This document shows positions 1 through 64,000 of a DNA stretch of 64,000 bases, in pieces. A program made the position numbers and the translations under genes. Position 1 is the first letter of the stretch. Each line of letters starts with the position of its first letter. The notes beneath the pieces are model-generated. The model searched no databases, was not told the DNA's origin, and was given only the letters and a program-made list of their open reading frames with translations. The DNA is from an uncultured Victivallaceae bacterium (lineage in GTDB: Bacteria; Verrucomicrobiota; Lentisphaeria; Victivallales; Victivallaceae). Location: contig CALXOD010000057.1 in the NCBI GenBank assembly GCA_944389925.1, positions 1 to 64,000 on the forward strand, in the 5' to 3' direction.

Positions 1-6
1 GAAACG

Positions 7-32
7 AAAAAACCGACCAGAAGACCGGTCGG
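7..32 (-). terminator. Rho-independent terminator after tRNA-Pro
   Basis: On the minus strand a CCGACC/GGTCGG stem (arms 27-32 and 13-18, 8-nt loop) is followed by six T residues (complement of 7-12). It lies 17 bases past the CCA end of the tRNA-Pro gene, as expected for its terminator. Confidence 0.8.
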
Positions 33-48
33 CGGAGAATCAAGAAAA

Positions 49-127
49 TGGTCGGGGTGAGAGGATTTGAACCTCCGGCCTCTGCGTCCCGAACGCAGCG
101 CTCTAGCCAGACTGAGCCACACCCCGA
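49..127 (-). tRNA. tRNA-Pro (anticodon CGG)
   Basis: The minus strand folds as a full cloverleaf. The acceptor arm TCGGGGT pairs with the 3' strand, the anticodon stem CTGCG/CGCAG encloses the loop TTCGGGA (anticodon CGG, reading CCG), and the T arm contains GGTTCAAATCC. The CCA end is encoded (complement of 49-51). It has its own promoter and terminator and sits just downstream of jag. Confidence 0.95.
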
Positions 128-166
128 ATAAAAACGTTTAATAAAACAACACTGGATTTTGACCAT

Positions 167-205
167 CCCAATCACTGTTTTATTAATATAGCAACAGTGA
201 CTGGG
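167..205. repeat. Inverted repeat over the tRNA-Pro promoter
   Basis: Arms 167-179 and 193-205 are 13 bases each with one mismatch (core TCACTGTT/AACAGTGA) and a 13-nt AT-rich loop that contains the minus-strand -10 TATATT. No T-run follows on either strand, so it is not a standard terminator. It could be an operator or an mRNA end structure for jag. Confidence 0.6.
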
Positions 206-212
206 ATTGCAA
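185..212 (-). promoter_or_regulatory. Promoter of tRNA-Pro
   Basis: Minus strand: TTGCAA (complement of 207-212), 16-bp spacer, TATATT (complement of 185-190), followed by AATAAAA. The predicted start is about 50 nt upstream of the tRNA. It begins right after the jag stop codon. Confidence 0.6.
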
Positions 213-220
213 GCTGCAAT

Positions 221-841
221 TTAATCTTTTTTCAGAGATATTACCACTTTTTTCAGGGCTCCTTCGCCTTCACTGCAGGTCGTGATTTCCGCATCTTCCT
301 GCAATGTTACATGAATAATCCGGCGATCGTGGGCATTCATCTTCGGCAGCGTTACCGGTTCCCCCCAGCGTTTTACTTCTTTGGCAGCGTCCAGCGCCTG
401 GGCCTGCAACTGTTCTTCACTCAAACCACTGCGTTCACGTCCGCCTTCTCCTTCTTCACGGCGGCGACGTCCCCCTTCGCGACGTCGACCGTTATCCCGG
501 CGCGGCCGCTCATCTGCGTTGTCAGCTCTATTTTCCGAGCGCTCCGCATGATCGCCGCCCCGGTTGTTTCCTTTGGCATAACCGTCAATATCCAGAAGCA
601 GATGCGGACAGTCTTCTTCACCGCGGAACATGATCCGATTCAGCAGCAGCTGCAGGCTTTCCAAAGTCTGGCCTTTGCGTCCAATGATCCGCCCCGCGTC
701 TTCCGAGGCAATCTTGATGGCAAGCTTCGAACCTTTTTCTTCAATACGCAGTGTGGCTTCCAAACCCAGATAATCCAGCATGGTCATCAGGGTTTTTGTG
801 GCTTTGTTTTTCTGTTCTTCAATTTTGGAACTTTCTGACAT
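221..841 (-). CDS. jag: KH/R3H RNA-binding protein (Jag/KhpB family)
   Basis: Single-stranded nucleic-acid binding protein of the Jag/KhpB family, last gene of the rpmH operon. Residues about 15-90 form a KH-like domain with the GRKGQT motif in place of GxxG. A charged Arg/Glu/Gly linker (about 95-145) follows, then a C-terminal R3H domain with the R-x3-H signature (RRIIH). The N-terminal Jag_N domain of Firmicute homologues is absent. I chose the ATG at 841 because AAGGAG lies 12 bases upstream; a GTG at 850 would leave only 3 bases. The yidC-jag order is widely conserved and suggests a link to membrane-protein or envelope RNA functions, but the exact role is not visible here. Confidence 0.9.
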   Translation of the reverse strand: MSESSKIEEQKNKATKTLMTMLDYLGLEATLRIEEKGSKLAIKIASEDAGRIIGRKGQTLESLQLLLNRIMFRGEEDCPHLLLDIDGYAKGNNRGGDHAERSENRADNADERPRRDNGRRREGGRRRREEGEGGRERSGLSEEQLQAQALDAAKEVKRWGEPVTLPKMNAHDRRIIHVTLQEDAEITTCSEGEGALKKVVISLKKD

Positions 842-875
842 TTTTCTCACTCACTCCTTGGAGATGTCACGGCGC

Positions 876-2600
876 CTATCTGGACGGACTGGCTGTCGGC
901 GCCGCTGTCTTGGGGTTGAACTTCTGCTGCAGCAGCAGCTGAAGAATACTGAAAATCTGGCTGACCGTCCAATACAACGTCAGCCCGGATGGAAGATCGT
1001 AGAGGAAAAACAGCATTACGATCGGCATGGCCAGCATCATTTTCTGCTGCATCGGATCCATGGCGCTCGGCGTCAAACGCTGCTGCAGGACCATTAAGCC
1101 CGTCATTGCCAGTACCAGCGGGTTAATCGGCAGTCCGAAGACCCGCGCCACCGTATCTGCTGCCGCCAGATCGTGTGCCCACAGGAAGGAAACCTGGCGC
1201 AGTTCAACGGCTCCATCCAATGTGGCATACAAAGCGAAGAAAACCGGAATTTGTAACAAAATCGGTAAACATCCCCCCAGAGGATTGATTTTTTCGGTGC
1301 GGTACAATTCCATCATTTTGGTATTCAGCAACTGGGGGTTGTCTTTATACTGGGTGCGCAACGCCTGAATTTTGGGCTGAACTGCCGACATTTTCTTCAT
1401 GGAGGCATTGGCTCTGGCCGTAACCGGCCAGAAAACCAGTCGCACAATAATGGTGAGCAGAATGATGCTCCAGCCGTAGGAGCCGCAGAGGTGTTTCAAC
1501 TGGATCAAGGCCCACAGCATCCAACGTGCCAGGTAATCCAGCGGCCCCCAGGCCAGATGCATGGTGCGTCCGGCGTCCGGAGCAAACGCATTCAGGTTTG
1601 CCGCGATTTTGGGGCCGGCATAAAAGCGGAATTTCCAAGTGATGGACCCGGAAGGAGGAATATGTACATCAGAATATTCTGCCCCGGTTGTGACTACAAA
1701 AGAGTGTGGCTCACGGGCGGCAACGCGCGCCTGATACAGGCGGAAAGGATGTTCTCCCAGCAGAATACTGATAAAATACTTGTTGCTGAGTGCCACCCAG
1801 GTGACCTGCTCCTGGTGCGATTGAAAAAACTTCGAATCTTTGCCGTCAGCGGAAAGGTTTTCCAACTCTCCTCCTGCGGTCAGATAATCAAGCCGGAGGC
1901 TGTCACTACGCATTTTGTCACCGGAAATGGCTCCCCATTGTTGCAATTCTCCGTCACTGATGACCAGACGGGGGAAATGCAAGGCGGCAACACCAGGATT
2001 GGAGAGAGTCACTTCGTAATCAGTGGCATATCCGCTGCTTAGGCGCCATTTCTGAGTGATATGAAAACTGCCGTGTCCAGGCGCATAGATGGTTCGGGTG
2101 AGTTGAAAAATATCTGCCTCAGCGAGGTGGTTCTGGGAGGCAGCAACCGTTTGCCATTTTTCTCCGGGAGCGAAAATACCCAGTGCACCAGGTTGTAGAC
2201 TGGTGGCGGCAAGCTTTGCCGAAGGTGTTTGATCAATGACTACCGGTTTCTGACGGTCGGCGGTCAGATAATCTTTGAGCGTAATGCTTTCTGCTGCTCC
2301 GGAGTTGGGGGACAAGGTGAGCCGCAGATCCTGATTTTCCAGAATGACTGCCGGCTGCTCAGGCAAGGGCTGAGGAATGGCGAGTGTTTCTGCAGGCGGT
2401 TGCGGCTGGGAGGTTCCGGCTGGGCTGGGATGTGCGGGGGACTGAGCTGTTGCAGAGGCGGCCGGCGTTGCCGGGGCCGCTGCGGGAGTATTGGATTTCA
2501 ACGGCGCGGTCCAGCCCATAAAACGGCAGAAGGGATCCCACCCCAGTAAAACCAGTGCGCAGATCAGAAGGCCGATCACGATGTCTTTGTCAAATTTCAC
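876..2600 (-). CDS. yidC: Membrane protein insertase YidC
   Basis: Inserts and folds inner-membrane proteins, with Sec or alone. The 574 residues show the Gram-negative layout: an N-terminal membrane anchor (about 8-22), an Ala/Pro-rich linker (35-75), a large periplasmic domain (about 80-340) and the Oxa1-type five-helix core (about 355-560). The conserved groove arginine sits in TIIVRLVFWPVT. Cytoplasmic loop motifs such as YRTEKINPLGGCLP are intact. The start is GTG and no strong Shine-Dalgarno is seen, so translation may be coupled to yidD upstream. It is followed by jag with only a short gap. Confidence 0.97.
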   Translation of the reverse strand: MKFDKDIVIGLLICALVLLGWDPFCRFMGWTAPLKSNTPAAAPATPAASATAQSPAHPSPAGTSQPQPPAETLAIPQPLPEQPAVILENQDLRLTLSPNSGAAESITLKDYLTADRQKPVVIDQTPSAKLAATSLQPGALGIFAPGEKWQTVAASQNHLAEADIFQLTRTIYAPGHGSFHITQKWRLSSGYATDYEVTLSNPGVAALHFPRLVISDGELQQWGAISGDKMRSDSLRLDYLTAGGELENLSADGKDSKFFQSHQEQVTWVALSNKYFISILLGEHPFRLYQARVAAREPHSFVVTTGAEYSDVHIPPSGSITWKFRFYAGPKIAANLNAFAPDAGRTMHLAWGPLDYLARWMLWALIQLKHLCGSYGWSIILLTIIVRLVFWPVTARANASMKKMSAVQPKIQALRTQYKDNPQLLNTKMMELYRTEKINPLGGCLPILLQIPVFFALYATLDGAVELRQVSFLWAHDLAAADTVARVFGLPINPLVLAMTGLMVLQQRLTPSAMDPMQQKMMLAMPIVMLFFLYDLPSGLTLYWTVSQIFSILQLLLQQKFNPKTAAPTASPSR

Positions 2601-2694
2601 AGTTCAAATCGCAATTCTTCTAAAGGGTTGATGGAATACATCTTCCAGTTTTTTCAGGCGCGACACTGCCGCCAGGGAGAGCAAAAACAGGTTT

Positions 2695-2922
2695 TCACTG
2701 ATGCGAATGGCCGTCGGAAGACGATCGCGGCGGCACCGGGTCATAACCGCCGCGACAAAATGGTTGACAGCGCAATAACCGAAGCATGGTCAACCAGGTT
2801 CCTTTCCATGCACCGTGCACAGCCAGTGCCTCCATGGCGTAATGCGAACAACTCGGAGTGAAACGACAACAGGGCGGCAACCATGGGGAAACCGTCAGCT
2901 GATAAATCCGAATCACTCCCAT
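2695..2922 (-). CDS. yidD: Membrane protein insertion efficiency factor YidD
   Basis: Small (75 aa) YidD-family protein thought to assist YidC-dependent insertion. The family signature is clear: IRIYQLTVSPWLPPCCRFTP then SCSHYAMEAL, with the three cysteines typical of the family. The reading frame is open further upstream inside rnpA, but the ATG at 2922 overlaps the rnpA stop by one base (TGATG) and begins exactly where the family begins. It is co-transcribed between rnpA and yidC, the usual position. Confidence 0.92.
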   Translation of the reverse strand: MGVIRIYQLTVSPWLPPCCRFTPSCSHYAMEALAVHGAWKGTWLTMLRLLRCQPFCRGGYDPVPPRSSSDGHSHQ

Positions 2923-3365
2923 CAAGATTCGGGTGGCGATACTGCGATTTCCGGAGGAAGTACTTTCCCCTGACACAGCAATTCCGCCAGTTCCCGGGTG
3001 GCCTGCTGGCGTTTCCAGCCGGCCAGACGTTTGCGTGGGATCAATACCAGTCGGCAGGCATTCAGATGCGGTTTGAGCAATCGGAAGCTTTCCCACAGCA
3101 GACGACGTGCCCGGTTGCGTTTGACGGCCAGGAGACTGTACTTTTTTCCGCATATGACTCCGCAACGTACGGTTGGGTCCGGAGCGGGCGCCACTACCGC
3201 CAGCATGCCTTTGCCGACCTGTTTGATACCCTGCTGCCGAACCTGATCGAATTCGGCCCGAAAACGCAATTTATCCTGCTTACGCAAACATTTCCGGACC
3301 GTATCCCGATATTCCGGCGCGGATTTTTCCGGCAGCGGTGTTCTGCCGGCCGGCTGGGGATTCAT
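2922..3365 (-). CDS. rnpA: Ribonuclease P protein component
   Basis: Protein subunit of RNase P, which removes 5' leaders from pre-tRNAs. The basic RNR-type motif KRNRARRLLWESFR is present at about residues 82-95, and the N-terminal FRAEFDQV segment fits the family. At 147 aa it is slightly longer than usual (about 115-125) because of N- and C-terminal tails. The start ATG shares one base with the rpmH stop and the stop shares one base with yidD, so the three genes form a chain of TGATG overlaps. Confidence 0.95.
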   Translation of the reverse strand: MNPQPAGRTPLPEKSAPEYRDTVRKCLRKQDKLRFRAEFDQVRQQGIKQVGKGMLAVVAPAPDPTVRCGVICGKKYSLLAVKRNRARRLLWESFRLLKPHLNACRLVLIPRKRLAGWKRQQATRELAELLCQGKVLPPEIAVSPPES

Positions 3366-3502
3366 CAGGCAGTGGTCAACCGGGCGCGGCCTTTCTGACG
3401 GCGACGCTTCAGGACCAGGCGGCCGCCGCGGGTGGACATTCTGGCACGGAAGCCGATTCTGCGTTTTCTTCTGCGATTGGACGGCTGGAACGTTCTTTTC
3501 AT
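3365..3502 (-). CDS. rpmH: 50S ribosomal protein L34
   Basis: A 45-residue, extremely basic protein starting [18 protein letters not shown] and containing [19 protein letters not shown], diagnostic of L34. It is the first gene of the rpmH-rnpA-yidD-yidC-jag operon. Its stop codon overlaps the rnpA start by one base. In many bacteria dnaA lies directly next to rpmH; here it is about 16 kb away. Confidence 0.97.
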
Positions 3503-3603
3503 GGTGTTTCAGTCCTTATGTTTTTACTGATTCAATGTCTGTTTTTCTAGGAGTGCCGAAACTGTAATAACGTCGGCCTCAAGCACCCCGTTGTCCCATA
3601 ATC

Positions 3604-3634
3604 ATGAATTTCTTACCATACACCGGAAATTCAT
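3604..3634. repeat. Inverted repeat flanking the rpmH -10 element
   Basis: Perfect 9-bp arms ATGAATTTC (3604-3612) and GAAATTCAT (3626-3634) with a 13-nt loop that contains the rpmH -10 (complement of 3615-3620). The placement suggests an operator or cruciform-prone site. Confidence 0.6.
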
Positions 3635-3642
3635 TTATGCAA
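3615..3642 (-). promoter_or_regulatory. Promoter of the rpmH operon
   Basis: Minus strand TTGCAT (complement of 3637-3642), 16-bp spacer, TATGGT (complement of 3615-3620). It is about 105 bases upstream of the rpmH start and is the only good sigma70-like match in this gap. Confidence 0.5.
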
Positions 3643-3678
3643 GCCCGGGGCAGGGGAAAAATCCATTTTTGCTCAGGC

Positions 3679-4467
3679 TCAGTTCCGGATGGGAGTAATG
3701 CGACGCACTTTCAGAACCCGGTTTTTCCAGTCTTTTACCTGATAGCTGGCTCCGATCAAACGGACCTGCTTGTTGGCAAATTGGTCAAAACGTTTGGAAC
3801 CGCCGGTGTGGACAAAGTGGTCAATGACATATTTTCCCTGGCTTACCCGCAGCAGTGCGAATTTGACATTGGGCGCTTCACTTTTGATCGGATAAAGCAT
3901 GCCGGAGACTGTGACTTCCCGGCCACTTCCGGCTACGGTCGGCAGATCTTTGAACGGATTTTCCTCCACAAAAGAGCTCTGAGACGATCCGGAAGTGGTG
4001 GGGGCAGGCCCCGCGCTTGCCGTATCCAGTTTCGGCAAAGTCCCTGTATTCGCCTGTACCAGAGAGGCGGATACATAAGCCCGGAGATGATCCGGAGGAA
4101 CGATTTTCAGCCACTCATCACCGCTTTTTTCAAGAATTTTGACCGTGGTTCCAGCCGCAATTTTTCCATAGGTGGGGAAACTCGTACCTGCTCCGGCTCT
4201 CAAATTGACGGCAGTGGTGGTCCGGTTGTCCTTGACATATCTGGAGGAGAGATACGCGGCCGGCGCTTTGATTTCCACCCAGCCGTTGCCGGCACGGGTG
4301 ACGGTTACTTTGGTCGGTTCAGATAGTTGGGCGACAACGGCGGCAGAGGTGCTCGGCGCCAGTCGGACATTGACCCGCGTCCCCTTGATCACACCTTCGG
4401 ATTCGGCGGCGGCAAGTGCTGACGCCAGCAGGGGAAACGCGGAGATAAGAGCGATGATTTTACGCAT
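3679..4467 (-). CDS. Exported protein with two bacterial SH3 domains
   Basis: A 262-aa protein with a signal peptide (MRKIIALISAFPLLASALAA). Two SH3b-type repeats follow: the first around TRVNVRLAPSTSAAVVAQL, the second around TAVNLRAGAGTSFPTYGKI. A Ser/Thr/Pro linker leads to a C-terminal beta-rich domain of no family I recognise. SH3b domains usually bind peptidoglycan or cell-wall peptides, so an envelope role is likely. The ATG at 4467 was chosen because it starts the signal peptide and lies downstream of a good promoter. It is a single-gene unit. Confidence 0.8.
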   Translation of the reverse strand: MRKIIALISAFPLLASALAAAESEGVIKGTRVNVRLAPSTSAAVVAQLSEPTKVTVTRAGNGWVEIKAPAAYLSSRYVKDNRTTTAVNLRAGAGTSFPTYGKIAAGTTVKILEKSGDEWLKIVPPDHLRAYVSASLVQANTGTLPKLDTASAGPAPTTSGSSQSSFVEENPFKDLPTVAGSGREVTVSGMLYPIKSEAPNVKFALLRVSQGKYVIDHFVHTGGSKRFDQFANKQVRLIGASYQVKDWKNRVLKVRRITPIRN

Positions 4468-4525
4468 GAATTTCAATCCCCGGTTGATTTTCAGAAAAAA
4501 ATAATCACCATGAAAACGGTACCAT

Positions 4526-4554
4526 AAAGTAGCGCTGTTCCAGTGAAAAATCAA
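4526..4554 (-). promoter_or_regulatory. Promoter of the SH3-domain gene
   Basis: Minus strand TTGATT (complement of 4549-4554), 17-bp spacer, TACTTT (complement of 4526-4531), about 60 bases upstream of the ATG at 4467. Confidence 0.5.
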
Positions 4555-4563
4555 TGCTTTTTT

Positions 4564-5799
4564 TCAGGAAAAATCCATCTTTTCCAGGTCGCGGAATGCA
4601 CGGACCCGGTGCAGGGTGATCAGGTCTCCGTTGTGGGCGCTCCGGGCCCGGGGAGAGCCGGAACGGGCCAGCAACAGCAGGTCTTCGCCGTCGATGGTCA
4701 TGGCGGCATAATGCCGGGATTCTCGGGGAGTGGCGCCGCAGGCTGCCAGTCCGACGTAATGCCAGTCAAAAAGATTCCTGGAAACATGCAGCTGCAGCTG
4801 GTTGCGTTCGTTGTCCGGTAAGCCGTAGCGATCCGGCGGCAGTCGGTCCGGACGGGTCATGCTGTCAGTTGTTCGCGAACTGGCCAGCCAGTAACATTGC
4901 GAGACCGGGTCGTATACAATGTGGAATTTCATCTGTCCTCCGGGCAGCGGCAGATAAACCAGTGGGGCTCCTCCCGGAGTTCGAAGCAGCCTCAGGGTCA
5001 GCGTTCCATCCGGCAGATCGGTGCCGAGGGCAACTGCCCCAAGGTTGGCCAGGCCGGTATGCGCACGCATCAGGATCAGCATGGCGCGGTCATCTGGATC
5101 GAAAAACAGATGATCAGGATCGTAGAGCCGGAGTACATGACTTTCCAACCAGCCGGGATCACCGCAGAAACGCCCGGGGGCGGTCAGCCCGGTCGGGAAA
5201 AAGGGTACTCCGCAGCTCACCGGTAACGGCACTTCCCGTCGAAAATCCAACGGTTCGGAGAAACGCCAGGCCGCCGGTTGGAGCAGGTCTTCATGCTCTT
5301 CCGCAGCCATCAGGACCGGAGCTACGCCGGGCCAGGTGGCACCGGGCTGCACCTGTTCCATCGTCAGATAAACCCGCCCATGGCGGTAATCCACGGCACA
5401 GGGTGCCTGATGCCAGCTGTGTGTGGATTCCAGTACTGCGCGTTCCGGCCAATGCTCACCTTGATCACGACTGCGGAAAATACGCATGGCACCACTATGA
5501 CCCAGTAGATACAGGGATTCTCCCGCCTCGAACAGTCGGGCGTGGCGTACCGGCAGCCGGGCACATTCGTGCCAGGTCGCACCGCCGTCGTCGGAGATCA
5601 GAATGCGGGTTTGATTGCTCAAGCCGAAATCTCCGTTCGGGGCGGTCTCTCCAGCAAGTTCTCCGACCCCGGGGCCGCCGAGATCAAAAGAAACAACCAG
5701 CCGTCCGGAACGCAGTTTCAGAATGGAGGGGCTGTAACAGTAAATCCGTTCCGGATCAGGGGATTGGAAGACAACGTGTTCATCTGCGATCAGGGACAT
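4564..5799 (-). CDS. Sialidase-like (Asp-box/BNR) beta-propeller protein
   Basis: A 411-aa protein with two Asp boxes of the S-x-D-x-G-x-x-W type (SDDGGATW and SRDQGEHW), the structural mark of six-bladed sialidase folds. No signal peptide is visible, so it is probably cytoplasmic. Many such propellers are exo-glycosidases, but I cannot confirm the sialidase arginine triad, so the substrate is open. The ATG at 5799 is preferred to an in-frame TTG at 5844 because a promoter maps to 5848-5876; no clear Shine-Dalgarno is present. Confidence 0.7.
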   Translation of the reverse strand: MSLIADEHVVFQSPDPERIYCYSPSILKLRSGRLVVSFDLGGPGVGELAGETAPNGDFGLSNQTRILISDDGGATWHECARLPVRHARLFEAGESLYLLGHSGAMRIFRSRDQGEHWPERAVLESTHSWHQAPCAVDYRHGRVYLTMEQVQPGATWPGVAPVLMAAEEHEDLLQPAAWRFSEPLDFRREVPLPVSCGVPFFPTGLTAPGRFCGDPGWLESHVLRLYDPDHLFFDPDDRAMLILMRAHTGLANLGAVALGTDLPDGTLTLRLLRTPGGAPLVYLPLPGGQMKFHIVYDPVSQCYWLASSRTTDSMTRPDRLPPDRYGLPDNERNQLQLHVSRNLFDWHYVGLAACGATPRESRHYAAMTIDGEDLLLLARSGSPRARSAHNGDLITLHRVRAFRDLEKMDFS

Positions 5800-5847
5800 G
5801 GCTGGAAGGGAGTATAAAATTCTATCATCTAATATAATATTCAAAAT

Positions 5848-5876
5848 AATATATATGGCAGATGAAGCTTTTACAA
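5848..5876 (-). promoter_or_regulatory. Promoter of the Asp-box gene
   Basis: Minus strand TTGTAA (complement of 5871-5876), 17-bp spacer, TATATT (complement of 5848-5853). The surroundings are very AT-rich compared with the genes. Confidence 0.55.
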
Positions 5877-5885
5877 TCGGCAGGA

Positions 5886-5914
5886 TTGAAAAAATCTCCG
5901 ACCGGCGATATCTT
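5886..5914 (+). promoter_or_regulatory. Promoter of xerC
   Basis: TTGAAA (5886-5891), 17-bp spacer, TATCTT (5909-5914), about 50 bases before the xerC ATG. Divergent from the Asp-box gene promoter. Confidence 0.55.
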
Positions 5915-5963
5915 TTTACCGCGTACCAGGTAAAGGAATACCGGGAGAAAGGACCATTTTTTC

Positions 5964-6917
5964 ATGTTGATAGATGATTTCTGCCGCTATCTCCGGGCGG
6001 AGCGGCAGGCCAGCGACCATACCATTGCCGGATACCGGCGGGATATCGGACAGTTTGCAGCACTGGTGGCCGGAGATCCTGATTTTGACAACTGGGCGGA
6101 AGTGGACGCGGATCAGGCGCGGACTTTTCTATTTGAACTGCATCAGCGGGGGGACAGCAAGAGTTCCATGCAGCGAAAGCTTTCTGCGCTGCGTTCATTT
6201 TTTCGTTATCTTCAGCGGGAAGAACGGGTCGGGGGAAATCCCTTCCTGCGGATTGCCGCTCCCCGGCGGGAGCGCCGTTTGCCCCAGATTTTGTCTGTGA
6301 ATGCCGTGGATCGACTTACCCGGGCCGTGGGAGAACACTGGCGCGCTGCTGCTGAAAGCGGGACGGCGAAAAGTGACGAATCAGCCGCCTTTGCCGCGGC
6401 GCGGGATCTGGCGATGGTGGAAGTGATTTACAGTGCCGGACTGCGGGTCGGGGAAGCGGTAGCGCTGAATTACGGCGATGTTGATCTTTCCGGTGGTGTG
6501 GTGCGGGTAACCGGCAAGGGGCGCAAAGAGCGTCTGGGGATGCTGGGGGGGGCGGCGGTTCGCGCACTTCGCGCTTATTGGCCGTACCGTACCGCCGCCG
6601 GGGGCGAACGGACCCATGATGCTCCGTTGTTTCTCAACCGGTTCGGGGAGCGGCTGACGGCCCGTTCTTTTCAGCGCAATCTCAAAGAATATTTGCTTCG
6701 GGCGGGATTGCCGCCGGATCTGACACCGCATAAACTGCGGCATTCTTTTGCCACACACCTGCTGGATGCCGGAGCGGATCTGCGCAGCGTGCAGGAATTG
6801 CTGGGACATGAGAATCTCAGCACCACCCAGATTTACACCCACGTCAGCACCGCCCGTATGAAGGAAGTATATGCTCAGGCCCATCCACGTGCCGGAAGCC
6901 GTCGTAAAAAAGATTGA
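5964..6917 (+). CDS. xerC: Tyrosine recombinase XerC/XerD
   Basis: Site-specific recombinase that resolves chromosome dimers at dif. The 317 residues contain the N-terminal SAM-like core-binding domain (about 1-95) and the catalytic domain with all expected residues: Arg in SAGLRVGE, Lys in TGKGRKER, His-x-x-Arg in HKLRHSFATHLL, His in LLGHENLSTT and the Tyr nucleophile in QIYTHV. AGAAAGGA precedes the ATG at a good distance. Sequence alone does not separate XerC from XerD here. It stands alone, not in an integron or phage context, so a housekeeping role is likely. Confidence 0.92.
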   Translation: MLIDDFCRYLRAERQASDHTIAGYRRDIGQFAALVAGDPDFDNWAEVDADQARTFLFELHQRGDSKSSMQRKLSALRSFFRYLQREERVGGNPFLRIAAPRRERRLPQILSVNAVDRLTRAVGEHWRAAAESGTAKSDESAAFAAARDLAMVEVIYSAGLRVGEAVALNYGDVDLSGGVVRVTGKGRKERLGMLGGAAVRALRAYWPYRTAAGGERTHDAPLFLNRFGERLTARSFQRNLKEYLLRAGLPPDLTPHKLRHSFATHLLDAGADLRSVQELLGHENLSTTQIYTHVSTARMKEVYAQAHPRAGSRRKKD

Positions 6918-6988
6918 ATGGGGAAACTTATTCCTCCCGGTCCCTTGACGGGATATTACAAAAAAACGCGGGAATGCCGGTCGCCTCA

Positions 6989-7017
6989 TTGAAAACCATG
7001 GATTTATGGGATATATT
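6989..7017 (+). promoter_or_regulatory. Promoter of typA
   Basis: TTGAAA (6989-6994), 17-bp spacer, TATATT (7012-7017) followed by AAT. It ends 46 bases before the typA ATG. Confidence 0.65.
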
Positions 7018-7063
7018 AATGGGATAATCCATTCAATTTCTTTCGAAAGAGGTTCCGGTTTTT

Positions 7064-8875
7064 ATGCGTGCAATCAGAAATATCGCCATCATTGCTCACG
7101 TCGACCACGGCAAAACCACCCTGGTGGATGAAATTCTCAAACAGGCCAAGGTTTTTCGGGAAAACCAGGCGGTGGAAGAGTGTTTCCTGGACAGCAATGA
7201 CCTTGAGCGCGAGCGTGGCATCACCATTCTGGCCAAAAATATCAGTGTGGAATACAAAGGAGTGAAAATCAACGTAATCGACACTCCCGGACACAGTGAT
7301 TTCGGTGGACAGGTCGAACGCGTTCTGAAACTGGCAGATGGGGTGCTGCTGCTGGTGGACGCGGCCGAAGGGCCGATGCCGCAGACCCGTTTCGTGCTGG
7401 ACAAGGCGTTGCGGCTCAATCTCCGTCCGGTGGTGGTGATCAACAAGGTGGATAAGCCGGATGCCCGTCCGGAGATCGTACATGGCAAGATTTTTGATCT
7501 TTTCTGCGAATTGAATGCGTCGGAAGAGCAGCTGGATTTCCCGACGCTGTACGCCAGCGGGCGTTCCGGTTGGGCAGTACGGGATCTCAAGGATCCCCGT
7601 GAATCGATTCTGCCGTTGATGGATGCGATTCTCGAATATGTGCCTGCACCGCCGGTGCTGGATGGTCCGGTGCAGATGCAGGTCGCCACGCTGGATTATT
7701 CCAATTTCGTCGGTCGTATCGGGATTGGCCGGGTATACCGGGGGACGCTTGACGCTTCCCGCCCGCTGGTGCTGATCAAGCGGGATGGCACGTCCCGTCC
7801 CGTGGATATTCGTCAGTTTTTTACTTTTGAGGGGTTGAACCGCCAGGAGACGGAACAGGTGCCCTGCGGGGATTTGTGCGCGATTGTGGGGATTGAAGAT
7901 ATTGATATTTCCGATACGATCTGTGATCAGGAACATCCTGAGGCGATGCCGCCGATTGCAATTGACGAGCCGACGCTGTCGATGATTTTCCGAATCAATG
8001 ACTCTCCTTTTTATGGGAAGGAGGGGAAATATGTCAGCAGCCGGCACCTGCGGGAACGGTTGTTCAAGGAGGTGGAGCGGGATGTGGCGCTGCGGGTGGA
8101 GGAATTGAACGGCGATGCCTTCCGAGTCAGTGGGCGTGGCGTGTTGCATCTGGCGGTACTGATTGAGACCATGCGACGCGAAGGATACGAACTGGCAGTC
8201 GCCAAGCCGCAGGTGATTACCAAAATGATCGATGGGGTGAAGTGCGAACCCGTGGAAATTCTGTCGGTGGATGTGCCTGGCGAGTTTGCCGGGAAAATCA
8301 TTGAGATGGCCGGCATGCGGCGCGGCGAACTCATTCAGATGGAATCGCGTGGTCTGCGGCAGCTGCTGGAGTTTCATATTCCCACTCGCGGGCTCATTGG
8401 TTTCCGCAGCCGGGCGCTGACGGCCAGCGCCGGGGAGGCGATCGTATCGCACCGGTTCGACCATTATGAACCCTACAAGGGGGATATCCCGCAGCGTTCG
8501 GTGGGAACCATGGTCAGTATGGCGGCGGGAAAGGCGGCGGCTTATGCTATTGACGGGCTGCAGTTGCGCGGATTCTTTTTCATTGATCCGAATACCGACT
8601 GCTATGAGGGCATGATCGTCGGCGAACACTGCAAGGAAGGGGATCTGGTGGTCAATGTCCAGAAAGGAAAACAGTTGACCAACATGCGGGCGGCCGGAAG
8701 TGATCGCAACCTCAAAATCGTGCCTGCGCGCAAAATGTCTCTGGAACAGGCGCTGGAATACATCGAAGACGATGAATTGGTGGAGGTGACTCCGAAGAAT
8801 ATTCGCCTTCGGAAATTTTATCTGACGGAACTGGAACGTCGCCGCATGCGCGGACGGTCGGCGGCTGAAGCTTGA
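7064..8875 (+). CDS. typA: Ribosome-associated GTPase TypA/BipA
   Basis: Translational GTPase that binds the ribosome and is linked to 50S assembly and stress or cold adaptation. The G1 motif AHVDHGKTT is at about residues 11-19, followed by ERGITI, the G3 motif DTPGHSD and the G4 motif NKVD. EF-G-like domains and the BipA-specific C-terminal region follow. At 603 aa the length is typical. AAAGAGG lies upstream of the start. The next gene begins 31 bases downstream, so read-through into the transporter is possible. Confidence 0.97.
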
Positions 8876-8906
8876 GCACCGCGCCCAATACACCAAGGAG
8901 AGTATC

Positions 8907-10505
8907 GTGCAGGAGAAACGCGAACACTGGGGATCAAGCTGGGGATTTCTGATGGCGGCGATCGGGTCCGCGATCGGACTCGGCAACATCTGGAAATTTC
9001 CGTATGTAACCGGCATGAACGGAGGTGGGGCATTTGTGCTGGTATATCTGGTTTGTATTGCGGTTATCGGCTTACCGGTGATGATTTGCGAAATTTCCAT
9101 GGGGCGGGCTACCCAGAAAAACCCGCTTGGTGCATTTCTGGAGCTTTCTCCGCGGCATTCGCGTCTGGCTGAGTTTCTCGGCGGGGTGATTGTGCTGATC
9201 GGGCTGACCCTGCTGGTGTTTCAATCTTACGGATACGGCGCGCTGCTGGTGTTGACCGGGGGATTGACCATCCGTTATGGCTGGGCGGTGGCCGGAATCG
9301 TCGATGGCGTAGTGTCGATCGTGCTGATCACGGCGGTGTACAGCGTGGTTGGTGGATGGACGCTGGCCTATGCCATTCGGGCTTTTATGAACCGGTTGAC
9401 GTTTACTGATGCGACGGGAGCGGAGTCGGTATTCAACAGCTTGCTGTTCGGGGCGGACGGCGGGCTGTATATGACGATCTCCTGCCAGATGTTGTTTTTG
9501 CTGGCTTGCGGTCTGGTGGTGGCCGGCGGGGTGCGCAAGGGGATTGAGCGATATTCCAAGATTCTGATGCCGATTTTGTTCGGGCTGTTGCTGGTGCTGA
9601 TTCTGCGTGGAATCACTTTGCCGGGGGCCATGGAAGGAGTGCGTTTTTTCCTTTCGCCTGATTTTTCACGGCTTACCGCGGCGGGAGTGCTGGAGGCGCT
9701 GGGACATGCTTTTTACACCCTGAGCCTCGGCATGGGGATCATGATTACCTACGGCAGTTACATGGCGCCGAAGCAATCCATCGTCAAAAACTCTCTGGCG
9801 ATTATCGGTTTTGACACGTTGGCAGCGTTGATGGGGGGGCTGGCGATTTTTCCGGCACTTTTCGCCATGGGGTTTCCGCCGGACAGTGGTCCGGGATTGG
9901 TGTTCAAGATTCTGCCGGTGACATTTAATCATATTCCCGGGGGGCTCGGCTGGTTGTGGAGCGGGGTTTTCTTTGTCGCGCTGGCGATTGCGGCGATTAC
10001 CAGCGGAGTGAGTCTGCTGGAAGTGATGACTTCGGTGCTGATGGATCAGCTGCATTTGCGCCGTTGCTGGGCGGTTCTGGCGAGTGTGGTTCCGATTGCA
10101 TTACTGGGATTGATCTGCGCTGTGAGTGTGGATGGCTGGGAACGGATCGCAGGGGTGCATACGGTTTTTGAAACCGTGTTTGATGAGGTGCCGGGGAGCT
10201 TTTTCAATATGCTGGATTTCCTGACAAGCTACTGGCTGCTGCCGTTAAGCGGTATGGCGATTTCGGTTTTTGTGGGCTGGGTGTGGGGGACGCGGCATGC
10301 GCTCCGTGAAATCCGCAAGAGCGGAGGAGATATGCTTGATACCAATCTGATCGTGCTGCTCAGTGGGCTGCGTGGGGAACCCGGTTACGGCAACCCTCAT
10401 AAAATTTTCACCGCGGCATCCTGCTGGGGGATCTTCATCCGTTTTATTTCACCGATCGGGATTATGATTGCATTCCTGCACTCCATCGGGGTGATCAAGC
10501 TGTAA
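8907..10505 (+). CDS. Sodium-dependent NSS-family transporter
   Basis: Member of the neurotransmitter:sodium symporter family (LeuT fold), which takes up amino acids or related solutes with Na+. The N-terminal TM1 signature GSAIGLGNIWKFPY, which forms the Na+ and substrate sites, is intact and is followed by GGGAFVLVYL. The 532 residues are hydrophobic throughout with about 11-12 membrane segments. The start is GTG with AAGGAG seven bases upstream. Bacterial members transport amino acids such as Leu, Trp or Tyr; the substrate cannot be read from the sequence. It is adjacent to another Na+-coupled transporter gene. Confidence 0.9.
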   Translation: MQEKREHWGSSWGFLMAAIGSAIGLGNIWKFPYVTGMNGGGAFVLVYLVCIAVIGLPVMICEISMGRATQKNPLGAFLELSPRHSRLAEFLGGVIVLIGLTLLVFQSYGYGALLVLTGGLTIRYGWAVAGIVDGVVSIVLITAVYSVVGGWTLAYAIRAFMNRLTFTDATGAESVFNSLLFGADGGLYMTISCQMLFLLACGLVVAGGVRKGIERYSKILMPILFGLLLVLILRGITLPGAMEGVRFFLSPDFSRLTAAGVLEALGHAFYTLSLGMGIMITYGSYMAPKQSIVKNSLAIIGFDTLAALMGGLAIFPALFAMGFPPDSGPGLVFKILPVTFNHIPGGLGWLWSGVFFVALAIAAITSGVSLLEVMTSVLMDQLHLRRCWAVLASVVPIALLGLICAVSVDGWERIAGVHTVFETVFDEVPGSFFNMLDFLTSYWLLPLSGMAISVFVGWVWGTRHALREIRKSGGDMLDTNLIVLLSGLRGEPGYGNPHKIFTAASCWGIFIRFISPIGIMIAFLHSIGVIKL

Positions 10506-10597
10506 CCACCACGGGCCGCTCCGGCTGAAAATGCCGCAGCGATCAGCTTCGGTCGGAATGTTCGTATCGGAGCAAGAACTGGGAAAGGGGATTTTCT

Positions 10598-11956
10598 ATG
10601 ACCGCGGTCATGTCGTTTGCATTGTTGTGTCTGCTGCTGGTGTGCGGAAAGGTGTTGCGGGTATATGTGCCGCTGTTGCAGCGTTTGTACTTACCAAGTT
10701 CGGTGATCGGCGGAGTGCTGGGATTGATTTTGATTCGCTGCTGCGGGGACTGGTTGCCGGCGGCGTGGATTGCACCGTGGAACGAGGTACCGGGATTTCT
10801 GATCAATGTGGTGTTTGCTTCTTTATTTCTGGGAGTGGCGGTTCCGGGCATCGGTCGGATTTGGCGGATTGCTGCGCCGCAGTTCTGTTACGGTCAGATT
10901 ATTGCCTGGGGGCAGTATGTGGTGGGACTGGGGGTGGTGTTGCTGCTGCTGAAACCACTGTTCGGGGTTCATGAGGTTTTCGGCACTTTATTGGAAATCG
11001 GTTTTGAGGGCGGTCATGGTACGGTGGGGGGACTGGCCTCTACCTTTGAGGCACTCGGTTTTCCGGAGGGGCGTGATCTGGGGTATACCGTGGCTACGGT
11101 CGGAATGATCACGGGAGTGGTGTGCGGAATGATTCTGATCAACTACGCCGTCCTGCGAGGCTGGGTCAAGGGGATTCGTTCCTTCCGCGATCAGACCCGG
11201 GCGGAACGCTGTGGAATCTGGCCGAAGAATCAGCAGCCGCCAGCCGGTCGTCAGACCGTGCAGGCCGATTCGATTGATTCCTTGGCGTTTCATGTGGCGA
11301 TTCTCGGACTGGCGGTACTGGCCGGATATCTTTTCAAACAGGTATTTATCGGGCTGAATCAGGTGGTGCCGGATGCGATCCGCAATCTCCGGGTGCTGGA
11401 AAGTTTTCCGCTGTTTCCGCTGTGCATGCTCGGGGGGGTGCTGTTACAGGTGGTGATGAGCCGGCTGCGCATTGATTTTTTGGTGGATCACGGGCAGATG
11501 CAGCGGATTTCCGGAGCTACGCTGGATTTTCTGGTGGTAGCGGCGGTGGCCTCGATCCGGCTGGAATTCGTGCTGGATTATTTCTGGCCGCTCTTGATCA
11601 TGTTTGTGTTCGGAATTCTGTGGAATCTCTTTGGGGTACTGGTTCTGGCTCCGCGGCTGTTGCCGGAGACGTGGTTTGAGCAGTCGATTGCCGAGTTCGG
11701 CCAGTCGACCGGCGTGACTGCCACCGGATTGCTTTTGCTGCGCACAGTGGATCCGGAGTCGAAAACGATCGCTCCCCAGGCGTTTGGGTACAAACAACTC
11801 CTCCACGAACCGATCATGGGCGGCGGTCTGTGGACCTCCACCGCACTGGTACTGGTTGCCAATCACGGAGCCTTGCCGATCTGGCTGATCAGTGCAGGGG
11901 TCATTATTTTCTGGCTGTTCTTCTGGCGTTTTCTGGTCAAACCGTTGATGCATTAA
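10598..11956 (+). CDS. gltS: Sodium/glutamate symporter (GltS family)
   Basis: Polytopic inner-membrane protein of 452 aa with the GltS architecture: two inverted halves, with the re-entrant-loop motifs GHGTVGGLASTFE in the first half and GQSTGVTATGLLLLR in the second. Family members co-transport glutamate with Na+. GAAAGGGG lies before the ATG. A hydrophilic loop (about residues 195-225) separates the halves. It ends only seven bases from the convergent macB-type gene. Confidence 0.85.
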   Translation: MTAVMSFALLCLLLVCGKVLRVYVPLLQRLYLPSSVIGGVLGLILIRCCGDWLPAAWIAPWNEVPGFLINVVFASLFLGVAVPGIGRIWRIAAPQFCYGQIIAWGQYVVGLGVVLLLLKPLFGVHEVFGTLLEIGFEGGHGTVGGLASTFEALGFPEGRDLGYTVATVGMITGVVCGMILINYAVLRGWVKGIRSFRDQTRAERCGIWPKNQQPPAGRQTVQADSIDSLAFHVAILGLAVLAGYLFKQVFIGLNQVVPDAIRNLRVLESFPLFPLCMLGGVLLQVVMSRLRIDFLVDHGQMQRISGATLDFLVVAAVASIRLEFVLDYFWPLLIMFVFGILWNLFGVLVLAPRLLPETWFEQSIAEFGQSTGVTATGLLLLRTVDPESKTIAPQAFGYKQLLHEPIMGGGLWTSTALVLVANHGALPIWLISAGVIIFWLFFWRFLVKPLMH

Positions 11957-11963
11957 CGGGAAT

Positions 11964-13235
11964 TTACTCCGCACGCAGGACGGTGATGGGATTCTGCTGT
12001 GCCGCCTGCCAGGCGGGATAGGTCCCGAAGATGACGCCAACCAGACTGGAGATCAGCATCGACGCCACGATGCTCCAGAGCGAATAAACCGTCGGCATGC
12101 CGGCATAATAGGTGATAATCTGAGAAATCCCGATCCCCAGGATAACCCCGAGCAGACCACCAAGCGAGGTAAGCGAGACGGTTTCGATGAGGAACTGGAG
12201 CAGAATGTCGACTTTCTGAGCGCCGAGAGCGCGTCTGGTGCCGATTTCCTTGCGGCGTTCAAATACACTGGCGAGCATGATGTTCATAATGCCGATGCCG
12301 CCGACGATCAGCGAAATACCGGCGATTGAACTCATGACAATGGTGAAGATGTTCTGCGTCGCTTCACGTTGTTTGAGCAGGTCAAGCGGGACGATAACCT
12401 CCCAGTCCTTGACCTTGGAGTGGGATTTCCCCAGATAGTTGATCAGGCGCCGGGCGGTATTGTCGATATATTCCAGATTCCGGATTTTCAGCAGAAAGAC
12501 GTCGTAGTCAATCAGCGTGACCCGGATACCGGTGCCGTCATCGGTATAGGCGTAGTTTCCGTAAAGAATTTCCGAGGTGGGGAAGGGGATGAGAATCATA
12601 TCGTTGGGATTGCCCACTTCCGGATAGGTGGCTCCGATGTCGTTATGGAGCACACCGATCACGCGGAATACCTGGCCCTCGACGCGGATGGGGGCGCCAA
12701 TGACGTCCCGGGCGCCGAGAGGAAAAAGTTTCCGCTTTACATTGCTGCCGATGACGCAGATATTTTGAGGAGAATGAAAATCCAATCCGGAAAACCAGCG
12801 TCCCGCCACCATGCCGCTGGCTGAATCTTCCAGAAAATCCCGGTCCACGCCGACCAGTTTCAAGTCCATCCGATCCAATCCCTTGAGAATTTTCTTACGG
12901 GCATCCCGCACCCGGGTGATGCGTTCAATGTTGTCAAGTTCCAGGATCTTCCGGCGGTCCACCGCGCTCAGACCGTAAGCATCGATCCGGCTGGTACGGC
13001 TGGAGCTGACGCCGGCACCGGCGGATGGCGGTTTTTTGGAATAAACGATAATTTTGTCGATCCCCATAGCTTCAATCTGTTCCAGAGCCTTACGTTTGGC
13101 TCCTTCGGAGATGGCCAGCATGGCGATGACACTGCCGACGCCGAAGATGACGCCGAGTGAGGTCAGCACCGACCGCACTTTATGCAGACGCAGATTCTGC
13201 AAAGAAAGCTGAACGATGTCACTGAAAAGCATCAT
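11964..13235 (-). CDS. MacB/FtsX-type ABC transporter permease
   Basis: Permease (423 aa) of the mechanotransmitting MacB/LolC/FtsX superfamily. One N-terminal TM (about 18-45, after LHKVRSVLTSLGVIFGVGSV) is followed by a large periplasmic domain (about 50-290) and three C-terminal TMs. The conserved ERRKEIGTRRALGA motif precedes the third helix. It overlaps the ATPase gene by four bases (ATGA) and is the last gene of a four-gene operon with a secretin, a membrane fusion protein and the ATPase. Such permeases do not form a pore but drive periplasmic partners. The substrate is unknown. Confidence 0.9.
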   Translation of the reverse strand: MMLFSDIVQLSLQNLRLHKVRSVLTSLGVIFGVGSVIAMLAISEGAKRKALEQIEAMGIDKIIVYSKKPPSAGAGVSSSRTSRIDAYGLSAVDRRKILELDNIERITRVRDARKKILKGLDRMDLKLVGVDRDFLEDSASGMVAGRWFSGLDFHSPQNICVIGSNVKRKLFPLGARDVIGAPIRVEGQVFRVIGVLHNDIGATYPEVGNPNDMILIPFPTSEILYGNYAYTDDGTGIRVTLIDYDVFLLKIRNLEYIDNTARRLINYLGKSHSKVKDWEVIVPLDLLKQREATQNIFTIVMSSIAGISLIVGGIGIMNIMLASVFERRKEIGTRRALGAQKVDILLQFLIETVSLTSLGGLLGVILGIGISQIITYYAGMPTVYSLWSIVASMLISSLVGVIFGTYPAWQAAQQNPITVLRAE

Positions 13236-13984
13236 GATGCAAAGGCCCCCTGGGGAAATTCCTGCACCACCAGACCGTCCCGTAACCGGATCACCTGATC
13301 GTAATGCGGTTCAAACAGAGGGTTGTGAGTCACCATGACAATGGTGACGTTTTGTTCCCGGTTGAGACGGTGAAAGAGATTCATGATTTCGTTGCCGGTT
13401 TTTTCGTCCAGGTTGCCGGTCGGTTCGTCAGCCAGCAGGAAGGTCGGATGGTTGCCGAGCGACCGGGCGACCGCCACCCGCTGGCATTCCCCGCCAGATA
13501 ACTGAGTGGGGCGGTGTCCGAGCCGGTGCCCGAGTCCAACCTGTTTAGCCAGCTCAAGGGCACGGGCCCGCCGAACACGCCGCGAAACGCGGTTGTAGAT
13601 CATCGGCACTTCGATATTCTGTTCGATCGTCAGATAGGGGAACAGATTGAAACTTTGGAAGATGAATCCGATTTTCCGGTTGCGGATCGTCGCCTGTTCC
13701 TGATCGGTCAGAGTTTCCACATTGATGTCTTCGAGCAGATAACTGCCGGATGTGGGCACGTCGAGCATTCCCAGAATATTCAACATAGTCGATTTCCCGG
13801 AACCTGAAGTTCCGACAATGCCGACGAACTGGCCGCGTCGGATTTCAAAGGAAATCCCCTTGAGGACGTTGACGGCCAGCTCGCCGGAATTGTAGGTTTT
13901 CCGGATGTCGCTTAACCGTAGAACGACCTCGCCGCCGGCGTAAGGGGTAATTTCAAACGGGGGAATGCTGTTGCTCATGGTCAT
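13232..13984 (-). CDS. MacB/LolD-type ABC transporter ATPase
   Basis: Nucleotide-binding subunit (250 aa) pairing with the adjacent permease. Walker A GTSGSGKST is at about residues 58-66. The signature LSGGECQRVAVARS has C where Q is usual, and Walker B FLLADEPTGNLD includes the TGNLD motif typical of MacB/LolD/FtsE ATPases. In E. coli MacB the ATPase and permease are fused; here they are separate genes. A second ATG at 13978 could also serve as the start. Confidence 0.92.
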   Translation of the reverse strand: MTMSNSIPPFEITPYAGGEVVLRLSDIRKTYNSGELAVNVLKGISFEIRRGQFVGIVGTSGSGKSTMLNILGMLDVPTSGSYLLEDINVETLTDQEQATIRNRKIGFIFQSFNLFPYLTIEQNIEVPMIYNRVSRRVRRARALELAKQVGLGHRLGHRPTQLSGGECQRVAVARSLGNHPTFLLADEPTGNLDEKTGNEIMNLFHRLNREQNVTIVMVTHNPLFEPHYDQVIRLRDGLVVQEFPQGAFAS

Positions 13985-13990
13985 TCAAGG

Positions 13991-15514
13991 TCAGGATTCA
14001 CTGTCCTGTTTTCTCTGATAGGGGCGGTAGAGGTAGACGATGTCGTTTTCCTTGAGCCCGTCGAGGATCTGCACATAATTGCTGTTGGCTTCCCCGATGG
14101 TGACCGGCACCTCTTTGGGAACTCCACCGCGATGACAGTAGACGAAAAATGACGAATTGTTTTCGAATACCGCTTCCACCGGTACGAACAGCACATCACG
14201 CAGCACTTTGGAAATGACTTCGACTTCCACGCTCATGCCATTGACCAGCTGAGGATTCTGTTCGTCCAGAGTGATACGGGAATTGTAGACCTTGGGGGAC
14301 GCACTGTCCCAGCTGATCTGGTTGACCGGAAGCGTGGCGATCTGACTGATTGCCCCGCCCAGTTTGAGGGTCGGCAGGGAGTCGGGGGTGATGACCACCC
14401 GGTTCCCGGTCCGGATCCGGGAACGGTACTGTTCCGGCAGGTCGAAATCCACCATCAGGTTGTCCATTTCCGGAATAGTCAGGATGATCTGGCCTTTCCA
14501 GATGTCCATCCCCGGTTTTACGTCCGGATTGCCCCAGCGTCGGTCGGGGTCGGCATAAATGACGATCCCGTCGGCAGGGGCGACCAGTTTCATCATTGGC
14601 AGATAGGATTCGTATTTTTCCAGCTGGTTGACAATCCGGCGGATATTGGTACGCAGGTTGTCCACCAGTTTCTTTTTCTGCACGAGGTTGGAGGCGGTGG
14701 AAATGCGTACCCGTTCCCGGTTCAATTTCGCCTGCTCCAGTTCGTTGTAGAGACGCAGCAGGGTGATCGGATTGTCGTAACGCTGGAATGCTTTACGATC
14801 AGTCTGGGCGCTGGAAAGGGCGTTTTCTGCCGTGTCGATCTTATTCTGCAGGTCACGGAGTGCTTTCTGGTTCTGCTGCTCGCCGGCTTCGTCGCTGACG
14901 CCTTCTTCCTTGATCGCTTTCAGTTTATCTTCATAATCCTGCTTGGCATTGAGCAGATTGGTTTCCGCCGTCGCAATTTTCAATGCAAGATTTTTTCTGG
15001 TGTTGGAGCGTTCAAGCCGCAAATATTTGCGGAGCGCCGCCTCTGCCTGGTTCAGACGGTCTTCTGCAACCTTGAGGTCTACTTCGTTGCTGCTTTCCTG
15101 AACTTTGGCGTTTTCGATGGCGATGGCAAGCTCCTTTTCCTGGTTGGAATAGGAGATGCGCAGATCGTCAATTTTCTCCTTCAGCTCATCGGTTTCAAAA
15201 ACCGCCAACACGTCCCCCTTCTTAACCTTGGCGTTTTCATCGACCACCGAAAGAAGCTTGGTGCGGTAATTGGCCTGGAGTGACAGTTTGTGTTTTTCAC
15301 TGGCACTGACATTGCCGCTGAGACGCAACCCGATGATCAGATTGTCGCGTTTGACCTTGAAGGTCCGGTCGATAGCGGTATCTCCGCGACGGATGGCGAA
15401 CTGTTCATCCGCGCGGCGCTCCGCGAGATAGACCACTCCCCAGCAGTAACCGGCTGCTGCCAGCAAAACTGGAACCGCGGTCAGAATGGTGATTTTCATC
15501 CAGCGAATGCGCAC
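13991..15514 (-). CDS. Membrane fusion protein (MacA/HlyD family) with very long coiled coil
   Basis: Periplasmic adaptor of 507 aa. An N-terminal TM anchor (about 6-30) precedes the first half of a lipoyl domain (about 60-110, SVVDENAKVKKGDVLAVFET). A heptad-rich helical hairpin of roughly 180-200 residues follows (about 110-300). The second lipoyl half (VAPADGIVIYADP) and a beta-barrel/membrane-proximal region complete the chain. MacA hairpins are much shorter, so this adaptor could reach deep into the periplasm. It lies between the secretin gene and the ATPase gene, which suggests it bridges inner-membrane MacB and the outer-membrane secretin. Confidence 0.88.
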   Translation of the reverse strand: MRIRWMKITILTAVPVLLAAAGYCWGVVYLAERRADEQFAIRRGDTAIDRTFKVKRDNLIIGLRLSGNVSASEKHKLSLQANYRTKLLSVVDENAKVKKGDVLAVFETDELKEKIDDLRISYSNQEKELAIAIENAKVQESSNEVDLKVAEDRLNQAEAALRKYLRLERSNTRKNLALKIATAETNLLNAKQDYEDKLKAIKEEGVSDEAGEQQNQKALRDLQNKIDTAENALSSAQTDRKAFQRYDNPITLLRLYNELEQAKLNRERVRISTASNLVQKKKLVDNLRTNIRRIVNQLEKYESYLPMMKLVAPADGIVIYADPDRRWGNPDVKPGMDIWKGQIILTIPEMDNLMVDFDLPEQYRSRIRTGNRVVITPDSLPTLKLGGAISQIATLPVNQISWDSASPKVYNSRITLDEQNPQLVNGMSVEVEVISKVLRDVLFVPVEAVFENNSSFFVYCHRGGVPKEVPVTIGEANSNYVQILDGLKENDIVYLYRPYQRKQDSES

Positions 15515-15533
15515 TTTGTCACCCCTTTGTTAC

Positions 15534-16958
15534 TTACTGTTTGGGGATGCCGGCGGGAATTTCACCGGTCGTGGATTCGCTTTTCTGCAGCGGATCGCGG
15601 TCGATGAATTCGTGTTTGACCTGCTGCAGGGTATTTTCCGTTTGCGGCAGCGTCGGGGACTTGCGGATGATGTCGCCAATGGCATTGCTGCTCCGGGCGG
15701 TTTCATCCGGGTCGAAGAGAATTCCATCGGCCAGGTCGTCCGGCGTTAAAATACGCACCCGGAGGAAGAACAACAGCTGAATCAGTTCTTTTTCCCGATA
15801 TTTGGAGGTGAAGAGTTCTCCGAAGTATGGAATATCGCTCAGAAACGGGATACGTTCCTGGCGGACAGATTCCCGGTTGTTATACAAGCCGCCCATGACG
15901 ATGGTCTGGCCGTCTTCCAGTTTGATGTTGGTTTCGATATTCCGGATGGAAATCACCGGGACCTGATAAGAACTGGACCCTTGGGAAATCGTCTGATAAC
16001 TCTGGATGTTGGACACCTGCGGGGAGACCAGCAATGTCACGTTGTCCTCATTGATCATTTTCGGTGTTACATCCAAAGTGACCCCGACCCGTTTGAAGGT
16101 GGTACTGGTCTGGATACTGCCGTTCGTATTGGTCTGAGACTGAATCGGCACGTCCTGACCGTTGGAAATGGTGGATTTTTCATTGCGGGCCACGACAATG
16201 GTCGGCGAAGAGAGGACTTTGGCATCCTGGGCATTGAGCAACCACTGGAAGGCGGCATGAATGCTTTTGTCGCCGGAGGTGAAAACCCAGTCCATGCCGC
16301 CGCCGTCAGTCGTTGTGGTCGGTGCGAGTGAAGTGGTGGTCATACCGGCACTGTTATTGACGGCGCCGGGAGTTGCCTGGCCGTTTTTGTCGATGACGGT
16401 TACGTCCTTGGTCTGGTTGAAGGTCAGCGACATGTTGCGCTGCATGCCGTCGGAAATCATGATTTCCACGACTTTGGCTTCGATCAGCACCTGGGCGGAG
16501 GGCACATCAATGGCAGGCAGAATTTCCGCCAGAGCTTCTATATTTTCTTTTTTGTCATTAATAATGAGCATATTCTGCTCTTCTGTCGGTTCCACATAAC
16601 CGTCATTGGTAATCAGAGATTCAATGCTGGTGGACAACTTATTGGCGGTATTGTAACGGCAGCGGTAAACCAGCGTGGCACGACCGCTGATGCCGGGCAG
16701 GATCTTCAGATAACGCTGTTCCGGGACGGAGCGATTTCTGCGGGTTTTCTGCACCGGAGCGAACAATTCCCGGAGTTGGTCTGCGACGCGGACCACATTT
16801 TCCCGCCCGGCCTGAATATCTTCCGGTGTACGAACCACGATTTCTCCGGGATTGAGGATGGAGGGCGGATTGCCGTTCTGAACCGCTGCGAATGCGGATG
16901 AACAACAAAGCGTCAGTACACTGACACCGAACAGTCGGAAGCACGATGGTCGAAACAT
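15534..16958 (-). CDS. Secretin (GspD/PilQ-type outer-membrane channel)
   Basis: Outer-membrane secretin-family protein of 474 aa with a signal peptide ending near SSAFA. An N1-like module (about 95-165) is followed by the secretin core (about 190-420): VLIEAKVVEIMISDG, GVTLDVTPKMINEDNVTLL, GQTIVMGGLYNNRES, then IPFLSDIPYFGELFTSK and the closing LLFFLRVRIL. It is short because N0, N2 and N3 repeats are missing. It begins an operon with a membrane fusion protein and MacB-like ABC subunits. No GspE/F/G-type genes are nearby, so this does not look like a type II or type IV pilus locus. Confidence 0.9.
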   Translation of the reverse strand: MFRPSCFRLFGVSVLTLCCSSAFAAVQNGNPPSILNPGEIVVRTPEDIQAGRENVVRVADQLRELFAPVQKTRRNRSVPEQRYLKILPGISGRATLVYRCRYNTANKLSTSIESLITNDGYVEPTEEQNMLIINDKKENIEALAEILPAIDVPSAQVLIEAKVVEIMISDGMQRNMSLTFNQTKDVTVIDKNGQATPGAVNNSAGMTTTSLAPTTTTDGGGMDWVFTSGDKSIHAAFQWLLNAQDAKVLSSPTIVVARNEKSTISNGQDVPIQSQTNTNGSIQTSTTFKRVGVTLDVTPKMINEDNVTLLVSPQVSNIQSYQTISQGSSSYQVPVISIRNIETNIKLEDGQTIVMGGLYNNRESVRQERIPFLSDIPYFGELFTSKYREKELIQLLFFLRVRILTPDDLADGILFDPDETARSSNAIGDIIRKSPTLPQTENTLQQVKHEFIDRDPLQKSESTTGEIPAGIPKQ

Positions 16959-17015
16959 GGAGATGAAAACCCTCTGCGTGATGCGTTGCCATTGAATTTA
17001 AGAATAATTCTTGGC

Positions 17016-17043
17016 ATTATACATCTGTTTTCTGGAAAATCAA
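17016..17043 (-). promoter_or_regulatory. Promoter of the secretin-exporter operon
   Basis: Minus strand TTGATT (complement of 17038-17043), 16-bp spacer, consensus TATAAT (complement of 17016-17021), about 58 bases upstream of the secretin ATG. Confidence 0.65.
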
Positions 17044-17101
17044 CCCGGAAAACCACCTTTTGAAAATAAAGTTTAAAAATAAAAAAAAACGCATTTCTTC
17101 A

Positions 17102-17130
17102 CGGAAAAATTCCGCTCGAACCGCTATATT
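17102..17130 (+). promoter_or_regulatory. Probable promoter of tyrA
   Basis: Good -10 TATATT (17125-17130) followed by AATAAG. The -35 at the right spacing is poor (CGGAAA, 17102-17107). The predicted start is close to 17137. Confidence 0.45.
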
Positions 17131-17169
17131 AATAAGATGAATATCCCAAACGATGGAGATCGGCTGCTC

Positions 17170-18120
17170 ATGAAGAAAAAAAACATTTTAATCATCGGCC
17201 TCGGCCTGCTCGGGGCTTCTCTCGGCATGGCTCTGCGCGGCTCCGGCATGCGTCGGCTGGGATGGTCCCACCGGGCGGCAACCCGGCAGGCGGCTCTGGC
17301 TGCGGATGCGATTGATGCGACTGCTGATCAGCCGGAAGAGCTTTTGAAACAGGCTGATCTGACGGTCCTGGCATTGCCGATTCCGGCAATTATGACCTTT
17401 CTGGAGCAATATGCCTCCTGTTGGCGCCCTGGAACGGTAGTGACGGATGTAGGCAGCGTGAAATCAGACATTCTGAATATTGCACGGCAGGCGTTGTCGG
17501 GGACGGGGGTGCATTTTATCGGCAGCCATCCCATGGCCGGGACGGAAAAGAAAGGCGTGGCGTGCGCATTTCCGGAGCTTTATGAAAATGCAGAGGTCTT
17601 TGTGGTTCCTCCGCCCGGTGCCGCACCGGAGGCGGTGGCAGAAGTGAAGGCTTTCTGGACCGCAATCGGAACTCGGGTGGTGGAGATCGGCGCGGCGGAA
17701 CATGACGATCTGGTGGCGCACACCAGCCACGTTCTGCATATTCTGGCTTCGGCTCTGGCTCTGAGTGTGCTGGATGCTGCTTCGCCGGAAGCGCGTGAAA
17801 GACGTTTTTCCGGATGTGCGACGGGGTTTCGGGATACATCGAGGATTGCATCAAGCAATCCGGTGATGTGGCGGGAGATTATTGAACATAACCAGTCGGC
17901 GGTTTTGGTGGCGATGCGGGATTTCGATCGGTGTTACGAACGCTTTCGGGAGTTGATTGAAAGGGGGGATTTCGATGCGTTTGAGCGGGAGTTTGCCGAG
18001 GGAAAGCGATTGCGGGATGAGTGGGTAGCCTACAAGCATATGACCGCGTTGAAACAGGAGACGAAGCCGGTTCATACCGGCATGGATAACAAGGGAGATG
18101 AAACCGAAAATGGCGATTAA
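17170..18120 (+). CDS. tyrA: Prephenate dehydrogenase
   Basis: NAD(P)-dependent oxidative decarboxylation of prephenate (or arogenate) in tyrosine synthesis. The Rossmann motif GLGLLGASLGMAL is at the N terminus. DVGSVKSDI and the substrate-binding GSHPMAGTEKKG are intact, and TGFRDTSRIASS near residue 220 is a family hallmark. The ATG at 17170 has GGAG 11 bases upstream. An in-frame ATG at 17137 would sit at the predicted transcription start, so a leaderless form cannot be excluded. The end overlaps the following ABC ATPase gene by 11 bases. Confidence 0.93.
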   Translation: MKKKNILIIGLGLLGASLGMALRGSGMRRLGWSHRAATRQAALAADAIDATADQPEELLKQADLTVLALPIPAIMTFLEQYASCWRPGTVVTDVGSVKSDILNIARQALSGTGVHFIGSHPMAGTEKKGVACAFPELYENAEVFVVPPPGAAPEAVAEVKAFWTAIGTRVVEIGAAEHDDLVAHTSHVLHILASALALSVLDAASPEARERRFSGCATGFRDTSRIASSNPVMWREIIEHNQSAVLVAMRDFDRCYERFRELIERGDFDAFEREFAEGKRLRDEWVAYKHMTALKQETKPVHTGMDNKGDETENGD

Positions 18121-18892
18121 TGTGGAACATGCCACCGTGTTTCTCGGCGGCCGGGAAATTCTTCACGACATTTCATGGCAGGTGGAACGGGGGGAACGCT
18201 GCTTCATCCTCGGGGCAAACGGTGCCGGCAAGACCACTCTGGTCAAAATGCTTATGGGGTACGCCTGGCCTTTATACGGGGCGAAAGTTCAGGTGCTCGG
18301 CAAGACTTTCGGGGCGGTCAATCTGATGGAACTGAGGCGCTCCATTGCCTGGGTCAGCCCCTGTATGCAGCAGTGGGTCGATGGCGAGATCAAAGGTTTG
18401 GAGGTGGTGCTGTCCGGCGTGGAGGGAACTTTCGGACTTTTCCGGAAGGCGACTGATGATGAGCTGGAGCGTGCCCATTCAATTATGAAAAGCCTGCGGT
18501 GTGAGGCTTTGGCAGATCGTTCGCTGGTGACCATGTCTTCCGGCGAACAGGTGAAAATTCTGATCGCACGGGCGATGATGACCGCTCCGGAATTGATGAT
18601 TCTGGATGAGCCGAGCGTGTATCTGGATATTGCCGGTCGGGAGTTTCTGCTGGATTTTATCGCGAAGCTGGCGGCGGATCGACCGGATCTGACGATGATT
18701 TTCATCACCCAGCGGATTGAAGATATTCTGCCGGTTTTCGGGCGCGGTATGATTTTGAAGGCGGGGCGGATCGCGGCGGCCGGAATGCGGGACGAAGTCT
18801 TGACGGAGCCGAATCTGCGGAGTGCCTTTGATCTGGATATTCGCTTGATCCGTACCGAGAAAGGACGTCTTTGGACGGTGATCGATGGGTGA
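18110..18892 (+). CDS. ABC transporter ATP-binding protein (ModF/YlmA-like)
   Basis: Single ABC ATPase domain of 260 aa with Walker A GANGAGKTT (about 36-44), Walker B LMILDEPSVYLD and an unusual signature MSSGEQVKILIARA instead of LSGGQ. The N-terminal half resembles the YlmA/ModF group, which often lacks partner permeases. No permease gene is adjacent, so it may act with a distant permease or in a non-transport role. It is translationally coupled to tyrA (11-base overlap). I find no metabolic reason for that pairing. An ATG at 18098 is an alternative start, but it abuts the GGGAG. Confidence 0.85.
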   Translation: MAINVEHATVFLGGREILHDISWQVERGERCFILGANGAGKTTLVKMLMGYAWPLYGAKVQVLGKTFGAVNLMELRRSIAWVSPCMQQWVDGEIKGLEVVLSGVEGTFGLFRKATDDELERAHSIMKSLRCEALADRSLVTMSSGEQVKILIARAMMTAPELMILDEPSVYLDIAGREFLLDFIAKLAADRPDLTMIFITQRIEDILPVFGRGMILKAGRIAAAGMRDEVLTEPNLRSAFDLDIRLIRTEKGRLWTVIDG

Positions 18893-19008
18893 GGGAATTG
18901 GTTATCAGGAATGTTTCCTGTTTTGCCCATATGAAAAACAATTTAAAATGCAAAAGGAAATTGTAAGATTTTTGAAAAATTTTTCAGTAAAAAGTCCCTT
19001 TTTTCCGG

Positions 19009-19037
19009 TTGACATTGTGGCGCCGATCGGATATATT
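19009..19037 (+). promoter_or_regulatory. Promoter of dnaA
   Basis: Consensus TTGACA (19009-19014), 17-bp spacer, TATATT (19032-19037). This is the best promoter in the window. It implies a dnaA leader of about 350 nt carrying the box array. Confidence 0.75.
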
Positions 19038-19073
19038 GATTAGTGTTGCGCCCCGGGCGAGGAGGGGCGAGGC

Positions 19074-19106
19074 TGTTAATAACTTGTCGATAAGTTGTGG
19101 AGTACT
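19074..19106 (+). repeat. Three tandem 11-bp DnaA-box-like units
   Basis: Exact 11-bp periodicity: 19074-19084, 19085-19095 and 19096-19106, consensus TGTNNANNANT. Each first nine bases match TGTGGATAA with one or two changes. A fourth unit is at 19349-19359. Confidence 0.65.
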
Positions 19107-19393
19107 TCGGCGTTTTTTTTGTAAGTCGCGTAAACCATATACAGTTTGCACGAGTTATGAAAAAATGCCGGTCGCCGGCAAAGAAAAAATCCCCGGTAAT
19201 GGCTCAAAAAGATGGTTTTTGAGGGGAAATTGCGCTTCTGCAAGGCTTTGCGGAAAACAGGCGTAAGGGAGGGGTGCGGCGATGCTGAGGCACATGGGAT
19301 AGGGCTTTTTATTCCGCAAGTGGCTGATGAATCAATTATTACAGGAGCTGTCAATAACTTGCGGCTCAGAGTGGATGTCAAAGGCGTTTTTTT

Positions 19394-20776
19394 ATGGATG
19401 AACAGGGGATTTCGGCGGCAGAGATCTGGGCCGTGGCCGCCGGGAGGTTGAAAAACAAGAGCCTGCAATGTTACCAGCAGTGGTTCCAGCCGGTAGTGCC
19501 GATCCGGATCGATGATGGTAATCAGCTGGTATTGGGGGTGCCGGACAAATTTTTCGGCGAGTGGATCTCGGATAATCTGGGGGATCTGCTTCAGGAGGTG
19601 TTGTCCGGGATTCAGGGCAGGGATTACGCCTATGCCGTAGAGGCCGGGTATCAGGCACCACCGCTTCCCGCAGCTCCGGTTGCGTCTCCTGTTGTTCCGG
19701 AGCCGGTGCGGCAGAATCGGAAAATTGCTCCGTCCGCCGTAAGAGTGTCGCTGATTCGGCATACATTTGAAAATTTTGTAGTCAGCGAAGAGAATCGTTA
19801 TGCGTATATGGCGGTCAAGTCCGCCGTGGAAAGCCCCGGGGTGTTGTATAATCCCTTGTATGTTTACGGCAGCAGCGGGGTCGGCAAAACACACCTGTTG
19901 CAGGCGGCACAGCATGCGACGCTCTCTGGTGAAGGGGGGCTGCGGGTTCGATATGCGCCATGCAGCGAACTTCTGGACAATTTTTACGAACTTTTGCAGA
20001 ACAAACGCAGCTTGAGTGAATTCCGCTCTTCCGTGCGTGATGTGGATATTCTGCTGGTGGACGACGTGCATGTGCTGGCAAATAAACCGCAGATGCAGGA
20101 GGAGTTCTTCAATCTCTTCAATACGCTGTACGGGCAGCAGAAGCAGATTATTCTCACATCCGATAAGCAGCCCTGTGAAATCAAAGGACTGGAGCCGCGG
20201 CTGGTGACCCGCTTCGAATCCGGGGTGACCACGGAAATCGGGGTCCCGGAGGTGGAAGGGCGGTTGACGATTCTGCGCATGATGCGGGAAGACACCTTGA
20301 TTAAAGTCAAGCTGGGAGATCCGATTCTGGAGTTTCTGGCCGTGCAGATCTCTTCCAGCGTGCGGCGTTTGAAAGGCGCTTTTATGCGGCTTGCTTCTTT
20401 TGCCTCCATGCGTGGATCCGGACAATTAACGGTGCAGCAAGCTGAGGAGCTGCTGTCTGCACAATTGGCGCAGGAGTGTTCCGCCCGGTCGGTTTCGATG
20501 GATGAAATTCAGCGGAGTGTCGCAGACCAGTTCGGCATCAAAGTGGCGGATCTGCTCGGTACCAAGCGGCCGCAGCATATTGCCGAGCCGCGACTGGTGG
20601 CCATGTATCTCTGTCGCCGGTTGACATCGCATTCACTGCCGGAGATTGGGGCGGCTTTCGGGAAAACACATGGAACTGTTCTGAATGCTGTCAACAAGGT
20701 TCCGAAATTATGTGAGCGTGACGAGGCGTTGCGTCGAACCGTGATGCAGCTGGAGCAACAACTTAAACGCGGCTGA
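19394..20776 (+). CDS. dnaA: Chromosomal replication initiator DnaA
   Basis: AAA+ initiator of replication, 460 aa. Domain I (about 1-85) and a Pro-rich linker (about 90-115) precede the AAA+ domain with Walker A YGSSGVGKTH (about 155) and Walker B ILLVDDVHVL. C-terminal domain IV contains AEPRLVAMYLCRRLTSHSLP, which keeps the minor-groove arginine. The box-reading segment is FGKTHGTVLNA, whereas the usual form is FGGRDHTTVLHA. One residue is lost and the Asp and first Thr of DHTT are replaced. AAAGGCG precedes the ATG. A strong terminator follows. Confidence 0.96.
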   Translation: MDEQGISAAEIWAVAAGRLKNKSLQCYQQWFQPVVPIRIDDGNQLVLGVPDKFFGEWISDNLGDLLQEVLSGIQGRDYAYAVEAGYQAPPLPAAPVASPVVPEPVRQNRKIAPSAVRVSLIRHTFENFVVSEENRYAYMAVKSAVESPGVLYNPLYVYGSSGVGKTHLLQAAQHATLSGEGGLRVRYAPCSELLDNFYELLQNKRSLSEFRSSVRDVDILLVDDVHVLANKPQMQEEFFNLFNTLYGQQKQIILTSDKQPCEIKGLEPRLVTRFESGVTTEIGVPEVEGRLTILRMMREDTLIKVKLGDPILEFLAVQISSSVRRLKGAFMRLASFASMRGSGQLTVQQAEELLSAQLAQECSARSVSMDEIQRSVADQFGIKVADLLGTKRPQHIAEPRLVAMYLCRRLTSHSLPEIGAAFGKTHGTVLNAVNKVPKLCERDEALRRTVMQLEQQLKRG

Positions 20777-20797
20777 GCTTATTATTTCAGAAGAGAG

Positions 20798-20830
20798 AAA
20801 ACCGTGGTGAAAATACCACGGTTTTTTTTT
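20798..20830 (+). terminator. Terminator of dnaA
   Basis: Stem AAAACCGTGGT/ACCACGGTTTT (20798-20808 and 20815-20825), 6-nt loop GAAAAT, continuing into nine T residues. Confidence 0.92.
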
Positions 20831-21021
20831 GTCCAGAAACAGGAATTGCCAGCGAGAAAATAGTCAGAAAAAACAGGTTTCCCGACATATTGCCGACTCG
20901 AGAAATTCAGCCGGGAGGATCGAGGCGGACCGGGTTGGGGAAAATGCCGCCATAGTCTTCCGGGGGAGAAAAGACTTCTTGCGAAAGTGCGATAAAAACA
21001 CGTTTTTTTTAGGATTAAAAT

Positions 21022-21050
21022 TTGCAAAAAAGGGAGGGTTGTGGTAAAAT
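21022..21050 (+). promoter_or_regulatory. Promoter of the mraZ operon
   Basis: TTGCAA (21022-21027), 17-bp spacer, TAAAAT (21045-21050). The -10 is part of the first 10-bp operator repeat, so bound MraZ would occlude RNA polymerase. Confidence 0.6.
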
Positions 21051-21090
21051 AGGAGTAAATAGGGGTAAAAAGGAGCAAAAAGGAATAAAA
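21041..21090 (+). promoter_or_regulatory. MraZ-type operator: five 10-bp direct repeats
   Basis: Five contiguous decamers (GTGGTAAAAT, AGGAGTAAAT, AGGGGTAAAA, AGGAGCAAAA, AGGAATAAAA), consensus AGGRGTAAAA, ending two bases before the mraZ ATG. Known MraZ proteins bind short G-rich direct repeats at 10-bp spacing in their own promoter. Here the array also contains the ribosome-binding site. Confidence 0.8.
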
Positions 21091-21092
21091 CA

Positions 21093-21602
21093 ATGGCATC
21101 GGAAGAAGACAGACATTGGGACGAGCCGTTGTTTTTTGGAGAATATGAACACGCGCTGGACGCTCAAGGGCGAGTAGCATTGCCGAGCGAATGGCGACGG
21201 TTGGATGGGGACGGCATGTTCGTGTTGATGCCGACGCGCGGAAATGCGCTGGCATTGTTGCCGCTGGGGATGTTTCGGGATTTCATTGCCCGATTGCGGA
21301 AGCTGGCGATTGCGAATCCGAAAATCCAGAAGGCGTTTTCGATCATTGGTTCGCAGTCGCGGCAATGCCGTTGTGACAAGCAGGGACGAATGGCGTTTGA
21401 ACGGCGGATGCTGGAGAGCATTGGCGTAACCGGTCAGTTGAAGATGATCGGGTCTTTGAGTTACATTCTGCTGTGTGCTCCGGAGCAGTGGCAGGAGCCG
21501 GCGGCGGATGATCTGGCACAGCAGCTGGATGAGATCCAGAAGGCAAGTGAAGGAGATAATGAGCTGGCGGCGCTGTTGGGCGGCATCGTCGGAAAAGGAT
21601 AA
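21093..21602 (+). CDS. mraZ: Transcriptional regulator MraZ
   Basis: First gene of the division/cell-wall cluster and its autoregulator. The 169 residues carry the two SpoVT/AbrB-like halves, each with its DxxGR-type motif: ALDAQGRVALPSEWR (about residues 20-34) and CDKQGRMAFERRM (second half). An acidic tail about 25 residues long extends past the usual end. Five 10-bp repeats sit directly upstream. The following rsmH starts eight bases after the stop. Confidence 0.95.
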   Translation: MASEEDRHWDEPLFFGEYEHALDAQGRVALPSEWRRLDGDGMFVLMPTRGNALALLPLGMFRDFIARLRKLAIANPKIQKAFSIIGSQSRQCRCDKQGRMAFERRMLESIGVTGQLKMIGSLSYILLCAPEQWQEPAADDLAQQLDEIQKASEGDNELAALLGGIVGKG

Positions 21603-21609
21603 AAACCGC

Positions 21610-22545
21610 ATGGCTGATCTGGAACATCGACCGGTATTGTACCGGGAAGTGGTGCGGATGTTTCCATTCGGGGAGCGTCCGGCCCGGCTGATTGATGGAA
21701 CGTTGGGAAATGGCGGCCACAGCGCGTTGTTGCTGCATGCGAATGCGGGATTGGAGATTCTCGGAATTGATCGGGATGGCGACGCTCTGGAACGGGCGGC
21801 CCGGCACCTGGCTTTCGCCGGGAAGCGGATACAGTTGGAGCGGGGGAATTTTTCCCGTCTGGCTGAGCTGGCCCGGGCACATGGCTGGGAGGCGGTTGAC
21901 GGGGTACTGCTGGATATTGGGGTATCTTCGCCGCAACTGGATGATGCGGCGCGGGGATTTTCCTGGCGGATGGATGGTCCGCTGGATATGCGTATGGATC
22001 AGCGTGGTGAATGGACCGCGAGTCGGCTGTTGAATCGCAGCGGAGAAGAAGAACTGGAACGGATTTTCCGGGAATACGGTGAAATTCGTTCGGCGCGTCG
22101 CCTGGCTCGGGCAGTGGTGGAGCGGCGGGAGAAACACCCGTTCGCCACGACGAAAGACCTGGTGGAGGTTTGTGATCAGGCATTGGGGCGTTCACGGCCT
22201 GGTACACTGCCGGCTCCGACGCTGGTGTTTCAGGCGCTGCGGATTGCAGTCAATGATGAATTGGGAGAATTGGAACGGGCTCTGGCGGCGGCACGGGAAA
22301 TTCTGCGTCCGGGCGGAGTGCTGACGGTGATCAGTTTTCATTCGCTGGAAGACCGGATGGTCAAACAGTATTTCCGGCGGGGGGCGGCCAGCTGCGTCTG
22401 CCCTCCGGGCTTGCCGGTTTGTGTGTGCGGCAAGCAGCAGGAATGGCGGTTGATCACCGGCAAGGCATTGACGGCTCAGCCGGATGAATTGGCGGAAAAC
22501 CGTCGAGCGGCCTGTGCCAGATTGCGGGCTGCGGAACGGTTGTAA
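21610..22545 (+). CDS. rsmH: 16S rRNA m4C1402 methyltransferase RsmH
   Basis: SAM-dependent N4-methylation of C1402 in 16S rRNA. The start MADLEHRPVLYREVV matches the family start and is preceded by AAAAGGAT. The SAM motif GTLGNGGHS (family: TxGxGGHS), LDIGVSSPQLDDAARGFSW and the late ISFHSLEDRMVKQYF are all present. The 311-aa length is normal. The C-terminal region has a Cys cluster (CVCPPGLPVCVCGK). It lies second in the mraZ operon, as usual. Confidence 0.96.
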   Translation: MADLEHRPVLYREVVRMFPFGERPARLIDGTLGNGGHSALLLHANAGLEILGIDRDGDALERAARHLAFAGKRIQLERGNFSRLAELARAHGWEAVDGVLLDIGVSSPQLDDAARGFSWRMDGPLDMRMDQRGEWTASRLLNRSGEEELERIFREYGEIRSARRLARAVVERREKHPFATTKDLVEVCDQALGRSRPGTLPAPTLVFQALRIAVNDELGELERALAAAREILRPGGVLTVISFHSLEDRMVKQYFRRGAASCVCPPGLPVCVCGKQQEWRLITGKALTAQPDELAENRRAACARLRAAERL

Positions 22546-22590
22546 GAATCGGTAGATAAGAGTAGAAATCAACGACGGAAAAATGGAATC

Positions 22591-23031
22591 ATGAACATTC
22601 AAAGCGGAAAAGTGCGTGGATCTACGCCCCGGCGCAAGCAGGGGGGATCTTTCGGCGGCAAACTGGCGGCCGCATTCCGGATTGCCATGATTCTGGCATT
22701 GGCCGGAGGATTGGCCAATGCGTATATTTATCTGAATCAGAAAATTGCCGAAACCGAACGGGAGATCCGCGCCGCTCGGAACGATATTCACAATACGGAG
22801 CGGGAAATCGACAATCTGCGCATCCGCAGGGAACATTTCTGTGCCTGGCCGCATATCCGTCAGGCGATTGCCCGGTTTGATCTGAAGTTGCAGCCGGCTG
22901 ATCCGCGGCAGGTGCGGAAACTGGTGGTCATTCCACCGGCTCTGGCCCCGCAGGTGTCGGTGGCTTCCCGGGCTCCGGGGGCCGGGGAAAACCGGCGTAC
23001 TCCCTCGGTCACGCGGTGGTCGCAGCGCTGA
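22591..23031 (+). CDS. ftsL: FtsL-like cell division protein
   Basis: Small bitopic protein (146 aa) located where ftsL belongs, between rsmH and ftsI. A basic cytoplasmic N terminus is followed by one TM (about 28-48, FRIAMILALAGGLANAYIYL) and a short coiled coil (about 50-85, KIAETEREIRAARNDIHNTE), the FtsL/DivIC plan. Sequence conservation of FtsL is low, so the assignment rests on architecture and position. The C-terminal about 50 residues are Pro/Ala-rich and unlike typical FtsL. Confidence 0.75.
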   Translation: MNIQSGKVRGSTPRRKQGGSFGGKLAAAFRIAMILALAGGLANAYIYLNQKIAETEREIRAARNDIHNTEREIDNLRIRREHFCAWPHIRQAIARFDLKLQPADPRQVRKLVVIPPALAPQVSVASRAPGAGENRRTPSVTRWSQR

Positions 23032-23051
23032 TGGCGAGGAGGTAGGCGGCG

Positions 23052-24863
23052 ATGTTGAGCAGCAATGAAAGTATCAAGCTGCGAATGCGCCTGATGGCTG
23101 TGGTTCTGTTGCCGGTTGCTGTCCTGCTCGGCGTTCGATTGTATTTCGTTCAGGTTGTGCATCACGATGAGATGTATGAAAAGGCCCGCCGGCAATACAC
23201 CGCTGTGCGGGTGACCAAGGGGAAGCGCGGGGAGATTTTCGATGTTTCCGGCAATCTTCTGGTTGGCAATGCGCCTTGTGAAATTATCAGTGCCGATCCC
23301 TCTCTGATCAAATCTCCTCAGCAGCGCCGGGCCATGGCATGGATTCTGGCCCGGAAACTGGAAATGGATTACGAAGACGTTTTTGCCCGCCTGGCACCGG
23401 AACGACCCGTTCGGGACAAGGACGGCAATCCAGTACGCAATCCGGACGGATCCATGAAAATGCGAACCATGCGCGATGTGACGATCGCGCGCAATGTACC
23501 CATTGATTTGGCGGCGGAATTGAAGAACATCGCCCGGGTCAACCGGTTTCGCGCCCTGTTTTTCCGGGAAGGCTATATGCGGACTTACCCCAAGGGGCGG
23601 TTGCTGGCGAACGTATTGGGTTTCACCAGTGTGGATGGCGCCAATGTGGTGGCGGTACTGGGGGTGGAAAAGTTCTTCGACCGGCAGATGGCATCCGGTG
23701 CCGGGCGCGAACGTTACGAACGGGACCGGACCGGACGACCACTCTCTTACGGGTTGCGCGAATCGGTGCAGAGCCGGGATGGGGCCAATGTATATTTGAC
23801 CATTGACGAACCGCTGCAGGCGATCATGGAGGAAGAGCTGGACGCCGCGTATGAGAAGTGGCGGCCGAAAGCGATTTACGCGATTCTGGCAGATCCGAAG
23901 ACCGGCAATGTGCTGGCGATTGCTCAGCGGCCGACATTTAATCCGAACGACCGTCGGAAGATCAGTCCGGAAGCCTGGCGGACCCGCATTATTGAGGATG
24001 GCTTGGAACCGGGATCCATTCTGAAACCGTTTACTGTCGGTGGGGCGCTGGACCTCGGCATCGTTCGGGCTGATTCCAAGTTTGATTGCGAAAACGGTGT
24101 CTGGATGTATCTGGGAAAGCCGCTGCGGGACTCACATCCGTATGGAATGATGACGGTGGCCGATATCATCAAGACGTCCAGCAACATCGGCACGGCCAAG
24201 ATAGCACTGGAGTTCGGTGCGGATAACGTGTACAATACCTTGCGGAAATTTGGTTTCGGTCAGCCGACCGGGTTACCGCTGAAACCGGAGGCACTGGGGA
24301 TCATGCCGCCGGTCAAACGCTGGGATGGTTTGTCAATCACCCGCTTCCCGATCGGATATGCGATTCTGGTGTCGCCGGTTCAGATGGTGCGGGCTTACTG
24401 TGCACTGGCCAATCACGGTTGGTTACCTAAAATGCGTCTGGTTGACCGGTTGGAAGATCCGGAAACGGGCGCTGTTCATCCGGTGCCGGTAGAACCGCCG
24501 GTGCAGATGTTCCAGAATCCGGAAACGTGCCGGACTTTGGTGGATATGATGGTGCGAGTGACCGGCGAAGGAGGAACGGCACGTCGGGCGGCGATTCCCG
24601 GATACCGGGTGGCCGGGAAAACCGGTACCAGTCGGAAGTATGTGAAAGGTCAGGGGTATCTAGCTAAATACTTTGCCAGTTTCGTCGGTTTTGTTCCGGC
24701 GGACGATCCGGCATTTGTGATGCTGGTGACGGTGGACGAACCCAAAGGGGGAAGTTACGGGGGAACGGTGGCTGCACCGGTTTTCCGCAGCATTGCCGAA
24801 CGGGCACTCAAGCATCTGCACGTTCGCCCGGACCCGGAGTTGCTGCCGCCGGAAAAACGATAA
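23052..24863 (+). CDS. ftsI: Penicillin-binding protein, division transpeptidase FtsI
   Basis: Class B PBP of 603 aa for septal peptidoglycan cross-linking. One N-terminal TM (about 12-35) precedes the dimerisation/pedestal region with RGEIFDVSGNLL. The transpeptidase domain has all three active-site motifs: SILK (Ser about 321), SSN (about 376) and KTG (about 522). A strong AGGAGGTAGG site precedes the ATG. No PASTA domain is present. It directly follows the ftsL-like gene. Confidence 0.95.
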   Translation: MLSSNESIKLRMRLMAVVLLPVAVLLGVRLYFVQVVHHDEMYEKARRQYTAVRVTKGKRGEIFDVSGNLLVGNAPCEIISADPSLIKSPQQRRAMAWILARKLEMDYEDVFARLAPERPVRDKDGNPVRNPDGSMKMRTMRDVTIARNVPIDLAAELKNIARVNRFRALFFREGYMRTYPKGRLLANVLGFTSVDGANVVAVLGVEKFFDRQMASGAGRERYERDRTGRPLSYGLRESVQSRDGANVYLTIDEPLQAIMEEELDAAYEKWRPKAIYAILADPKTGNVLAIAQRPTFNPNDRRKISPEAWRTRIIEDGLEPGSILKPFTVGGALDLGIVRADSKFDCENGVWMYLGKPLRDSHPYGMMTVADIIKTSSNIGTAKIALEFGADNVYNTLRKFGFGQPTGLPLKPEALGIMPPVKRWDGLSITRFPIGYAILVSPVQMVRAYCALANHGWLPKMRLVDRLEDPETGAVHPVPVEPPVQMFQNPETCRTLVDMMVRVTGEGGTARRAAIPGYRVAGKTGTSRKYVKGQGYLAKYFASFVGFVPADDPAFVMLVTVDEPKGGSYGGTVAAPVFRSIAERALKHLHVRPDPELLPPEKR

Positions 24864-24881
24864 AAATGGGGGAAGGGCAAG

Positions 24882-26090
24882 ATGCACGGGAGTTTCAATC
24901 GGACCTTTGACGTGGTAGTTGCCGGCGGGGGGATTGCCGGAGTTGCCGCCGCGATTCAGGCTGCGCGCCGGGGGAAGAAGACGGTGCTGGTGGAGAAGAC
25001 CGTGCAGCCTGGGGGACTGGCTACGACGGGACTGGTGAATGTGTATCTGCCGCTTTGCGACGGGAATGGGCGTCAGGTGACGTTCGGGCTCTGCGAAGAG
25101 CTGATCCGGCGCAGTTTGCAATACGGACCGGGGGACCTCCCCGTACAATGGGGAGGAGAGGCTGCAGAGGATGAATCCGGACGTTTTCTCTGTCGTTTTT
25201 CACCGGCGGCGTATGTACTGGCGCTGGAGGAGATGCTGCTGGAGAATGGGGTGGAGCTCTGGTACGATACACTGATTTGTGACACGGTGGTCGTTGATGG
25301 GAAAGTTGTCGCCATTGAGGTGGAAAACAAGAGCGGGCATGGCGTGCTGCATGCCGGGTGTGTGGTGGATGCCACTGGCGATTGCGAGGTGGCGCGGCGG
25401 GCGGGAGTGCCGTGCCTGGATGACGATAATTTTCTGAGCATCTGGGCGCTGGAATACGATCGCGACGCGCAGGGAGAATGGCTGCTGACTCCCGGGGTAT
25501 GCATGCATGTGGACGGGGTGCCGTGGAGTGTGGAAAAAGCGCCGCCGGGAACGGTTTATCGCGGTGTATCCGGGCGGCTGGTTTCTGATTTCATGATCCG
25601 CAGCCGGGAGATGCTCCGGGAACATTACCGTCGGACTGAACAGGAGGGGCGGACGCGCAAGGATCAGTTCGTGCTGACGCTGCCCGGGATGCCGCAGTTC
25701 CGCAAAGTGTATTGCCTGGATGCCGCCCGGGTACTGGAAGCCGGAGAGAATGGACGCCGGTTTGAAGATTCGATTGGTCTGGCGGGTGACTGGCGGCAGG
25801 CGGGGCCGGTCTGGGAAATTCCCTATCGGTCATTGTATCCGCGGGTATCGGTGGACGGGTTACTGGCTGCCGGACGTTGCACGGGGGCCCGGGGCGATGC
25901 CTGGGAGGTTACGCGGGTGATTCCGGTGGCGGCGCTGACCGGGCAGGCGGCGGGTATGGCGGCGGCACTGGCGCTGGAAAACGGAGTGGAAGTGCGTTCT
26001 CTGGACGTAAAGCTGTTGCAGCGCGAGCTGGAGCAATGCGGGATCCGGTTGCATCTGCCCGACGTCGGGCTGGCGTATCCCGGAGCGTAA
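24882..26090 (+). CDS. FAD-dependent oxidoreductase of unknown substrate
   Basis: 402-aa flavoprotein with the FAD-binding Rossmann motif VVAGGGIAGVAAAIQAARRG at the N terminus, followed by VLVEKTVQPGGLATTGLVN and the second FAD contact VVDATGDCEVARRAG. It resembles the FAD_oxidored group (FAD-dependent oxidoreductases of the succinate dehydrogenase/fumarate reductase-like fold). No heme or Fe-S motif and no signal peptide are seen. It lies 18 bases after ftsI, where murE or murF would be expected. Whether it has any cell-wall role is unknown. GGAAGGGC precedes the start. Confidence 0.8.
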   Translation: MHGSFNRTFDVVVAGGGIAGVAAAIQAARRGKKTVLVEKTVQPGGLATTGLVNVYLPLCDGNGRQVTFGLCEELIRRSLQYGPGDLPVQWGGEAAEDESGRFLCRFSPAAYVLALEEMLLENGVELWYDTLICDTVVVDGKVVAIEVENKSGHGVLHAGCVVDATGDCEVARRAGVPCLDDDNFLSIWALEYDRDAQGEWLLTPGVCMHVDGVPWSVEKAPPGTVYRGVSGRLVSDFMIRSREMLREHYRRTEQEGRTRKDQFVLTLPGMPQFRKVYCLDAARVLEAGENGRRFEDSIGLAGDWRQAGPVWEIPYRSLYPRVSVDGLLAAGRCTGARGDAWEVTRVIPVAALTGQAAGMAAALALENGVEVRSLDVKLLQRELEQCGIRLHLPDVGLAYPGA

Positions 26091-26134
26091 ACAGAGGTCC
26101 GACGAAACTGCGGATGTGAGGAGACGTTAAAAGA

Positions 26135-27052
26135 ATGTGGCGGATCGGACCGGAGCGGTGTCTGCCGCCTACGGCTCTGGCGTTAACCGGTAGGCGGCGG
26201 ACATTGTTTCTGGCGGCGGTTGTCATTGGGCTGGGCGGAACGCTTGGTTGTTTGACTGTTGTTCCTTCGTTCGCGGGCGCGGCGGTGGGGCTGGTGATGC
26301 TGATTTTGTGTCGATGTTACCGGGATCGGGTGCGAGAGGAGATCCGGGAGCATCTGCAACGGCGTTGGCGACAGTCTGGAAGGGGGCCGGAAAAAGGGTT
26401 TTCCCGGGGGGATTTTGAAGCGTCGGGTCTGTTTCCGGAATACACGGTTGCAGAACAGGAAGAAGGGGCGGAAGAAGAAGAATTTCATTCTTCCAGAATC
26501 GTGTTCGCGCCGGTTTCGGCGGGGATTCGGAGGATGTTGCCGGGCGGGGGAATCGATACGTTTCACAAATTGGGGGAGTTTCTTTTTTTCCGAATGGAAG
26601 TGTCGGAGAAGCAGAGTGATTTTCTGGTGCTTCCGAAGCCGTGGCGGCGACAGTTCGGTATCGGGAATGCGTTCCGGCATGAGGATGTCTGGAAACGGGC
26701 GCCGGAACTTTTGCCGTTTCACGAGAAACTTTTTTCCGGCTGGTATGTCTATGGCGTCGAAGTTTCTCCGGCGATGGTGGAGAGTCTGCCGGTGATGTTG
26801 GATTTTTTGCGGCAATTTTCCTCGCACGCCGGATTTTCCGTGCGGCGGGGAACAGCCTGGCTGGTGGTGCCGGCGGCATGGCCGGTATCGATGTTTTCGG
26901 CGGCGCGCAATGAGCGGATCGCGGCTGAGCGTAAGGCCGATTGCGCTGCGGCGCTGGCGGCGCTGGAGCGATGGAGAAATTTACTGGAAGCGTCCCTAGC
27001 AGGGCGAAAACCGCACGACATCCGGGTGTTTCCGGCAGCGGAGCAGGAGTGA
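26135..27052 (+). CDS. Membrane protein resembling DUF3137
   Basis: 305-aa protein with a pair of N-terminal TMs (about 24-45 and 47-62) followed by a soluble domain. The pattern of a membrane pair, then SGLFPEYTVAEQEEG and alternating charged and aromatic stretches recalls DUF3137 proteins, whose function is unknown. This match is by eye and weak. AGGAG lies 11 bases before the ATG. It is co-transcribed with the FAD oxidoreductase and the MurC-like gene, which starts five bases later. Confidence 0.6.
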   Translation: MWRIGPERCLPPTALALTGRRRTLFLAAVVIGLGGTLGCLTVVPSFAGAAVGLVMLILCRCYRDRVREEIREHLQRRWRQSGRGPEKGFSRGDFEASGLFPEYTVAEQEEGAEEEEFHSSRIVFAPVSAGIRRMLPGGGIDTFHKLGEFLFFRMEVSEKQSDFLVLPKPWRRQFGIGNAFRHEDVWKRAPELLPFHEKLFSGWYVYGVEVSPAMVESLPVMLDFLRQFSSHAGFSVRRGTAWLVVPAAWPVSMFSAARNERIAAERKADCAAALAALERWRNLLEASLAGRKPHDIRVFPAAEQE

Positions 27053-27057
27053 AAATC

Positions 27058-28593
27058 ATGTTGAAAGCAGGGAGTCATGTACATTTCGTCGGTGTCGGCG
27101 GGATCGGCATGAGCGGTCTGGCGCAGATGTGTGTGGCGTCCGGACTGACCGTGAGCGGCAGTGATCGCGGCAGCCATCTGCCGGAAAATCGCCGCATTCT
27201 GGACAAACTGGAATTACAGGGAATTCGGATTTATCCACAGGATGGATCCTATCTGACGGATGGTCGTCCGGATTGCTTAGTCTACTCCACGGCGATTGAG
27301 GAGGATAATCCGGATTTCAAGGCGGGTGCGGGCATTCCCCGGCTGCATCGGTCTGAAGCGTTGGCGGAGTTGATTGCGCTTCAGGGGGCGGAGATCTCGA
27401 TTGCTGTGACCGGGAGCTGCGGGAAGAGCACGGTTACCGCCTATCTTGCCGAGGCGCTGGTGAATCTCGGAGAAGATCCTGCCTGTCTGGACGGGGCGCT
27501 GGTGAACCGGTTTCGTTACGGCCGGTTTGCCGGGAACTACCGGACCGGTGGCGGCCGGTATTTCGTTTTTGAAGCGGATGAAAGCGACAAGAGTCTGGTA
27601 CGCTATCAGCCGGATTACGCGCTGGTGCTCAATATTGGAACCGACCACTATGACCGGGACGAACTGGCACGGGTGTTCGGCGAGTTTCTGAGAAACGTCC
27701 GGCGCGGCGCGATTCTGGAACGCGGAGTGTATGAGGCGGTGAAGCCGTATCTCCGGCCGGATTTGCCGGTAAAAGTTTTTGAATCCGCAATCGGCGCCTC
27801 CGGAGAATATGCGGTGACGGCCTGTCGTAGCATGACGTTGACCGATGCCGTTTATGTAGATGGGCGGCGTGCCCGGCTGGCACCTTCGGGGGACCGGGCC
27901 GCCATCGACAGGATTGGTGCGAACAATCTTCTTGAAATTTATGGAATGCGTTCCGAACAATGTCGGATTGAGAATTCCGGGCGGAGCGCGGAATTTTCAG
28001 GAGGGGGGCTGCTGCTGCTGCCCCAGCCCGGGGAACACGCGGCGATCAATGCGCTGGCCGTGCTGGCGATGCTGGAAACGCTCGGCTTCCGGCGGGAGGA
28101 CGCGGTGGAGGCGCTGGCTCGATTCGGGGGCGTCTGGCGGCGGTTTGAGTTTCACGGGTTTACCGCTTCCGGAGCGCGGGTGTATGATGACTATGCTCAC
28201 AACCCGGAGAAAGTTGTTTTTGCGCTGGAGGCGGCGCAGGAGGCGGCGGGGGGCGGTGCGGTGTACGCGGTGTTTCAGCCGCACGGATTCAAGCCGCTCG
28301 GTTTTATGCGGGAGGAGTTGTTTCAGGAGCTGAACCGTCATCTGCGGCATCAGGACCGTTTTTTGATGCTGGAACCCTTTTATGCAGGCGGAACCAGCAG
28401 TTTTTCTCCGACTTCCGCGGAGGTGATTGAGGAGTATCGGGAACGAGGCAGCCGGAAAAAATATCTGCATTTTCCCAACCGGGAGACGCTGAGTGATTAT
28501 CTGCTGCTCAGCAGCCGCCCCGGGGATGTGATTCTCATCATGGGGGCCCGGGATAATTCCCTGTCCGATTACGCGGAATCTCTGATCGGGTGA
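27058..28593 (+). CDS. murC: MurC-like Mur ligase
   Basis: ATP-dependent Mur ligase, 511 aa. The N-terminal UDP-binding domain HFVGVGGIGMSGLAQM is typical of MurC (UDP-MurNAc:L-Ala ligase). The central ATP site reads VTGSCGKSTVTAYL where MurC has TGTHGKTTT, and the metal/substrate motif FEADESDKS is normal. The C-terminal motif is YDDYAHNP rather than DDYGHHP, and the last motif is MGARDNSLSDY. These changes make Mpl or another Mur-type ligase possible. GGAG lies eight bases before the ATG at 27058. It closes the division cluster. Confidence 0.75.
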   Translation: MLKAGSHVHFVGVGGIGMSGLAQMCVASGLTVSGSDRGSHLPENRRILDKLELQGIRIYPQDGSYLTDGRPDCLVYSTAIEEDNPDFKAGAGIPRLHRSEALAELIALQGAEISIAVTGSCGKSTVTAYLAEALVNLGEDPACLDGALVNRFRYGRFAGNYRTGGGRYFVFEADESDKSLVRYQPDYALVLNIGTDHYDRDELARVFGEFLRNVRRGAILERGVYEAVKPYLRPDLPVKVFESAIGASGEYAVTACRSMTLTDAVYVDGRRARLAPSGDRAAIDRIGANNLLEIYGMRSEQCRIENSGRSAEFSGGGLLLLPQPGEHAAINALAVLAMLETLGFRREDAVEALARFGGVWRRFEFHGFTASGARVYDDYAHNPEKVVFALEAAQEAAGGGAVYAVFQPHGFKPLGFMREELFQELNRHLRHQDRFLMLEPFYAGGTSSFSPTSAEVIEEYRERGSRKKYLHFPNRETLSDYLLLSSRPGDVILIMGARDNSLSDYAESLIG

Positions 28594-28652
28594 ACCTGGC
28601 TTTCCGGAGTTGGTACCGGCTGGGCCCGGAATGGAAAGATACGGGCCCGGGG

Positions 28653-28681
28653 TTGCACTGGCGCGGATTCGGCAGTATATT
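28653..28681 (+). promoter_or_regulatory. Promoter of the ribH operon
   Basis: TTGCAC (28653-28658), 17-bp spacer, TATATT (28676-28681), 41 bases upstream of the ribH ATG. The leader is too short for an FMN riboswitch and none is seen. Confidence 0.65.
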
Positions 28682-28722
28682 ATCCTATCACAATTTTACA
28701 GAGAAAGTTGAGGATTTCTGCC

Positions 28723-29202
28723 ATGAATCATCAAATCGGTCAGGTATGGGAAGGGGTGTTGAGCGCCCGTGGGATGAAATTCGGCATCGTCTGCGGCCGG
28801 TTCAATGAATTTTTCGTCAGCAAATTGCTGGATGGTGCGGTGGATGCGATCATCCGGCACGGCGGTGCTGCCGCCGACATTACCGCGGCCTGGGTGCCGG
28901 GATCCTATGAAATTCCGTTTGCGATCAAGAAAATGCTGCAGACCGGGAAGTTCGATGCGGTGATCGCGCTTGGTGTCGTGATTCAAGGAGCTACCCCGCA
29001 CGCGGGCTACATCAATTCCGAAGTGGCCAAGTGTCTGGCTCAGCTCGGGCTGGAATTCGGTACACCGGTTACCTACGGCATGATCACCGCCGACAATATC
29101 GAGCAGGCGATCGAACGCAGCGGGACCAAGGCCGGCAACAAGGGCGTGGATGCAGCGCTGGCGGCAATCGAAATGGTGAACCTGAGCCGGAATATCAAGT
29201 GA
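28723..29202 (+). CDS. ribH: 6,7-dimethyl-8-ribityllumazine synthase
   Basis: Penultimate enzyme of riboflavin synthesis, condensing 5-amino-6-ribitylaminouracil with dihydroxybutanone phosphate. Family motifs are complete: [33 protein letters not shown] (catalytic His) and GNKG near the end. It is 159 aa. GAGGAT lies seven bases before the ATG. It opens an operon with nusB, ftsY, ribD and ribE. The ribH-nusB pairing is common in bacteria. Confidence 0.95.
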
Positions 29203-29703
29203 ATGATGGACTTTGATCAGGAGCAGCAGGAAGGGAAGCTGCACGCCAAACGGCTTGGCCGGGAAATGGCGATGCAGTATCTTTTTCAATGTGACATGAC
29301 CGGAACCATGCCGGACATGGCGGACTGGCGGACGTTTTTTGAAAACATCCGGGAGGAACACGGGTTGCGCGATAATCGGTATGCGCGTAAAGGACGGGAA
29401 TATGCGGAAATGCTGTTTACCGGAGTCGCCGTTCATCGCGAGGAGATTGACATGGCCATACGCAACCGATCAGAGAACTGGGATTTCGACCGGCTTTCGG
29501 TCGTGGATCGAAATGTGATGCGGCTGGCCGTGTATGAAATGCTTTTCGTACCGTCCGTGCCGCCGGTTGTCAGCATCAACGAAGCCGTGGAAATTGCCCG
29601 GGATTACAGCGGCGAAAAGGCCGGCAGCTTTATTAACGGGGTACTCAACGGGATTAAGGATACGTTGAAACGCCCGGCCCGCGAGGCGGCGGAACATCTA
29701 TGA
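29203..29703 (+). CDS. nusB: Transcription antitermination factor NusB
   Basis: All-helical RNA-binding protein (166 aa) that with NusE/S10 binds boxA of rRNA operons. The N-terminal RLGREMAMQYLFQCDM and C-terminal DRNVMRLAVYEMLF, then SINEAVEIARDYSGEKAGSF, are clear family motifs. It starts immediately after the ribH stop (second ATG at 29206) and its stop overlaps ftsY by four bases. Confidence 0.94.
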   Translation: MMDFDQEQQEGKLHAKRLGREMAMQYLFQCDMTGTMPDMADWRTFFENIREEHGLRDNRYARKGREYAEMLFTGVAVHREEIDMAIRNRSENWDFDRLSVVDRNVMRLAVYEMLFVPSVPPVVSINEAVEIARDYSGEKAGSFINGVLNGIKDTLKRPAREAAEHL

Positions 29704-30629
29704 AATCCATTTTTTCCATCTTTAAACGCGGACTGGAGAAGACCACTACAAGGGTAGTGCGTTCCATTTCCGGCGTTTTTACTGGGACCAAAGCCTGGGA
29801 TGCTGCCAGTTTTGACGACTTGGAGGCCATGCTGATCAGTGCGGACTTCGGGGTGGCCGCCGCGGGACGGATCGTGGCTGATATTCGCGACCGGTACGAG
29901 CGCGGGCAGATCGCGACCACGGCGGACATCAACCGGGTGGCGGCGGCGACGGTGCGGGATATTCTTTCCCGGCATCAGCGTGCGATTGCCTTTGCTCCGA
30001 CGGGAAAACCCACGGTGATTCTGATGGTCGGTGTCAACGGCAGTGGTAAAACCACCACCATCGGAAAACTGGCGGCCCGGTTCAAGGCGGAAGGACGCAA
30101 GGTCATGCTGGCCGCCTGTGATACATTTCGGGCGGCGGCGGTGGAGCAGTTGCAGTTATGGGGAACCCGGGTGGGAGTGCCGGTGGTGTCCGCTCGACAC
30201 GGAGCGGATCCGGCCAGTGTGGCGTTTGATGCGATGCAGTCGGCTCTGGCGAAAAACGTGGATGTGCTCTTGATCGATACCGCCGGACGGCAGCATAATC
30301 AGAAGGGATTGATGGAGGAACTGGCCAAGATTCGTCGTTCCGTGGACAAAGTTTACCCCGGTGCTCCGCAGGAGGTATGGTTGACGGTGGACGCCAGTCT
30401 GGGGGGCAACGTGGTGCATCAGGCGCGGGAGTTTTCCCGGTGTACCGGCGTGAGCGGCCTGGTGCTGACCAAGCTCGACGGAACGGGCAAGGGGGGGATG
30501 GTGGTGGCGCTGCATCAGGACTTTGAATTGCCGACGTTTTTTATCGGGCTGGGGGAACAGCCGGAGGATTTGCAGCCGTTCAGTCCGGAGTTTTTTGCCG
30601 CAGCGCTGTTTGGCGAAAGCGCGGAATAA
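29700..30629 (+). CDS. ftsY: Signal recognition particle receptor FtsY
   Basis: SRP GTPase that docks ribosome-nascent-chain complexes at the membrane. The 309 aa comprise the N domain and G domain with G1 GVNGSGKTTTIGKL (about 111-124), DTFRAAAVEQL, G3 DTAGRQHN and G4 TKLDGTGKGG. The acidic A domain of E. coli FtsY is essentially missing, as in many bacteria. The start ATG overlaps the nusB stop. Confidence 0.96.
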   Translation: MKSIFSIFKRGLEKTTTRVVRSISGVFTGTKAWDAASFDDLEAMLISADFGVAAAGRIVADIRDRYERGQIATTADINRVAAATVRDILSRHQRAIAFAPTGKPTVILMVGVNGSGKTTTIGKLAARFKAEGRKVMLAACDTFRAAAVEQLQLWGTRVGVPVVSARHGADPASVAFDAMQSALAKNVDVLLIDTAGRQHNQKGLMEELAKIRRSVDKVYPGAPQEVWLTVDASLGGNVVHQAREFSRCTGVSGLVLTKLDGTGKGGMVVALHQDFELPTFFIGLGEQPEDLQPFSPEFFAAALFGESAE

Positions 30630-30670
30630 ATTTTTAACCGTTTCAACCTTTTTGGGGAAAGGCTCACTTC

Positions 30671-31705
30671 ATGGCCAATGATGCAAAATATATGTTGCGG
30701 GCAGTAGAGCTTGCCAAAAAAGCCTGGGGACGGACCAGTCCGAATCCGCTGGTGGGCGCAGTTGTCGTTCGCAAAGGAAAAATCATCGGCGAAGGATTTC
30801 ACACCCGCGCCGGCGAGCCCCATGCGGAGTCCAATGCTTTGCGCGATGCGGAAGCCCGGGGGGGGCGCGTTGCCGGTTCAACACTGTATGTCAATCTGGA
30901 ACCCTGCTCGACTTATGGGCGGATGCCGCCCTGCGTCAAGGCGATTATGGCGGCGAAAGTGGGCCGGGTGGTCATCGGTTCTCTGGATCCCAATCCGGCG
31001 CACTCCGGGCGTGGAGTGAAAATACTGCGGGATGCCGGAATTGAAGTCGTAACCGGTGTGGAGCGGGCGGTTTGTGAGGAATTGAATCTGCCGTTTTTCA
31101 AATGGATCACGACCGGAAAGCCCTGGGTCATGTTGAAAATGGCGACGACATTGGACGGTCGGATTGCTACCGCTTCGGGGGAATCCCGGTGGATCACCGG
31201 GCCGGAGGCGCGCGCCCGGGTGCAGGAATTGCGGCGCCGGGCTGATGCGATTCTGGTGGGGGGGGAGACGGTGCGGTTGGACCGTCCGGAATTGCGGGTT
31301 CGGGAACCGGCGGATTGGCCGTGCCAGCCTCGCCGCTTTGTTGCCAGTTCTTCTATGACGAAAGAGGATCTGCGTCAATATTTTCCGGAGGGAGACCTGC
31401 CGGAATTGGTGACGCTGGATGGCGTTGCCGGTTGGAATGAATTCCTGCTGTGGCTGGGGAAACAGGAGGTAAATTCGCTGTTGATTGAAGGCGGCGGTCG
31501 GCTGGCCGGTTCAGCGATTCGGGCCGGTGTGGTAGACTATGTGGAATTTCATATTGCCCCGAAGATTCTGGGGGGCGAACACAGCCGTTGTGCGGTCGGC
31601 GGAGAAGATCCGGCGACGTTGAAGGAAGCACTGCAGCTGGAGCGGATCCGGGTGGTGCGCTACGGTGATGATACGGCGATTTCCGGATATCGGAAGCGGG
31701 GGTGA
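30671..31705 (+). CDS. ribD: Bifunctional riboflavin deaminase/reductase RibD
   Basis: Catalyses the deaminase and side-chain reduction steps of riboflavin synthesis. The N-terminal cytidine-deaminase-like domain (about 1-145) carries the zinc motifs HAESNAL and CSTYGRMPPC. The C-terminal reductase domain (about 146-344) starts with KPWVMLKMATTLDGRIAT and includes WITGPEAR and LIEGGGRLAGS. GGAAAGG is upstream. It is followed three bases later by ribE. Confidence 0.95.
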   Translation: MANDAKYMLRAVELAKKAWGRTSPNPLVGAVVVRKGKIIGEGFHTRAGEPHAESNALRDAEARGGRVAGSTLYVNLEPCSTYGRMPPCVKAIMAAKVGRVVIGSLDPNPAHSGRGVKILRDAGIEVVTGVERAVCEELNLPFFKWITTGKPWVMLKMATTLDGRIATASGESRWITGPEARARVQELRRRADAILVGGETVRLDRPELRVREPADWPCQPRRFVASSSMTKEDLRQYFPEGDLPELVTLDGVAGWNEFLLWLGKQEVNSLLIEGGGRLAGSAIRAGVVDYVEFHIAPKILGGEHSRCAVGGEDPATLKEALQLERIRVVRYGDDTAISGYRKRG

Positions 31706-31708
31706 GCG

Positions 31709-32380
31709 GTGTTTACCGGGCTGGTGCAGACAGTGGCGGAGATTGTTGGACGGCGCAGAGCAGGAGGGGGGGGCGCAGGAAAACTGATTCTGCATTTGCA
31801 GGAGCCGTGGAGCGATCCGGTTTTCGGTGAGAGTGTGGCGATTAATGGCTGCTGTTTGACACTGGAGCGATGGGAAGCCGGCGGAGTGATGTATTTTCAC
31901 ACGTTGGAGGAAACCCTGCGCTGTACCAATCTCGGTGGATTGCCGCCGGGGGCAAGAGTGAATGTGGAACGGGCTTTGCGTTTGGGGGATCACGTAGGAG
32001 GACATCTGGTTTCTGGGCACATTGATGGAACCGGGCGAATGCTGGCGTTGGCGCGCCATGGAGGGGATTATGAATTGAAATTGACTTTCCCGCCGGAACT
32101 GGCTCCAGAGCTGGTGGGGAAGGGGTCTATCTCCATCGACGGCGTATCGTTGACGGTCGTGGAGCTAAACGATGAAGAGGGATGGTTGACCGTGCATTTG
32201 ATTCCGGTTACGCTGGCAGAAACTGCGTTATCGTCACGGAAGGTGGGTGATCTGCTCAATCTTGAGACCGATATGCTGGGGAAATATGTGGTACGGCAGT
32301 TGCAGCTTGCCACTCCTGGACGCATGTCGGAACCCAACCGGATTTCGATGGATACGCTGCGGGAGGCAGGGTTTCTGTGA
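31709..32380 (+). CDS. ribE: Riboflavin synthase (alpha subunit)
   Basis: Dismutation of lumazine to riboflavin. It has two tandem lumazine-binding domains, the first beginning MFTGLVQTVAE and the second near MLALARHGGDYELKL. The motifs GESVAINGCCLTL and GSISIDGVSLTVVEL are the paired substrate loops. At 223 aa it is of normal length. The start is GTG preceded by a G-rich stretch. The stop overlaps the next start (GTGA), so translation is coupled. Confidence 0.94.
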   Translation: MFTGLVQTVAEIVGRRRAGGGGAGKLILHLQEPWSDPVFGESVAINGCCLTLERWEAGGVMYFHTLEETLRCTNLGGLPPGARVNVERALRLGDHVGGHLVSGHIDGTGRMLALARHGGDYELKLTFPPELAPELVGKGSISIDGVSLTVVELNDEEGWLTVHLIPVTLAETALSSRKVGDLLNLETDMLGKYVVRQLQLATPGRMSEPNRISMDTLREAGFL

Positions 32381-33180
32381 GTGGTACGGTGCATTTCGGT
32401 CTCGTATTATCCGGGCCGGAGGCGGTTGCCGGAGTGACGGCGGCGGAGCTGGAGCCTTTTGATTGCCTGAAGGTGGCATCGGACCAGTTGCTGGAGCAGG
32501 AAAACGCCGCCCGGCTTCGAAAAGTCTTTCCCGGGCGCCGGATTCTTGCCGGAGAACTGGCAGAGCGACCGCTGTGTGAACTGGCACCGGAGGAGGGAAT
32601 CAAGCTGCGGCTGGATTTTGTGCGACGCCTTGAGGAGCGTTGCCGGCAGGTGAAAGCGGCAGGAGCAGCGGCGGGGACTGCACCTTTTGATCTGGCGCGT
32701 GCGGCGATTGATTTCGATTATCGGAACCGGTTGCTGGAGCTGCTTCGTTGCTGTTGCGGTGTATTGCAGGCAGTGGATTTTCCCCTGTTGCTGCCCTGGC
32801 GGGTACCGTCGCCGCCGGGGGGGGCAGCTTCAGGGGCATGCGGAGATTTTTTGCGATCACTTCCACTGGCTCGTCTCGGAGTGCTGGCAGAGTGGCACCC
32901 GCACGAACCGGCGTTTGCCGCGTTGCCGGACGGCGGCATGAATCCGATCCGGTTTGAGGCGCGCGATGTGGAAATCATATACGAACCCGCCACCGGGAAT
33001 CGTCTGACGTCCCGGTTGCTGGAGGCGAGGCTGGAACGATTGCTCCTTCCGGGGCGTGATTTGCGGGTATATTTTCATGCTGCCGGGTTGGCTGATGACG
33101 GCTGGGCGGTGGAGATCGCCGAACTTTCGGCCCTGGTCCGCCAGCTGCGCAATGAACATAAGGAATGGAAAAAATGTTGA
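32377..33180 (+). CDS. Protein of unknown function in the riboflavin/pdxJ operon
   Basis: 267-aa protein, GTG start, overlapping ribE by four bases and pdxJ by seven, so it is certainly part of the operon. I do not recognise a family. It has no signal peptide or clear TM and is rich in Leu, Ala and Arg. A Cys trio (RCCCGVL) lies near the middle, and WHPHEPAFAALPDGGMNP may be a metal- or substrate-binding loop. The central Pro/Gly-rich stretch (about 145-160) could be a hinge. A flavin- or sugar-phosphate-related role is a guess from context only. Confidence 0.75.
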   Translation: MSGTVHFGLVLSGPEAVAGVTAAELEPFDCLKVASDQLLEQENAARLRKVFPGRRILAGELAERPLCELAPEEGIKLRLDFVRRLEERCRQVKAAGAAAGTAPFDLARAAIDFDYRNRLLELLRCCCGVLQAVDFPLLLPWRVPSPPGGAASGACGDFLRSLPLARLGVLAEWHPHEPAFAALPDGGMNPIRFEARDVEIIYEPATGNRLTSRLLEARLERLLLPGRDLRVYFHAAGLADDGWAVEIAELSALVRQLRNEHKEWKKC

Positions 33181-33893
33181 ATCTTGGAGTCAATGTGGAT
33201 CATGTGGCGACCGTGCGTCAGGCGCGTCTGGCCGCAGAGCCGAATCCCGTGGAAGCGGCGCTGATTTGTGAAAAGAACGGCGCATGGGGGATTACCGCGC
33301 ACTTGCGGGAGGATCGGCGGCATATCCACGATCATGACCTGGCGGAGCTGGCACGCCGCGTCCACTTTCTCAATATGGAAATGGCAGTGACGGATGAGAT
33401 GCTGGGGATTGCCGAAAGACTGCGTCCGCACAGCAGTTGTCTGGTCCCGGAGAAGCGGCAGGAACTGACCACGGAAGGCGGACTGGATGTCGCCGGCCAG
33501 GAACAGAAAATCCGACAAGCGGTGGAGCGATTGCACGCGGCAGGGATTATCGTCAGTTTGTTCATTGATCCCGAGCCGGCGCAGATTGAAGCCGCCCGGG
33601 CAGTGGGAACTGATTATATTGAGCTGCACACCGGTCGTTATTCCAACACCTCCGGTGTGGAACAGGCTATGGAACTGGATCGGCTGAAGCAGGCCGCCAT
33701 TCAAGCTGATTCCCTGGGGATCAAGGTGAATGCCGGACACGGCATTGATTATGTCAACATCGCCGGGATTCTGGAAATTCCCCATCTGCACGAATTGAAT
33801 ATCGGCCACAGCATCATTTCCCGCGCAATCATGGTCGGGATCGGGCAGGCGGTTCGGGAAATGCGCGCTTTGATGGACCAGTATCGGTTCTGA
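33174..33893 (+). CDS. pdxJ: Pyridoxine 5'-phosphate synthase
   Basis: Forms pyridoxine phosphate from 1-deoxyxylulose 5-phosphate and aminoacetone phosphate. The TIM-barrel protein starts MLNLGVNVDHVATVRQAR, the family start. GITAHLREDRRHIHDHD, the catalytic Glu in NMEMAVTDEM, ELHTGRY and the closing HELNIGHSIISRA are intact. 239 aa. AAGGA lies nine bases before the ATG at 33174. The stop is only five bases from the convergent lpxB stop. Confidence 0.96.
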   Translation: MLNLGVNVDHVATVRQARLAAEPNPVEAALICEKNGAWGITAHLREDRRHIHDHDLAELARRVHFLNMEMAVTDEMLGIAERLRPHSSCLVPEKRQELTTEGGLDVAGQEQKIRQAVERLHAAGIIVSLFIDPEPAQIEAARAVGTDYIELHTGRYSNTSGVEQAMELDRLKQAAIQADSLGIKVNAGHGIDYVNIAGILEIPHLHELNIGHSIISRAIMVGIGQAVREMRALMDQYRF

Positions 33894-33898
33894 TGGCT

Positions 33899-35065
33899 CT
33901 ATGAACGCGGCGCTGCCGTCAGGCAGGCTTCGGCGGCCTGACGGATGGCGCTGCTGCTGCGCGGGGACAGCAAACGGATGACCTCCTGCATTCCCTGTTC
34001 CACTTCCTGCCTTCGGGGACCACCGGGAAGAATGCGTTCGACAGCCGGAACCAGTTCCTGTGCCCGGACATGCCATTGCAGGAATTCTTCGAAGACCGCC
34101 CGGTTGGCAATAATGTTGACCATGGTGAAAAAGCCGCGGTACAGCCGCACGACCAGAGATGCCAGAAACAATGTGACCGGATGCAGCCGGTATACTACCA
34201 CCAGCGGCAATCCGGCAATCGCCGATTCCACCGTGACGGTACCGCTGGCGGCCAGTCCGGTGCCGGCCAGCTGCTGATATCGGGCCGTTTCGCCGACGAC
34301 AAAGGTAATTTCCGGTGTTTTCGGATGTGTGGCGCGGTATCGGTCGTAATAGCGGCGGCAGAGTGCGGCGATTTTTTCCCGGGGCGCGGATAGTACGAAA
34401 TGCAGCTCCGGATGCTTTTCCGCCAGTTCGCAGACTGTGTCCAGCATGGGCGGCATCAAGCGGGTGACTTCCATGGTCCGGCTGCCGGGCAGCAGTAAGA
34501 AGCAGTTCGGATCGCGCCGGATAGCCGGGTCGTGCCGTTCCCGCACCAGGTCGAGCAACGGATGGCCCACAAATTCTGCATGCAGACGAGTCGGTGCGAA
34601 TACTTCCACTTCAAAGGGAAAGATTACCAGCATGCGCGAGCAGATCCGAGCCAGAACCGGCAGCCGCCATTTTCCCCACACCCAGAGGTGGGGGCAGACA
34701 TACCAGATCACCGGGATCCGGTGGTAATACATCATCAGGGCAAAAAGAAGATTGAATCCGGGGTAGTCGATCAGAATGACCGCCTCCGGTTTTTCCCGCA
34801 CTGCCTGACGTACCAGTTTGAAGAAAATACCGACGAATGTGAAGAGATGTTTGAGCACCTCGATGACACCGATCACTCCGAGTTCGGTGGAATCGACCCG
34901 GATATCCAGCCCGGCGGCGATCATGGCCGGCCCGCCCATACCGGAAACGCGGACATCATCGCCACGTTCGGCTCCCAGCGTCCGCAGTTCCCGGGCCAGC
35001 CGGGCGCCGTACATGTCGCCGGAAGCTTCGCCGGCGATGATCCAGAAATGACGGACGCGACTCAT
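33899..35065 (-). CDS. lpxB: Lipid-A-disaccharide synthase
   Basis: GT19 glycosyltransferase that condenses UDP-2,3-diacylglucosamine with lipid X, showing that the organism makes lipid A. The N-terminal AGEASGDMYGARLARELR and the DYPGFN and LPGSRTMEV motifs are typical. 388 aa. The start overlaps the dapB stop by four bases. It ends the lptF-type/peptide-binding/dapB/lpxB operon. Confidence 0.95.
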   Translation of the reverse strand: MSRVRHFWIIAGEASGDMYGARLARELRTLGAERGDDVRVSGMGGPAMIAAGLDIRVDSTELGVIGVIEVLKHLFTFVGIFFKLVRQAVREKPEAVILIDYPGFNLLFALMMYYHRIPVIWYVCPHLWVWGKWRLPVLARICSRMLVIFPFEVEVFAPTRLHAEFVGHPLLDLVRERHDPAIRRDPNCFLLLPGSRTMEVTRLMPPMLDTVCELAEKHPELHFVLSAPREKIAALCRRYYDRYRATHPKTPEITFVVGETARYQQLAGTGLAASGTVTVESAIAGLPLVVVYRLHPVTLFLASLVVRLYRGFFTMVNIIANRAVFEEFLQWHVRAQELVPAVERILPGGPRRQEVEQGMQEVIRLLSPRSSSAIRQAAEACLTAAPRS

Positions 35066-35862
35066 TTGAGATTCAACACGTCCTGCATGTCATACAGGCC
35101 CGGGGCCGCTTGGGCCAGAAAGCGGACGGCCCGCAGGGCTCCCCGGGCGAAGGTATCCCGGCTGGAGGCCTTGTGTGTCAATTCCACCCGTTCGCCGCCG
35201 GTGGCGAACAGCACCGTGTGGTCCCCGACCACATCGCCGCCGCGCAGGGCGTGCATGCCGATTTCGCGTCGTGTCCGTGCTCCGGTGATGCCGTGACGAC
35301 CGTGGATGACATCCTCTTCGTAAGAACGGCCGGTGGCGTCACAGACGACTTCCGCCAGACGGACGGCGGTACCGGAGGGAGCGTCTTTTTTCTGGTTATG
35401 ATGCATTTCGATAATTTCAATGTCGTAGTCGTCTCCGAGGATTCGGGCGGCCTGGGCGGCCAGGTAGAACAGCAGGTTGACTCCAACGCTCATATTGGGC
35501 GCGAAAACAATCCGGCCGCCGTGTGCGGCAAGTTCCGCCAGAACCTCCCGGTCGGCGGCGGGGAGGGCAGTGGTGCCGATGACCACGGCGCAATTGCGTT
35601 CTACTGCCATTCGAGTTTGATTTACGACGTCGCCGGTGGCGAAATTAATGACGGCATTGCTCCGGTCGAGAGCGGCGGCGAGATCGTCGCTGATGGTGAT
35701 ACCGGCAGGACCGCAGCCGGCGACCGTACCGGCATCCTGCCCGATAAACGGGGACCCGGCCACTTCAACGGCACCGGTCAGTTTGAGGTCTTCGGATTCC
35801 AGAATATTGGCGACGAGGCGACGGCCCATGCGGCCGGCAGCGCCGATGACAGTGATGTTCAT
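35062..35862 (-). CDS. dapB: 4-hydroxy-tetrahydrodipicolinate reductase
   Basis: NAD(P)H-dependent reductase in lysine and meso-diaminopimelate synthesis. The N-terminal nucleotide-binding motif GAAGRMGRRLV starts five residues into the protein. The catalytic EMHHNQKKDAPSGTAVRLAE, with the His/Lys pair, and TRREIGMHALRGGDVVGDH are present. I chose the ATG at 35862 because AAGGAAG precedes it and the fold begins there. 266 aa. Confidence 0.95.
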   Translation of the reverse strand: MNITVIGAAGRMGRRLVANILESEDLKLTGAVEVAGSPFIGQDAGTVAGCGPAGITISDDLAAALDRSNAVINFATGDVVNQTRMAVERNCAVVIGTTALPAADREVLAELAAHGGRIVFAPNMSVGVNLLFYLAAQAARILGDDYDIEIIEMHHNQKKDAPSGTAVRLAEVVCDATGRSYEEDVIHGRHGITGARTRREIGMHALRGGDVVGDHTVLFATGGERVELTHKASSRDTFARGALRAVRFLAQAAPGLYDMQDVLNLK

Positions 35863-35911
35863 AGGACTTCCTTTTTTTGTTGAAAACAGTTGCATCTCCG
35901 GTCTCAAAGCG

Positions 35912-37750
35912 TCAGAGCCCGGGAATGGCTCGTTGTTCAGCACGCGGCGTCCAGAAGAGTTCTGTCTGGAAGCCGAGCGGAAACAAACGGGTATTCCGGT
36001 AACGGCCGGACAATCCGACCAGCGAATCCGGGGTGATCAGAAACGTATAGGGTTGATCTTCGTGAAGAATTTCAGCAATCTTATGACAGAGTTTGACGCG
36101 TTCCGGCATTTCGAAGGTCAATCGCAGTTGTTCGATGAGTGCGTCCAGTTCCGGGTTTTTGTATCCGATGTGGTTGCTGCTTCCCGGTTTGTCCGCCTGC
36201 GACGAGTGCCAGACCTGATACGGATCCGGATCGTAGGGCATGGTCCAGCCCAGGGTGCAGACTTCAAAGTTGCGGTCGGTCAGGCGTTGGAGACAGACGG
36301 ACCATTCCAGCGGCTGGATTTTCATGTCGATGCCGGCCTTGGCCATGGATTCTTTGATGATCGGCAGCATCTTCTGCTGTAGTGACTGGCCGGCGACCTG
36401 CATGATGGTAAAGGTAAAGGGTTTACCGTCCCGGTCAAGAATGCCGTCCCCGTCGGTGTCACGCCAGCCGGCTTCGGCGAGCAGTTTTTTTGCCTTTTCC
36501 ACGTCGTAAGGCCACGGCTGAATGGCGGAATTGTAGTAGACGCTTTCCGGAAAAAACGGACCGGTGATGATCCGTCCCAGATTGAAATAAACATCCCGCA
36601 GAATTTTTTCCCGGTCAATCAACATGGTCAATGCCTGGCGCACCCGGCGGTCGGAAAAGAGCGGATTCCGCAGATTATAGCCGATGTAGAAATAGGAATG
36701 TCCCAGATATTGAGCCTGTTTCAATCCCGCTGCGGAGAATTTTTCCGGGAGATCCGGTTTTACCCACTGTTCCGGCGTCAGCCCCAGCAGGTCCAGCTGT
36801 CCCGCCAGCAGCGCCTGCAACCGGGTATTGGGGTGCTTGATTAATTCAAATGCAACCTCTTTCAGGGGCGGACGGATGCCGTAGCGGGCGCCGAAGTAAT
36901 TTTCAAATCGGGTGAACACCACCCGGACGTCTTTGTCCCAGCGCAGTAACCGGTAGGGGCCGCAGCCGACGAGCAGTCGGTTCCGCTGATGGTCTTCGTT
37001 GAAGCGTTTGCCGTCGAAAGGTCCATCGTAGGCATGGTACAGATGGCGGGGCAGGGGGGACATCCCCAGGGTGGCGGCCAGGGAACCATAATAGACCTTT
37101 TTCCAGCGGACGATGAATTCATGGGATGAAACAACTTCCACCGAATCCAGATCCTGATAATAGACGCGCAGCGGTTCGCAGTTGACGTCGGGATTTTTAA
37201 CGGTATCTACGAAAAAGCGGAAGTCGTCGGCGGTGACTTCCCGATTTTTCCACTCTTTGCCGGTTACCGGATCGGTAAAATCATGCCATAGGACTCCACG
37301 CCGCAGTTTGATGCGATATGTGCGATGGTCGGGGGAGATTTCCCAGGATTCCGCCAGCAGCGGCTGGTATTCCTCGGGTTTTCCGTAATCGCGTGCGGCC
37401 AGCGTGCTGTGGGCGATCGCATAAAAATCGCTGACATAGGCGTCGTTGTTGATCAGAATGTTGAGGTTTTGCGTATCGGCACTGATGGCCTGGATCATCC
37501 GGCCACCCGGTTCCGCCTTCGGATCAAAATACTGAACGTTGGCGATCGGCGGACCCGCCGGAGCCGGGAGTGATCCGTTACCGGCGGTGGTGATCGACGT
37601 ACGGGGGGCCGGCAGCGAGGCCAGTTTGTCGGCGAGCAGCAGCGTGCTGCGGTTGAGCCGATCGAGCGCGTTGATGATCAAAATGCCGAACAGAATGATC
37701 GCCAGCGTCAGCACCGTGAGGAGGAATTTCAAATATCCGGTACGATTCAT
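35912..37750 (-). CDS. Peptide/nickel-type ABC transporter substrate-binding protein
   Basis: 612-aa member of the SBP_bac_5 (DppA/OppA) family. An N-terminal uncleaved-looking membrane anchor (about 8-30) replaces a normal signal peptide. The ligand-binding domain shows YRIKLRRGVLWHDFTDPVTG and RQALTMLIDREKILRDVYFN, the family landmarks. The ideal AAGGAGG precedes the ATG at 37750. No permease or ATPase genes are nearby; it lies between an lptF/G-type permease and dapB. It may serve a distant transporter or recycle murein peptides, which would fit the DAP and lipid A neighbours, but that is a guess. Confidence 0.88.
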   Translation of the reverse strand: MNRTGYLKFLLTVLTLAIILFGILIINALDRLNRSTLLLADKLASLPAPRTSITTAGNGSLPAPAGPPIANVQYFDPKAEPGGRMIQAISADTQNLNILINNDAYVSDFYAIAHSTLAARDYGKPEEYQPLLAESWEISPDHRTYRIKLRRGVLWHDFTDPVTGKEWKNREVTADDFRFFVDTVKNPDVNCEPLRVYYQDLDSVEVVSSHEFIVRWKKVYYGSLAATLGMSPLPRHLYHAYDGPFDGKRFNEDHQRNRLLVGCGPYRLLRWDKDVRVVFTRFENYFGARYGIRPPLKEVAFELIKHPNTRLQALLAGQLDLLGLTPEQWVKPDLPEKFSAAGLKQAQYLGHSYFYIGYNLRNPLFSDRRVRQALTMLIDREKILRDVYFNLGRIITGPFFPESVYYNSAIQPWPYDVEKAKKLLAEAGWRDTDGDGILDRDGKPFTFTIMQVAGQSLQQKMLPIIKESMAKAGIDMKIQPLEWSVCLQRLTDRNFEVCTLGWTMPYDPDPYQVWHSSQADKPGSSNHIGYKNPELDALIEQLRLTFEMPERVKLCHKIAEILHEDQPYTFLITPDSLVGLSGRYRNTRLFPLGFQTELFWTPRAEQRAIPGL

Positions 37751-37772
37751 CAGGAATCCTCCTTGTTTCACA

Positions 37773-38858
37773 TCAGCGCTGGCTGATCCGGTAGGTCAGG
37801 GTTGCGCCCAGAATTTGAAAAACGATATTGGGCAGCCACAGCAGATATTGCGGATAGATGGCCGGAAATTTCGTCAGGGATTCACAGAGGATGATCGAGA
37901 GGAAAAACACGCCCGCCAGAATGACGCTGAGAAACAACCCCACCGAGGTTTCCCGGCGGGACGTCCGGATCGCCAGCGGCAATCCGAGCAGCAGAAAAGC
38001 AATCGGCGAGAGTGCAAATGCGATGCGCTGATTCAGCTCAACTTCCAGTTTGGTGGTGTCCTGATTCAATAGCTTGGTCAGACGGATTCTGGCCATGAGG
38101 TCCTTGAGCGTCATGTACTTGGGTTTTTCACCAAGAGCGATGCTGTTAAGCTGTTTGCCGTAATTGAAAGAAAACTCCAGCTCTTCATGGAAGTTGCGGA
38201 TTTCCGGCTGGGATTTCTTGTCGATCACCATGCAGTCCTGGAGTTTAACCACCAGCAGCTGGTTTTCCTCATCGACGGTCAGGCTCCCGGAGGCGGCGGA
38301 GATGTCCTGGCCGACGTGTTCAGGATCCGCAAGGGTATAGATCTGAATGCCGCTGAGGCCGTTTTCTCCGACCTTGTCGTCGATGCTGATGATGGTATTT
38401 TCATAGTGGATCGGTCGTCCCGGTTCAAAAAGCGCCAGCGGCTGGTCGATAGCTGCAACGGTCATGAGCTGGCGGGATTTTCCCAGGAGAGGCGGGCCGA
38501 CCTGCACCTGCAGATAAAGGCACAAGGCTGTCAGGGCCACGGTGATCAGCAGGATAGGCGAGACAATCTGCAGAATGGAGACACCGCAGGCGCGCATGGC
38601 AGTGATCTCGGAGTCGGCGGAGAGCCGGCCGAAAACCAGCATCACCCCCACCATAACCGCCCAGGGAATCGTGAAGGTCAGCACGATCGGCAGAATATAA
38701 AAAGTGAACTTGAGAAAGGTCAGAAACGAGATTCCCTGTGCCAGCAGGTCCAGTACTTTGACCAGATTGGCACCCGTCATGCCGAAGGTCAGAATCCCGA
38801 TCGCCATGCCGAAGGCCAGCAGAAAGCCGCGCGTGACATACCAATTTAAAATGAACAT
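37773..38858 (-). CDS. LptF/LptG family LPS export permease
   Basis: 361-aa YjgP/YjgQ-family permease that, with LptB, extracts LPS from the inner membrane. It has three N-terminal TMs, a periplasmic beta-jellyroll (about 125-260) and three C-terminal TMs (ALSPIAFLLLGLPLAIRTSRR). The family signature GVSILQIVSP and LSADSEITAMRACG are present. LptF and LptG normally form a heterodimer, but only one is found here. It heads an envelope operon with lpxB. LptF and LptG cannot be told apart by eye. Confidence 0.88.
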   Translation of the reverse strand: MFILNWYVTRGFLLAFGMAIGILTFGMTGANLVKVLDLLAQGISFLTFLKFTFYILPIVLTFTIPWAVMVGVMLVFGRLSADSEITAMRACGVSILQIVSPILLITVALTALCLYLQVQVGPPLLGKSRQLMTVAAIDQPLALFEPGRPIHYENTIISIDDKVGENGLSGIQIYTLADPEHVGQDISAASGSLTVDEENQLLVVKLQDCMVIDKKSQPEIRNFHEELEFSFNYGKQLNSIALGEKPKYMTLKDLMARIRLTKLLNQDTTKLEVELNQRIAFALSPIAFLLLGLPLAIRTSRRETSVGLFLSVILAGVFFLSIILCESLTKFPAIYPQYLLWLPNIVFQILGATLTYRISQR

Positions 38859-38935
38859 GAAAAAAATTCCGAATTTCTGTCAAACGTTTTCAAGGTGTCC
38901 GCCGTCTACCGTTTCGGCACCGACGCACGCACCAA

Positions 38936-38964
38936 AAGATACACGCGCAAACGAGGTTTCGCAA
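38936..38964 (-). promoter_or_regulatory. Promoter of the lptF/G-dapB-lpxB operon
   Basis: Minus strand TTGCGA (complement of 38959-38964), 17-bp spacer, TATCTT (complement of 38936-38941), leaving a leader of about 70 nt. Confidence 0.55.
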
Positions 38965-38984
38965 ATTGCCGGTCGCTTTTTTAC

Positions 38985-39013
38985 TTGAAAAAACACTTCC
39001 TGTGGTGTATCTT
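38985..39013 (+). promoter_or_regulatory. Promoter of the dinG-like gene
   Basis: TTGAAA (38985-38990), 17-bp spacer, TATCTT (39008-39013), back to back with the lptF/G-type promoter. Confidence 0.6.
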
Positions 39014-39048
39014 GATGAATCTTCATTCAGGAACATTCGGAATCAGCC

Positions 39049-41223
39049 ATGATCTATTTGCCGGAACGCCCCTTGATCCCTCTGGAAGACGATGTTTCCG
39101 GCCTGCCGGATGAATCGGACGTTCGTTGGGAATCTGTATGGACTGAGGAAACGACGGAAGATGCTGCCGCTGAAGATGCGTCGGCGTCGATGCCGCACCT
39201 GGTGGCGGATACGACGGCATTTTTTGCACCCGACGGAACATTGCAGCAGAGCGCCCGGCTGGAGGGGCGTGAGTGCGAATTCCGGCCGCAGCAACTGGCC
39301 ATGGCCCGGGCCGTTGCCGGGGCCTTGACATCCGGGCGCAATCTGGCGGTAGAAGCGCCAACCGGCGTCGGCAAGAGTTTTGCATATCTGGCGCCACTGG
39401 TGTTCCGAGCCCGCGGCGCAGGGCGTCCGGCACTGGTGTCGACAGAGACGATCAATCTGCAGGAACAGCTGGTACACAAGGATATCCCATTGCTGCGGGA
39501 GTTGACCGGCATTGATTTCAAGGCCGCACTGGCCAAGGGGCGAGGCAATTATCTATGTCTGAGGCGACTGTTGCTGTCCTCAGGGGAGCAGCGAGACGCC
39601 ATGCTGCCGCAGCCGTCGCTGGCGTTGGACCTGGAACGGATCGCGGATTGGGCGGATCAAACGGAGGACGGGGAACGCGATTCATTGCCGGGACGGGTGG
39701 CACCGGAGGCATGGGCGCTGGTCTGTTGCGAAGGGGGGAGTTGTCAGGGGCCGAAATGCGGTTTTTTCCGGAGCTGTTTTTATTTTAAGGCACGCCAGGA
39801 GTGGGAGGCGGCGGATATCGTCGTGGCCAATCACGCACTGTTTTTTACGGATCTTGGAATGCGAGGGGAGGGGCCGGAGAGCGGATTGCTGCCGAATTAT
39901 GGTGCGGTAGTGATCGACGAAGCGCATACGCTGGAGGATAATGCTGCCGAATATCTGGGCATGCATCTTTCGCGTGCGGGCATCATGGGCATGTTGAATC
40001 GGTTGTTTCAACCGGAATCGGCGCGGGGATTGCTGATGCGCGCCGGTGCAGATACACTGGCGCTGCGGCAGATCATCGCGGCGCTGCGGGAGGAAGTAAG
40101 TCGTTTTTTTGTTCCATTCGAAGCGTATCTTCGGGAGAATCCTGATCGACGCGAGGGGGGCGGAGAAGGGGGAGCACGCCGGATCCGGGAATGTGGACGA
40201 TTTGCCGACACGCTTTCGGAACCGCTCAAGGTCTTGTACCGGAAGCTGGCGGAGTTGCTGGATGAGCAGGAGGACGAAGCCTATCGGACGGAGTTGCAGG
40301 CGCAACTGGATCGCTGCCGGGGGTATATTGATGGGATTCGCGCGTTTATTGGCATGGAGTTGCCGGATTCGGTGTACTTTGTGGAGAGCGATCGTGGTGG
40401 GGTGGTGCTAAATGCGGCACCGCTCAATGTGGCGGATTTGTTGCGAGAATTGCTGTTTACCCGGGATTTTCCGGTGATTTTGAGCAGTGCTACCTTGACG
40501 GTGCGCGGCGGGTTCGATTTTTTTTGTGGGCGTACCGGTTTTGACAGCGGGGATACTCTGTTGCTGGATTCTCCCTTTAAGCGCGAGCAGGCGCAGGTAC
40601 TGATTGACCGGGCGATGCCGGAGCCGACGCATGCAGAATACCAGGAGGCGCTGGTCCGGGAGATTCCCCGTTATCTCGAAATGACGGGAGGCAAGGCGTT
40701 TGTTCTTTTTACCAGTTACGCCACACTGCGTTACTGCGCGGAACAGTTGCGACCATATTTTGCGGAAAAAGGATGGACTTTGCTGGTGCAGGGGGGGGAG
40801 CTTTCCCGCTCGGCAATGCTGCGGACCTTTCGGGAGGATGTGGATTCGGTGTTGTTTGGTACCGACAGCTTCTGGACCGGGGTGGACGTGCCGGGCGAGG
40901 CTTTGAGCAACGTGATTGTCACCAAATTGCCGTTTCCTTCTCCGGGACACCCGGTGGTAGCGGCGCGGGGCGAACGAATTGAGGCGGGCGGCGGCAGTTC
41001 TTTCCGGGATTATTCGTTGCCGTCGGCCGTGTTGAAATTCCGGCAGGGGGCGGGACGGTTGATTCGGGGAAGGCAGGATCGCGGGATCATTGTGATTCTT
41101 GATCGCCGGGTGATTTCGAAGGGATACGGGCGCAGTTTTCTCGACTCGCTGCCCTATCCGCTGGTGTTTGATGGAGAAAACAATAACCGGGCGGAGACAT
41201 TCCGCCGCAACCCAAGGAGATAA
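39049..41223 (+). CDS. dinG: DinG/XPD-type superfamily 2 DNA helicase
   Basis: 724-aa ATP-dependent helicase. Walker A EAPTGVGKSFAY (about 103-114), the DEAH box VIDEAHTLED and C-terminal motifs including FKRE, GTDSFWTGVDVPG and RQGAGRLIRG are in order. Four cysteines between Walker A and DEAH (CEGGSC, KCGFFRSC) match the Fe-S cluster ligands of DinG/XPD helicases. Such enzymes unwind damaged or R-loop DNA. An N-terminal acidic extension (about 65 residues) precedes the helicase fold. yggL follows with a two-base gap. Confidence 0.9.
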   Translation: MIYLPERPLIPLEDDVSGLPDESDVRWESVWTEETTEDAAAEDASASMPHLVADTTAFFAPDGTLQQSARLEGRECEFRPQQLAMARAVAGALTSGRNLAVEAPTGVGKSFAYLAPLVFRARGAGRPALVSTETINLQEQLVHKDIPLLRELTGIDFKAALAKGRGNYLCLRRLLLSSGEQRDAMLPQPSLALDLERIADWADQTEDGERDSLPGRVAPEAWALVCCEGGSCQGPKCGFFRSCFYFKARQEWEAADIVVANHALFFTDLGMRGEGPESGLLPNYGAVVIDEAHTLEDNAAEYLGMHLSRAGIMGMLNRLFQPESARGLLMRAGADTLALRQIIAALREEVSRFFVPFEAYLRENPDRREGGGEGGARRIRECGRFADTLSEPLKVLYRKLAELLDEQEDEAYRTELQAQLDRCRGYIDGIRAFIGMELPDSVYFVESDRGGVVLNAAPLNVADLLRELLFTRDFPVILSSATLTVRGGFDFFCGRTGFDSGDTLLLDSPFKREQAQVLIDRAMPEPTHAEYQEALVREIPRYLEMTGGKAFVLFTSYATLRYCAEQLRPYFAEKGWTLLVQGGELSRSAMLRTFREDVDSVLFGTDSFWTGVDVPGEALSNVIVTKLPFPSPGHPVVAARGERIEAGGGSSFRDYSLPSAVLKFRQGAGRLIRGRQDRGIIVILDRRVISKGYGRSFLDSLPYPLVFDGENNNRAETFRRNPRR

Positions 41224-41224
41224 T

Positions 41225-41524
41225 ATGAAAAAACGTTTTCGCAAGAAACTGCGTATCGGAGAGTTTCGGGAGCTGTCCTTTTTGTTGAAAGGCAAGCTGG
41301 CGGAGATGGATGAAGAGACGGAAAACGCCTTTTTTGAGAAGTTCTTCACCCTGGCCGAAGACTGCTGCCTGGCGCTGGAAGGAACTTTCTGTGCCGGCGA
41401 ATTCGATCTGGAAGTGATCACCGGGCAGATCGGTCTTCAGAACGAGGCCCGGCGGGAAGCATTCCTCGAAGGGGTCAAAGCATTTCCGGAAATTACCGAG
41501 TTTGACGCCACGGAACTGGCCTGA
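41225..41524 (+). CDS. yggL: YggL family 50S ribosome-associated protein
   Basis: 99-aa protein starting MKKRFRKKLRIGEFRELSF, closely like the start of the DUF469/YggL family, reported to bind the large ribosomal subunit. The remaining part is acidic and helical, with LALEGTFCAGEFDLEVITG in place of the E. coli LAFDGSGYLAWEG block. AAGGAG lies five bases before the ATG. It is co-transcribed with the dinG-like gene. Confidence 0.8.
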   Translation: MKKRFRKKLRIGEFRELSFLLKGKLAEMDEETENAFFEKFFTLAEDCCLALEGTFCAGEFDLEVITGQIGLQNEARREAFLEGVKAFPEITEFDATELA

Positions 41525-41541
41525 TCCAGCATGTGTGCCAG

Positions 41542-41583
41542 ACCGGCCGGGATGCGGCTTTTACCAGCTGCGGCCCGGCCGGT
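41542..41583. terminator. Possible terminator between yggL and nhaC
   Basis: 10-bp GC-rich arms ACCGGCCGGG (41542-41551) and CCCGGCCGGT (41574-41583) with a 22-nt loop, then TATTTT on the plus strand. The T-run is weak. It lies in the gap between two convergent genes. Confidence 0.45.
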
Positions 41584-42932
41584 TATTTTCTGCATTCGCG
41601 GGTACTGCGCTGCCCGCTTTGCAAGAGAATGCCGAGCACCAGACACAGCCCGAGCAGGTAGGGATAGAAAAGATATTGCAGAATTTCCATCGGTGTTACC
41701 GTCATGCCGGCCAGTCCCACCGCCGCCAGCACCTGCGCACCATAAGGCAATATTCCTTGCACAACGCAACTGGCCGTGTCGAGAATGCCCGCTGTCCGGG
41801 CGGGACGCAGTCCGTACCGGTTGGAAATTTCCCGGGCGATCGGACCGGTAATCACAATGGCCACGGTGTTGTTGGCGGTAAAGACATTGACCACCGCGGT
41901 CAATGCCGCAATGCCGAGCTCGCCTCCACGCCGTCCCCGGATGGGCTTTTCAATAAGCAGGAGCAGATAATCGATACCGCCATTGTAACGGATTATTTTC
42001 AGGAGTCCGCCTGCCAGCAGCGCTACGATCAGAGTTTCCGACATCGACAGCGCGCCTTGTCCGGCGGCGTTGAGAAATTTCCAGAAATCGAAGGAGCCGG
42101 AGCCCAGTCCGATGGCGCCTGCCAGCAGGGTTCCGGCCACCAGGGCGGCCATGACATTACAGTGAGCCAGGGCCATGCCAAGGACCGCAAGGTACGGCAG
42201 TACCAGGGGCACCGCGCGCCATTCAAACGGCGCAGCGTCCGCCACCATGGCACTTTCGGTTCCGCCGCCGATCAGCAGATAGAGCAGCATGGCCAACACG
42301 GCCGCCGGAATCGCGATGCGCAAATTGGCATAGAATTTTTCATGCATTTCTACATTCTGAGTACGGGTGGCGGCAATGGTTGTGTCGGAAATCATGGAGA
42401 GATTGTCTCCGAACATCGCTCCTCCAACCACCGCTCCGAGGCTGTACCCGGGCGGCAGGCCGAGACTTCCGGTCATCCCGACGGCAATCGGGGCGAGTGC
42501 CAGTACGGTACCGACGGAGGTTCCCATGGCAAGCGAAATGAAACACCCCACTAAAAACAGGCCGAGCGGCAGCAACTCCGGAGGCACCAGGTGCATAGCC
42601 AGCCGGACGGTTGCGTCGACCGCACCCATGTCGCGGGCAGTTCGGGCGAATGCTCCGGCAAGGATGAAGATCAGGCACATGGTCATGATGTCCACGTGGC
42701 CCATGCCGCGGGCGAAAAGCTCCACTTTGCTGTGCAGGGAGACTTTGCGATTGAGAAGCAAAGCCGTGATCGAGGCTGCCAGAAACGCTACCGGCATGGG
42801 GACTTTATAAAAGTCTCCCGCGGCAAGTGAAACCCCGAAGTAGAATACCAGAAAGACGAAAAACGGAATCAACGCCCGTGCGTTCGGGGGACAGGAACTG
42901 GAGCTGGAACAGGAACAAACCGGATTTTCCAC
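41583..42932 (-). CDS. nhaC: Na+/H+ antiporter, NhaC family
   Basis: 449-aa polytopic transporter of the ion transporter superfamily. Motifs typical of NhaC include AMGTSVGTVLALAPIAVGM and GGAMFGDNLSMISDTTIAA, which contain the likely Na+-site Asp residues. Family members exchange Na+ (or malate/lactate) for H+. The cytoplasmic N terminus is unusual: MENPVCSCSSSSSCPPN, a short Cys/Ser cluster. The start is GTG with GGAGG nine to ten bases upstream. It is monocistronic. Confidence 0.88.
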   Translation of the reverse strand: MENPVCSCSSSSSCPPNARALIPFFVFLVFYFGVSLAAGDFYKVPMPVAFLAASITALLLNRKVSLHSKVELFARGMGHVDIMTMCLIFILAGAFARTARDMGAVDATVRLAMHLVPPELLPLGLFLVGCFISLAMGTSVGTVLALAPIAVGMTGSLGLPPGYSLGAVVGGAMFGDNLSMISDTTIAATRTQNVEMHEKFYANLRIAIPAAVLAMLLYLLIGGGTESAMVADAAPFEWRAVPLVLPYLAVLGMALAHCNVMAALVAGTLLAGAIGLGSGSFDFWKFLNAAGQGALSMSETLIVALLAGGLLKIIRYNGGIDYLLLLIEKPIRGRRGGELGIAALTAVVNVFTANNTVAIVITGPIAREISNRYGLRPARTAGILDTASCVVQGILPYGAQVLAAVGLAGMTVTPMEILQYLFYPYLLGLCLVLGILLQSGQRSTRECRK

Positions 42933-43030
42933 GGCGATAACACCTCCGTTTTGAGAACATGAAATACAAGGAAAATAGCATCGGAACGATGTTTTGCCAG
43001 AAGGAAAGGGAAAAAAATTGCTGAAACAGT

Positions 43031-43059
43031 TTGCTTTTTATTAAAGAAGCGGGTATTAT
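43031..43059 (+). promoter_or_regulatory. Promoter of the thioredoxin-like/dsbD operon
   Basis: TTGCTT (43031-43036), 17-bp spacer, TATTAT (43054-43059), about 40 bases before the start. Confidence 0.6.
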
Positions 43060-43099
43060 TTCCGTTAAAAACGCCTGTCAGGCAGAAAGGGGGCTTTGA

Positions 43100-43597
43100 A
43101 TGATGAAAAAAGTCATGCTGATGTTGGCATTGATGATGGGAGTGGTTCTAGGAATGACTGCTGCCACCCCGGAAGGGTGGAGCACGGATTTGGCTGCGTC
43201 CAAGAAGATTGCGGCGGAAAAGAAACGGCCGATGCTGTTGCTTTTTACCGGTTCGGATTGGTGTCCATACTGTATTCAGCTGGAACGCAATGTTCTTTCC
43301 AAGAAGGCTTTCCGGGAATTTGCATCTGAGAAATTGACATTGGTGTTTCTTGACTTCCCCCGTCGGACAGAATTGTCACCAGCTCAACGCAAGGCCAATG
43401 AAACCTTGGCTGTGCAATATCGGGTGGAGGGATTCCCGACCATTGTGCTGACGGATGCTGCCGGCAAGGAATTCAAACGGTTGGGATACAGCCCGAGTTT
43501 CATGAAGGAGCTGGAAGAAGCAGTGGAAAACTGGGAAAAGAAGACTGCTGCTGACAAGTCCGGCGAAGCTAAGAAGGCGAGTCCCGCTGTAAAATGA
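43100..43597 (+). CDS. Exported thioredoxin-fold protein
   Basis: 165-aa protein with a signal peptide (about 1-22) and a thioredoxin domain carrying the active site WCPYC (Cys 55 and 58) and the cis-Pro in VEGFPTIVL. The Cys-Pro-Tyr-Cys dipeptide resembles thioredoxin_7/DsbD-gamma-like and DsbG-like sites. The Lys/Ala-rich tail is low-complexity. It overlaps dsbD by four bases (ATGA), so it is probably a periplasmic partner reduced by DsbD. An ATG at 43103 is an equal start choice. Confidence 0.88.
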   Translation: MMKKVMLMLALMMGVVLGMTAATPEGWSTDLAASKKIAAEKKRPMLLLFTGSDWCPYCIQLERNVLSKKAFREFASEKLTLVFLDFPRRTELSPAQRKANETLAVQYRVEGFPTIVLTDAAGKEFKRLGYSPSFMKELEEAVENWEKKTAADKSGEAKKASPAVK

Positions 43598-45180
43598 CGC
43601 ATTTTCAGAGGCTGCTGCTGCCGTTGCTGTTGCTGCTGCTGTTCGGGAGGGGGAGTCATGCAGCGGAGGGGCAGCCTTTTCAATGGCGGGCCGATATTCG
43701 TGCAGGCCGTTTGACCGTTACGGTGGAAGTGGCGGAAGCCTGTTACCTGTACGCCTCGGGAACCAGTGTATCGGCAAAGGACGCTGGAGGAACGGTCTCT
43801 TCCTGGAGTGAACCGGTGGCGGAGGAGAAATTCGATGAATTTTTCGGTCGGCCGGAACGTATCTACGGAGCCGGCCGTCACGAATGGAGTGCGAGCGTTG
43901 ATCCTGCTGCTGTTCCATTTTCCGTGACGGTGGAGTATCAGGGGTGTCGCGGCAAATCGGCCGCCGGTCCCGCCGTGTGTTTTATGCCGGAGACGTTGCA
44001 TCTGACGGTGGCTGCTGAGGGAAACTCCACCGTGGCCGGTGTCGGAGAATCTGAGGCAGAGGCTACCAGTGGAGAGCGTTCCGTCGATGGATCAGGAATC
44101 GCTCCTTTCCGGATTCTCAGACATACTGAGGGGCTCATGAACACGCCGGAATTTCTGGCATTTCTGCAGAATCATTCGGCAGCGGAAGAGAGCGGGACGG
44201 CCGGCTGGACCGGTGGCAGTTTCTGGGCGATGATTCTGCTGGCATTGCTGGGCGGGCTCGGATTGAATTTGACTCCCTGTGTGCTGCCGATGATTCCGGT
44301 GAATCTGGCCATTATCGGAGCGGACGGTGCGAACTGGCGCACCGGAGCATGGCGCGCTTCCATTTATGGAGCGGGGATGGCGGCGGCCTACGGAGTGCTC
44401 GGGGCTGCGGCGGTATTGACCGGAGCCCGGTTCGGGACGTTGAATTCTTCGGCCTGGTTCAACTGGGTGATTGCCGCAGTATTCGTCATATTGTCGTTGG
44501 CGATGTTTGGGGTGTTTCAGCTTGATTTTTCCCGCTGGTCGGTCAGAGTGGATCCGACACGGATGAACTGGGGGCGGGCGGTGACGTCATTTCTGCTCGG
44601 TGTTGTGGCTGCATTGCTGGCGGGGGCCTGTGTCGCGCCGGTTTTGATTGCGGTGATTGTCTTTTCCGCCAACTGGTATGCGGCTGGAAATTTTTCCGGA
44701 TTGCTGCTGCCGTTTGTGCTGGGTATCGGGATGGCTTTGCCATGGCCTTTCGCAGGGGCGGGGATGGCCGTGCTGCCGAAACCGGGCCAATGGATGGAGC
44801 GGATCAAGATGGTTTTCGGTGTCATCATTCTGCTGGCTGCGGGATATTACGCCTATCTGGGGTTTACTTTGCTGCCCGGTCGGTTTGAGGCGGCCCGGGA
44901 GCTGGAGAAGGTGAAAATCGCTTTGACCCAAAGCGCCGCAGAACAGCGTCCGGTATTCATTGATTTCTGGGCTTCCTGGTGCAAGAATTGCCGGGAGATG
45001 GATCAGACGGTGCTGAAGGATCCTGTGGTTCGACAGGAGTTGGAGCGTTTCATTGTGGTCAAATTCCAGGCGGAAAAGCTGAGTGATCCGGACATTCGCG
45101 CCTTTCTGGATCGCTTCGGATTGAACGGGCTGCCTGCATTTGCCATTATTGAACCGGAAGCGGAAAAAACGGCGCAGTAA
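43594..45180 (+). CDS. dsbD: Thiol:disulfide interchange protein DsbD
   Basis: 528-aa protein that moves electrons from cytoplasmic thioredoxin to the periplasm. After a signal peptide (about 1-23) comes the alpha domain (about 25-165), then the TM beta domain (about 205-430) with the two buried redox cysteines in LTPCVLPMIPVNL and LAGACVAPVL. The C-terminal thioredoxin-like gamma domain has FWASWCKNCREMD. Coupled to the upstream thioredoxin-like gene. Confidence 0.92.
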   Translation: MTHFQRLLLPLLLLLLFGRGSHAAEGQPFQWRADIRAGRLTVTVEVAEACYLYASGTSVSAKDAGGTVSSWSEPVAEEKFDEFFGRPERIYGAGRHEWSASVDPAAVPFSVTVEYQGCRGKSAAGPAVCFMPETLHLTVAAEGNSTVAGVGESEAEATSGERSVDGSGIAPFRILRHTEGLMNTPEFLAFLQNHSAAEESGTAGWTGGSFWAMILLALLGGLGLNLTPCVLPMIPVNLAIIGADGANWRTGAWRASIYGAGMAAAYGVLGAAAVLTGARFGTLNSSAWFNWVIAAVFVILSLAMFGVFQLDFSRWSVRVDPTRMNWGRAVTSFLLGVVAALLAGACVAPVLIAVIVFSANWYAAGNFSGLLLPFVLGIGMALPWPFAGAGMAVLPKPGQWMERIKMVFGVIILLAAGYYAYLGFTLLPGRFEAARELEKVKIALTQSAAEQRPVFIDFWASWCKNCREMDQTVLKDPVVRQELERFIVVKFQAEKLSDPDIRAFLDRFGLNGLPAFAIIEPEAEKTAQ

Positions 45181-45220
45181 AACGCTTTCTTCCTGTTTTT
45201 CCCTGTGCGACAAGGTACGA

Positions 45221-45253
45221 AAAAAGCCGTCCCGGTCAATCCTGGACGGCTTT
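45221..45253 (-). terminator. Bidirectional terminator between dsbD and rpsO
   Basis: Arms AAAGCCGTCC (45223-45232) and GGACGGCTTT (45244-45253) with an 11-nt loop. On the minus strand the stem is followed by TTTTTT, fitting rpsO; on the plus strand it also serves dsbD, with a weaker T-run. Confidence 0.85.
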
Positions 45254-45273
45254 CGTTATCATATCCGGACAGA

Positions 45274-45540
45274 TTATTTACGCCGGATACCCAGGGCGTC
45301 GGTCACCTGCACATATTTGTCCCGATCCGTGCGAGCCAGATAGGCAATGAGCCGTTTCCGGCGACTGACCATGGCCAGCAGACCGCGCCGGGTGCTGTGG
45401 TCTTTCTTGTTGGCGCGCAGATGTTCGGTCAGTTCTTTGATCCGAGCGGTGAGGATGGCAATCTGAACTTCCGGGGAACCGGTATCGCCTTCCTTGCGGG
45501 CGTATTCGTTGATGATAGCGGTTTTCTGTACTTTGTCCAT
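45274..45540 (-). CDS. rpsO: 30S ribosomal protein S15
   Basis: 88-aa primary 16S rRNA-binding protein. It has the full family pattern: GDTGSPEVQIAILTARIKEL, EHLRANKKDHSTRRGLL and the C-terminal RRKRLIAYLARTD. AGAGGA precedes the ATG. It stands alone with its own promoter, leader and terminator; pnp, its common partner, is not here. S15 often represses its own translation through a leader structure, and a hairpin is present just upstream. Confidence 0.97.
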   Translation of the reverse strand: MDKVQKTAIINEYARKEGDTGSPEVQIAILTARIKELTEHLRANKKDHSTRRGLLAMVSRRKRLIAYLARTDRDKYVQVTDALGIRRK

Positions 45541-45576
45541 GATGGATTTTCCTCTGGTTTCGCGTCAGACCGCTCC

Positions 45577-45598
45577 TCATTCCCCGGACCGGGAATGA
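45577..45598 (-). promoter_or_regulatory. Hairpin in the rpsO leader
   Basis: Perfect 8-bp arms TCATTCCC/GGGAATGA with a 6-nt loop, about 37 nt upstream of the rpsO start. A second, palindromic element CCGCAATTGCGG lies at 45632-45643, near the predicted transcript start. Both are candidate parts of an S15 autoregulatory fold. Confidence 0.45.
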
Positions 45599-45656
45599 TG
45601 CCGTCCGACCGTTTTTGGTGAAAATTCAATTCCGCAATTGCGGTTCCAATCTCATT

Positions 45657-45685
45657 AAAGTAAAGGAGTATGTGTAAAATTACAA
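45657..45685 (-). promoter_or_regulatory. Promoter of rpsO
   Basis: Minus strand TTGTAA (complement of 45680-45685), 17-bp spacer, TACTTT (complement of 45657-45662), giving a leader of about 110 nt. Confidence 0.5.
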
Positions 45686-45725
45686 GTCTGGATGGCGATT
45701 TTTTTCGCTTTTTTCTGGTCTGTGG

Positions 45726-45754
45726 TTGAAAAAGTGTTGCTTCGGTTTCATACT
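45726..45754 (+). promoter_or_regulatory. Promoter of the GHL10 gene
   Basis: TTGAAA (45726-45731), 17-bp spacer, CATACT (45749-45754), about 46 bases before the ATG. Confidence 0.5.
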
Positions 45755-45800
45755 ATATAGATCAGCTTTTCGAGGATAAGAAAAAGACGGGAGAAGGCGC

Positions 45801-47153
45801 ATGGGGCATTATGGACTGACATGGCTGTTGCTGCTGGCATCCGTGGTATCGGTTGGCGGTGCAACACTGGAGACCTTGCGGGATGAGAACGGGAAACCGT
45901 ATCGCTATGCAGGGCGACTGAATAACGGACCGGTCAGAATTCCAGTATCGTATCAGCCGAAAGCGGGAGAACTGCGCGGTGTCTGGATTGCTACGGTGGA
46001 GAATATCGATTTCGGGACGCATGCCAATGCCGCATCTTTTCAACAGGACTTTCGGAATATTCTCCATTCACTTGCCAGCAAGAGGTTCAATGCCGTTTTT
46101 TTTCAGGTTCGAGCAAATAACGACGCCTTTTATCCTTCGCGCCTCAATCCCTGGTCCCGCTGGTTGGTCGGACAGGAGGGGAAGCGTATTCCGGGTTTCG
46201 ACCCTTTGAGATTCATGACTGAGGAGACCCGGCGTCGGGGAATGGAGTTCCACGCCTGGCTTAATCCCTACCGGGTAATCGGCAAGACCAGATTGAGCAA
46301 GCGCGCCTATCTGGCTACATTGGCGCCGGAGAATTTTGCCCGCCGCCATCCGGAACTGGTGCTGGAGGCGCCGCTTTCCGGAGGACAACGGCTTCTCTTT
46401 TTGGATCCAGGTCGTCCTGAAGTGATTCAGCATGTGGTGGATACAGTATCGGAAATCGCCCGGAACTATGATGTCGACGGCATCCATTTTGATGATTATT
46501 TTTATCCGTACTCCGAATTTGGGAATATCGATGCGGCGACTTTTCGGCGGTATAATCCGCAGAAGCTTTCACTTGCTGACTGGCGACGTGCTAACGTGAC
46601 GCGTCTGGTGGCCGGCGTGCACGAGGCATTGGCGGAGATCAGCCGCCGGAAAGGACGGAAAATCCGTTTCGGCATCAGTCCTTTCGGGATCTGGGCCAAC
46701 CGGAAAAATCATCCGGAAGGTTCTCTGACTGCGGGAAAAGAATCCTATTTCGCTCAATTTGCTGATACACGCGGATGGGTGCGCAAGCGCTATATTGATT
46801 ATATTGCTCCGCAGCTTTACTGGCCGTTCGGGCATGAGGTCGCCGCCTATGCCGCATTGGCTGACTGGTGGGCGGAACAGGTTCGCGGAACAGGGGTATC
46901 GCTTTATATCGGGACTGGCGCCTATCAGCTGGGGCAGGGGAAAATATGGCAGAATCCGAATGAGCTTGTCAACCAGTTGCGTTATAATACGAAACATCCG
47001 GAGATTGATGGTGTGATCTTTTTCAGCTGCCGGTCCGTACTGAATCCTTCCAATACGATCATGCGAGGAGGATTGGACCGGGTGTTCCGCAATTGCTGGG
47101 GACGACCGGCGACCGTCGCGCCTGCTCGGAAGGTATATCCGCGTTTTCGCTGA
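45801..47153 (+). CDS. Exported glycoside hydrolase-like protein (GHL10/DUF187)
   Basis: 450-aa secreted protein with a signal peptide (about 1-20). It matches the GHL10 group of TIM-barrel glycoside-hydrolase-like proteins: LRGVWIATVENIDF near the start, FFQVRANNDAFYPS, EFHAWLNPYRV, then DGIHFDDYFYPY, which holds the likely catalytic acidic residues, and YIDYIAPQLYWPF. Members are thought to act on peptidoglycan or other polysaccharides, but substrates are mostly unproven. GGGAGAAGG precedes the start. Confidence 0.88.
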   Translation: MGHYGLTWLLLLASVVSVGGATLETLRDENGKPYRYAGRLNNGPVRIPVSYQPKAGELRGVWIATVENIDFGTHANAASFQQDFRNILHSLASKRFNAVFFQVRANNDAFYPSRLNPWSRWLVGQEGKRIPGFDPLRFMTEETRRRGMEFHAWLNPYRVIGKTRLSKRAYLATLAPENFARRHPELVLEAPLSGGQRLLFLDPGRPEVIQHVVDTVSEIARNYDVDGIHFDDYFYPYSEFGNIDAATFRRYNPQKLSLADWRRANVTRLVAGVHEALAEISRRKGRKIRFGISPFGIWANRKNHPEGSLTAGKESYFAQFADTRGWVRKRYIDYIAPQLYWPFGHEVAAYAALADWWAEQVRGTGVSLYIGTGAYQLGQGKIWQNPNELVNQLRYNTKHPEIDGVIFFSCRSVLNPSNTIMRGGLDRVFRNCWGRPATVAPARKVYPRFR

Positions 47154-47195
47154 TACGGTTGCTGCCGGCGCGCGTATCGCAGGAGATTGCGGCGG

Positions 47196-47232
47196 AAAAA
47201 AAGATCCCCGGATTCCTTTCGGATTCCGGGGA
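47196..47232 (-). terminator. Terminator of ppdK
   Basis: Minus strand: 12-bp arms TCCCCGGAATCC/GGAATCCGGGGA with one internal mismatch and a GAAA tetraloop, followed by TC and seven T residues (complement of 47196-47202). It also separates ppdK from the convergent GHL10 gene. Confidence 0.9.
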
Positions 47233-47307
47233 GATACGGGCGATTCCGTCGGAACAGGCGACGGCACTTATAGATGCCATACCTGTTCGCTTTCGGAGTC
47301 TTTGCGG

Positions 47308-50106
47308 TTATTTTTTTCTGCCGTTACGGATGGCCGCCTGGGCTGCTGCCAGGCGCGCGATCGGCACCCGGTACGGACTGCAGGATACATAGCTCAAGCC
47401 AATCCGGTGGCAGAAATCGATGGTTTTCGGTTCGCCACCGTGTTCACCGCAGATGCCGAGTTTTATATCTTTGCGGGTAGAGCGACCGCGTTCGACCGCG
47501 ATCTTCACCAGTTCGCCCACTCCGTCCTGATCCAGCACCTGGAAAGGATCATAGTCATAGATGCCATCACGGACATACTCTCCCAGGAACCGGCCCGCGT
47601 CATCCCGCGAGAACCCGCACCCCATCTGGGTGAGGTCGTTGGTGCCGAAGGAGAAGAATTCGGCTTCCCGGGCGACTTCGTGAGCGGTGACGGCCGCGCG
47701 CGGCACTTCGATCATCGTGCCGATCTTGACCGAAAGCCGAGTTTTCCGTTCTGCTTCGACTTCGGCAATCACCTGCTGGACGATCGCTTTCTGCATGGCC
47801 AGTTCCTTCACGTTGCCGACCAACGGGATCATGATTTCCGGCTGCGCCCCCTTGACTTCACAGGCCGCTTCCGCAACGGCGCGCGCCTGCATGGCGGTTA
47901 CTTCCGGATAGGTGATACCGAGGCGGCAACCGCGATGGCCGAGCATCGGATTGAATTCATGAAGGCTTTCCACGACCTTTTTCACTTCCGCCTCAGAACA
48001 CCCGATGGTGGCGGCCATTTCCTTCTGGCCTTTTTTATCCTGCGGCAGGAATTCATGCAGCGGCGGATCCAGGAAACGGATCGTGCAGGGCCGTCCCTTG
48101 AGCGCCTTGAACATGTCGATAAAATCCTGCCGCTGGAGCGGCAGCAGTCCGGCAAGCGCCTGTTCATACTGGTCAATCGCCGTCTTTTCTCGTTCGGAAA
48201 CCTGTTTTTTCAGTTCATCGAGCGCTTCGGTATTGTGCTGGCGCTTTAACTTCCGGACGGTGTCCGCAACCAGAATCAGTCTCCGGAAAGCCACGATCCG
48301 ATCCCCATCAAAGAACATATGTTCCGTCCGGCACAGCCCGATTCCTTCCGCGCCGAATTTTACCGCGACTGCGGTATCATGCGGAGTGTCGGCGTTGGTG
48401 CGGATTCCGAGCTTGCGGTATTTGTCGGCCAGTTTCATAATGACGCCGAAAGGTCCGGTCAGTTCGGGATCGACCGTGGCGATTTCCCCGGCATAGACGG
48501 CTCCGGTAGAACCGTTAAGTGAGATGAAGTCGCCTTCCCGGACAGTTTTTCCGTTAACGGTGAACTTTTTCGCCTTGTAATCGATGGCGATGTCGCCGCA
48601 GCCGGCGACGCAGCACTTGCCCATGCCCCGTGCCACGACCGCCGCATGCGAAGTCATGCCGCCGCGGGCGGTCAGAATACCGGCCGCGACATGCATGCCA
48701 CCGATGTCCTCGGGGCTGGTTTCGATCCGACAGAGGATGACCTGGCGGCCCATGTCCGCCCATTGTTCCGCATCTTCGGCGGAAAAAACCACCTGGCCGG
48801 TGGCCGCGCCGGGAGAGGCAGGCAGGCCGACTGCGAGTTTTTCCGCCGCGGCTTCCGCAGATTTGACGAATACGGGGTGCAACAGCTGATCCAGTTGTGC
48901 CGGTTCCACGCGCATGACGGCGGTTTTTTCATCGATCAGTTTTTCCGAAACCAGATCGGAGGCGATGCGTACGGCGGCGGCGGCGGTCCGTTTGCCGTTG
49001 CGGGTCTGGAGCATGTAGAGTTTGCCGTTTTCGATGGTGAACTCCAGATCCTGCATGTCCCGGTAATGTTTTTCCAGTTTTTTGCGGATGGCGTCGAGTT
49101 CTTTGAAACACTTGGGCATGGCTTCTTCCAGGGAGGGAAATTCCTTCTTCCGCCGGGCTTCGGAAATACCCTGTGATTTCGCCCATTTTTTTGAGCCTGC
49201 CAGCGTGATCTGCTGCGGCGTCCGGATACCGGCCACCACGTCTTCGCCCTGAGCGTTGATCAGAAATTCGCCGTAGAAAAATTCATTTTCTCCGGTGGAG
49301 GGGTCACGGGTGAAGGCTACGCCGGTGGCGCTGTTCGCGCCGGAGTTGCCGAAGACCATGGCCTGTACGTTCACCGCGGTACCGAGCAGTCCGCGGATAT
49401 CATTGATCTGGCGGTAACGGACCGCGCGCGAATTGTTCCAGGAATCGAAAACCGCCTGAATCGCGCACCAGAGCTGTTCCATCGGGTCAGACGGAAATTC
49501 AGCACCGGTAGCCTCTTTTACAATCTTTTTATATTCTCCGATCAGGCATTTCAGATCGGCGGCGTCCAGCTCCGTATCCAGCGTAACTTTTTTCGCCTTT
49601 TTGGCGGCGTCCAGCGCATGTTCAAAGCGATCGTGGTCCACATGAAGAACCACGTCTCCGAACATCTGGATGAAGCGGCGATAAGAGTCCATGACAAACC
49701 GTTCGTTGCCCGTCAGCGCAATGGCCGCTTGTACCGTTTCGTCGTTCAAGCCGAGGTTGAGAATGGTATCCATCATGCCGGGCATGGAGGCAGCTGCGCC
49801 GGAACGGACAGACACCAGCAGCGGATTGGGACCTTTGCCGAAAGTTTTTTCCGTGCTTTTTTCCAGTTTTGCGAGTGCGGCCAGGACTTGTTTTTCGATT
49901 TTAGCGAATAATTTTTCCCGACCGATGTCGCCGTACTCGGCGCAGGCTTCGGTGGTAATGGTGAAGCCCGGCGGCACCGGCAGGCCCAAACCGGCCATAT
50001 CGGCAAGATTCGCTCCTTTTCCGCCCAGAATTGCCCGCATGTCAGCGGTTCCCTCGGAATCGCCGCCTCCGAAAAAATACACGTACTTTTTTGTTTTTAC
50101 CGGCAT
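47308..50106 (-). CDS. ppdK: Pyruvate, phosphate dikinase
   Basis: Interconverts pyruvate + ATP + Pi with phosphoenolpyruvate + AMP + PPi. In anaerobes it usually works in PPi-linked glycolysis. The N-terminal nucleotide-binding domain starts with GGKGANLADMAGLGLPVPPGF. The swivelling phospho-His domain has GGMTSHAAVVARGMGKCCVA with the catalytic His, and the C-terminal PEP domain has GLCRTEHMFF and GICGEHGGEP with the catalytic Cys region. The 932 aa are a little longer than the usual 870-900. GAAAGGGG precedes the ATG. Confidence 0.97.
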   Translation of the reverse strand: MPVKTKKYVYFFGGGDSEGTADMRAILGGKGANLADMAGLGLPVPPGFTITTEACAEYGDIGREKLFAKIEKQVLAALAKLEKSTEKTFGKGPNPLLVSVRSGAAASMPGMMDTILNLGLNDETVQAAIALTGNERFVMDSYRRFIQMFGDVVLHVDHDRFEHALDAAKKAKKVTLDTELDAADLKCLIGEYKKIVKEATGAEFPSDPMEQLWCAIQAVFDSWNNSRAVRYRQINDIRGLLGTAVNVQAMVFGNSGANSATGVAFTRDPSTGENEFFYGEFLINAQGEDVVAGIRTPQQITLAGSKKWAKSQGISEARRKKEFPSLEEAMPKCFKELDAIRKKLEKHYRDMQDLEFTIENGKLYMLQTRNGKRTAAAAVRIASDLVSEKLIDEKTAVMRVEPAQLDQLLHPVFVKSAEAAAEKLAVGLPASPGAATGQVVFSAEDAEQWADMGRQVILCRIETSPEDIGGMHVAAGILTARGGMTSHAAVVARGMGKCCVAGCGDIAIDYKAKKFTVNGKTVREGDFISLNGSTGAVYAGEIATVDPELTGPFGVIMKLADKYRKLGIRTNADTPHDTAVAVKFGAEGIGLCRTEHMFFDGDRIVAFRRLILVADTVRKLKRQHNTEALDELKKQVSEREKTAIDQYEQALAGLLPLQRQDFIDMFKALKGRPCTIRFLDPPLHEFLPQDKKGQKEMAATIGCSEAEVKKVVESLHEFNPMLGHRGCRLGITYPEVTAMQARAVAEAACEVKGAQPEIMIPLVGNVKELAMQKAIVQQVIAEVEAERKTRLSVKIGTMIEVPRAAVTAHEVAREAEFFSFGTNDLTQMGCGFSRDDAGRFLGEYVRDGIYDYDPFQVLDQDGVGELVKIAVERGRSTRKDIKLGICGEHGGEPKTIDFCHRIGLSYVSCSPYRVPIARLAAAQAAIRNGRKK

Positions 50107-50223
50107 TCAATTGCCCCTTTCTGCATTGGCGAGACGCCGCCTCTGTTGGGAGTCAGTCGTCTCAGTAGTTGCCTTTTATTTTATGGTTTGCTCCGCAGCC
50201 GCGAACCGGGCGACGGATTACGG

Positions 50224-50265
50224 AAAAAAAGAGAGGAAGAAAACTCATCATTTTCTTCCTCTCTT
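50224..50265 (-). terminator. Terminator downstream of the lipoprotein gene
   Basis: 15-bp perfect stem (50229-50243 with 50251-50265, 7-nt loop CTCATCA) followed on the minus strand by a T-run (complement of 50224-50230). It separates the lipoprotein gene from ppdK. Confidence 0.92.
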
Positions 50266-50275
50266 GTCGCTTCAT

Positions 50276-50692
50276 TCATTCGAATGATTTAAACGCTTTC
50301 AGGATTTCCTTTTTGCGCGGATTCTTCTCCACTCCCAGCAGCATGAAAGACCCGTGTACTACTACCGGATACTTGGTTCCGATAATATAGGTGCACCCCT
50401 CTTCGCGGATTTTTTCCAGACGCCGACGCTGCAGATCCGTGTCCTGGTTGAATTTATAAATACCGATCTCCTGTCCGTCAATATCAATGGCCAATGCTTC
50501 ATTGGCCCGAAATGGATCCGGACTGAGCCGCTGTGCCTGTCGTACCGGTACACCACTGTCAACCAGATGGCGGGCGAAGTCTTCCGGTGTCAAATGATTG
50601 TTGTGGACCGCACAGCCTCCGGCCAGAACTGCGGTCAGGAATACCGACAGAATGGATTTTTTCAGAATACCTTGCACAATCGAACCTTCCAT
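50276..50692 (-). CDS. Small lipoprotein of unknown function
   Basis: 138-aa protein with a lipoprotein signal (KKSILSVFLTAVLAGGC, lipobox LAGGC), so it should be lipid-anchored. The mature part is about 110 aa and basic at its C terminus. I do not recognise a family. The ATG at 50692 is preferred to one at 50710, which would lie about 10 nt from the predicted transcript start. It is monocistronic, with its own promoter and terminator. Confidence 0.8.
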   Translation of the reverse strand: MEGSIVQGILKKSILSVFLTAVLAGGCAVHNNHLTPEDFARHLVDSGVPVRQAQRLSPDPFRANEALAIDIDGQEIGIYKFNQDTDLQRRRLEKIREEGCTYIIGTKYPVVVHGSFMLLGVEKNPRKKEILKAFKSFE

Positions 50693-50726
50693 GCTGATCC
50701 ATGAAATCATATTACTTCTACTGATA

Positions 50727-50754
50727 AATATAGCATGGATGTGTCGGATTGCAA
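50727..50754 (-). promoter_or_regulatory. Promoter of the lipoprotein gene
   Basis: Minus strand TTGCAA (complement of 50749-50754), 16-bp spacer, TATATT (complement of 50727-50732). Confidence 0.6.
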
Positions 50755-50755
50755 A

Positions 50756-51307
50756 CTACGCTCCAATCAATTCCGAAATCGCCGAAAAAATCAGTCCCGG
50801 TTCACTCATGCGACCCGCACCGTCGGCGCCGCAGGCCACATGCCCGACAGCCGGTCCGACAAAATGGACACCACGCCGCTGCAGGGTCGCTACATTTTCC
50901 CGGACAGCCGGATGACTCCACATCTCCGGATTCATTGCCGGAGCCAGCAGCACCGGGCGGCGTGTGGAAATGGCCAGCGTGGACAAGGCATCGTCAGCGA
51001 TGCCGCCGGCATATTTGCCGATGAAGTTGGCGGTGCAGGGGGCCACCACCAGCAATGCCGCCTCCGCAGCCAGCGCCACATGGCCGGGACGCCAGTCTGG
51101 AAGCGTCCACAGATCCATAATGACCGGTCGCTGCGAGAGGGTACGGAAAGTTAATTCTCCGACAAAACGACAGGCATTTTCAGTCATGACCACCTGTACG
51201 CCGAATCCGGCTTTAACCAGTGTACTGCACAATTCTGCGGCTTTGTACGCGGCGATTCCGCCGGTGACACCGAGAGCGATCAGAGGTTTGGGGGCAGATT
51301 CAGTCAT
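50756..51307 (-). CDS. coaC: Phosphopantothenoylcysteine decarboxylase (stand-alone CoaC)
   Basis: FMN-dependent decarboxylase step of coenzyme A synthesis. The 183 aa match only the N-terminal flavoprotein half of the usual bifunctional CoaBC: LGVTGGIAAYKAAEL, the PAMNPEMW substrate loop and ACGADGAGRM. The CoaB synthetase domain is absent, so it must be encoded elsewhere. Related flavoprotein decarboxylases remain possible. It overlaps gmk by four bases in a YkgJ-gmk-coaC operon. Confidence 0.88.
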   Translation of the reverse strand: MTESAPKPLIALGVTGGIAAYKAAELCSTLVKAGFGVQVVMTENACRFVGELTFRTLSQRPVIMDLWTLPDWRPGHVALAAEAALLVVAPCTANFIGKYAGGIADDALSTLAISTRRPVLLAPAMNPEMWSHPAVRENVATLQRRGVHFVGPAVGHVACGADGAGRMSEPGLIFSAISELIGA

Positions 51308-51918
51308 GAGAAAAGTTCCTCCGGTTGCCGACTGGATTTCAGGCGGAAGCCGCGGATCAATCCGAGCAGTTCCACCGCCGTATTCGCTACGTCGTGGTTG
51401 ATCAGCAGGTAGTCATAATGGCGCCAGAAAGAGAGTTCCTGTCGGGCCAGACCGAGGCGGAGGCGGATTTGCTCTTCCGACTCCGTTCCGCGGCCGCGCA
51501 ACCGCCGCTCCAACTCTTCCAGGGAGGGGGGGGCTACGAAAACAAATTCTGCAACGGCCGCCAGCTGCGGATCTTTCCGGGCAGCTTCCCGGATCTGCAT
51601 GGCTCCTTGTACGTCGATATCCAGCACCACATCCCGTCCTGCGCTCACTCGATCCATTACTTCCTGGCGTAAAGTCCCGTAGCGCCGGGCGAACACCCCT
51701 GCGTGTTCAATGAATTTTCCCTTTTCCAGGCGTAGGGAAAATTCCTCGTCGCTGAGAAAATGATAATGCACGTGATTGGTTTCCCCCGGTCGCGGGGAAC
51801 GGGTGGTGCAGGAGACGGAGAATTCAAGTTCCGGCAATTCCTGTCTGACCCGGCTGATCAGGGTGGATTTTCCCACGCCGCTGGGGCCGGACAGGATGAT
51901 GGCGCTTCCGAAGATCAT
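51304..51918 (-). CDS. gmk: Guanylate kinase
   Basis: Phosphorylates GMP to GDP. P-loop SGPSGVGKST is at about residues 9-18. The GMP-binding SCTTRSPRPGE and YHFLSDEEF motifs and LDIDVQGAMQIR are clear. I chose the ATG at 51918 because AAGGA lies upstream and the fold begins there. 204 aa. gmk commonly sits beside rpoZ and coaBC; here only coaC is adjacent. Confidence 0.95.
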   Translation of the reverse strand: MIFGSAIILSGPSGVGKSTLISRVRQELPELEFSVSCTTRSPRPGETNHVHYHFLSDEEFSLRLEKGKFIEHAGVFARRYGTLRQEVMDRVSAGRDVVLDIDVQGAMQIREAARKDPQLAAVAEFVFVAPPSLEELERRLRGRGTESEEQIRLRLGLARQELSFWRHYDYLLINHDVANTAVELLGLIRGFRLKSSRQPEELFS

Positions 51919-51920
51919 GA

Positions 51921-52259
51921 TCAGGATTCCTTGGCGTATAATAGTTTTCCGGCGGCGCATTCCCGTTCCCATCCGGGAAAATTCCAGCCGGTGGGAAACT
52001 CACGGCACTGACGCGGCTTGACCGGCTGAATGCGACAACCGCTGTTTTCGTCCCAGAAGATGCAATGCCCGGCCGCATCTTCAATCAAGCTCAATCCGGT
52101 GCGATCAGCCATCAAAACCGTATAATCGGCCGTAAATTCCATCTCTTCCAGTTGCAGAAAACGGGCAATCGCCTCTATTTCCGCTTCCGAAATCCGGACG
52201 TATCCCGGCCAGCAGCAACATTTGCCGCAACGCAGGCAATGAAATGTTTTTTCCGGCAT
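51921..52259 (-). CDS. YkgJ-family cysteine cluster protein
   Basis: 112-aa CxxCxxCC-type protein (YkgJ family, probable Zn/Fe chelator). It begins CLRCGKCCCW and ends with KPRQCREFPTGW, with a further GCRI cysteine between them. The biochemical role of the family is not established. It is two bases upstream of gmk and so likely in the same transcript. The Shine-Dalgarno before 52259 is weak. Confidence 0.85.
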   Translation of the reverse strand: MPEKTFHCLRCGKCCCWPGYVRISEAEIEAIARFLQLEEMEFTADYTVLMADRTGLSLIEDAAGHCIFWDENSGCRIQPVKPRQCREFPTGWNFPGWERECAAGKLLYAKES

Positions 52260-52283
52260 GGTGATCTGTGAGCCCCATTGACA

Positions 52284-52318
52284 AAAAGGGGTGTTTCCGG
52301 CGCTGCCGCGAAACACCC
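52284..52318 (-). terminator. Terminator of the exported-protein gene
   Basis: Minus-strand stem GGGTGTTTC/GAAACACCC (arms 52310-52318 and 52289-52297) followed by CTTTTT. It lies between the gene at 52343 and the YkgJ-gmk-coaC operon. Confidence 0.8.
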
Positions 52319-52342
52319 TTTGTGCCTGTCGTCGGTTCCGTT

Positions 52343-52900
52343 TTAACGGAAGTCGTCAAACGTCAGGTCGTCTCCTTTCAGGTCGAGGAAGAAGAAGCCG
52401 GCCAGCCAGTCCAATCCTTCAATCGGGTGAATATAAAATTCACCTTCGATCAAAGCCCCCAGCGCTCCACCGAACTGCCAGTAATCACGCTGTCCTTCCA
52501 GAGGATCGTAAATCCGCTGTGCCGGCGAAGGAAATCCGGCGTAGGCTTCCCAATAGCTTTTTACCGTTCCCACAGCCCGTTCCCGGCGCATGTTTTCTTC
52601 GCCGATGGTCGCCAGCGACCAGTACCAGCCGTCCTGCACGCCGATGCCGTACTGACGGTTGTAATCTTTGAACGCCTTCCAGGCAAAGCCGTATGATCCT
52701 CCGACCGTGACTGCGCGGGTAGCCATGAGATCTGCGCGGATGACCGGGCCAACACCGAGATTCAGCGTGAACGCATCCAGGGTATCAACCACCCGGTTTG
52801 GTACATAAAGCGCGAGTTGTTCCAGAAATTCGTTGCCTTTTACGCTTCCGCCGGTGACGAGCATCGCCACCACGCCCAACGCCATAACGAGTTTTCTCAT
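52343..52900 (-). CDS. Exported protein of unknown function
   Basis: 185-aa protein with a signal peptide (MRKLVMALGVVAMLVTGGSVKG). The mature part is rich in Tyr, Trp and Gly and in alternating hydrophobic segments (VGGSYGFAWKAF, GALGALIEGEFYI), which could be a small outer-membrane or periplasmic beta protein. It closes with an acidic LDLKGDDLTFDDF. I recognise no family. It has its own terminator. Confidence 0.75.
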   Translation of the reverse strand: MRKLVMALGVVAMLVTGGSVKGNEFLEQLALYVPNRVVDTLDAFTLNLGVGPVIRADLMATRAVTVGGSYGFAWKAFKDYNRQYGIGVQDGWYWSLATIGEENMRRERAVGTVKSYWEAYAGFPSPAQRIYDPLEGQRDYWQFGGALGALIEGEFYIHPIEGLDWLAGFFFLDLKGDDLTFDDFR

Positions 52901-53016
52901 AAGTCTGCCGGTTTCCTAAACTTGTTTGATGGTTGTTTCTGCAATGACCCCTGACCTTTTTCTATAACTTAACCGCCGCCCCGTCAGATTCAAGGGCTGC
53001 CGTTAGAAAATTATCA

Positions 53017-53358
53017 TCATTTTTCTTCGGGTAGAGTGATGCCGGGTGTGGCAGGCGGCTGGACCGTTGACGGAAGGGGTTCTTCGACAATTTCAAATTC
53101 ACCGGTCATTTCCGCTTTTTTCAGATCGACCTGTTCCACCATCAGGCGGGTGGAACGACGCTGTTCGATAGCCATTTCAGCCAGAGCGGCATGGATTTTC
53201 TTCAACATGCCGTTGATGATCAGCAGATTCGCATCGATTTCCTTGCGGGTATCCATGAATTTTGAATAAAAACGCGAGAGCTGCGCTACGCTGAGAATGA
53301 ACAGTAACCACGTCAGGCTCGCTCCTGCCAGGATCCACCAGTTGAATGTTTCGTTCAT
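53017..53358 (-). CDS. Small bitopic membrane protein
   Basis: 113-aa protein with one TM near the N terminus (about 6-26, WWILAGASLTWLLFILSVAQ), a heptad-like helix (about 35-85) and a Pro/Glu tail. No family recognised. The ATG at 53358 is preferred to an in-frame TTG at 53382; AGGAAAG lies about 11 bases upstream. It has its own promoter, whose -35 lies in the end of folK. Confidence 0.75.
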   Translation of the reverse strand: MNETFNWWILAGASLTWLLFILSVAQLSRFYSKFMDTRKEIDANLLIINGMLKKIHAALAEMAIEQRRSTRLMVEQVDLKKAEMTGEFEIVEEPLPSTVQPPATPGITLPEEK

Positions 53359-53415
53359 TGTTTTTGTGCTTTCCTGAGACAAAGGTTGAAGTTATTGACC
53401 ATAAATTTCCTTATT

Positions 53416-53444
53416 AATATAACACAGTTTTCGGGGGAGGTCAA
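53416..53444 (-). promoter_or_regulatory. Promoter of the small membrane protein gene
   Basis: Minus strand TTGACC (complement of 53439-53444), 17-bp spacer, TATATT (complement of 53416-53421) followed by AATAAGG. The -35 overlaps the folK stop codon. Confidence 0.7.
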
Positions 53445-53917
53445 CCCTTCAGCCCGTCCAAGGCGGCCTTAACCGTCATTCCGTCCTCCGGAAATGCCCA
53501 GTCTGCTGCGATTTCCGCCAGTGGATCCAGTACAAACCGCCGCCGGCGCGCCCGGGGATGCGGAATGGTCAGTTCCGGAGTTTGCAGAACCGTATCGCCG
53601 AACAGAATAATGTCCAGATCAAGCGGCCGGGATTGGTTGATGCCATGTTTCCGGGGTCTGCCAGCCGCAATTTCCAACTCCTGGCACAGATGCAGCAATT
53701 CCTCCGGACTGCCGGTCCATTCACCGGTCAGAGCGGCATTGAAAAAATCCGGCGTGCCCGGTGCGCAATCCACCGGAGCCGTCCGGATCAGGGCGGAAAG
53801 ACGGCAATGACGGACACCGGCAGCTTCCAGGCGGGCCACCGCCTCCTGGAAGGTTTCGGCTGCGTTACCGAGATTGGCGCCGAGGGCAATAGCGATTTTT
53901 ATCGGATTATCCTGCAT
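53441..53917 (-). CDS. folK: 2-amino-4-hydroxy-6-hydroxymethyldihydropteridine diphosphokinase
   Basis: HPPK of the folate pathway, 158 aa. Substrate and ATP motifs ALGANLGN at the N terminus, the catalytic RPLDLDIILFGD and IPHPRARRRRFVLDPL are intact. The ATG at 53917 fits the family start; the frame stays open upstream into fmt on the opposite strand, but that part is not coding. It is divergent from fmt and shares a short intergenic region of about 80 bases. Confidence 0.93.
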   Translation of the reverse strand: MQDNPIKIAIALGANLGNAAETFQEAVARLEAAGVRHCRLSALIRTAPVDCAPGTPDFFNAALTGEWTGSPEELLHLCQELEIAAGRPRKHGINQSRPLDLDIILFGDTVLQTPELTIPHPRARRRRFVLDPLAEIAADWAFPEDGMTVKAALDGLKG

Positions 53918-53955
53918 ACTTGATTCGTTTTTTTGGCAATTCAAAGTATATTGTA

Positions 53956-53971
53956 CCATGAAAACATGGTT
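53956..53971. repeat. Short hairpin between folK and fmt
   Basis: Perfect 6-bp arms ACCATG/CATGGT with an AAAA loop. The 5' arm starts a few bases after a TATATT on the plus strand. Its role is unclear. Confidence 0.4.
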
Positions 53972-53995
53972 TTGAAAAGGGAAAATTCTGCAATC

Positions 53996-54955
53996 ATGCC
54001 TGAAAAAATCAGAATTTATTTTCTCGGTTCCGGCGCTATTGCCGTGCCGGTTCTGCGGCGTCTGGCCACATCCGAAGAGGTTGCGCTGCTGGGCGTCGGC
54101 ACTCAGCTGGATCGTCCGGCCGGGCGCGGCGGGCGATTGACGCCCACACCGGTGGGGAGTGCAGGAGAGGAGCTGGGCCTGACGGTGGAGCGTATTCCCC
54201 GGGTGAATGACGAGGCTTTTCTGGATCGACTGCGGTTGCTGAATCCGCATTTTCTGCTGGTGGTGTCGTTCGGTCAGTTGTTGAAAGCACCTCTGCTGGC
54301 GCTGCCGGAGATGGGGTGTATCAACATTCATGCGTCCCTGCTGCCCCGTTACCGGGGGGCATCCCCCATTGTTTCGGTGATCCGGAACAGAGAAGCCCGT
54401 ACCGGCATCAGTTTCATGAAGATGGAGTGCGGTCTTGACACGGGGCCGGTATATAAGAGTGTGCCGATCGAGTTGGTGGGGACCGAACGTGCTGATCGAC
54501 TGGAGCGGCAGTTGGGCGAAATGGCGGCGGAAACCGTTGTGCCGGTGTTGCGCGGCATTCTGGATGGACGGCTGCTGCCGGTAGCGCAGGATCACCAGGC
54601 TGCCACCTGCTGTTCCAAGATCCGCAAGACTGACGGCCGGATCGACTGGCGTCGCCCGGCGCGGGAGATTGAGGCTATGACTCGGGCTTATTCACCTTGG
54701 CCGGGAGCTTTTTTTGCGTTGAGAACAGGGGATCGTGAATTTCCGGTAACGGTGGTGACGGCGGCGGTTCATGCGGAACTTTCCGGTGCCCCGGGGGAGG
54801 TCTTGCGCCGCGATAAGCATGCCTGGGTGATCGGATGTGGAGAAGGCGCACTGGAATTGCTGACAGTATCGGCGCCGGGAAAGCGGGAGATGACGGCAAC
54901 CGCTTTTCTGAACGGCTTGCGGGGAGCGGAAATGTCTTTGCCGGTGGAGCTCTGA
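53996..54955 (+). CDS. fmt: Methionyl-tRNA formyltransferase
   Basis: Formylates initiator Met-tRNA with 10-formyl-THF. The 319-aa protein has the N-terminal formyltransferase fold with INIHASLLPRYRGASP (catalytic region) and a C-terminal OB-like domain. The ATG at 53996 follows AAGGGA; earlier in-frame ATGs lie in the promoter region. The folate enzyme folK lies divergently next to it. def, the usual partner, is absent. rng follows. Confidence 0.94.
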   Translation: MPEKIRIYFLGSGAIAVPVLRRLATSEEVALLGVGTQLDRPAGRGGRLTPTPVGSAGEELGLTVERIPRVNDEAFLDRLRLLNPHFLLVVSFGQLLKAPLLALPEMGCINIHASLLPRYRGASPIVSVIRNREARTGISFMKMECGLDTGPVYKSVPIELVGTERADRLERQLGEMAAETVVPVLRGILDGRLLPVAQDHQAATCCSKIRKTDGRIDWRRPAREIEAMTRAYSPWPGAFFALRTGDREFPVTVVTAAVHAELSGAPGEVLRRDKHAWVIGCGEGALELLTVSAPGKREMTATAFLNGLRGAEMSLPVEL

Positions 54956-55001
54956 TCGTTCGGCGGTGCCGTCTGGAGAAAATCAAGGAATTGACAGGGA
55001 A

Positions 55002-56639
55002 ATGGATCAACAGGGGAAGACAATCGTTTTGGACTGCGAGAAGCTGGAAACCCGCTTCGCGCTGTTGAACAACGGAGGACTGGAGGAGTACCGGATCGAA
55101 CGGGCCGATGATGAGCCCAAAGTAGGCTCCATTTATCTGGGAAAAATCGTCAATCTGGAGCCGGCGCTGCAGGCTGCATTTGTGGATATCGGAGCGGAAA
55201 AAAACGCCTTTCTGCATTATCATGATATGATTCCGGAAAGTGCGTCCCTGCGTTCCGGTGACAACCGGGATGAGGATGATGACGAGGAGACGACCATCTC
55301 GGTGGAGAGCCGTCGTGGCGGAGAGAGCCGGACGAAGAAGAAAAACGGGCGCGCCGGAGAATTGCAGCACCGGGAGGTCAGTCGCCGGCGACGAAAGTTC
55401 ACGACGGCGGAGATTCCGGAATTTTTCAAGCCGGGTATGGAAATTTTGGTGCAGGTGGTGAAATCTCCCATCAGCAGCAAGGGGGCCCGGGTGACGGCGA
55501 ATCTTTCCATCGCCGGACGGTATCTGGTGCTGATGCCTTATTCTGATCATATCGGGCTTTCCACCAAAATTGATAACGAAACCGAGCGGACCCGGTTGAA
55601 AAAGATTTTGTCCGAGCTGGAATTGCCCGATGGCATGGGGTTGATCTGCCGGACGGTGGGCGAGGGGCGCAAGAGCCTGTTTTTCAAGCGCGATTTGGAT
55701 CTGCTGCTGTCCTATTGGAATACGTTGGAAGGCGCGATTGACCGGGGACATGCGCCACTGGCAGTTTATACGGAACCCGATCTGATTGACCGGACGGTGC
55801 GCGACTTCATGACCGAGGAGATCAACGAGATTGTGGTTGACGATCGGAGCGCCTATAAGCGGATTTACGACACTGTCAAGAAGATCGGCGGCCGCAAGAT
55901 GGCGGCCAAGGTGCACTGTTATGAAGATTCCGTCCCGGTATTCGATCGCTACCGGATCAAGGAACAGCTGGATAAGGTGCACAGCCGGGAGGTCAAACTG
56001 CCGGGCGGCGGATGGATCTGTATCGATGAAACCGAGGCGCTGATTGCCATTGATGTGAATTCCGGTCGCGGTCGGAAAAGTGCGGAGCAGCCGGAATTTA
56101 TCCTGAAAACCAATCTTGAGGCCGCCGCCGAGGTTGCCCGGCAGCTGCGGCTGCGCAATGTGGGAGGACTGGTGGTGATCGATTTCATTGATATGCGCAG
56201 CGCTCGTGATCGTGACGAGGTGGTCAAGTGCATGAAGAAATTGATCAAGGACGATCGGGCCAAAACCAAGGTGCTGCCGATCAGCAAATTCGGCCTGATG
56301 GAGATGACTCGTCAGCGGGAGGAGGAAAGTCTGCAGGACAAGGTTTTCGATTCCTGTCCCTATTGCGGCGGTTCCGGACGGGTAAAATCACCGATGACCA
56401 TGAGTGTGGAAATTCAGCGGCGGCTCAATTCGATTTTCCGCGATCCCCGGTACAAGGGCATTCCGGTACGGGTGATCATGCATCCTGATGTGTTGGCGCG
56501 GCTCAAAAACGAGGATTCAGAGCACCTGCGGGCTTTGGAGGAAAAATACAAGCATGTACTTTCCTTCCGGGCGGATCCCGCGCTGCATTGCGAGGAATTC
56601 CGGCTGATGGATCCTGATACCGGGACCGAGCTGAAATAA
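55002..56639 (+). CDS. rng: Ribonuclease G (RNase E/G family)
   Basis: Endoribonuclease for 16S and tRNA maturation and mRNA decay, 545 aa. An N-terminal S1 domain (about 35-165) is split by an acidic/basic insert (about 78-130). The catalytic domain contains LIAIDVNSGRG and DFIDMRSARDRD with the Mg-binding Asp residues, and the Zn-link CPYCGGSGRVKS. It lacks the long scaffold tail of RNase E. The ATG at 55002 is preferred to a GTG at 54966. Confidence 0.93.
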   Translation: MDQQGKTIVLDCEKLETRFALLNNGGLEEYRIERADDEPKVGSIYLGKIVNLEPALQAAFVDIGAEKNAFLHYHDMIPESASLRSGDNRDEDDDEETTISVESRRGGESRTKKKNGRAGELQHREVSRRRRKFTTAEIPEFFKPGMEILVQVVKSPISSKGARVTANLSIAGRYLVLMPYSDHIGLSTKIDNETERTRLKKILSELELPDGMGLICRTVGEGRKSLFFKRDLDLLLSYWNTLEGAIDRGHAPLAVYTEPDLIDRTVRDFMTEEINEIVVDDRSAYKRIYDTVKKIGGRKMAAKVHCYEDSVPVFDRYRIKEQLDKVHSREVKLPGGGWICIDETEALIAIDVNSGRGRKSAEQPEFILKTNLEAAAEVARQLRLRNVGGLVVIDFIDMRSARDRDEVVKCMKKLIKDDRAKTKVLPISKFGLMEMTRQREEESLQDKVFDSCPYCGGSGRVKSPMTMSVEIQRRLNSIFRDPRYKGIPVRVIMHPDVLARLKNEDSEHLRALEEKYKHVLSFRADPALHCEEFRLMDPDTGTELK

Positions 56640-56654
56640 AACGACGGTCTGTAT

Positions 56655-58124
56655 ATGAAACGCAAATCCATTCTAATTGTAGATGATGAACTGCATACCC
56701 GCGAAGCGTTGATGCGTTATCTGCGCGGGCGTTTTGACGTAACCGGTGCGGAGGATGGGGCGACGGCGCTGGAATTGTTGAAAAATCATGACTACGATCT
56801 GGTTTTAACAGACTTGCGCATGCCCGGCGCGGATGGTATGAGCGTGCTGGAAGCGACTTTGAGCAAGGCGGTTCGGCCGCCGTGTATTGTGTTTACTGCC
56901 TACGGCACGATTGAAAATGCCGTGGCCGCGGTCAAGTCCGGAGCTTTCAATTTCGTGACGAAGCCGGTGAAACTGTCGCAGCTTGACGAGGTGATCGATG
57001 CGGCGCTGGCCTCCCGTGCTGAACCGGAGCCGAAGGCGGCGGACACGGACGTGGCGGAGAAGAAGGCGGGAAATCCGACTTCTTCCGGAGAGATGGTGAT
57101 CGGCAACTCGCCTGCGATGCGCCGGGTTTTCGAATTGGTCCGGGATGCTGCGCCGAGCCGGATCAATATTCTTATCACCGGGGAGAGCGGTACCGGCAAG
57201 GAGGTGATTGCCCGGGCCATTCATGATGCCAGCGGGCGCAAGGGATTGTTTGTACCTGTCCATTGTGCGGCGTTGCCGGCAAATCTGCTGGAGAGTGAGC
57301 TTTTCGGGCATGAAAAAGGGGCGTTTACCGGCGCTGTTGAACGGCGCAAGGGGCGCTTTGAACTTGCGGACGGCGGAACCATTTTCCTTGACGAAATCGG
57401 AGAAATTGAACCTGCCATTCAGGTGAAACTGCTTCGGGTATTGGAAAGCCGTTGCGTGGAGCGCATCGGCGGACACGAACAGATCCGTTGCGATGCCCGA
57501 CTGGTTGCGGCAACCAACCGTAATCTGGCAGCAATGGTTGCTGAAGGGACATTCCGGGAAGATTTGTATTACCGGCTGGAGGGGATCAGTATTGAAATGC
57601 CGCCGCTGCGTGACCGGCGCGAGGACATTCCGGAGCTGACCCGGCGTTTTATTGCAGCGGCGGCCCGGGAAAATGGTCGGGGGGTCTCCGGGATTACCCC
57701 ACAGGCCCAACAGATGTTGGATGCCTATTCCTGGCCCGGAAATATTCGAGAGTTGAAACACTGTGTGGAACGGATGGTCGTTCTGGCGCACGGAGATTTA
57801 CTGGATGTCGGCGATATTCCGGAAAATATTCGTGCCGGTCGCGTTGTCAAGGCTTTGATGGCTCCCGCTCCCGTTCCCGAAAACGACCCTGTTGTGCCTT
57901 CTCTGATGCCGTCTCCCGGAGTCGTTCCGAAACTGGGAGAATCCGAACGGGAGTTGATTCTGCGCGCGTTGAAACTTTGCGGTGGCAACCGGACCCGGGC
58001 TGCCGCGGAACTCGGTATCAGCCGCCGCACCCTGCACCGTCGGTTGCACGCGTATGGAATGGCGGGGGACCGGCAGGAATTCAATTCAGAATCCGGAGCG
58101 TCAACGGAAGAGTCCCCAGCATGA
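56655..58124 (+). CDS. Sigma-54-dependent response regulator (NtrC family)
   Basis: 489-aa activator. The receiver domain (about 1-120) has phospho-Asp 53 in [10 protein letters not shown]. The AAA+ domain (about 150-385) has Walker [10 protein letters not shown] and the sigma-54 contact loop GAFTGA. A Fis-type HTH ([20 protein letters not shown]) is at the C terminus. No histidine kinase is adjacent, so its signal is unknown. The last 44 bases overlap the convergent transporter gene. Confidence 0.94.
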
Positions 58125-59358
58125 TCAGCAGGGAGACAAGTGCAACGGGAATGCCGTAACGGGCGAACTCCCGGAAGGTGATCCGGATATTTCGTTCTCC
58201 TGCGGCCTGTGCCGTGATGACGTTGGCCAGGCTGCCGATCAGCAGCAGGTTTCCGGCGAAGGCGTTAGCCATGGCGATAACAGCGGCGGCGACGGGATCG
58301 CCGGGTTCCACGACGTTGACCAGCAGCATGACTGCCGCAGAATTGTTGATGAGGTTGCTCAGGGCGGCGGTTACTGCAGTCAGAACAGCAGGATGATCGA
58401 GGCGAATGCCGTGCCGGATGAGAGTGGTCATCAGATCCTCTCCGAAGCCGCGCAGAATAAAAGCGCCGACTACGACGAACAGTCCGATAAAAAGAACCAG
58501 TAACTGCCAGTCCACCAGGGCCAGAACCTTGCGGCTTTCCAGGCGCCGACTGCACAGCAGCAGTCCGGCCGCGGTCAGGGCAATCAGATAACGGGGCAGG
58601 GGAGTGGCGAGAAACAGCATGACCAGAATGACGAGAATCCCCACTCCCTTGATGGCCCGCCAGGTGTTGAATGGGATGGGGGCATCCGACGGGGAGGGCA
58701 TTTCAACGAAAGCCGGTTTCGCCCGGTGCACCCGCCCCAGGAACAGGACGATGCCATAGGCCGCCCCGAGGGACAGCAGCACCGGGAGTGCGGCGAATGC
58801 GGTATAGCGGATGAAAGACAGGTGAACCAGTTGACCGAGTACTACGTTCTGGGCGCTGCCGATGAGCGTGAGGGCGCAGCCGATGTTGCTGGCAAGTGCG
58901 AGTCCGATCAGGTATGGGATCGGATTGAGCCGTCGCCGTAGCAGTGCATCAGTCGCTACCGGTGTGAAAGCCAGACAGACGACATCATTGTTGAGTACGC
59001 TCGAGAGCAGTCCGGCTGCCCCCATCAGCAAGGCCAGGAACAGAGCGGGGCGGTCGAGGGTCCGCGCCAGACGGTCCGCCAGCAGTTGATAAAGCCCGGA
59101 ATAATGCAGCTGCGAAGCGATGACCATCAGACTGAACAGCAGCAGGATTGATTCCATATTGACGGCACGGACCGCTTCTGTAAGTGACAGACATCCGGTC
59201 GCCAGCATGGCAATGCTTCCCAGCATGGCAATCCCGGTGCGGTCCAACCGGAGGAAACAGGCATGTCCGACCGCGATTCCGAGATAGACGGTAAGGAAAA
59301 TCAACAGCGTGACGCTGCGGATGAATTCCGGCGATGTCTGGAAAAATACCGAAGTCAT
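58081..59358 (-). CDS. ArsB/CitM-type ion transporter
   Basis: 425-aa polytopic protein (about 11-12 TMs) of the ion transporter superfamily, closest in layout to ArsB/NhaD/CitM carriers. The re-entrant motifs SSVLNNDVVCLAFTPVA in the first half and SNLINNSAAVMLLVNV in the second are the family's paired signature. Possible substrates are arsenite, Na+ or dicarboxylates; no ars genes are near. Its 3' end overlaps the response regulator by 44 bp, tail to tail. Confidence 0.85.
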   Translation of the reverse strand: MTSVFFQTSPEFIRSVTLLIFLTVYLGIAVGHACFLRLDRTGIAMLGSIAMLATGCLSLTEAVRAVNMESILLLFSLMVIASQLHYSGLYQLLADRLARTLDRPALFLALLMGAAGLLSSVLNNDVVCLAFTPVATDALLRRRLNPIPYLIGLALASNIGCALTLIGSAQNVVLGQLVHLSFIRYTAFAALPVLLSLGAAYGIVLFLGRVHRAKPAFVEMPSPSDAPIPFNTWRAIKGVGILVILVMLFLATPLPRYLIALTAAGLLLCSRRLESRKVLALVDWQLLVLFIGLFVVVGAFILRGFGEDLMTTLIRHGIRLDHPAVLTAVTAALSNLINNSAAVMLLVNVVEPGDPVAAAVIAMANAFAGNLLLIGSLANVITAQAAGERNIRITFREFARYGIPVALVSLLIMLGTLPLTLRILN

Positions 59359-59388
59359 GATACCCGGAGAAGCCGGTGCTCACGGCCG

Positions 59389-59628
59389 TCAAATACCGAT
59401 ATCGGAAAGCATTTTGCATGCTCGATTGGTTAATTCGACCAAATCAGGATGGGCGGTTTCGAACTCCATGACGGAGTCCCGAAGCTCTTCTCCGAGGTCG
59501 TCCCGATTATCTGCAGCATCGGTTTTTAGTTGAGCAATCAGGGCGAGCAGTTCCGCTTTTTTGGCAAAACTGATGTCGTGGGCCGTCGTGACGGCCTGTT
59601 CCAATTGTTCCAGAATCATTTTTTTCAT
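59389..59628 (-). CDS. Small helical protein of unknown function
   Basis: 79-aa, acidic, all-helical protein (LEQLEQAVTTAHDI and KKAELLALIAQLKTDA are amphipathic). It may relate to DUF4404, but this is by eye only. The ATG at 59628 has a strong GGAGGGAG nine bases away and a promoter directly upstream, so the longer frame starting at 59751 is not used. It ends 31 bases before the transporter start. Confidence 0.75.
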   Translation of the reverse strand: MKKMILEQLEQAVTTAHDISFAKKAELLALIAQLKTDAADNRDDLGEELRDSVMEFETAHPDLVELTNRACKMLSDIGI

Positions 59629-59655
59629 GATAAGCTCCCTCCGCTCTGGAGAAAC

Positions 59656-59684
59656 ACTATACGATGATCCGGCGGAAGATGCAA
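59656..59684 (-). promoter_or_regulatory. Promoter of the small helical protein gene
   Basis: Minus strand TTGCAT (complement of 59679-59684), 17-bp spacer, TATAGT (complement of 59656-59661), about 20 bases before the predicted 5' end and ATG at 59628. Confidence 0.65.
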
Positions 59685-59975
59685 GCTGCAAAATCGGAAA
59701 ATCATGCTTTAACTTGTTTTTCAGGCTGAGTTTCATTTCCAGTGTTGACATATTTATGCGGGGAGGGGCATGCCGAGAGGAGTATCTGGATTGGGAGTCG
59801 TGTATTGATAATAAAAGTGTTATCGGATCGGTCTGGGGGGATGTGCGAACGACATGAGAGGGTCCTTGGGGCCCATTAGGAAAACTGCAGATTTTTTATT
59901 TCACGATAGGAGCAGCCAGTTGGGGAACATGCTCTGGCGATCGCATCAGATCCTGCCTTTTTGTGCGGAGCCGGG

Positions 59976-60003
59976 CTTGCATTCCCGGACGCCGGCGCTA
60001 TGG
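59976..60003 (+). promoter_or_regulatory. Promoter of the DUF1275 gene
   Basis: TTGCAT (59976-59981), 16-bp spacer, TATGGT (59998-60003). These are the same hexamers and spacing as at the rpmH promoter. Confidence 0.5.
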
Positions 60004-60062
60004 TAGTGCCCGGCAAAAGCAACAGATGAAGACGGAAAACACAGAATGGGGCGGATGACAGA

Positions 60063-60836
60063 ATGACCAAAAATCCTTTCTCTTCGGATGATTCGGAGCG
60101 ATTGGCCGCCGCCTGTCTGCTGAGTGCAGTTGGCGGATTTCTGGATGTATACACATATCTTTTCCGCGGAGGAGTGTTCGCCAACGCGGTAACCGGCAAT
60201 ATTGTATTGCTGGGATTGCAGTTGTCCCGGGGAGAATGGGGGCGTTGTGGTCGATACGGATTGGCGATTGGTTTTTATGCCCTGGGAATTTTTGCCGCCG
60301 GCCTTTTTCAGTGGAAGTTTCCATTTCGGAAGGTCAGCTGGCGGCAGACGGTGATTCTGCTGGAACTGGGATGCCTGCTGGCGGTCAGTCTGATTCCGTC
60401 GGGAGAATGGGATTTTGTCGTTAATTCCCTGATTGCGTTTGTCTGTGCACTGCAGGTGCAGGCATTCCGGAAGGTGCGCGGACTGCCTTTTGCTTCCACC
60501 ATGTGTACAGGGAATTTACGCAGTGGTACGGAGGCGTTGTTCCGGAGCTGGCGTGATCGTGATCGGAGCGCCCGGTTGAAAGCATGGCATTATTACGGTG
60601 TCATACTCTGTTTCATTGCTGGGGCGGCGGGAGGAGCGGTTCTGCTGAGCCGTTATGGGGAGCTGGCTTTTCTACTGGCGCCGGCGGGATTGCTGGGGGC
60701 TTTTTTTCTGATCGTGCCGCGTCGGACGCTGGCCGGCTGGAGACGGCGTCTGGGGGGGCGTGGAAAGCAGCGGCGCACATCCGCCAACGGTCGTACCGTA
60801 TCGTTCGATTGCAGGCATGAAGAAGAGAAACGATAA
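60063..60836 (+). CDS. DUF1275 (YoaK) family membrane protein
   Basis: 257-aa membrane protein of the YoaK/DUF1275 family, function unknown. Family landmarks are AVGGFLDVYTYLFRGGVFANAVTGNIVLLGL near the N terminus (given here as overlapping short blocks GGFLDVYTY and FANAVTGNIVLLGL), FRKVRGLPFASTMCTGNLRSG in the middle (blocks FRKVRG and FASTMCTGNLRSG) and about six TMs. The C-terminal about 35 residues are highly basic. A weak Shine-Dalgarno is present. It is 12 bases from the convergent tRNA-Met gene. Confidence 0.85.
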   Translation: MTKNPFSSDDSERLAAACLLSAVGGFLDVYTYLFRGGVFANAVTGNIVLLGLQLSRGEWGRCGRYGLAIGFYALGIFAAGLFQWKFPFRKVSWRQTVILLELGCLLAVSLIPSGEWDFVVNSLIAFVCALQVQAFRKVRGLPFASTMCTGNLRSGTEALFRSWRDRDRSARLKAWHYYGVILCFIAGAAGGAVLLSRYGELAFLLAPAGLLGAFFLIVPRRTLAGWRRRLGGRGKQRRTSANGRTVSFDCRHEEEKR

Positions 60837-60848
60837 AGGATAAAAAAG

Positions 60849-60925
60849 TGGTGGATCCGCCCGGACTTGAACCGAGGACCCGGAGATTATGAGTCACCTG
60901 CTCTAACCGACTGAGCTACGGATCC
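60849..60925 (-). tRNA. tRNA-Met (anticodon CAT, elongator type)
   Basis: Cloverleaf on the minus strand: acceptor GGATCCG/CGGATCC, D arm GCTC..GAGC, anticodon loop CTCATAA (CAT), T arm with GGTTCAAGTCC and an encoded CCA end. The loop matches elongator tRNA-Met of E. coli, and the 5' G-C acceptor pair rules out the initiator. The anticodon stem GGTGA/TCTCC has a central U-U mismatch. CAT tRNAs can also be lysidine-modified tRNA-Ile, so Met is likely but not certain. Confidence 0.88.
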
Positions 60926-60936
60926 GATCGGCGGTT

Positions 60937-60965
60937 ACTATAGCGGCCTCCGGAACGCTTCGCAA
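60937..60965 (-). promoter_or_regulatory. Promoter of tRNA-Met
   Basis: Minus strand TTGCGA (complement of 60960-60965), 17-bp spacer, TATAGT (complement of 60937-60942). The predicted start is a few bases before the mature tRNA. Confidence 0.7.
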
Positions 60966-61118
60966 GTTGCCGGATGCATTTTTTTGCAATTATTCTCCCC
61001 TGAAGAGAATTTCAGTACTGCGAGGGGACGAGACCGTATCGAACCGAGGAACGGTCATATCCCAGAGGATATTTTCCCCGGTTGGTCCCGGAAGAGAGGG
61101 GATGAATTTTGCCTGTAC

Positions 61119-61145
61119 TTGACAAGCCGGTCATTCGGGTATACC
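61119..61145 (+). promoter_or_regulatory. Promoter of the CsoR-like gene with a palindrome
   Basis: Consensus TTGACA (61119-61124). TATACC follows at a short 15-bp spacing (61140-61145), or TACCGT at 17. The 8-bp palindrome GGTATACC (61138-61145) overlaps the -10 and is a possible operator for the regulator. It lacks the G-tracts of known CsoR sites. Confidence 0.5.
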
Positions 61146-61174
61146 GTAAACCATGGCAAACAACGAGGTGAATC

Positions 61175-61450
61175 ATGCGGCAGTGCATGGATGTGGATAA
61201 TCTGCACCGCAGAATGAAGAAAATTATCGGACAGCTCAGCGCCATCGACAAAATGGTCGATCAGGATATCCCCTGCGAAGATCTGCTCATTCAGATCAAT
61301 GCGGCCAAGAGCGCCTTGCATAAGCTCGGTCAGATCGTGTTGGAAGGACATCTGAATCATTGTGTCAAAGACGGTATCCGGCACGGTGATGCAGACAAAA
61401 CTATTGCCGCTTTCGCCAAGGCTATCGAACATTTTTCCCGCATGTCATGA
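61175..61450 (+). CDS. CsoR/FrmR-family metal-sensing repressor
   Basis: 91-aa, all-helical DUF156 regulator. The metal-binding triad C34-H59-C63 (IPCEDL and EGHLNHC) matches the Cys-His-Cys Cu(I) site of CsoR. The core RRMKKIIGQLSAIDKMVDQ is typical of the family. The family includes CsoR (Cu), RcnR (Ni/Co), FrmR (formaldehyde) and CstR (persulfide); the triad favours CsoR or CstR. GAGGTGA lies before the ATG. No copper ATPase gene is near; the next genes are the Fe-S scaffold and GGGtGRT protein, suggesting they are its targets. Confidence 0.88.
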   Translation: MRQCMDVDNLHRRMKKIIGQLSAIDKMVDQDIPCEDLLIQINAAKSALHKLGQIVLEGHLNHCVKDGIRHGDADKTIAAFAKAIEHFSRMS

Positions 61451-61503
61451 TCCCCTCAGGGAAGGGGGCTGGCATTTCTGCCGAAGGTGTACGGGCGGTC
61501 CAG

Positions 61504-61536
61504 CCGGGAAAAAAACATGAATCCGTTGTTTCCCGG
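61504..61536. repeat. Inverted repeat upstream of the Fe-S scaffold gene
   Basis: Perfect 8-bp arms CCGGGAAA (61504-61511) and TTTCCCGG (61529-61536), 17 bases apart. They end just before a TTGAAA at 61538. No T-run follows. It could be an operator or a weak csoR terminator. Confidence 0.5.
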
Positions 61537-61537
61537 G

Positions 61538-61566
61538 TTGAAAAACACACAGACAAGTGGCACATT
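61538..61566 (+). promoter_or_regulatory. Possible promoter of the Fe-S scaffold/GGGtGRT pair
   Basis: TTGAAA (61538-61543), 17-bp spacer, CACATT (61561-61566) followed by AATAAG, the same downstream sequence seen after TATATT in other promoters here. The -10 is weak. Confidence 0.4.
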
Positions 61567-61616
61567 AATAAGACTTGTAAAAAACTTTTCTCAACCCCAA
61601 TAACAGGAGATCCGCG

Positions 61617-62309
61617 ATGAACTTCTCGCACGAAGTCGAGCAGATGGTCTGCGTCGCCAAGGGCCCGAATCACGGCCCCGCGCCGATTCCCCAGGAAGGT
61701 GCCTGGACCCGCGCCAAAGAGATCAAAGACATTTCCGGCCTGACTCACGGAGTCGGCTGGTGTGCCCCGCAGCAGGGCGCCTGCAAATTGACGCTGAACG
61801 TCAAGAACGGCGTGATTCAGGAAGCGCTGGTCGAGACAATCGGCTGTTCCGGTATGACCCATTCCGCAGCAATGGCGGCGGAAATTCTGCCCGGGAAAAC
61901 CATTCTGGAAGCGTTGAATACCGACCTGGTCTGCGACGCCATCAATACTGCCATGCGTGAACTCTTTCTGCAGATTGTATACGGCCGCACCCAGACGGCC
62001 TTTTCCGAAGGCGGTCTGCCGATTGGAGCCGGTCTGGAAGACCTCGGCAAAGGGTTGCGCAGCATCACCGGTACGATGTACGGGACCAGCGCCAAGGGCG
62101 TCCGTTATCTGGAAATGGCCGAGGGGTATGTGACGGAAATCGCACTTGATGAAGAAGATCATGTGATCGGGTACAAGTTCCTCAAGCTCGGCCCGATGCT
62201 GGATGCGCTGGCCAAGGGTATGGACGCCAACGAGGCGGTGAAGAAATTCACCGGTACCTATGGCCGTTTCGCCGACGCCGTCAGAACCATCAATCCGCGT
62301 CAGCAGTAA
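61617..62309 (+). CDS. IscU/NifU-like iron-sulfur scaffold protein
   Basis: 230-aa protein with an IscU/NifU-type module. Cysteines that could be cluster ligands occur in GVGWCAPQQGACKL, IGCSGMTHSAAMAAEI and LVCDAI; the GCSGMTHSAAMA block is very like the IscU/NifU GCxI..AS..M motif. The C-terminal half (about 125-230) is extra to standard IscU and has no family I know. AGGAGA precedes the ATG. It is followed 22 bases later by the GGGtGRT gene, its usual partner. No nifS/iscS, so a housekeeping Isc role is unlikely. Confidence 0.8.
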   Translation: MNFSHEVEQMVCVAKGPNHGPAPIPQEGAWTRAKEIKDISGLTHGVGWCAPQQGACKLTLNVKNGVIQEALVETIGCSGMTHSAAMAAEILPGKTILEALNTDLVCDAINTAMRELFLQIVYGRTQTAFSEGGLPIGAGLEDLGKGLRSITGTMYGTSAKGVRYLEMAEGYVTEIALDEEDHVIGYKFLKLGPMLDALAKGMDANEAVKKFTGTYGRFADAVRTINPRQQ

Positions 62310-62331
62310 GCAAGAGGAGAAGGAGTCCATC

Positions 62332-63330
62332 ATGGCACTTTTTGAAAGTTATGAACGCCGGATCGCGCAGGTCAACGCGTTTCTGAAGGCCAACGGCATC
62401 GCTTCGCTGGAAGAGGCGGAAGCCATCACCAAAGGCAAGGGACTGGACATCTATGCCCGTGTCAAGGATATTCAGCCGATCTGTTTTGAAAACGCCTGCT
62501 GGGCGTATCTGGTCGGGGCTGCCGTGGCGATCAAGCGCGGTCAGACCGTAGCCAGTGAAATCGCCAAGACGCTTGGCGAAGGGCTGCAGTCTTTCTGCAT
62601 TCCGGGATCGGTGGCGGACGATCGTAAAGTCGGTCTCGGCCATGGAAATCTGGCGTCGATGCTGCTGCGGGATGAAACGCGCTGCTTTGCATTCTGCGCC
62701 GGGCATGAATCCTTCGCCGCTGCCGAAGGCGCGATCGGGCTGGCCCGCAGCGCCAACAAGGCGCGTAAGGAACCGCTGCGGGTGATCCTGAACGGTCTTG
62801 GCAAAGATGCGGCCCAGATTATTTCCCGAATCAATGGCTTTACTGGAGTGGAAACCGAGTTCGACTATGCCACCGGTCAGGTGAAGGTTGTTTCCGAACG
62901 GGCTTATTCCAAGGGAGAACGTGCCGCGGTTCGCTGCTATGGTGCGGATGATGTCCGTGAAGGGGTGGCGATCATGTGGCTCGAAGGTGTTGATATCGCC
63001 ATTACTGGCAACTCGACCAATCCGACCCGGTTCCAGCACCCGGTGATGGCCACTTACAAGAAGGAACGTATCGAAAAAGGTATGCCGTTCTTCTCTGTGG
63101 CTTCCGGCGGCGGCACCGGCCGTACACTGCATCCGGACAACATGGCCGCCGGTCCCGCCAGTTACGGTATGACCGATACCATGGGGCGTATGCACTCCGA
63201 TGCGCAGTTTGCCGGTTCTTCTTCGGTTCCGGCCCACGTCGAAATGATGGGGCTGATCGGAATGGGCAATAACCCGATGGTCGGCGCCTCCGTGGATGTG
63301 GCGGTCGCCGTCGCGCAGGCAATGAAATAA
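62332..63330 (+). CDS. GGGtGRT family protein
   Basis: 332-aa protein containing SGGGTGRTLHPDNM (the namesake motif) and MTDTMGRMHSDAQFAGSSS. It belongs to an uncharacterised family that, to my knowledge, is found next to an Fe-S scaffold gene in fermentative bacteria. No signal peptide is seen, and the N-terminal about 35 residues are helical. Cysteines in QPICFENACW, SFCIPG, RCFAFCAG and VRCYGA could bind metal or a cluster. The catalytic activity is unknown. The ATG at 62332 follows AGGAGAAGGAG. A strong terminator follows, so the pair ends here. Confidence 0.82.
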   Translation: MALFESYERRIAQVNAFLKANGIASLEEAEAITKGKGLDIYARVKDIQPICFENACWAYLVGAAVAIKRGQTVASEIAKTLGEGLQSFCIPGSVADDRKVGLGHGNLASMLLRDETRCFAFCAGHESFAAAEGAIGLARSANKARKEPLRVILNGLGKDAAQIISRINGFTGVETEFDYATGQVKVVSERAYSKGERAAVRCYGADDVREGVAIMWLEGVDIAITGNSTNPTRFQHPVMATYKKERIEKGMPFFSVASGGGTGRTLHPDNMAAGPASYGMTDTMGRMHSDAQFAGSSSVPAHVEMMGLIGMGNNPMVGASVDVAVAVAQAMK

Positions 63331-63350
63331 CTTTCGCCGGCAACGAAGAA

Positions 63351-63391
63351 AAACTCCGCACTGTTCCCTGGGATGGTGCGGAGTTTTTTTT
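63351..63391 (+). terminator. Terminator of the GGGtGRT operon
   Basis: 11-bp perfect stem AAACTCCGCAC/GTGCGGAGTTT (63351-63361 and 63376-63386) followed by a run of T residues to 63391. Confidence 0.95.
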
Positions 63392-63436
63392 ATAGACGGA
63401 CGAGGCGGTTTTTTGCCGGTTTTGCCGGTTCCATGC

Positions 63437-63465
63437 TTGAAAGCGGAAGAGCGAAACGCTATATT
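63437..63465 (+). promoter_or_regulatory. Promoter of the yajC-secD operon
   Basis: TTGAAA (63437-63442), 17-bp spacer, TATATT (63460-63465), about 70 bases before the yajC ATG. Confidence 0.7.
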
Positions 63466-63537
63466 ATCCGGTATTTGTGTGTATGTGTCTGAATTCCGGA
63501 ATCATATAGTAGTAAAATACAAGGAGAGTTTCTGAAA

Positions 63538-63900
63538 ATGAATTTGTTCACCGTGATTGCCGATGCCGCCGCAGCCCCTGCCGCAGCGCCTGCCGCCGCA
63601 CCTGCGGCTGCTGCTCAGCCTCAGCCCAATGGGTTGCTCAGCATGCTGCCGCTGTTCATTATTTTCGGGGTGATGATTTTCTGGATGATGCGCTCTCAGA
63701 AAAAGCAGCAGCAGAAACGGCAGCAGATGTTGGATCGGGTGACCAAGGGAACTCGGGTTATGCTTAACAGCGGTATGCTCGGTACAGTGGTGGAAGTCCG
63801 TGATAATTCCTGTGTGGTGGAAATTGCGGACAAAGTACGGGTCGAAGTCGTCAAGAACGGTATCGGTGACGTGTTGGACCAGGCAGCCGAAACCAAATAA
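63538..63900 (+). CDS. yajC: Preprotein translocase subunit YajC
   Basis: 120-aa accessory subunit of SecDF. An Ala/Pro-rich N terminus (about 10-30) precedes one TM (about 33-52, LLSMLPLFIIFGVMIFWMM) and the cytoplasmic QKKQQQKRQQMLDRVTKG, VMLNSGMLGTVVEV block typical of YajC. AAGGAGAG lies upstream. secD starts 32 bases after its stop, the normal order. Confidence 0.93.
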   Translation: MNLFTVIADAAAAPAAAPAAAPAAAAQPQPNGLLSMLPLFIIFGVMIFWMMRSQKKQQQKRQQMLDRVTKGTRVMLNSGMLGTVVEVRDNSCVVEIADKVRVEVVKNGIGDVLDQAAETK

Positions 63901-63932
63901 ATATAACGGAAATCCGCCGGAGTGCTGATCTT

Positions 63933-64000
63933 ATGAATAAGCGACCGATTTTGCTGAGAATCCTGATTGCCGCAGTGGTGATCGTGGTATTTTGCTTTTC
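63933..64000 (+). CDS. secD: SecD, N-terminal fragment (cut by window end)
   Basis: Only about 22 codons are in the window: MNKRPILLRILIAAVVIVVF and on. The short basic start followed by a TM helix directly downstream of yajC is as expected for SecD of the SecDF translocase complex. The identity rests mainly on position. The frame remains open to the window edge. Confidence 0.7.
   Translation, partial: MNKRPILLRILIAAVVIVVFCF

Follow-up and report, generated by a model that had tools for sequence, protein, structure and literature searches.

Tripartite exporters that work through an adaptor have been described as ending in a duct of the TolC family, and secretins are known as the exits of T2SS, T3SS, pili and filamentous phage. 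In MacB-type exporters, no substrate passes across the inner membrane through MacB; ATP-driven motion in the periplasm pushes a periplasmic substrate into the channel built by adaptor and duct (PMC5985334). The signature RxxxLxxxxxxS (or T) at the tip of the adaptor hairpin is required for TolC binding in MacA, AcrA and HlyD (PMC3391258). Here, we describe a locus in the window (the whole stretch of 64,000 nucleotides analysed) of an uncultured Victivallaceae bacterium, whose four genes, as judged from sequence comparisons, very probably encode a single MacAB-class exporter that spans the cell envelope, with a secretin instead of the TolC-family outer-membrane factor.

The genome measures 2.8 Mb, and the locus lies on its contig C57. 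The preliminary description had listed four tightly spaced minus-strand genes for a secretin, an adaptor, an ATPase and a permease, and this was confirmed by the open reading frames as well as by Pfam and NCBIfam searches (Table 1), with spacings of 19, 6 and −4 bases from the secretin gene down to the permease gene as calculated from the ORF coordinates. The one good promoter that it had also reported held in part: the best match, read from 17043 to 17016 and located some 58 bases upstream of the secretin start codon (ATG), is to be taken as plausible, because other, weaker matches were present as well. NCBIfam returned GspD/PilQ, MacB/LolD and MacB as the best matches of the secretin, the ATPase and the permease, respectively. 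The ATPase sequence contains a complete set of motifs (Walker A GTSGSGKS, signature LSGGE, Walker B LLADEP and switch VTHN), and its LolD and MacB scores are nearly equal. The permease, which combines a periplasmic MacB_PCD domain with an FtsX domain, is MacB-like, scoring 165 bits versus 34 bits for LolC/E, and MacB structures were its best PDB matches. The genes flanking the locus are unrelated, namely a Glt_symporter-family gene on one side and a prephenate dehydrogenase gene on the other (Pfam). A dnaA gene was also observed at 19394–20776 on the plus strand, about 2.4 kb from the promoter end of the operon (Bac_DnaA E=8e-50, with DnaA_N and DnaA_C present).

Table 1. Features of the secretin–adaptor–ATPase–permease locus and their positions in the window.
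Feature	Position	Strand	Basis or remark
Secretin, 474 aa	15534–16958	minus	ORF; PF00263 E=4e-43 and a single Secretin_N (PF03958)
MacA-like periplasmic adaptor (membrane fusion protein), 507 aa, GTG start	13991–15514	minus	HlyD_D23/HlyD_3, RND_mfp
LolD/MacB-type ABC ATPase, 250 aa	13232–13984	minus	ABC_tran E=5e-32
MacB-type (type VII ABC) permease, 423 aa	11964–13235	minus	MacB_PCD E=4e-29, FtsX E=1e-22
Adaptor hairpin tip, residues 194–223	14846–14935	minus	Position of the TolC-docking motif in TolC-type adaptors; motif absent
Promoter-like site TTGATT-16-TATAAT	17016–17043	minus	10/12 match to consensus, upstream of the secretin gene

The secretin is laid out as a Sec-type signal peptide, a helix (residues 45–65), a ring (N-type) domain (84–150), the core (156–404) and C-terminal helices. 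Its AF2 model (pLDDT 77) matched the PilQ and GspD folds best in the PDB, and among family profiles GspD was the closest. In a test for T2SS features, the secretin core domain was present and the full N0–N3 periplasmic domain set of GspD was absent: the N0–N2 part is missing, with only one Secretin_N identified by Pfam and the GspD model of NCBIfam matched from position 289 of 600 onwards. The conserved helix that precedes the ring domain is a candidate contact site.

A search of 61 related genomes yielded secretin orthologues that form a sharp group above 150 bits, followed by a gap down to 93, and the order secretin–adaptor–ATPase–permease is kept in the relatives with a long enough contig, down to approximately 32% secretin identity; the exception is genome G040, where the secretin and the ABC genes are on separate contigs. 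Scanning 84,980 species genomes with the adaptor profile and examining the 80 best loci, we found the secretin gene directly upstream and on the same strand in 74/80, and the remaining six end at a contig edge by the adaptor. The carriers span Lentisphaeria, Kiritimatiellae and other Verrucomicrobiota, plus two Planctomycetota loci, and include the named strains Victivallis vadensis DSM 14823 and Lentisphaerota strain zth2; a plasmid search yielded remote adaptors only. Among 289 Verrucomicrobiota genomes, the secretin and a strongly matching adaptor were present in the same 55, being adjacent in 54 of them, and the same gene order and strand recur in 54/55 of the secretin-holding genomes, so that the four-gene arrangement is far beyond chance. 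A naive Fisher test of this co-occurrence, ignoring genome kinship, gave 1e-60. Since the genomes are related, joint gain or loss is the stronger argument: most genomes of genus g16 lack both the secretin and the adaptor, and its two carriers (G204 and G276) have both. Secretin distances correlated with those of the adaptor, the ATPase and the permease (Spearman 0.90, 0.87 and 0.92, respectively), and pairwise correlations among all four proteins ranged from 0.87 to 0.94. Relatives in which the secretin gene is separated from the ABC genes were limited to G040 and the planctomycete genome G426. Judged by these sequence comparisons, the four-gene unit is real and conserved. An attempt to identify the substrate from neighbouring genes was given up, as no substrate gene is linked and no flanking family is conserved beside the unit at about 85 loci, where a prepilin-like family is the commonest neighbour.

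Weaker relatives of the adaptor (100–310 bits) occur widely in Verrucomicrobiota and Planctomycetota. At 30 Verrucomicrobiota loci, their operons consist of adaptor, ATPase and permease, never with a secretin of this type, and in 26/30 a TolC-family (OEP) gene lies immediately upstream of the adaptor gene, that is, in the position of the secretin. The OEP channel in those operons usually has a lipobox, and Pfam PF02321 (OEP) was confirmed in all ten upstream genes tested. An OEP gene is absent at the window locus and at every secretin-linked locus compared, with the secretin in its place, and no case of a secretin and a TolC-family gene together in one related operon was found among the loci compared. 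Most of the Planctomycetota loci examined have an OEP gene in this position, two have a secretin (L267 and L270), and several have neither adjoining.

In a tree of the concatenated ATPase and permease sequences, with the conventional MacB of the Victivallaceae genome as the root, the secretin-linked operons formed one clade (UFBoot 100) nested among the OEP-linked operons. With the Planctomycetota added, the support for this clade was still 100, and it then included L265, L266 and L277. The last of these is OEP-linked and falls inside the clade with a weak exact placement (support 61). No outer-membrane gene adjoins L265 or L266, both of Planctomycetota; the order at L265 is ATPase–adaptor–permease, with the secretin orthologue of its genome on another contig (G426:C100), and no secretin was detected in the genome of L266. 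Two consecutive adaptor or adaptor-like genes were observed in the OEP-linked Planctomycetota operons L277 and L268. The tree and the gene orders would be read most simply as TolC having been exchanged for a secretin once, with a reversal or a second event possible in one case.

The AF2 model of the adaptor (pLDDT 89.8) has an N-terminal helix (residues 2–44), which is likely a membrane anchor, and an alpha-hairpin with arms at 109–204 and 209–308; its top fold match was MacA of MacAB–TolC (E=4e-23). The RLS motif (RxxxLxxxxxxS) is absent from the hairpin tip of the window adaptor, and the conventional MacA of the same genome keeps it in full (RAEQLRPSGAVS). As a discriminator, the strict published motif was discarded: it is absent in the secretin-linked adaptors, yet only 2/32 OEP-linked adaptors have it. 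Therefore, a relaxed, tip-aligned signature was used, and OEP-linked tips carry such a related signature, e.g. LLKEGFVTQDQV and LFDEKYVSETEY. This docking-type signature was found in OEP-linked adaptors in 27/32 (strict form) and 32/32 (relaxed form), the latter figure being partly by construction because the pattern was drawn up and tuned on these very sequences, and the informative number is thus the one for the secretin-linked adaptors, 0/69 with either form. No motif proper to the secretin-linked tips was obvious in the aligned tips, as their sequence is poorly conserved. Hairpin lengths measured by alignment were 200 residues in secretin-linked and 192 in OEP-linked adaptors, a difference of eight; the notion that the long hairpin is an adaptation to the secretin was rejected, since the OEP-linked relatives share it. 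Two secretin-linked adaptors have longer hairpins still, of 258 and 316 residues versus the median of 200, and probably belong to L240 and L276 (Verrucomicrobiota/Planctomycetota outside Lentisphaeria).

In the genome, seven matches to secretins and roughly ten to GspE-type proteins were found, and their gene contexts suggest a T2SS (C1), a Tad system (C67) and a T4P cluster of PilM/N/O type (C46), each with a secretin of its own, which at the T2SS locus is a protein of 994 aa. Because these loci have their own secretins, the window secretin would be an extra one that is tied to the ABC genes. The absence of GspE/F/G and pilin genes from the locus, as claimed in the preliminary description, was borne out: GspE, GspF and pseudopilin genes are lacking there, and across about 85 loci pilus and T2SS genes are not conserved beside the operon. 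Together with the separate secretins, this gives no sign that the window secretin co-varies with such genes. The T4P-like cluster (L090, G000:C46, 3698–13000) contains, behind the PilM/N/O-like genes, two large secretins of 824 and 857 aa in tandem, and pairs of secretin matches spaced by a few kb occur in relatives too, e.g. at G050:C55 and G055:C38. About four TolC-family (OEP) proteins are encoded elsewhere in the genome; a further OEP match at C67:59252 was rejected as the coiled coil of a conventional MacA. At two other loci, L180 (G000:C65, 2–7539) and L095 (G000:C51, 3–8733), a lipoprotein-like TolC-family gene (Pfam OEP) lies directly upstream of a gene for a giant protein, one of 1993 aa (Chlam_PMP repeats, DUF4347 and MBG domains) and one of 2348 aa, and both giant proteins contain LEDR(V/I)LF(E/D)(A/G)AA near the N-terminus. 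These two TolC-family proteins are candidate dedicated exporters of the giant surface proteins.

The secretin and the ABC exporter could be co-transcribed and yet be separate, the MacAB-like pair docking on a TolC-family protein encoded elsewhere and the secretin serving as an independent pore or as a spare of a T2SS or pilus. The roughly four OEP proteins encoded elsewhere speak for such a separation, as does the frequent location of tolC away from the macAB genes in other bacteria. We nevertheless consider it unlikely, as the secretin accompanies one particular ABC subfamily in 55/55 genomes and never occurs with the OEP-linked relatives of that subfamily, occupies the OEP position of those relatives next to an adaptor whose tip lacks the TolC-docking signature, and is encoded in a genome whose T2SS, Tad and T4P loci are supplied with secretins already. 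It is also rather improbable that the ABC pair, instead of exporting through the secretin, uses ATP-driven motion in the periplasm to assemble, insert or gate it, or to deliver lipids or lipoproteins, in the manner of Lol or FtsEX and with the adaptor as a lever. Type VII ABC proteins do include LolCDE and FtsEX, neither of which is a tripartite exporter (PMC5985334), and the near-equal LolD and MacB scores of the ATPase and the lack of a linked substrate gene would suit such a role; the clear preference of the permease for MacB over LolC/E and the MacA fold of the adaptor do not. Furthermore, the same three inner parts are combined with a plain efflux channel in the OEP-linked operons, and this speaks for a conduit.

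A reduced T2SS or pilus machine, driven by a borrowed ABC motor and still moving a pseudopilin-like piston, seems hardly credible. The secretin core is indeed closest to GspD, and a prepilin-like gene occurs near the operon at 11 of the approximately 85 loci, although genes of this kind are probably simply abundant in these genomes; however, neither GspE/F nor a pseudopilin is conserved at the locus, and the ABC part groups with the OEP-linked exporters. The earlier proposal, namely that the secretin replaces TolC as the outer-membrane part of a MacAB-like machine, is supported by the co-occurrence, by the exchange of OEP for secretin in one operon position, by the clade with support of 100, by the loss of the tip signature, and by the separate secretins of the T2SS, T4P and Tad loci.

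In an exporter of this kind, the ATPase and the MacB-type permease would form the inner-membrane motor, whose mechanotransmission would act on periplasmic substrates, and the MacA-like adaptor, anchored in the inner membrane, would reach across the periplasm by its hairpin, each arm of which is about 100 residues long. Its tips would contact the periplasmic ring of the short secretin, which is without N0–N2, and the substrate would leave via the gated secretin pore. From the sequences, we infer the physical complex, the contact surface between tip and ring, the direction of transport and the periplasmic origin of the substrate. As secretin pores are wide, larger or folded substrates, which the preliminary description had envisaged, could be guessed at as cargo by analogy. 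MacA forms a hexamer and secretins form 12–15-mers, and this symmetry mismatch, which would need reconciling, was counted against the exporter. More broadly, it appears likely that a type VII (MacB) ABC motor driving periplasmic substrates through a secretin defines a distinct class of trans-envelope secretion machine, spread over Lentisphaeria, Kiritimatiellae, other Verrucomicrobiota and some Planctomycetota. This class would probably have arisen when a secretin replaced the TolC-family channel of an existing exporter.

Searches of the open-access literature (subscription papers and preprints being outside the scope) turned up no report of a secretin paired with a MacAB-type exporter, and this variant of the tripartite MacAB exporter is apparently undescribed. 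A natural swap between TolC and secretin would mean that the junction of adaptor and channel can be rebuilt by evolution, and the TolC-linked and secretin-linked relatives provide a paired set for finding the residues that specify the outer-membrane partner. In addition, such a swap points to a path by which larger substrates might leave Verrucomicrobiota of the gut and the environment, about whose secretion little is known. The exporter is testable, because carriers exist as named strains.

Compared with the known systems, features of type I secretion (HlyBD–TolC) are absent, as the permease is of the MacB_PCD/FtsX type and not of the HlyB fold, and no OEP gene is present at the locus. With the secretins of T2SS (GspD) and T4P (PilQ), the window secretin shares the core fold and sequence, most strongly those of GspD, but it has one N-type domain, and GspE/F/G, pilus and assembly-platform genes are lacking at the locus. 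With MacAB–TolC of E. coli, the locus shares a MacB-type permease and ATPase (here encoded by separate genes) and an adaptor of the MacA fold, and differs in having a secretin as the outer-membrane part, no RLS docking tip, and a hairpin about twice as long (200 residues versus 104 in the conventional MacA of the same genome). Aat lipoprotein secretion, the nearest composite system found, likewise employs MacB/Lol-type ABC parts in a secretion pathway, but combines them with the TolC homologue AatA and an acyltransferase and has no secretin channel (PMC7943197). The OEP-linked exporters of Verrucomicrobiota and Planctomycetota, with the order OEP–adaptor–ATPase–permease, resemble the locus in gene order, in their related ATPase and permease and in a similarly long hairpin, and are distinguished from it by their TolC-family channel, usually with a lipobox, and by the docking-type signature at the adaptor tip.
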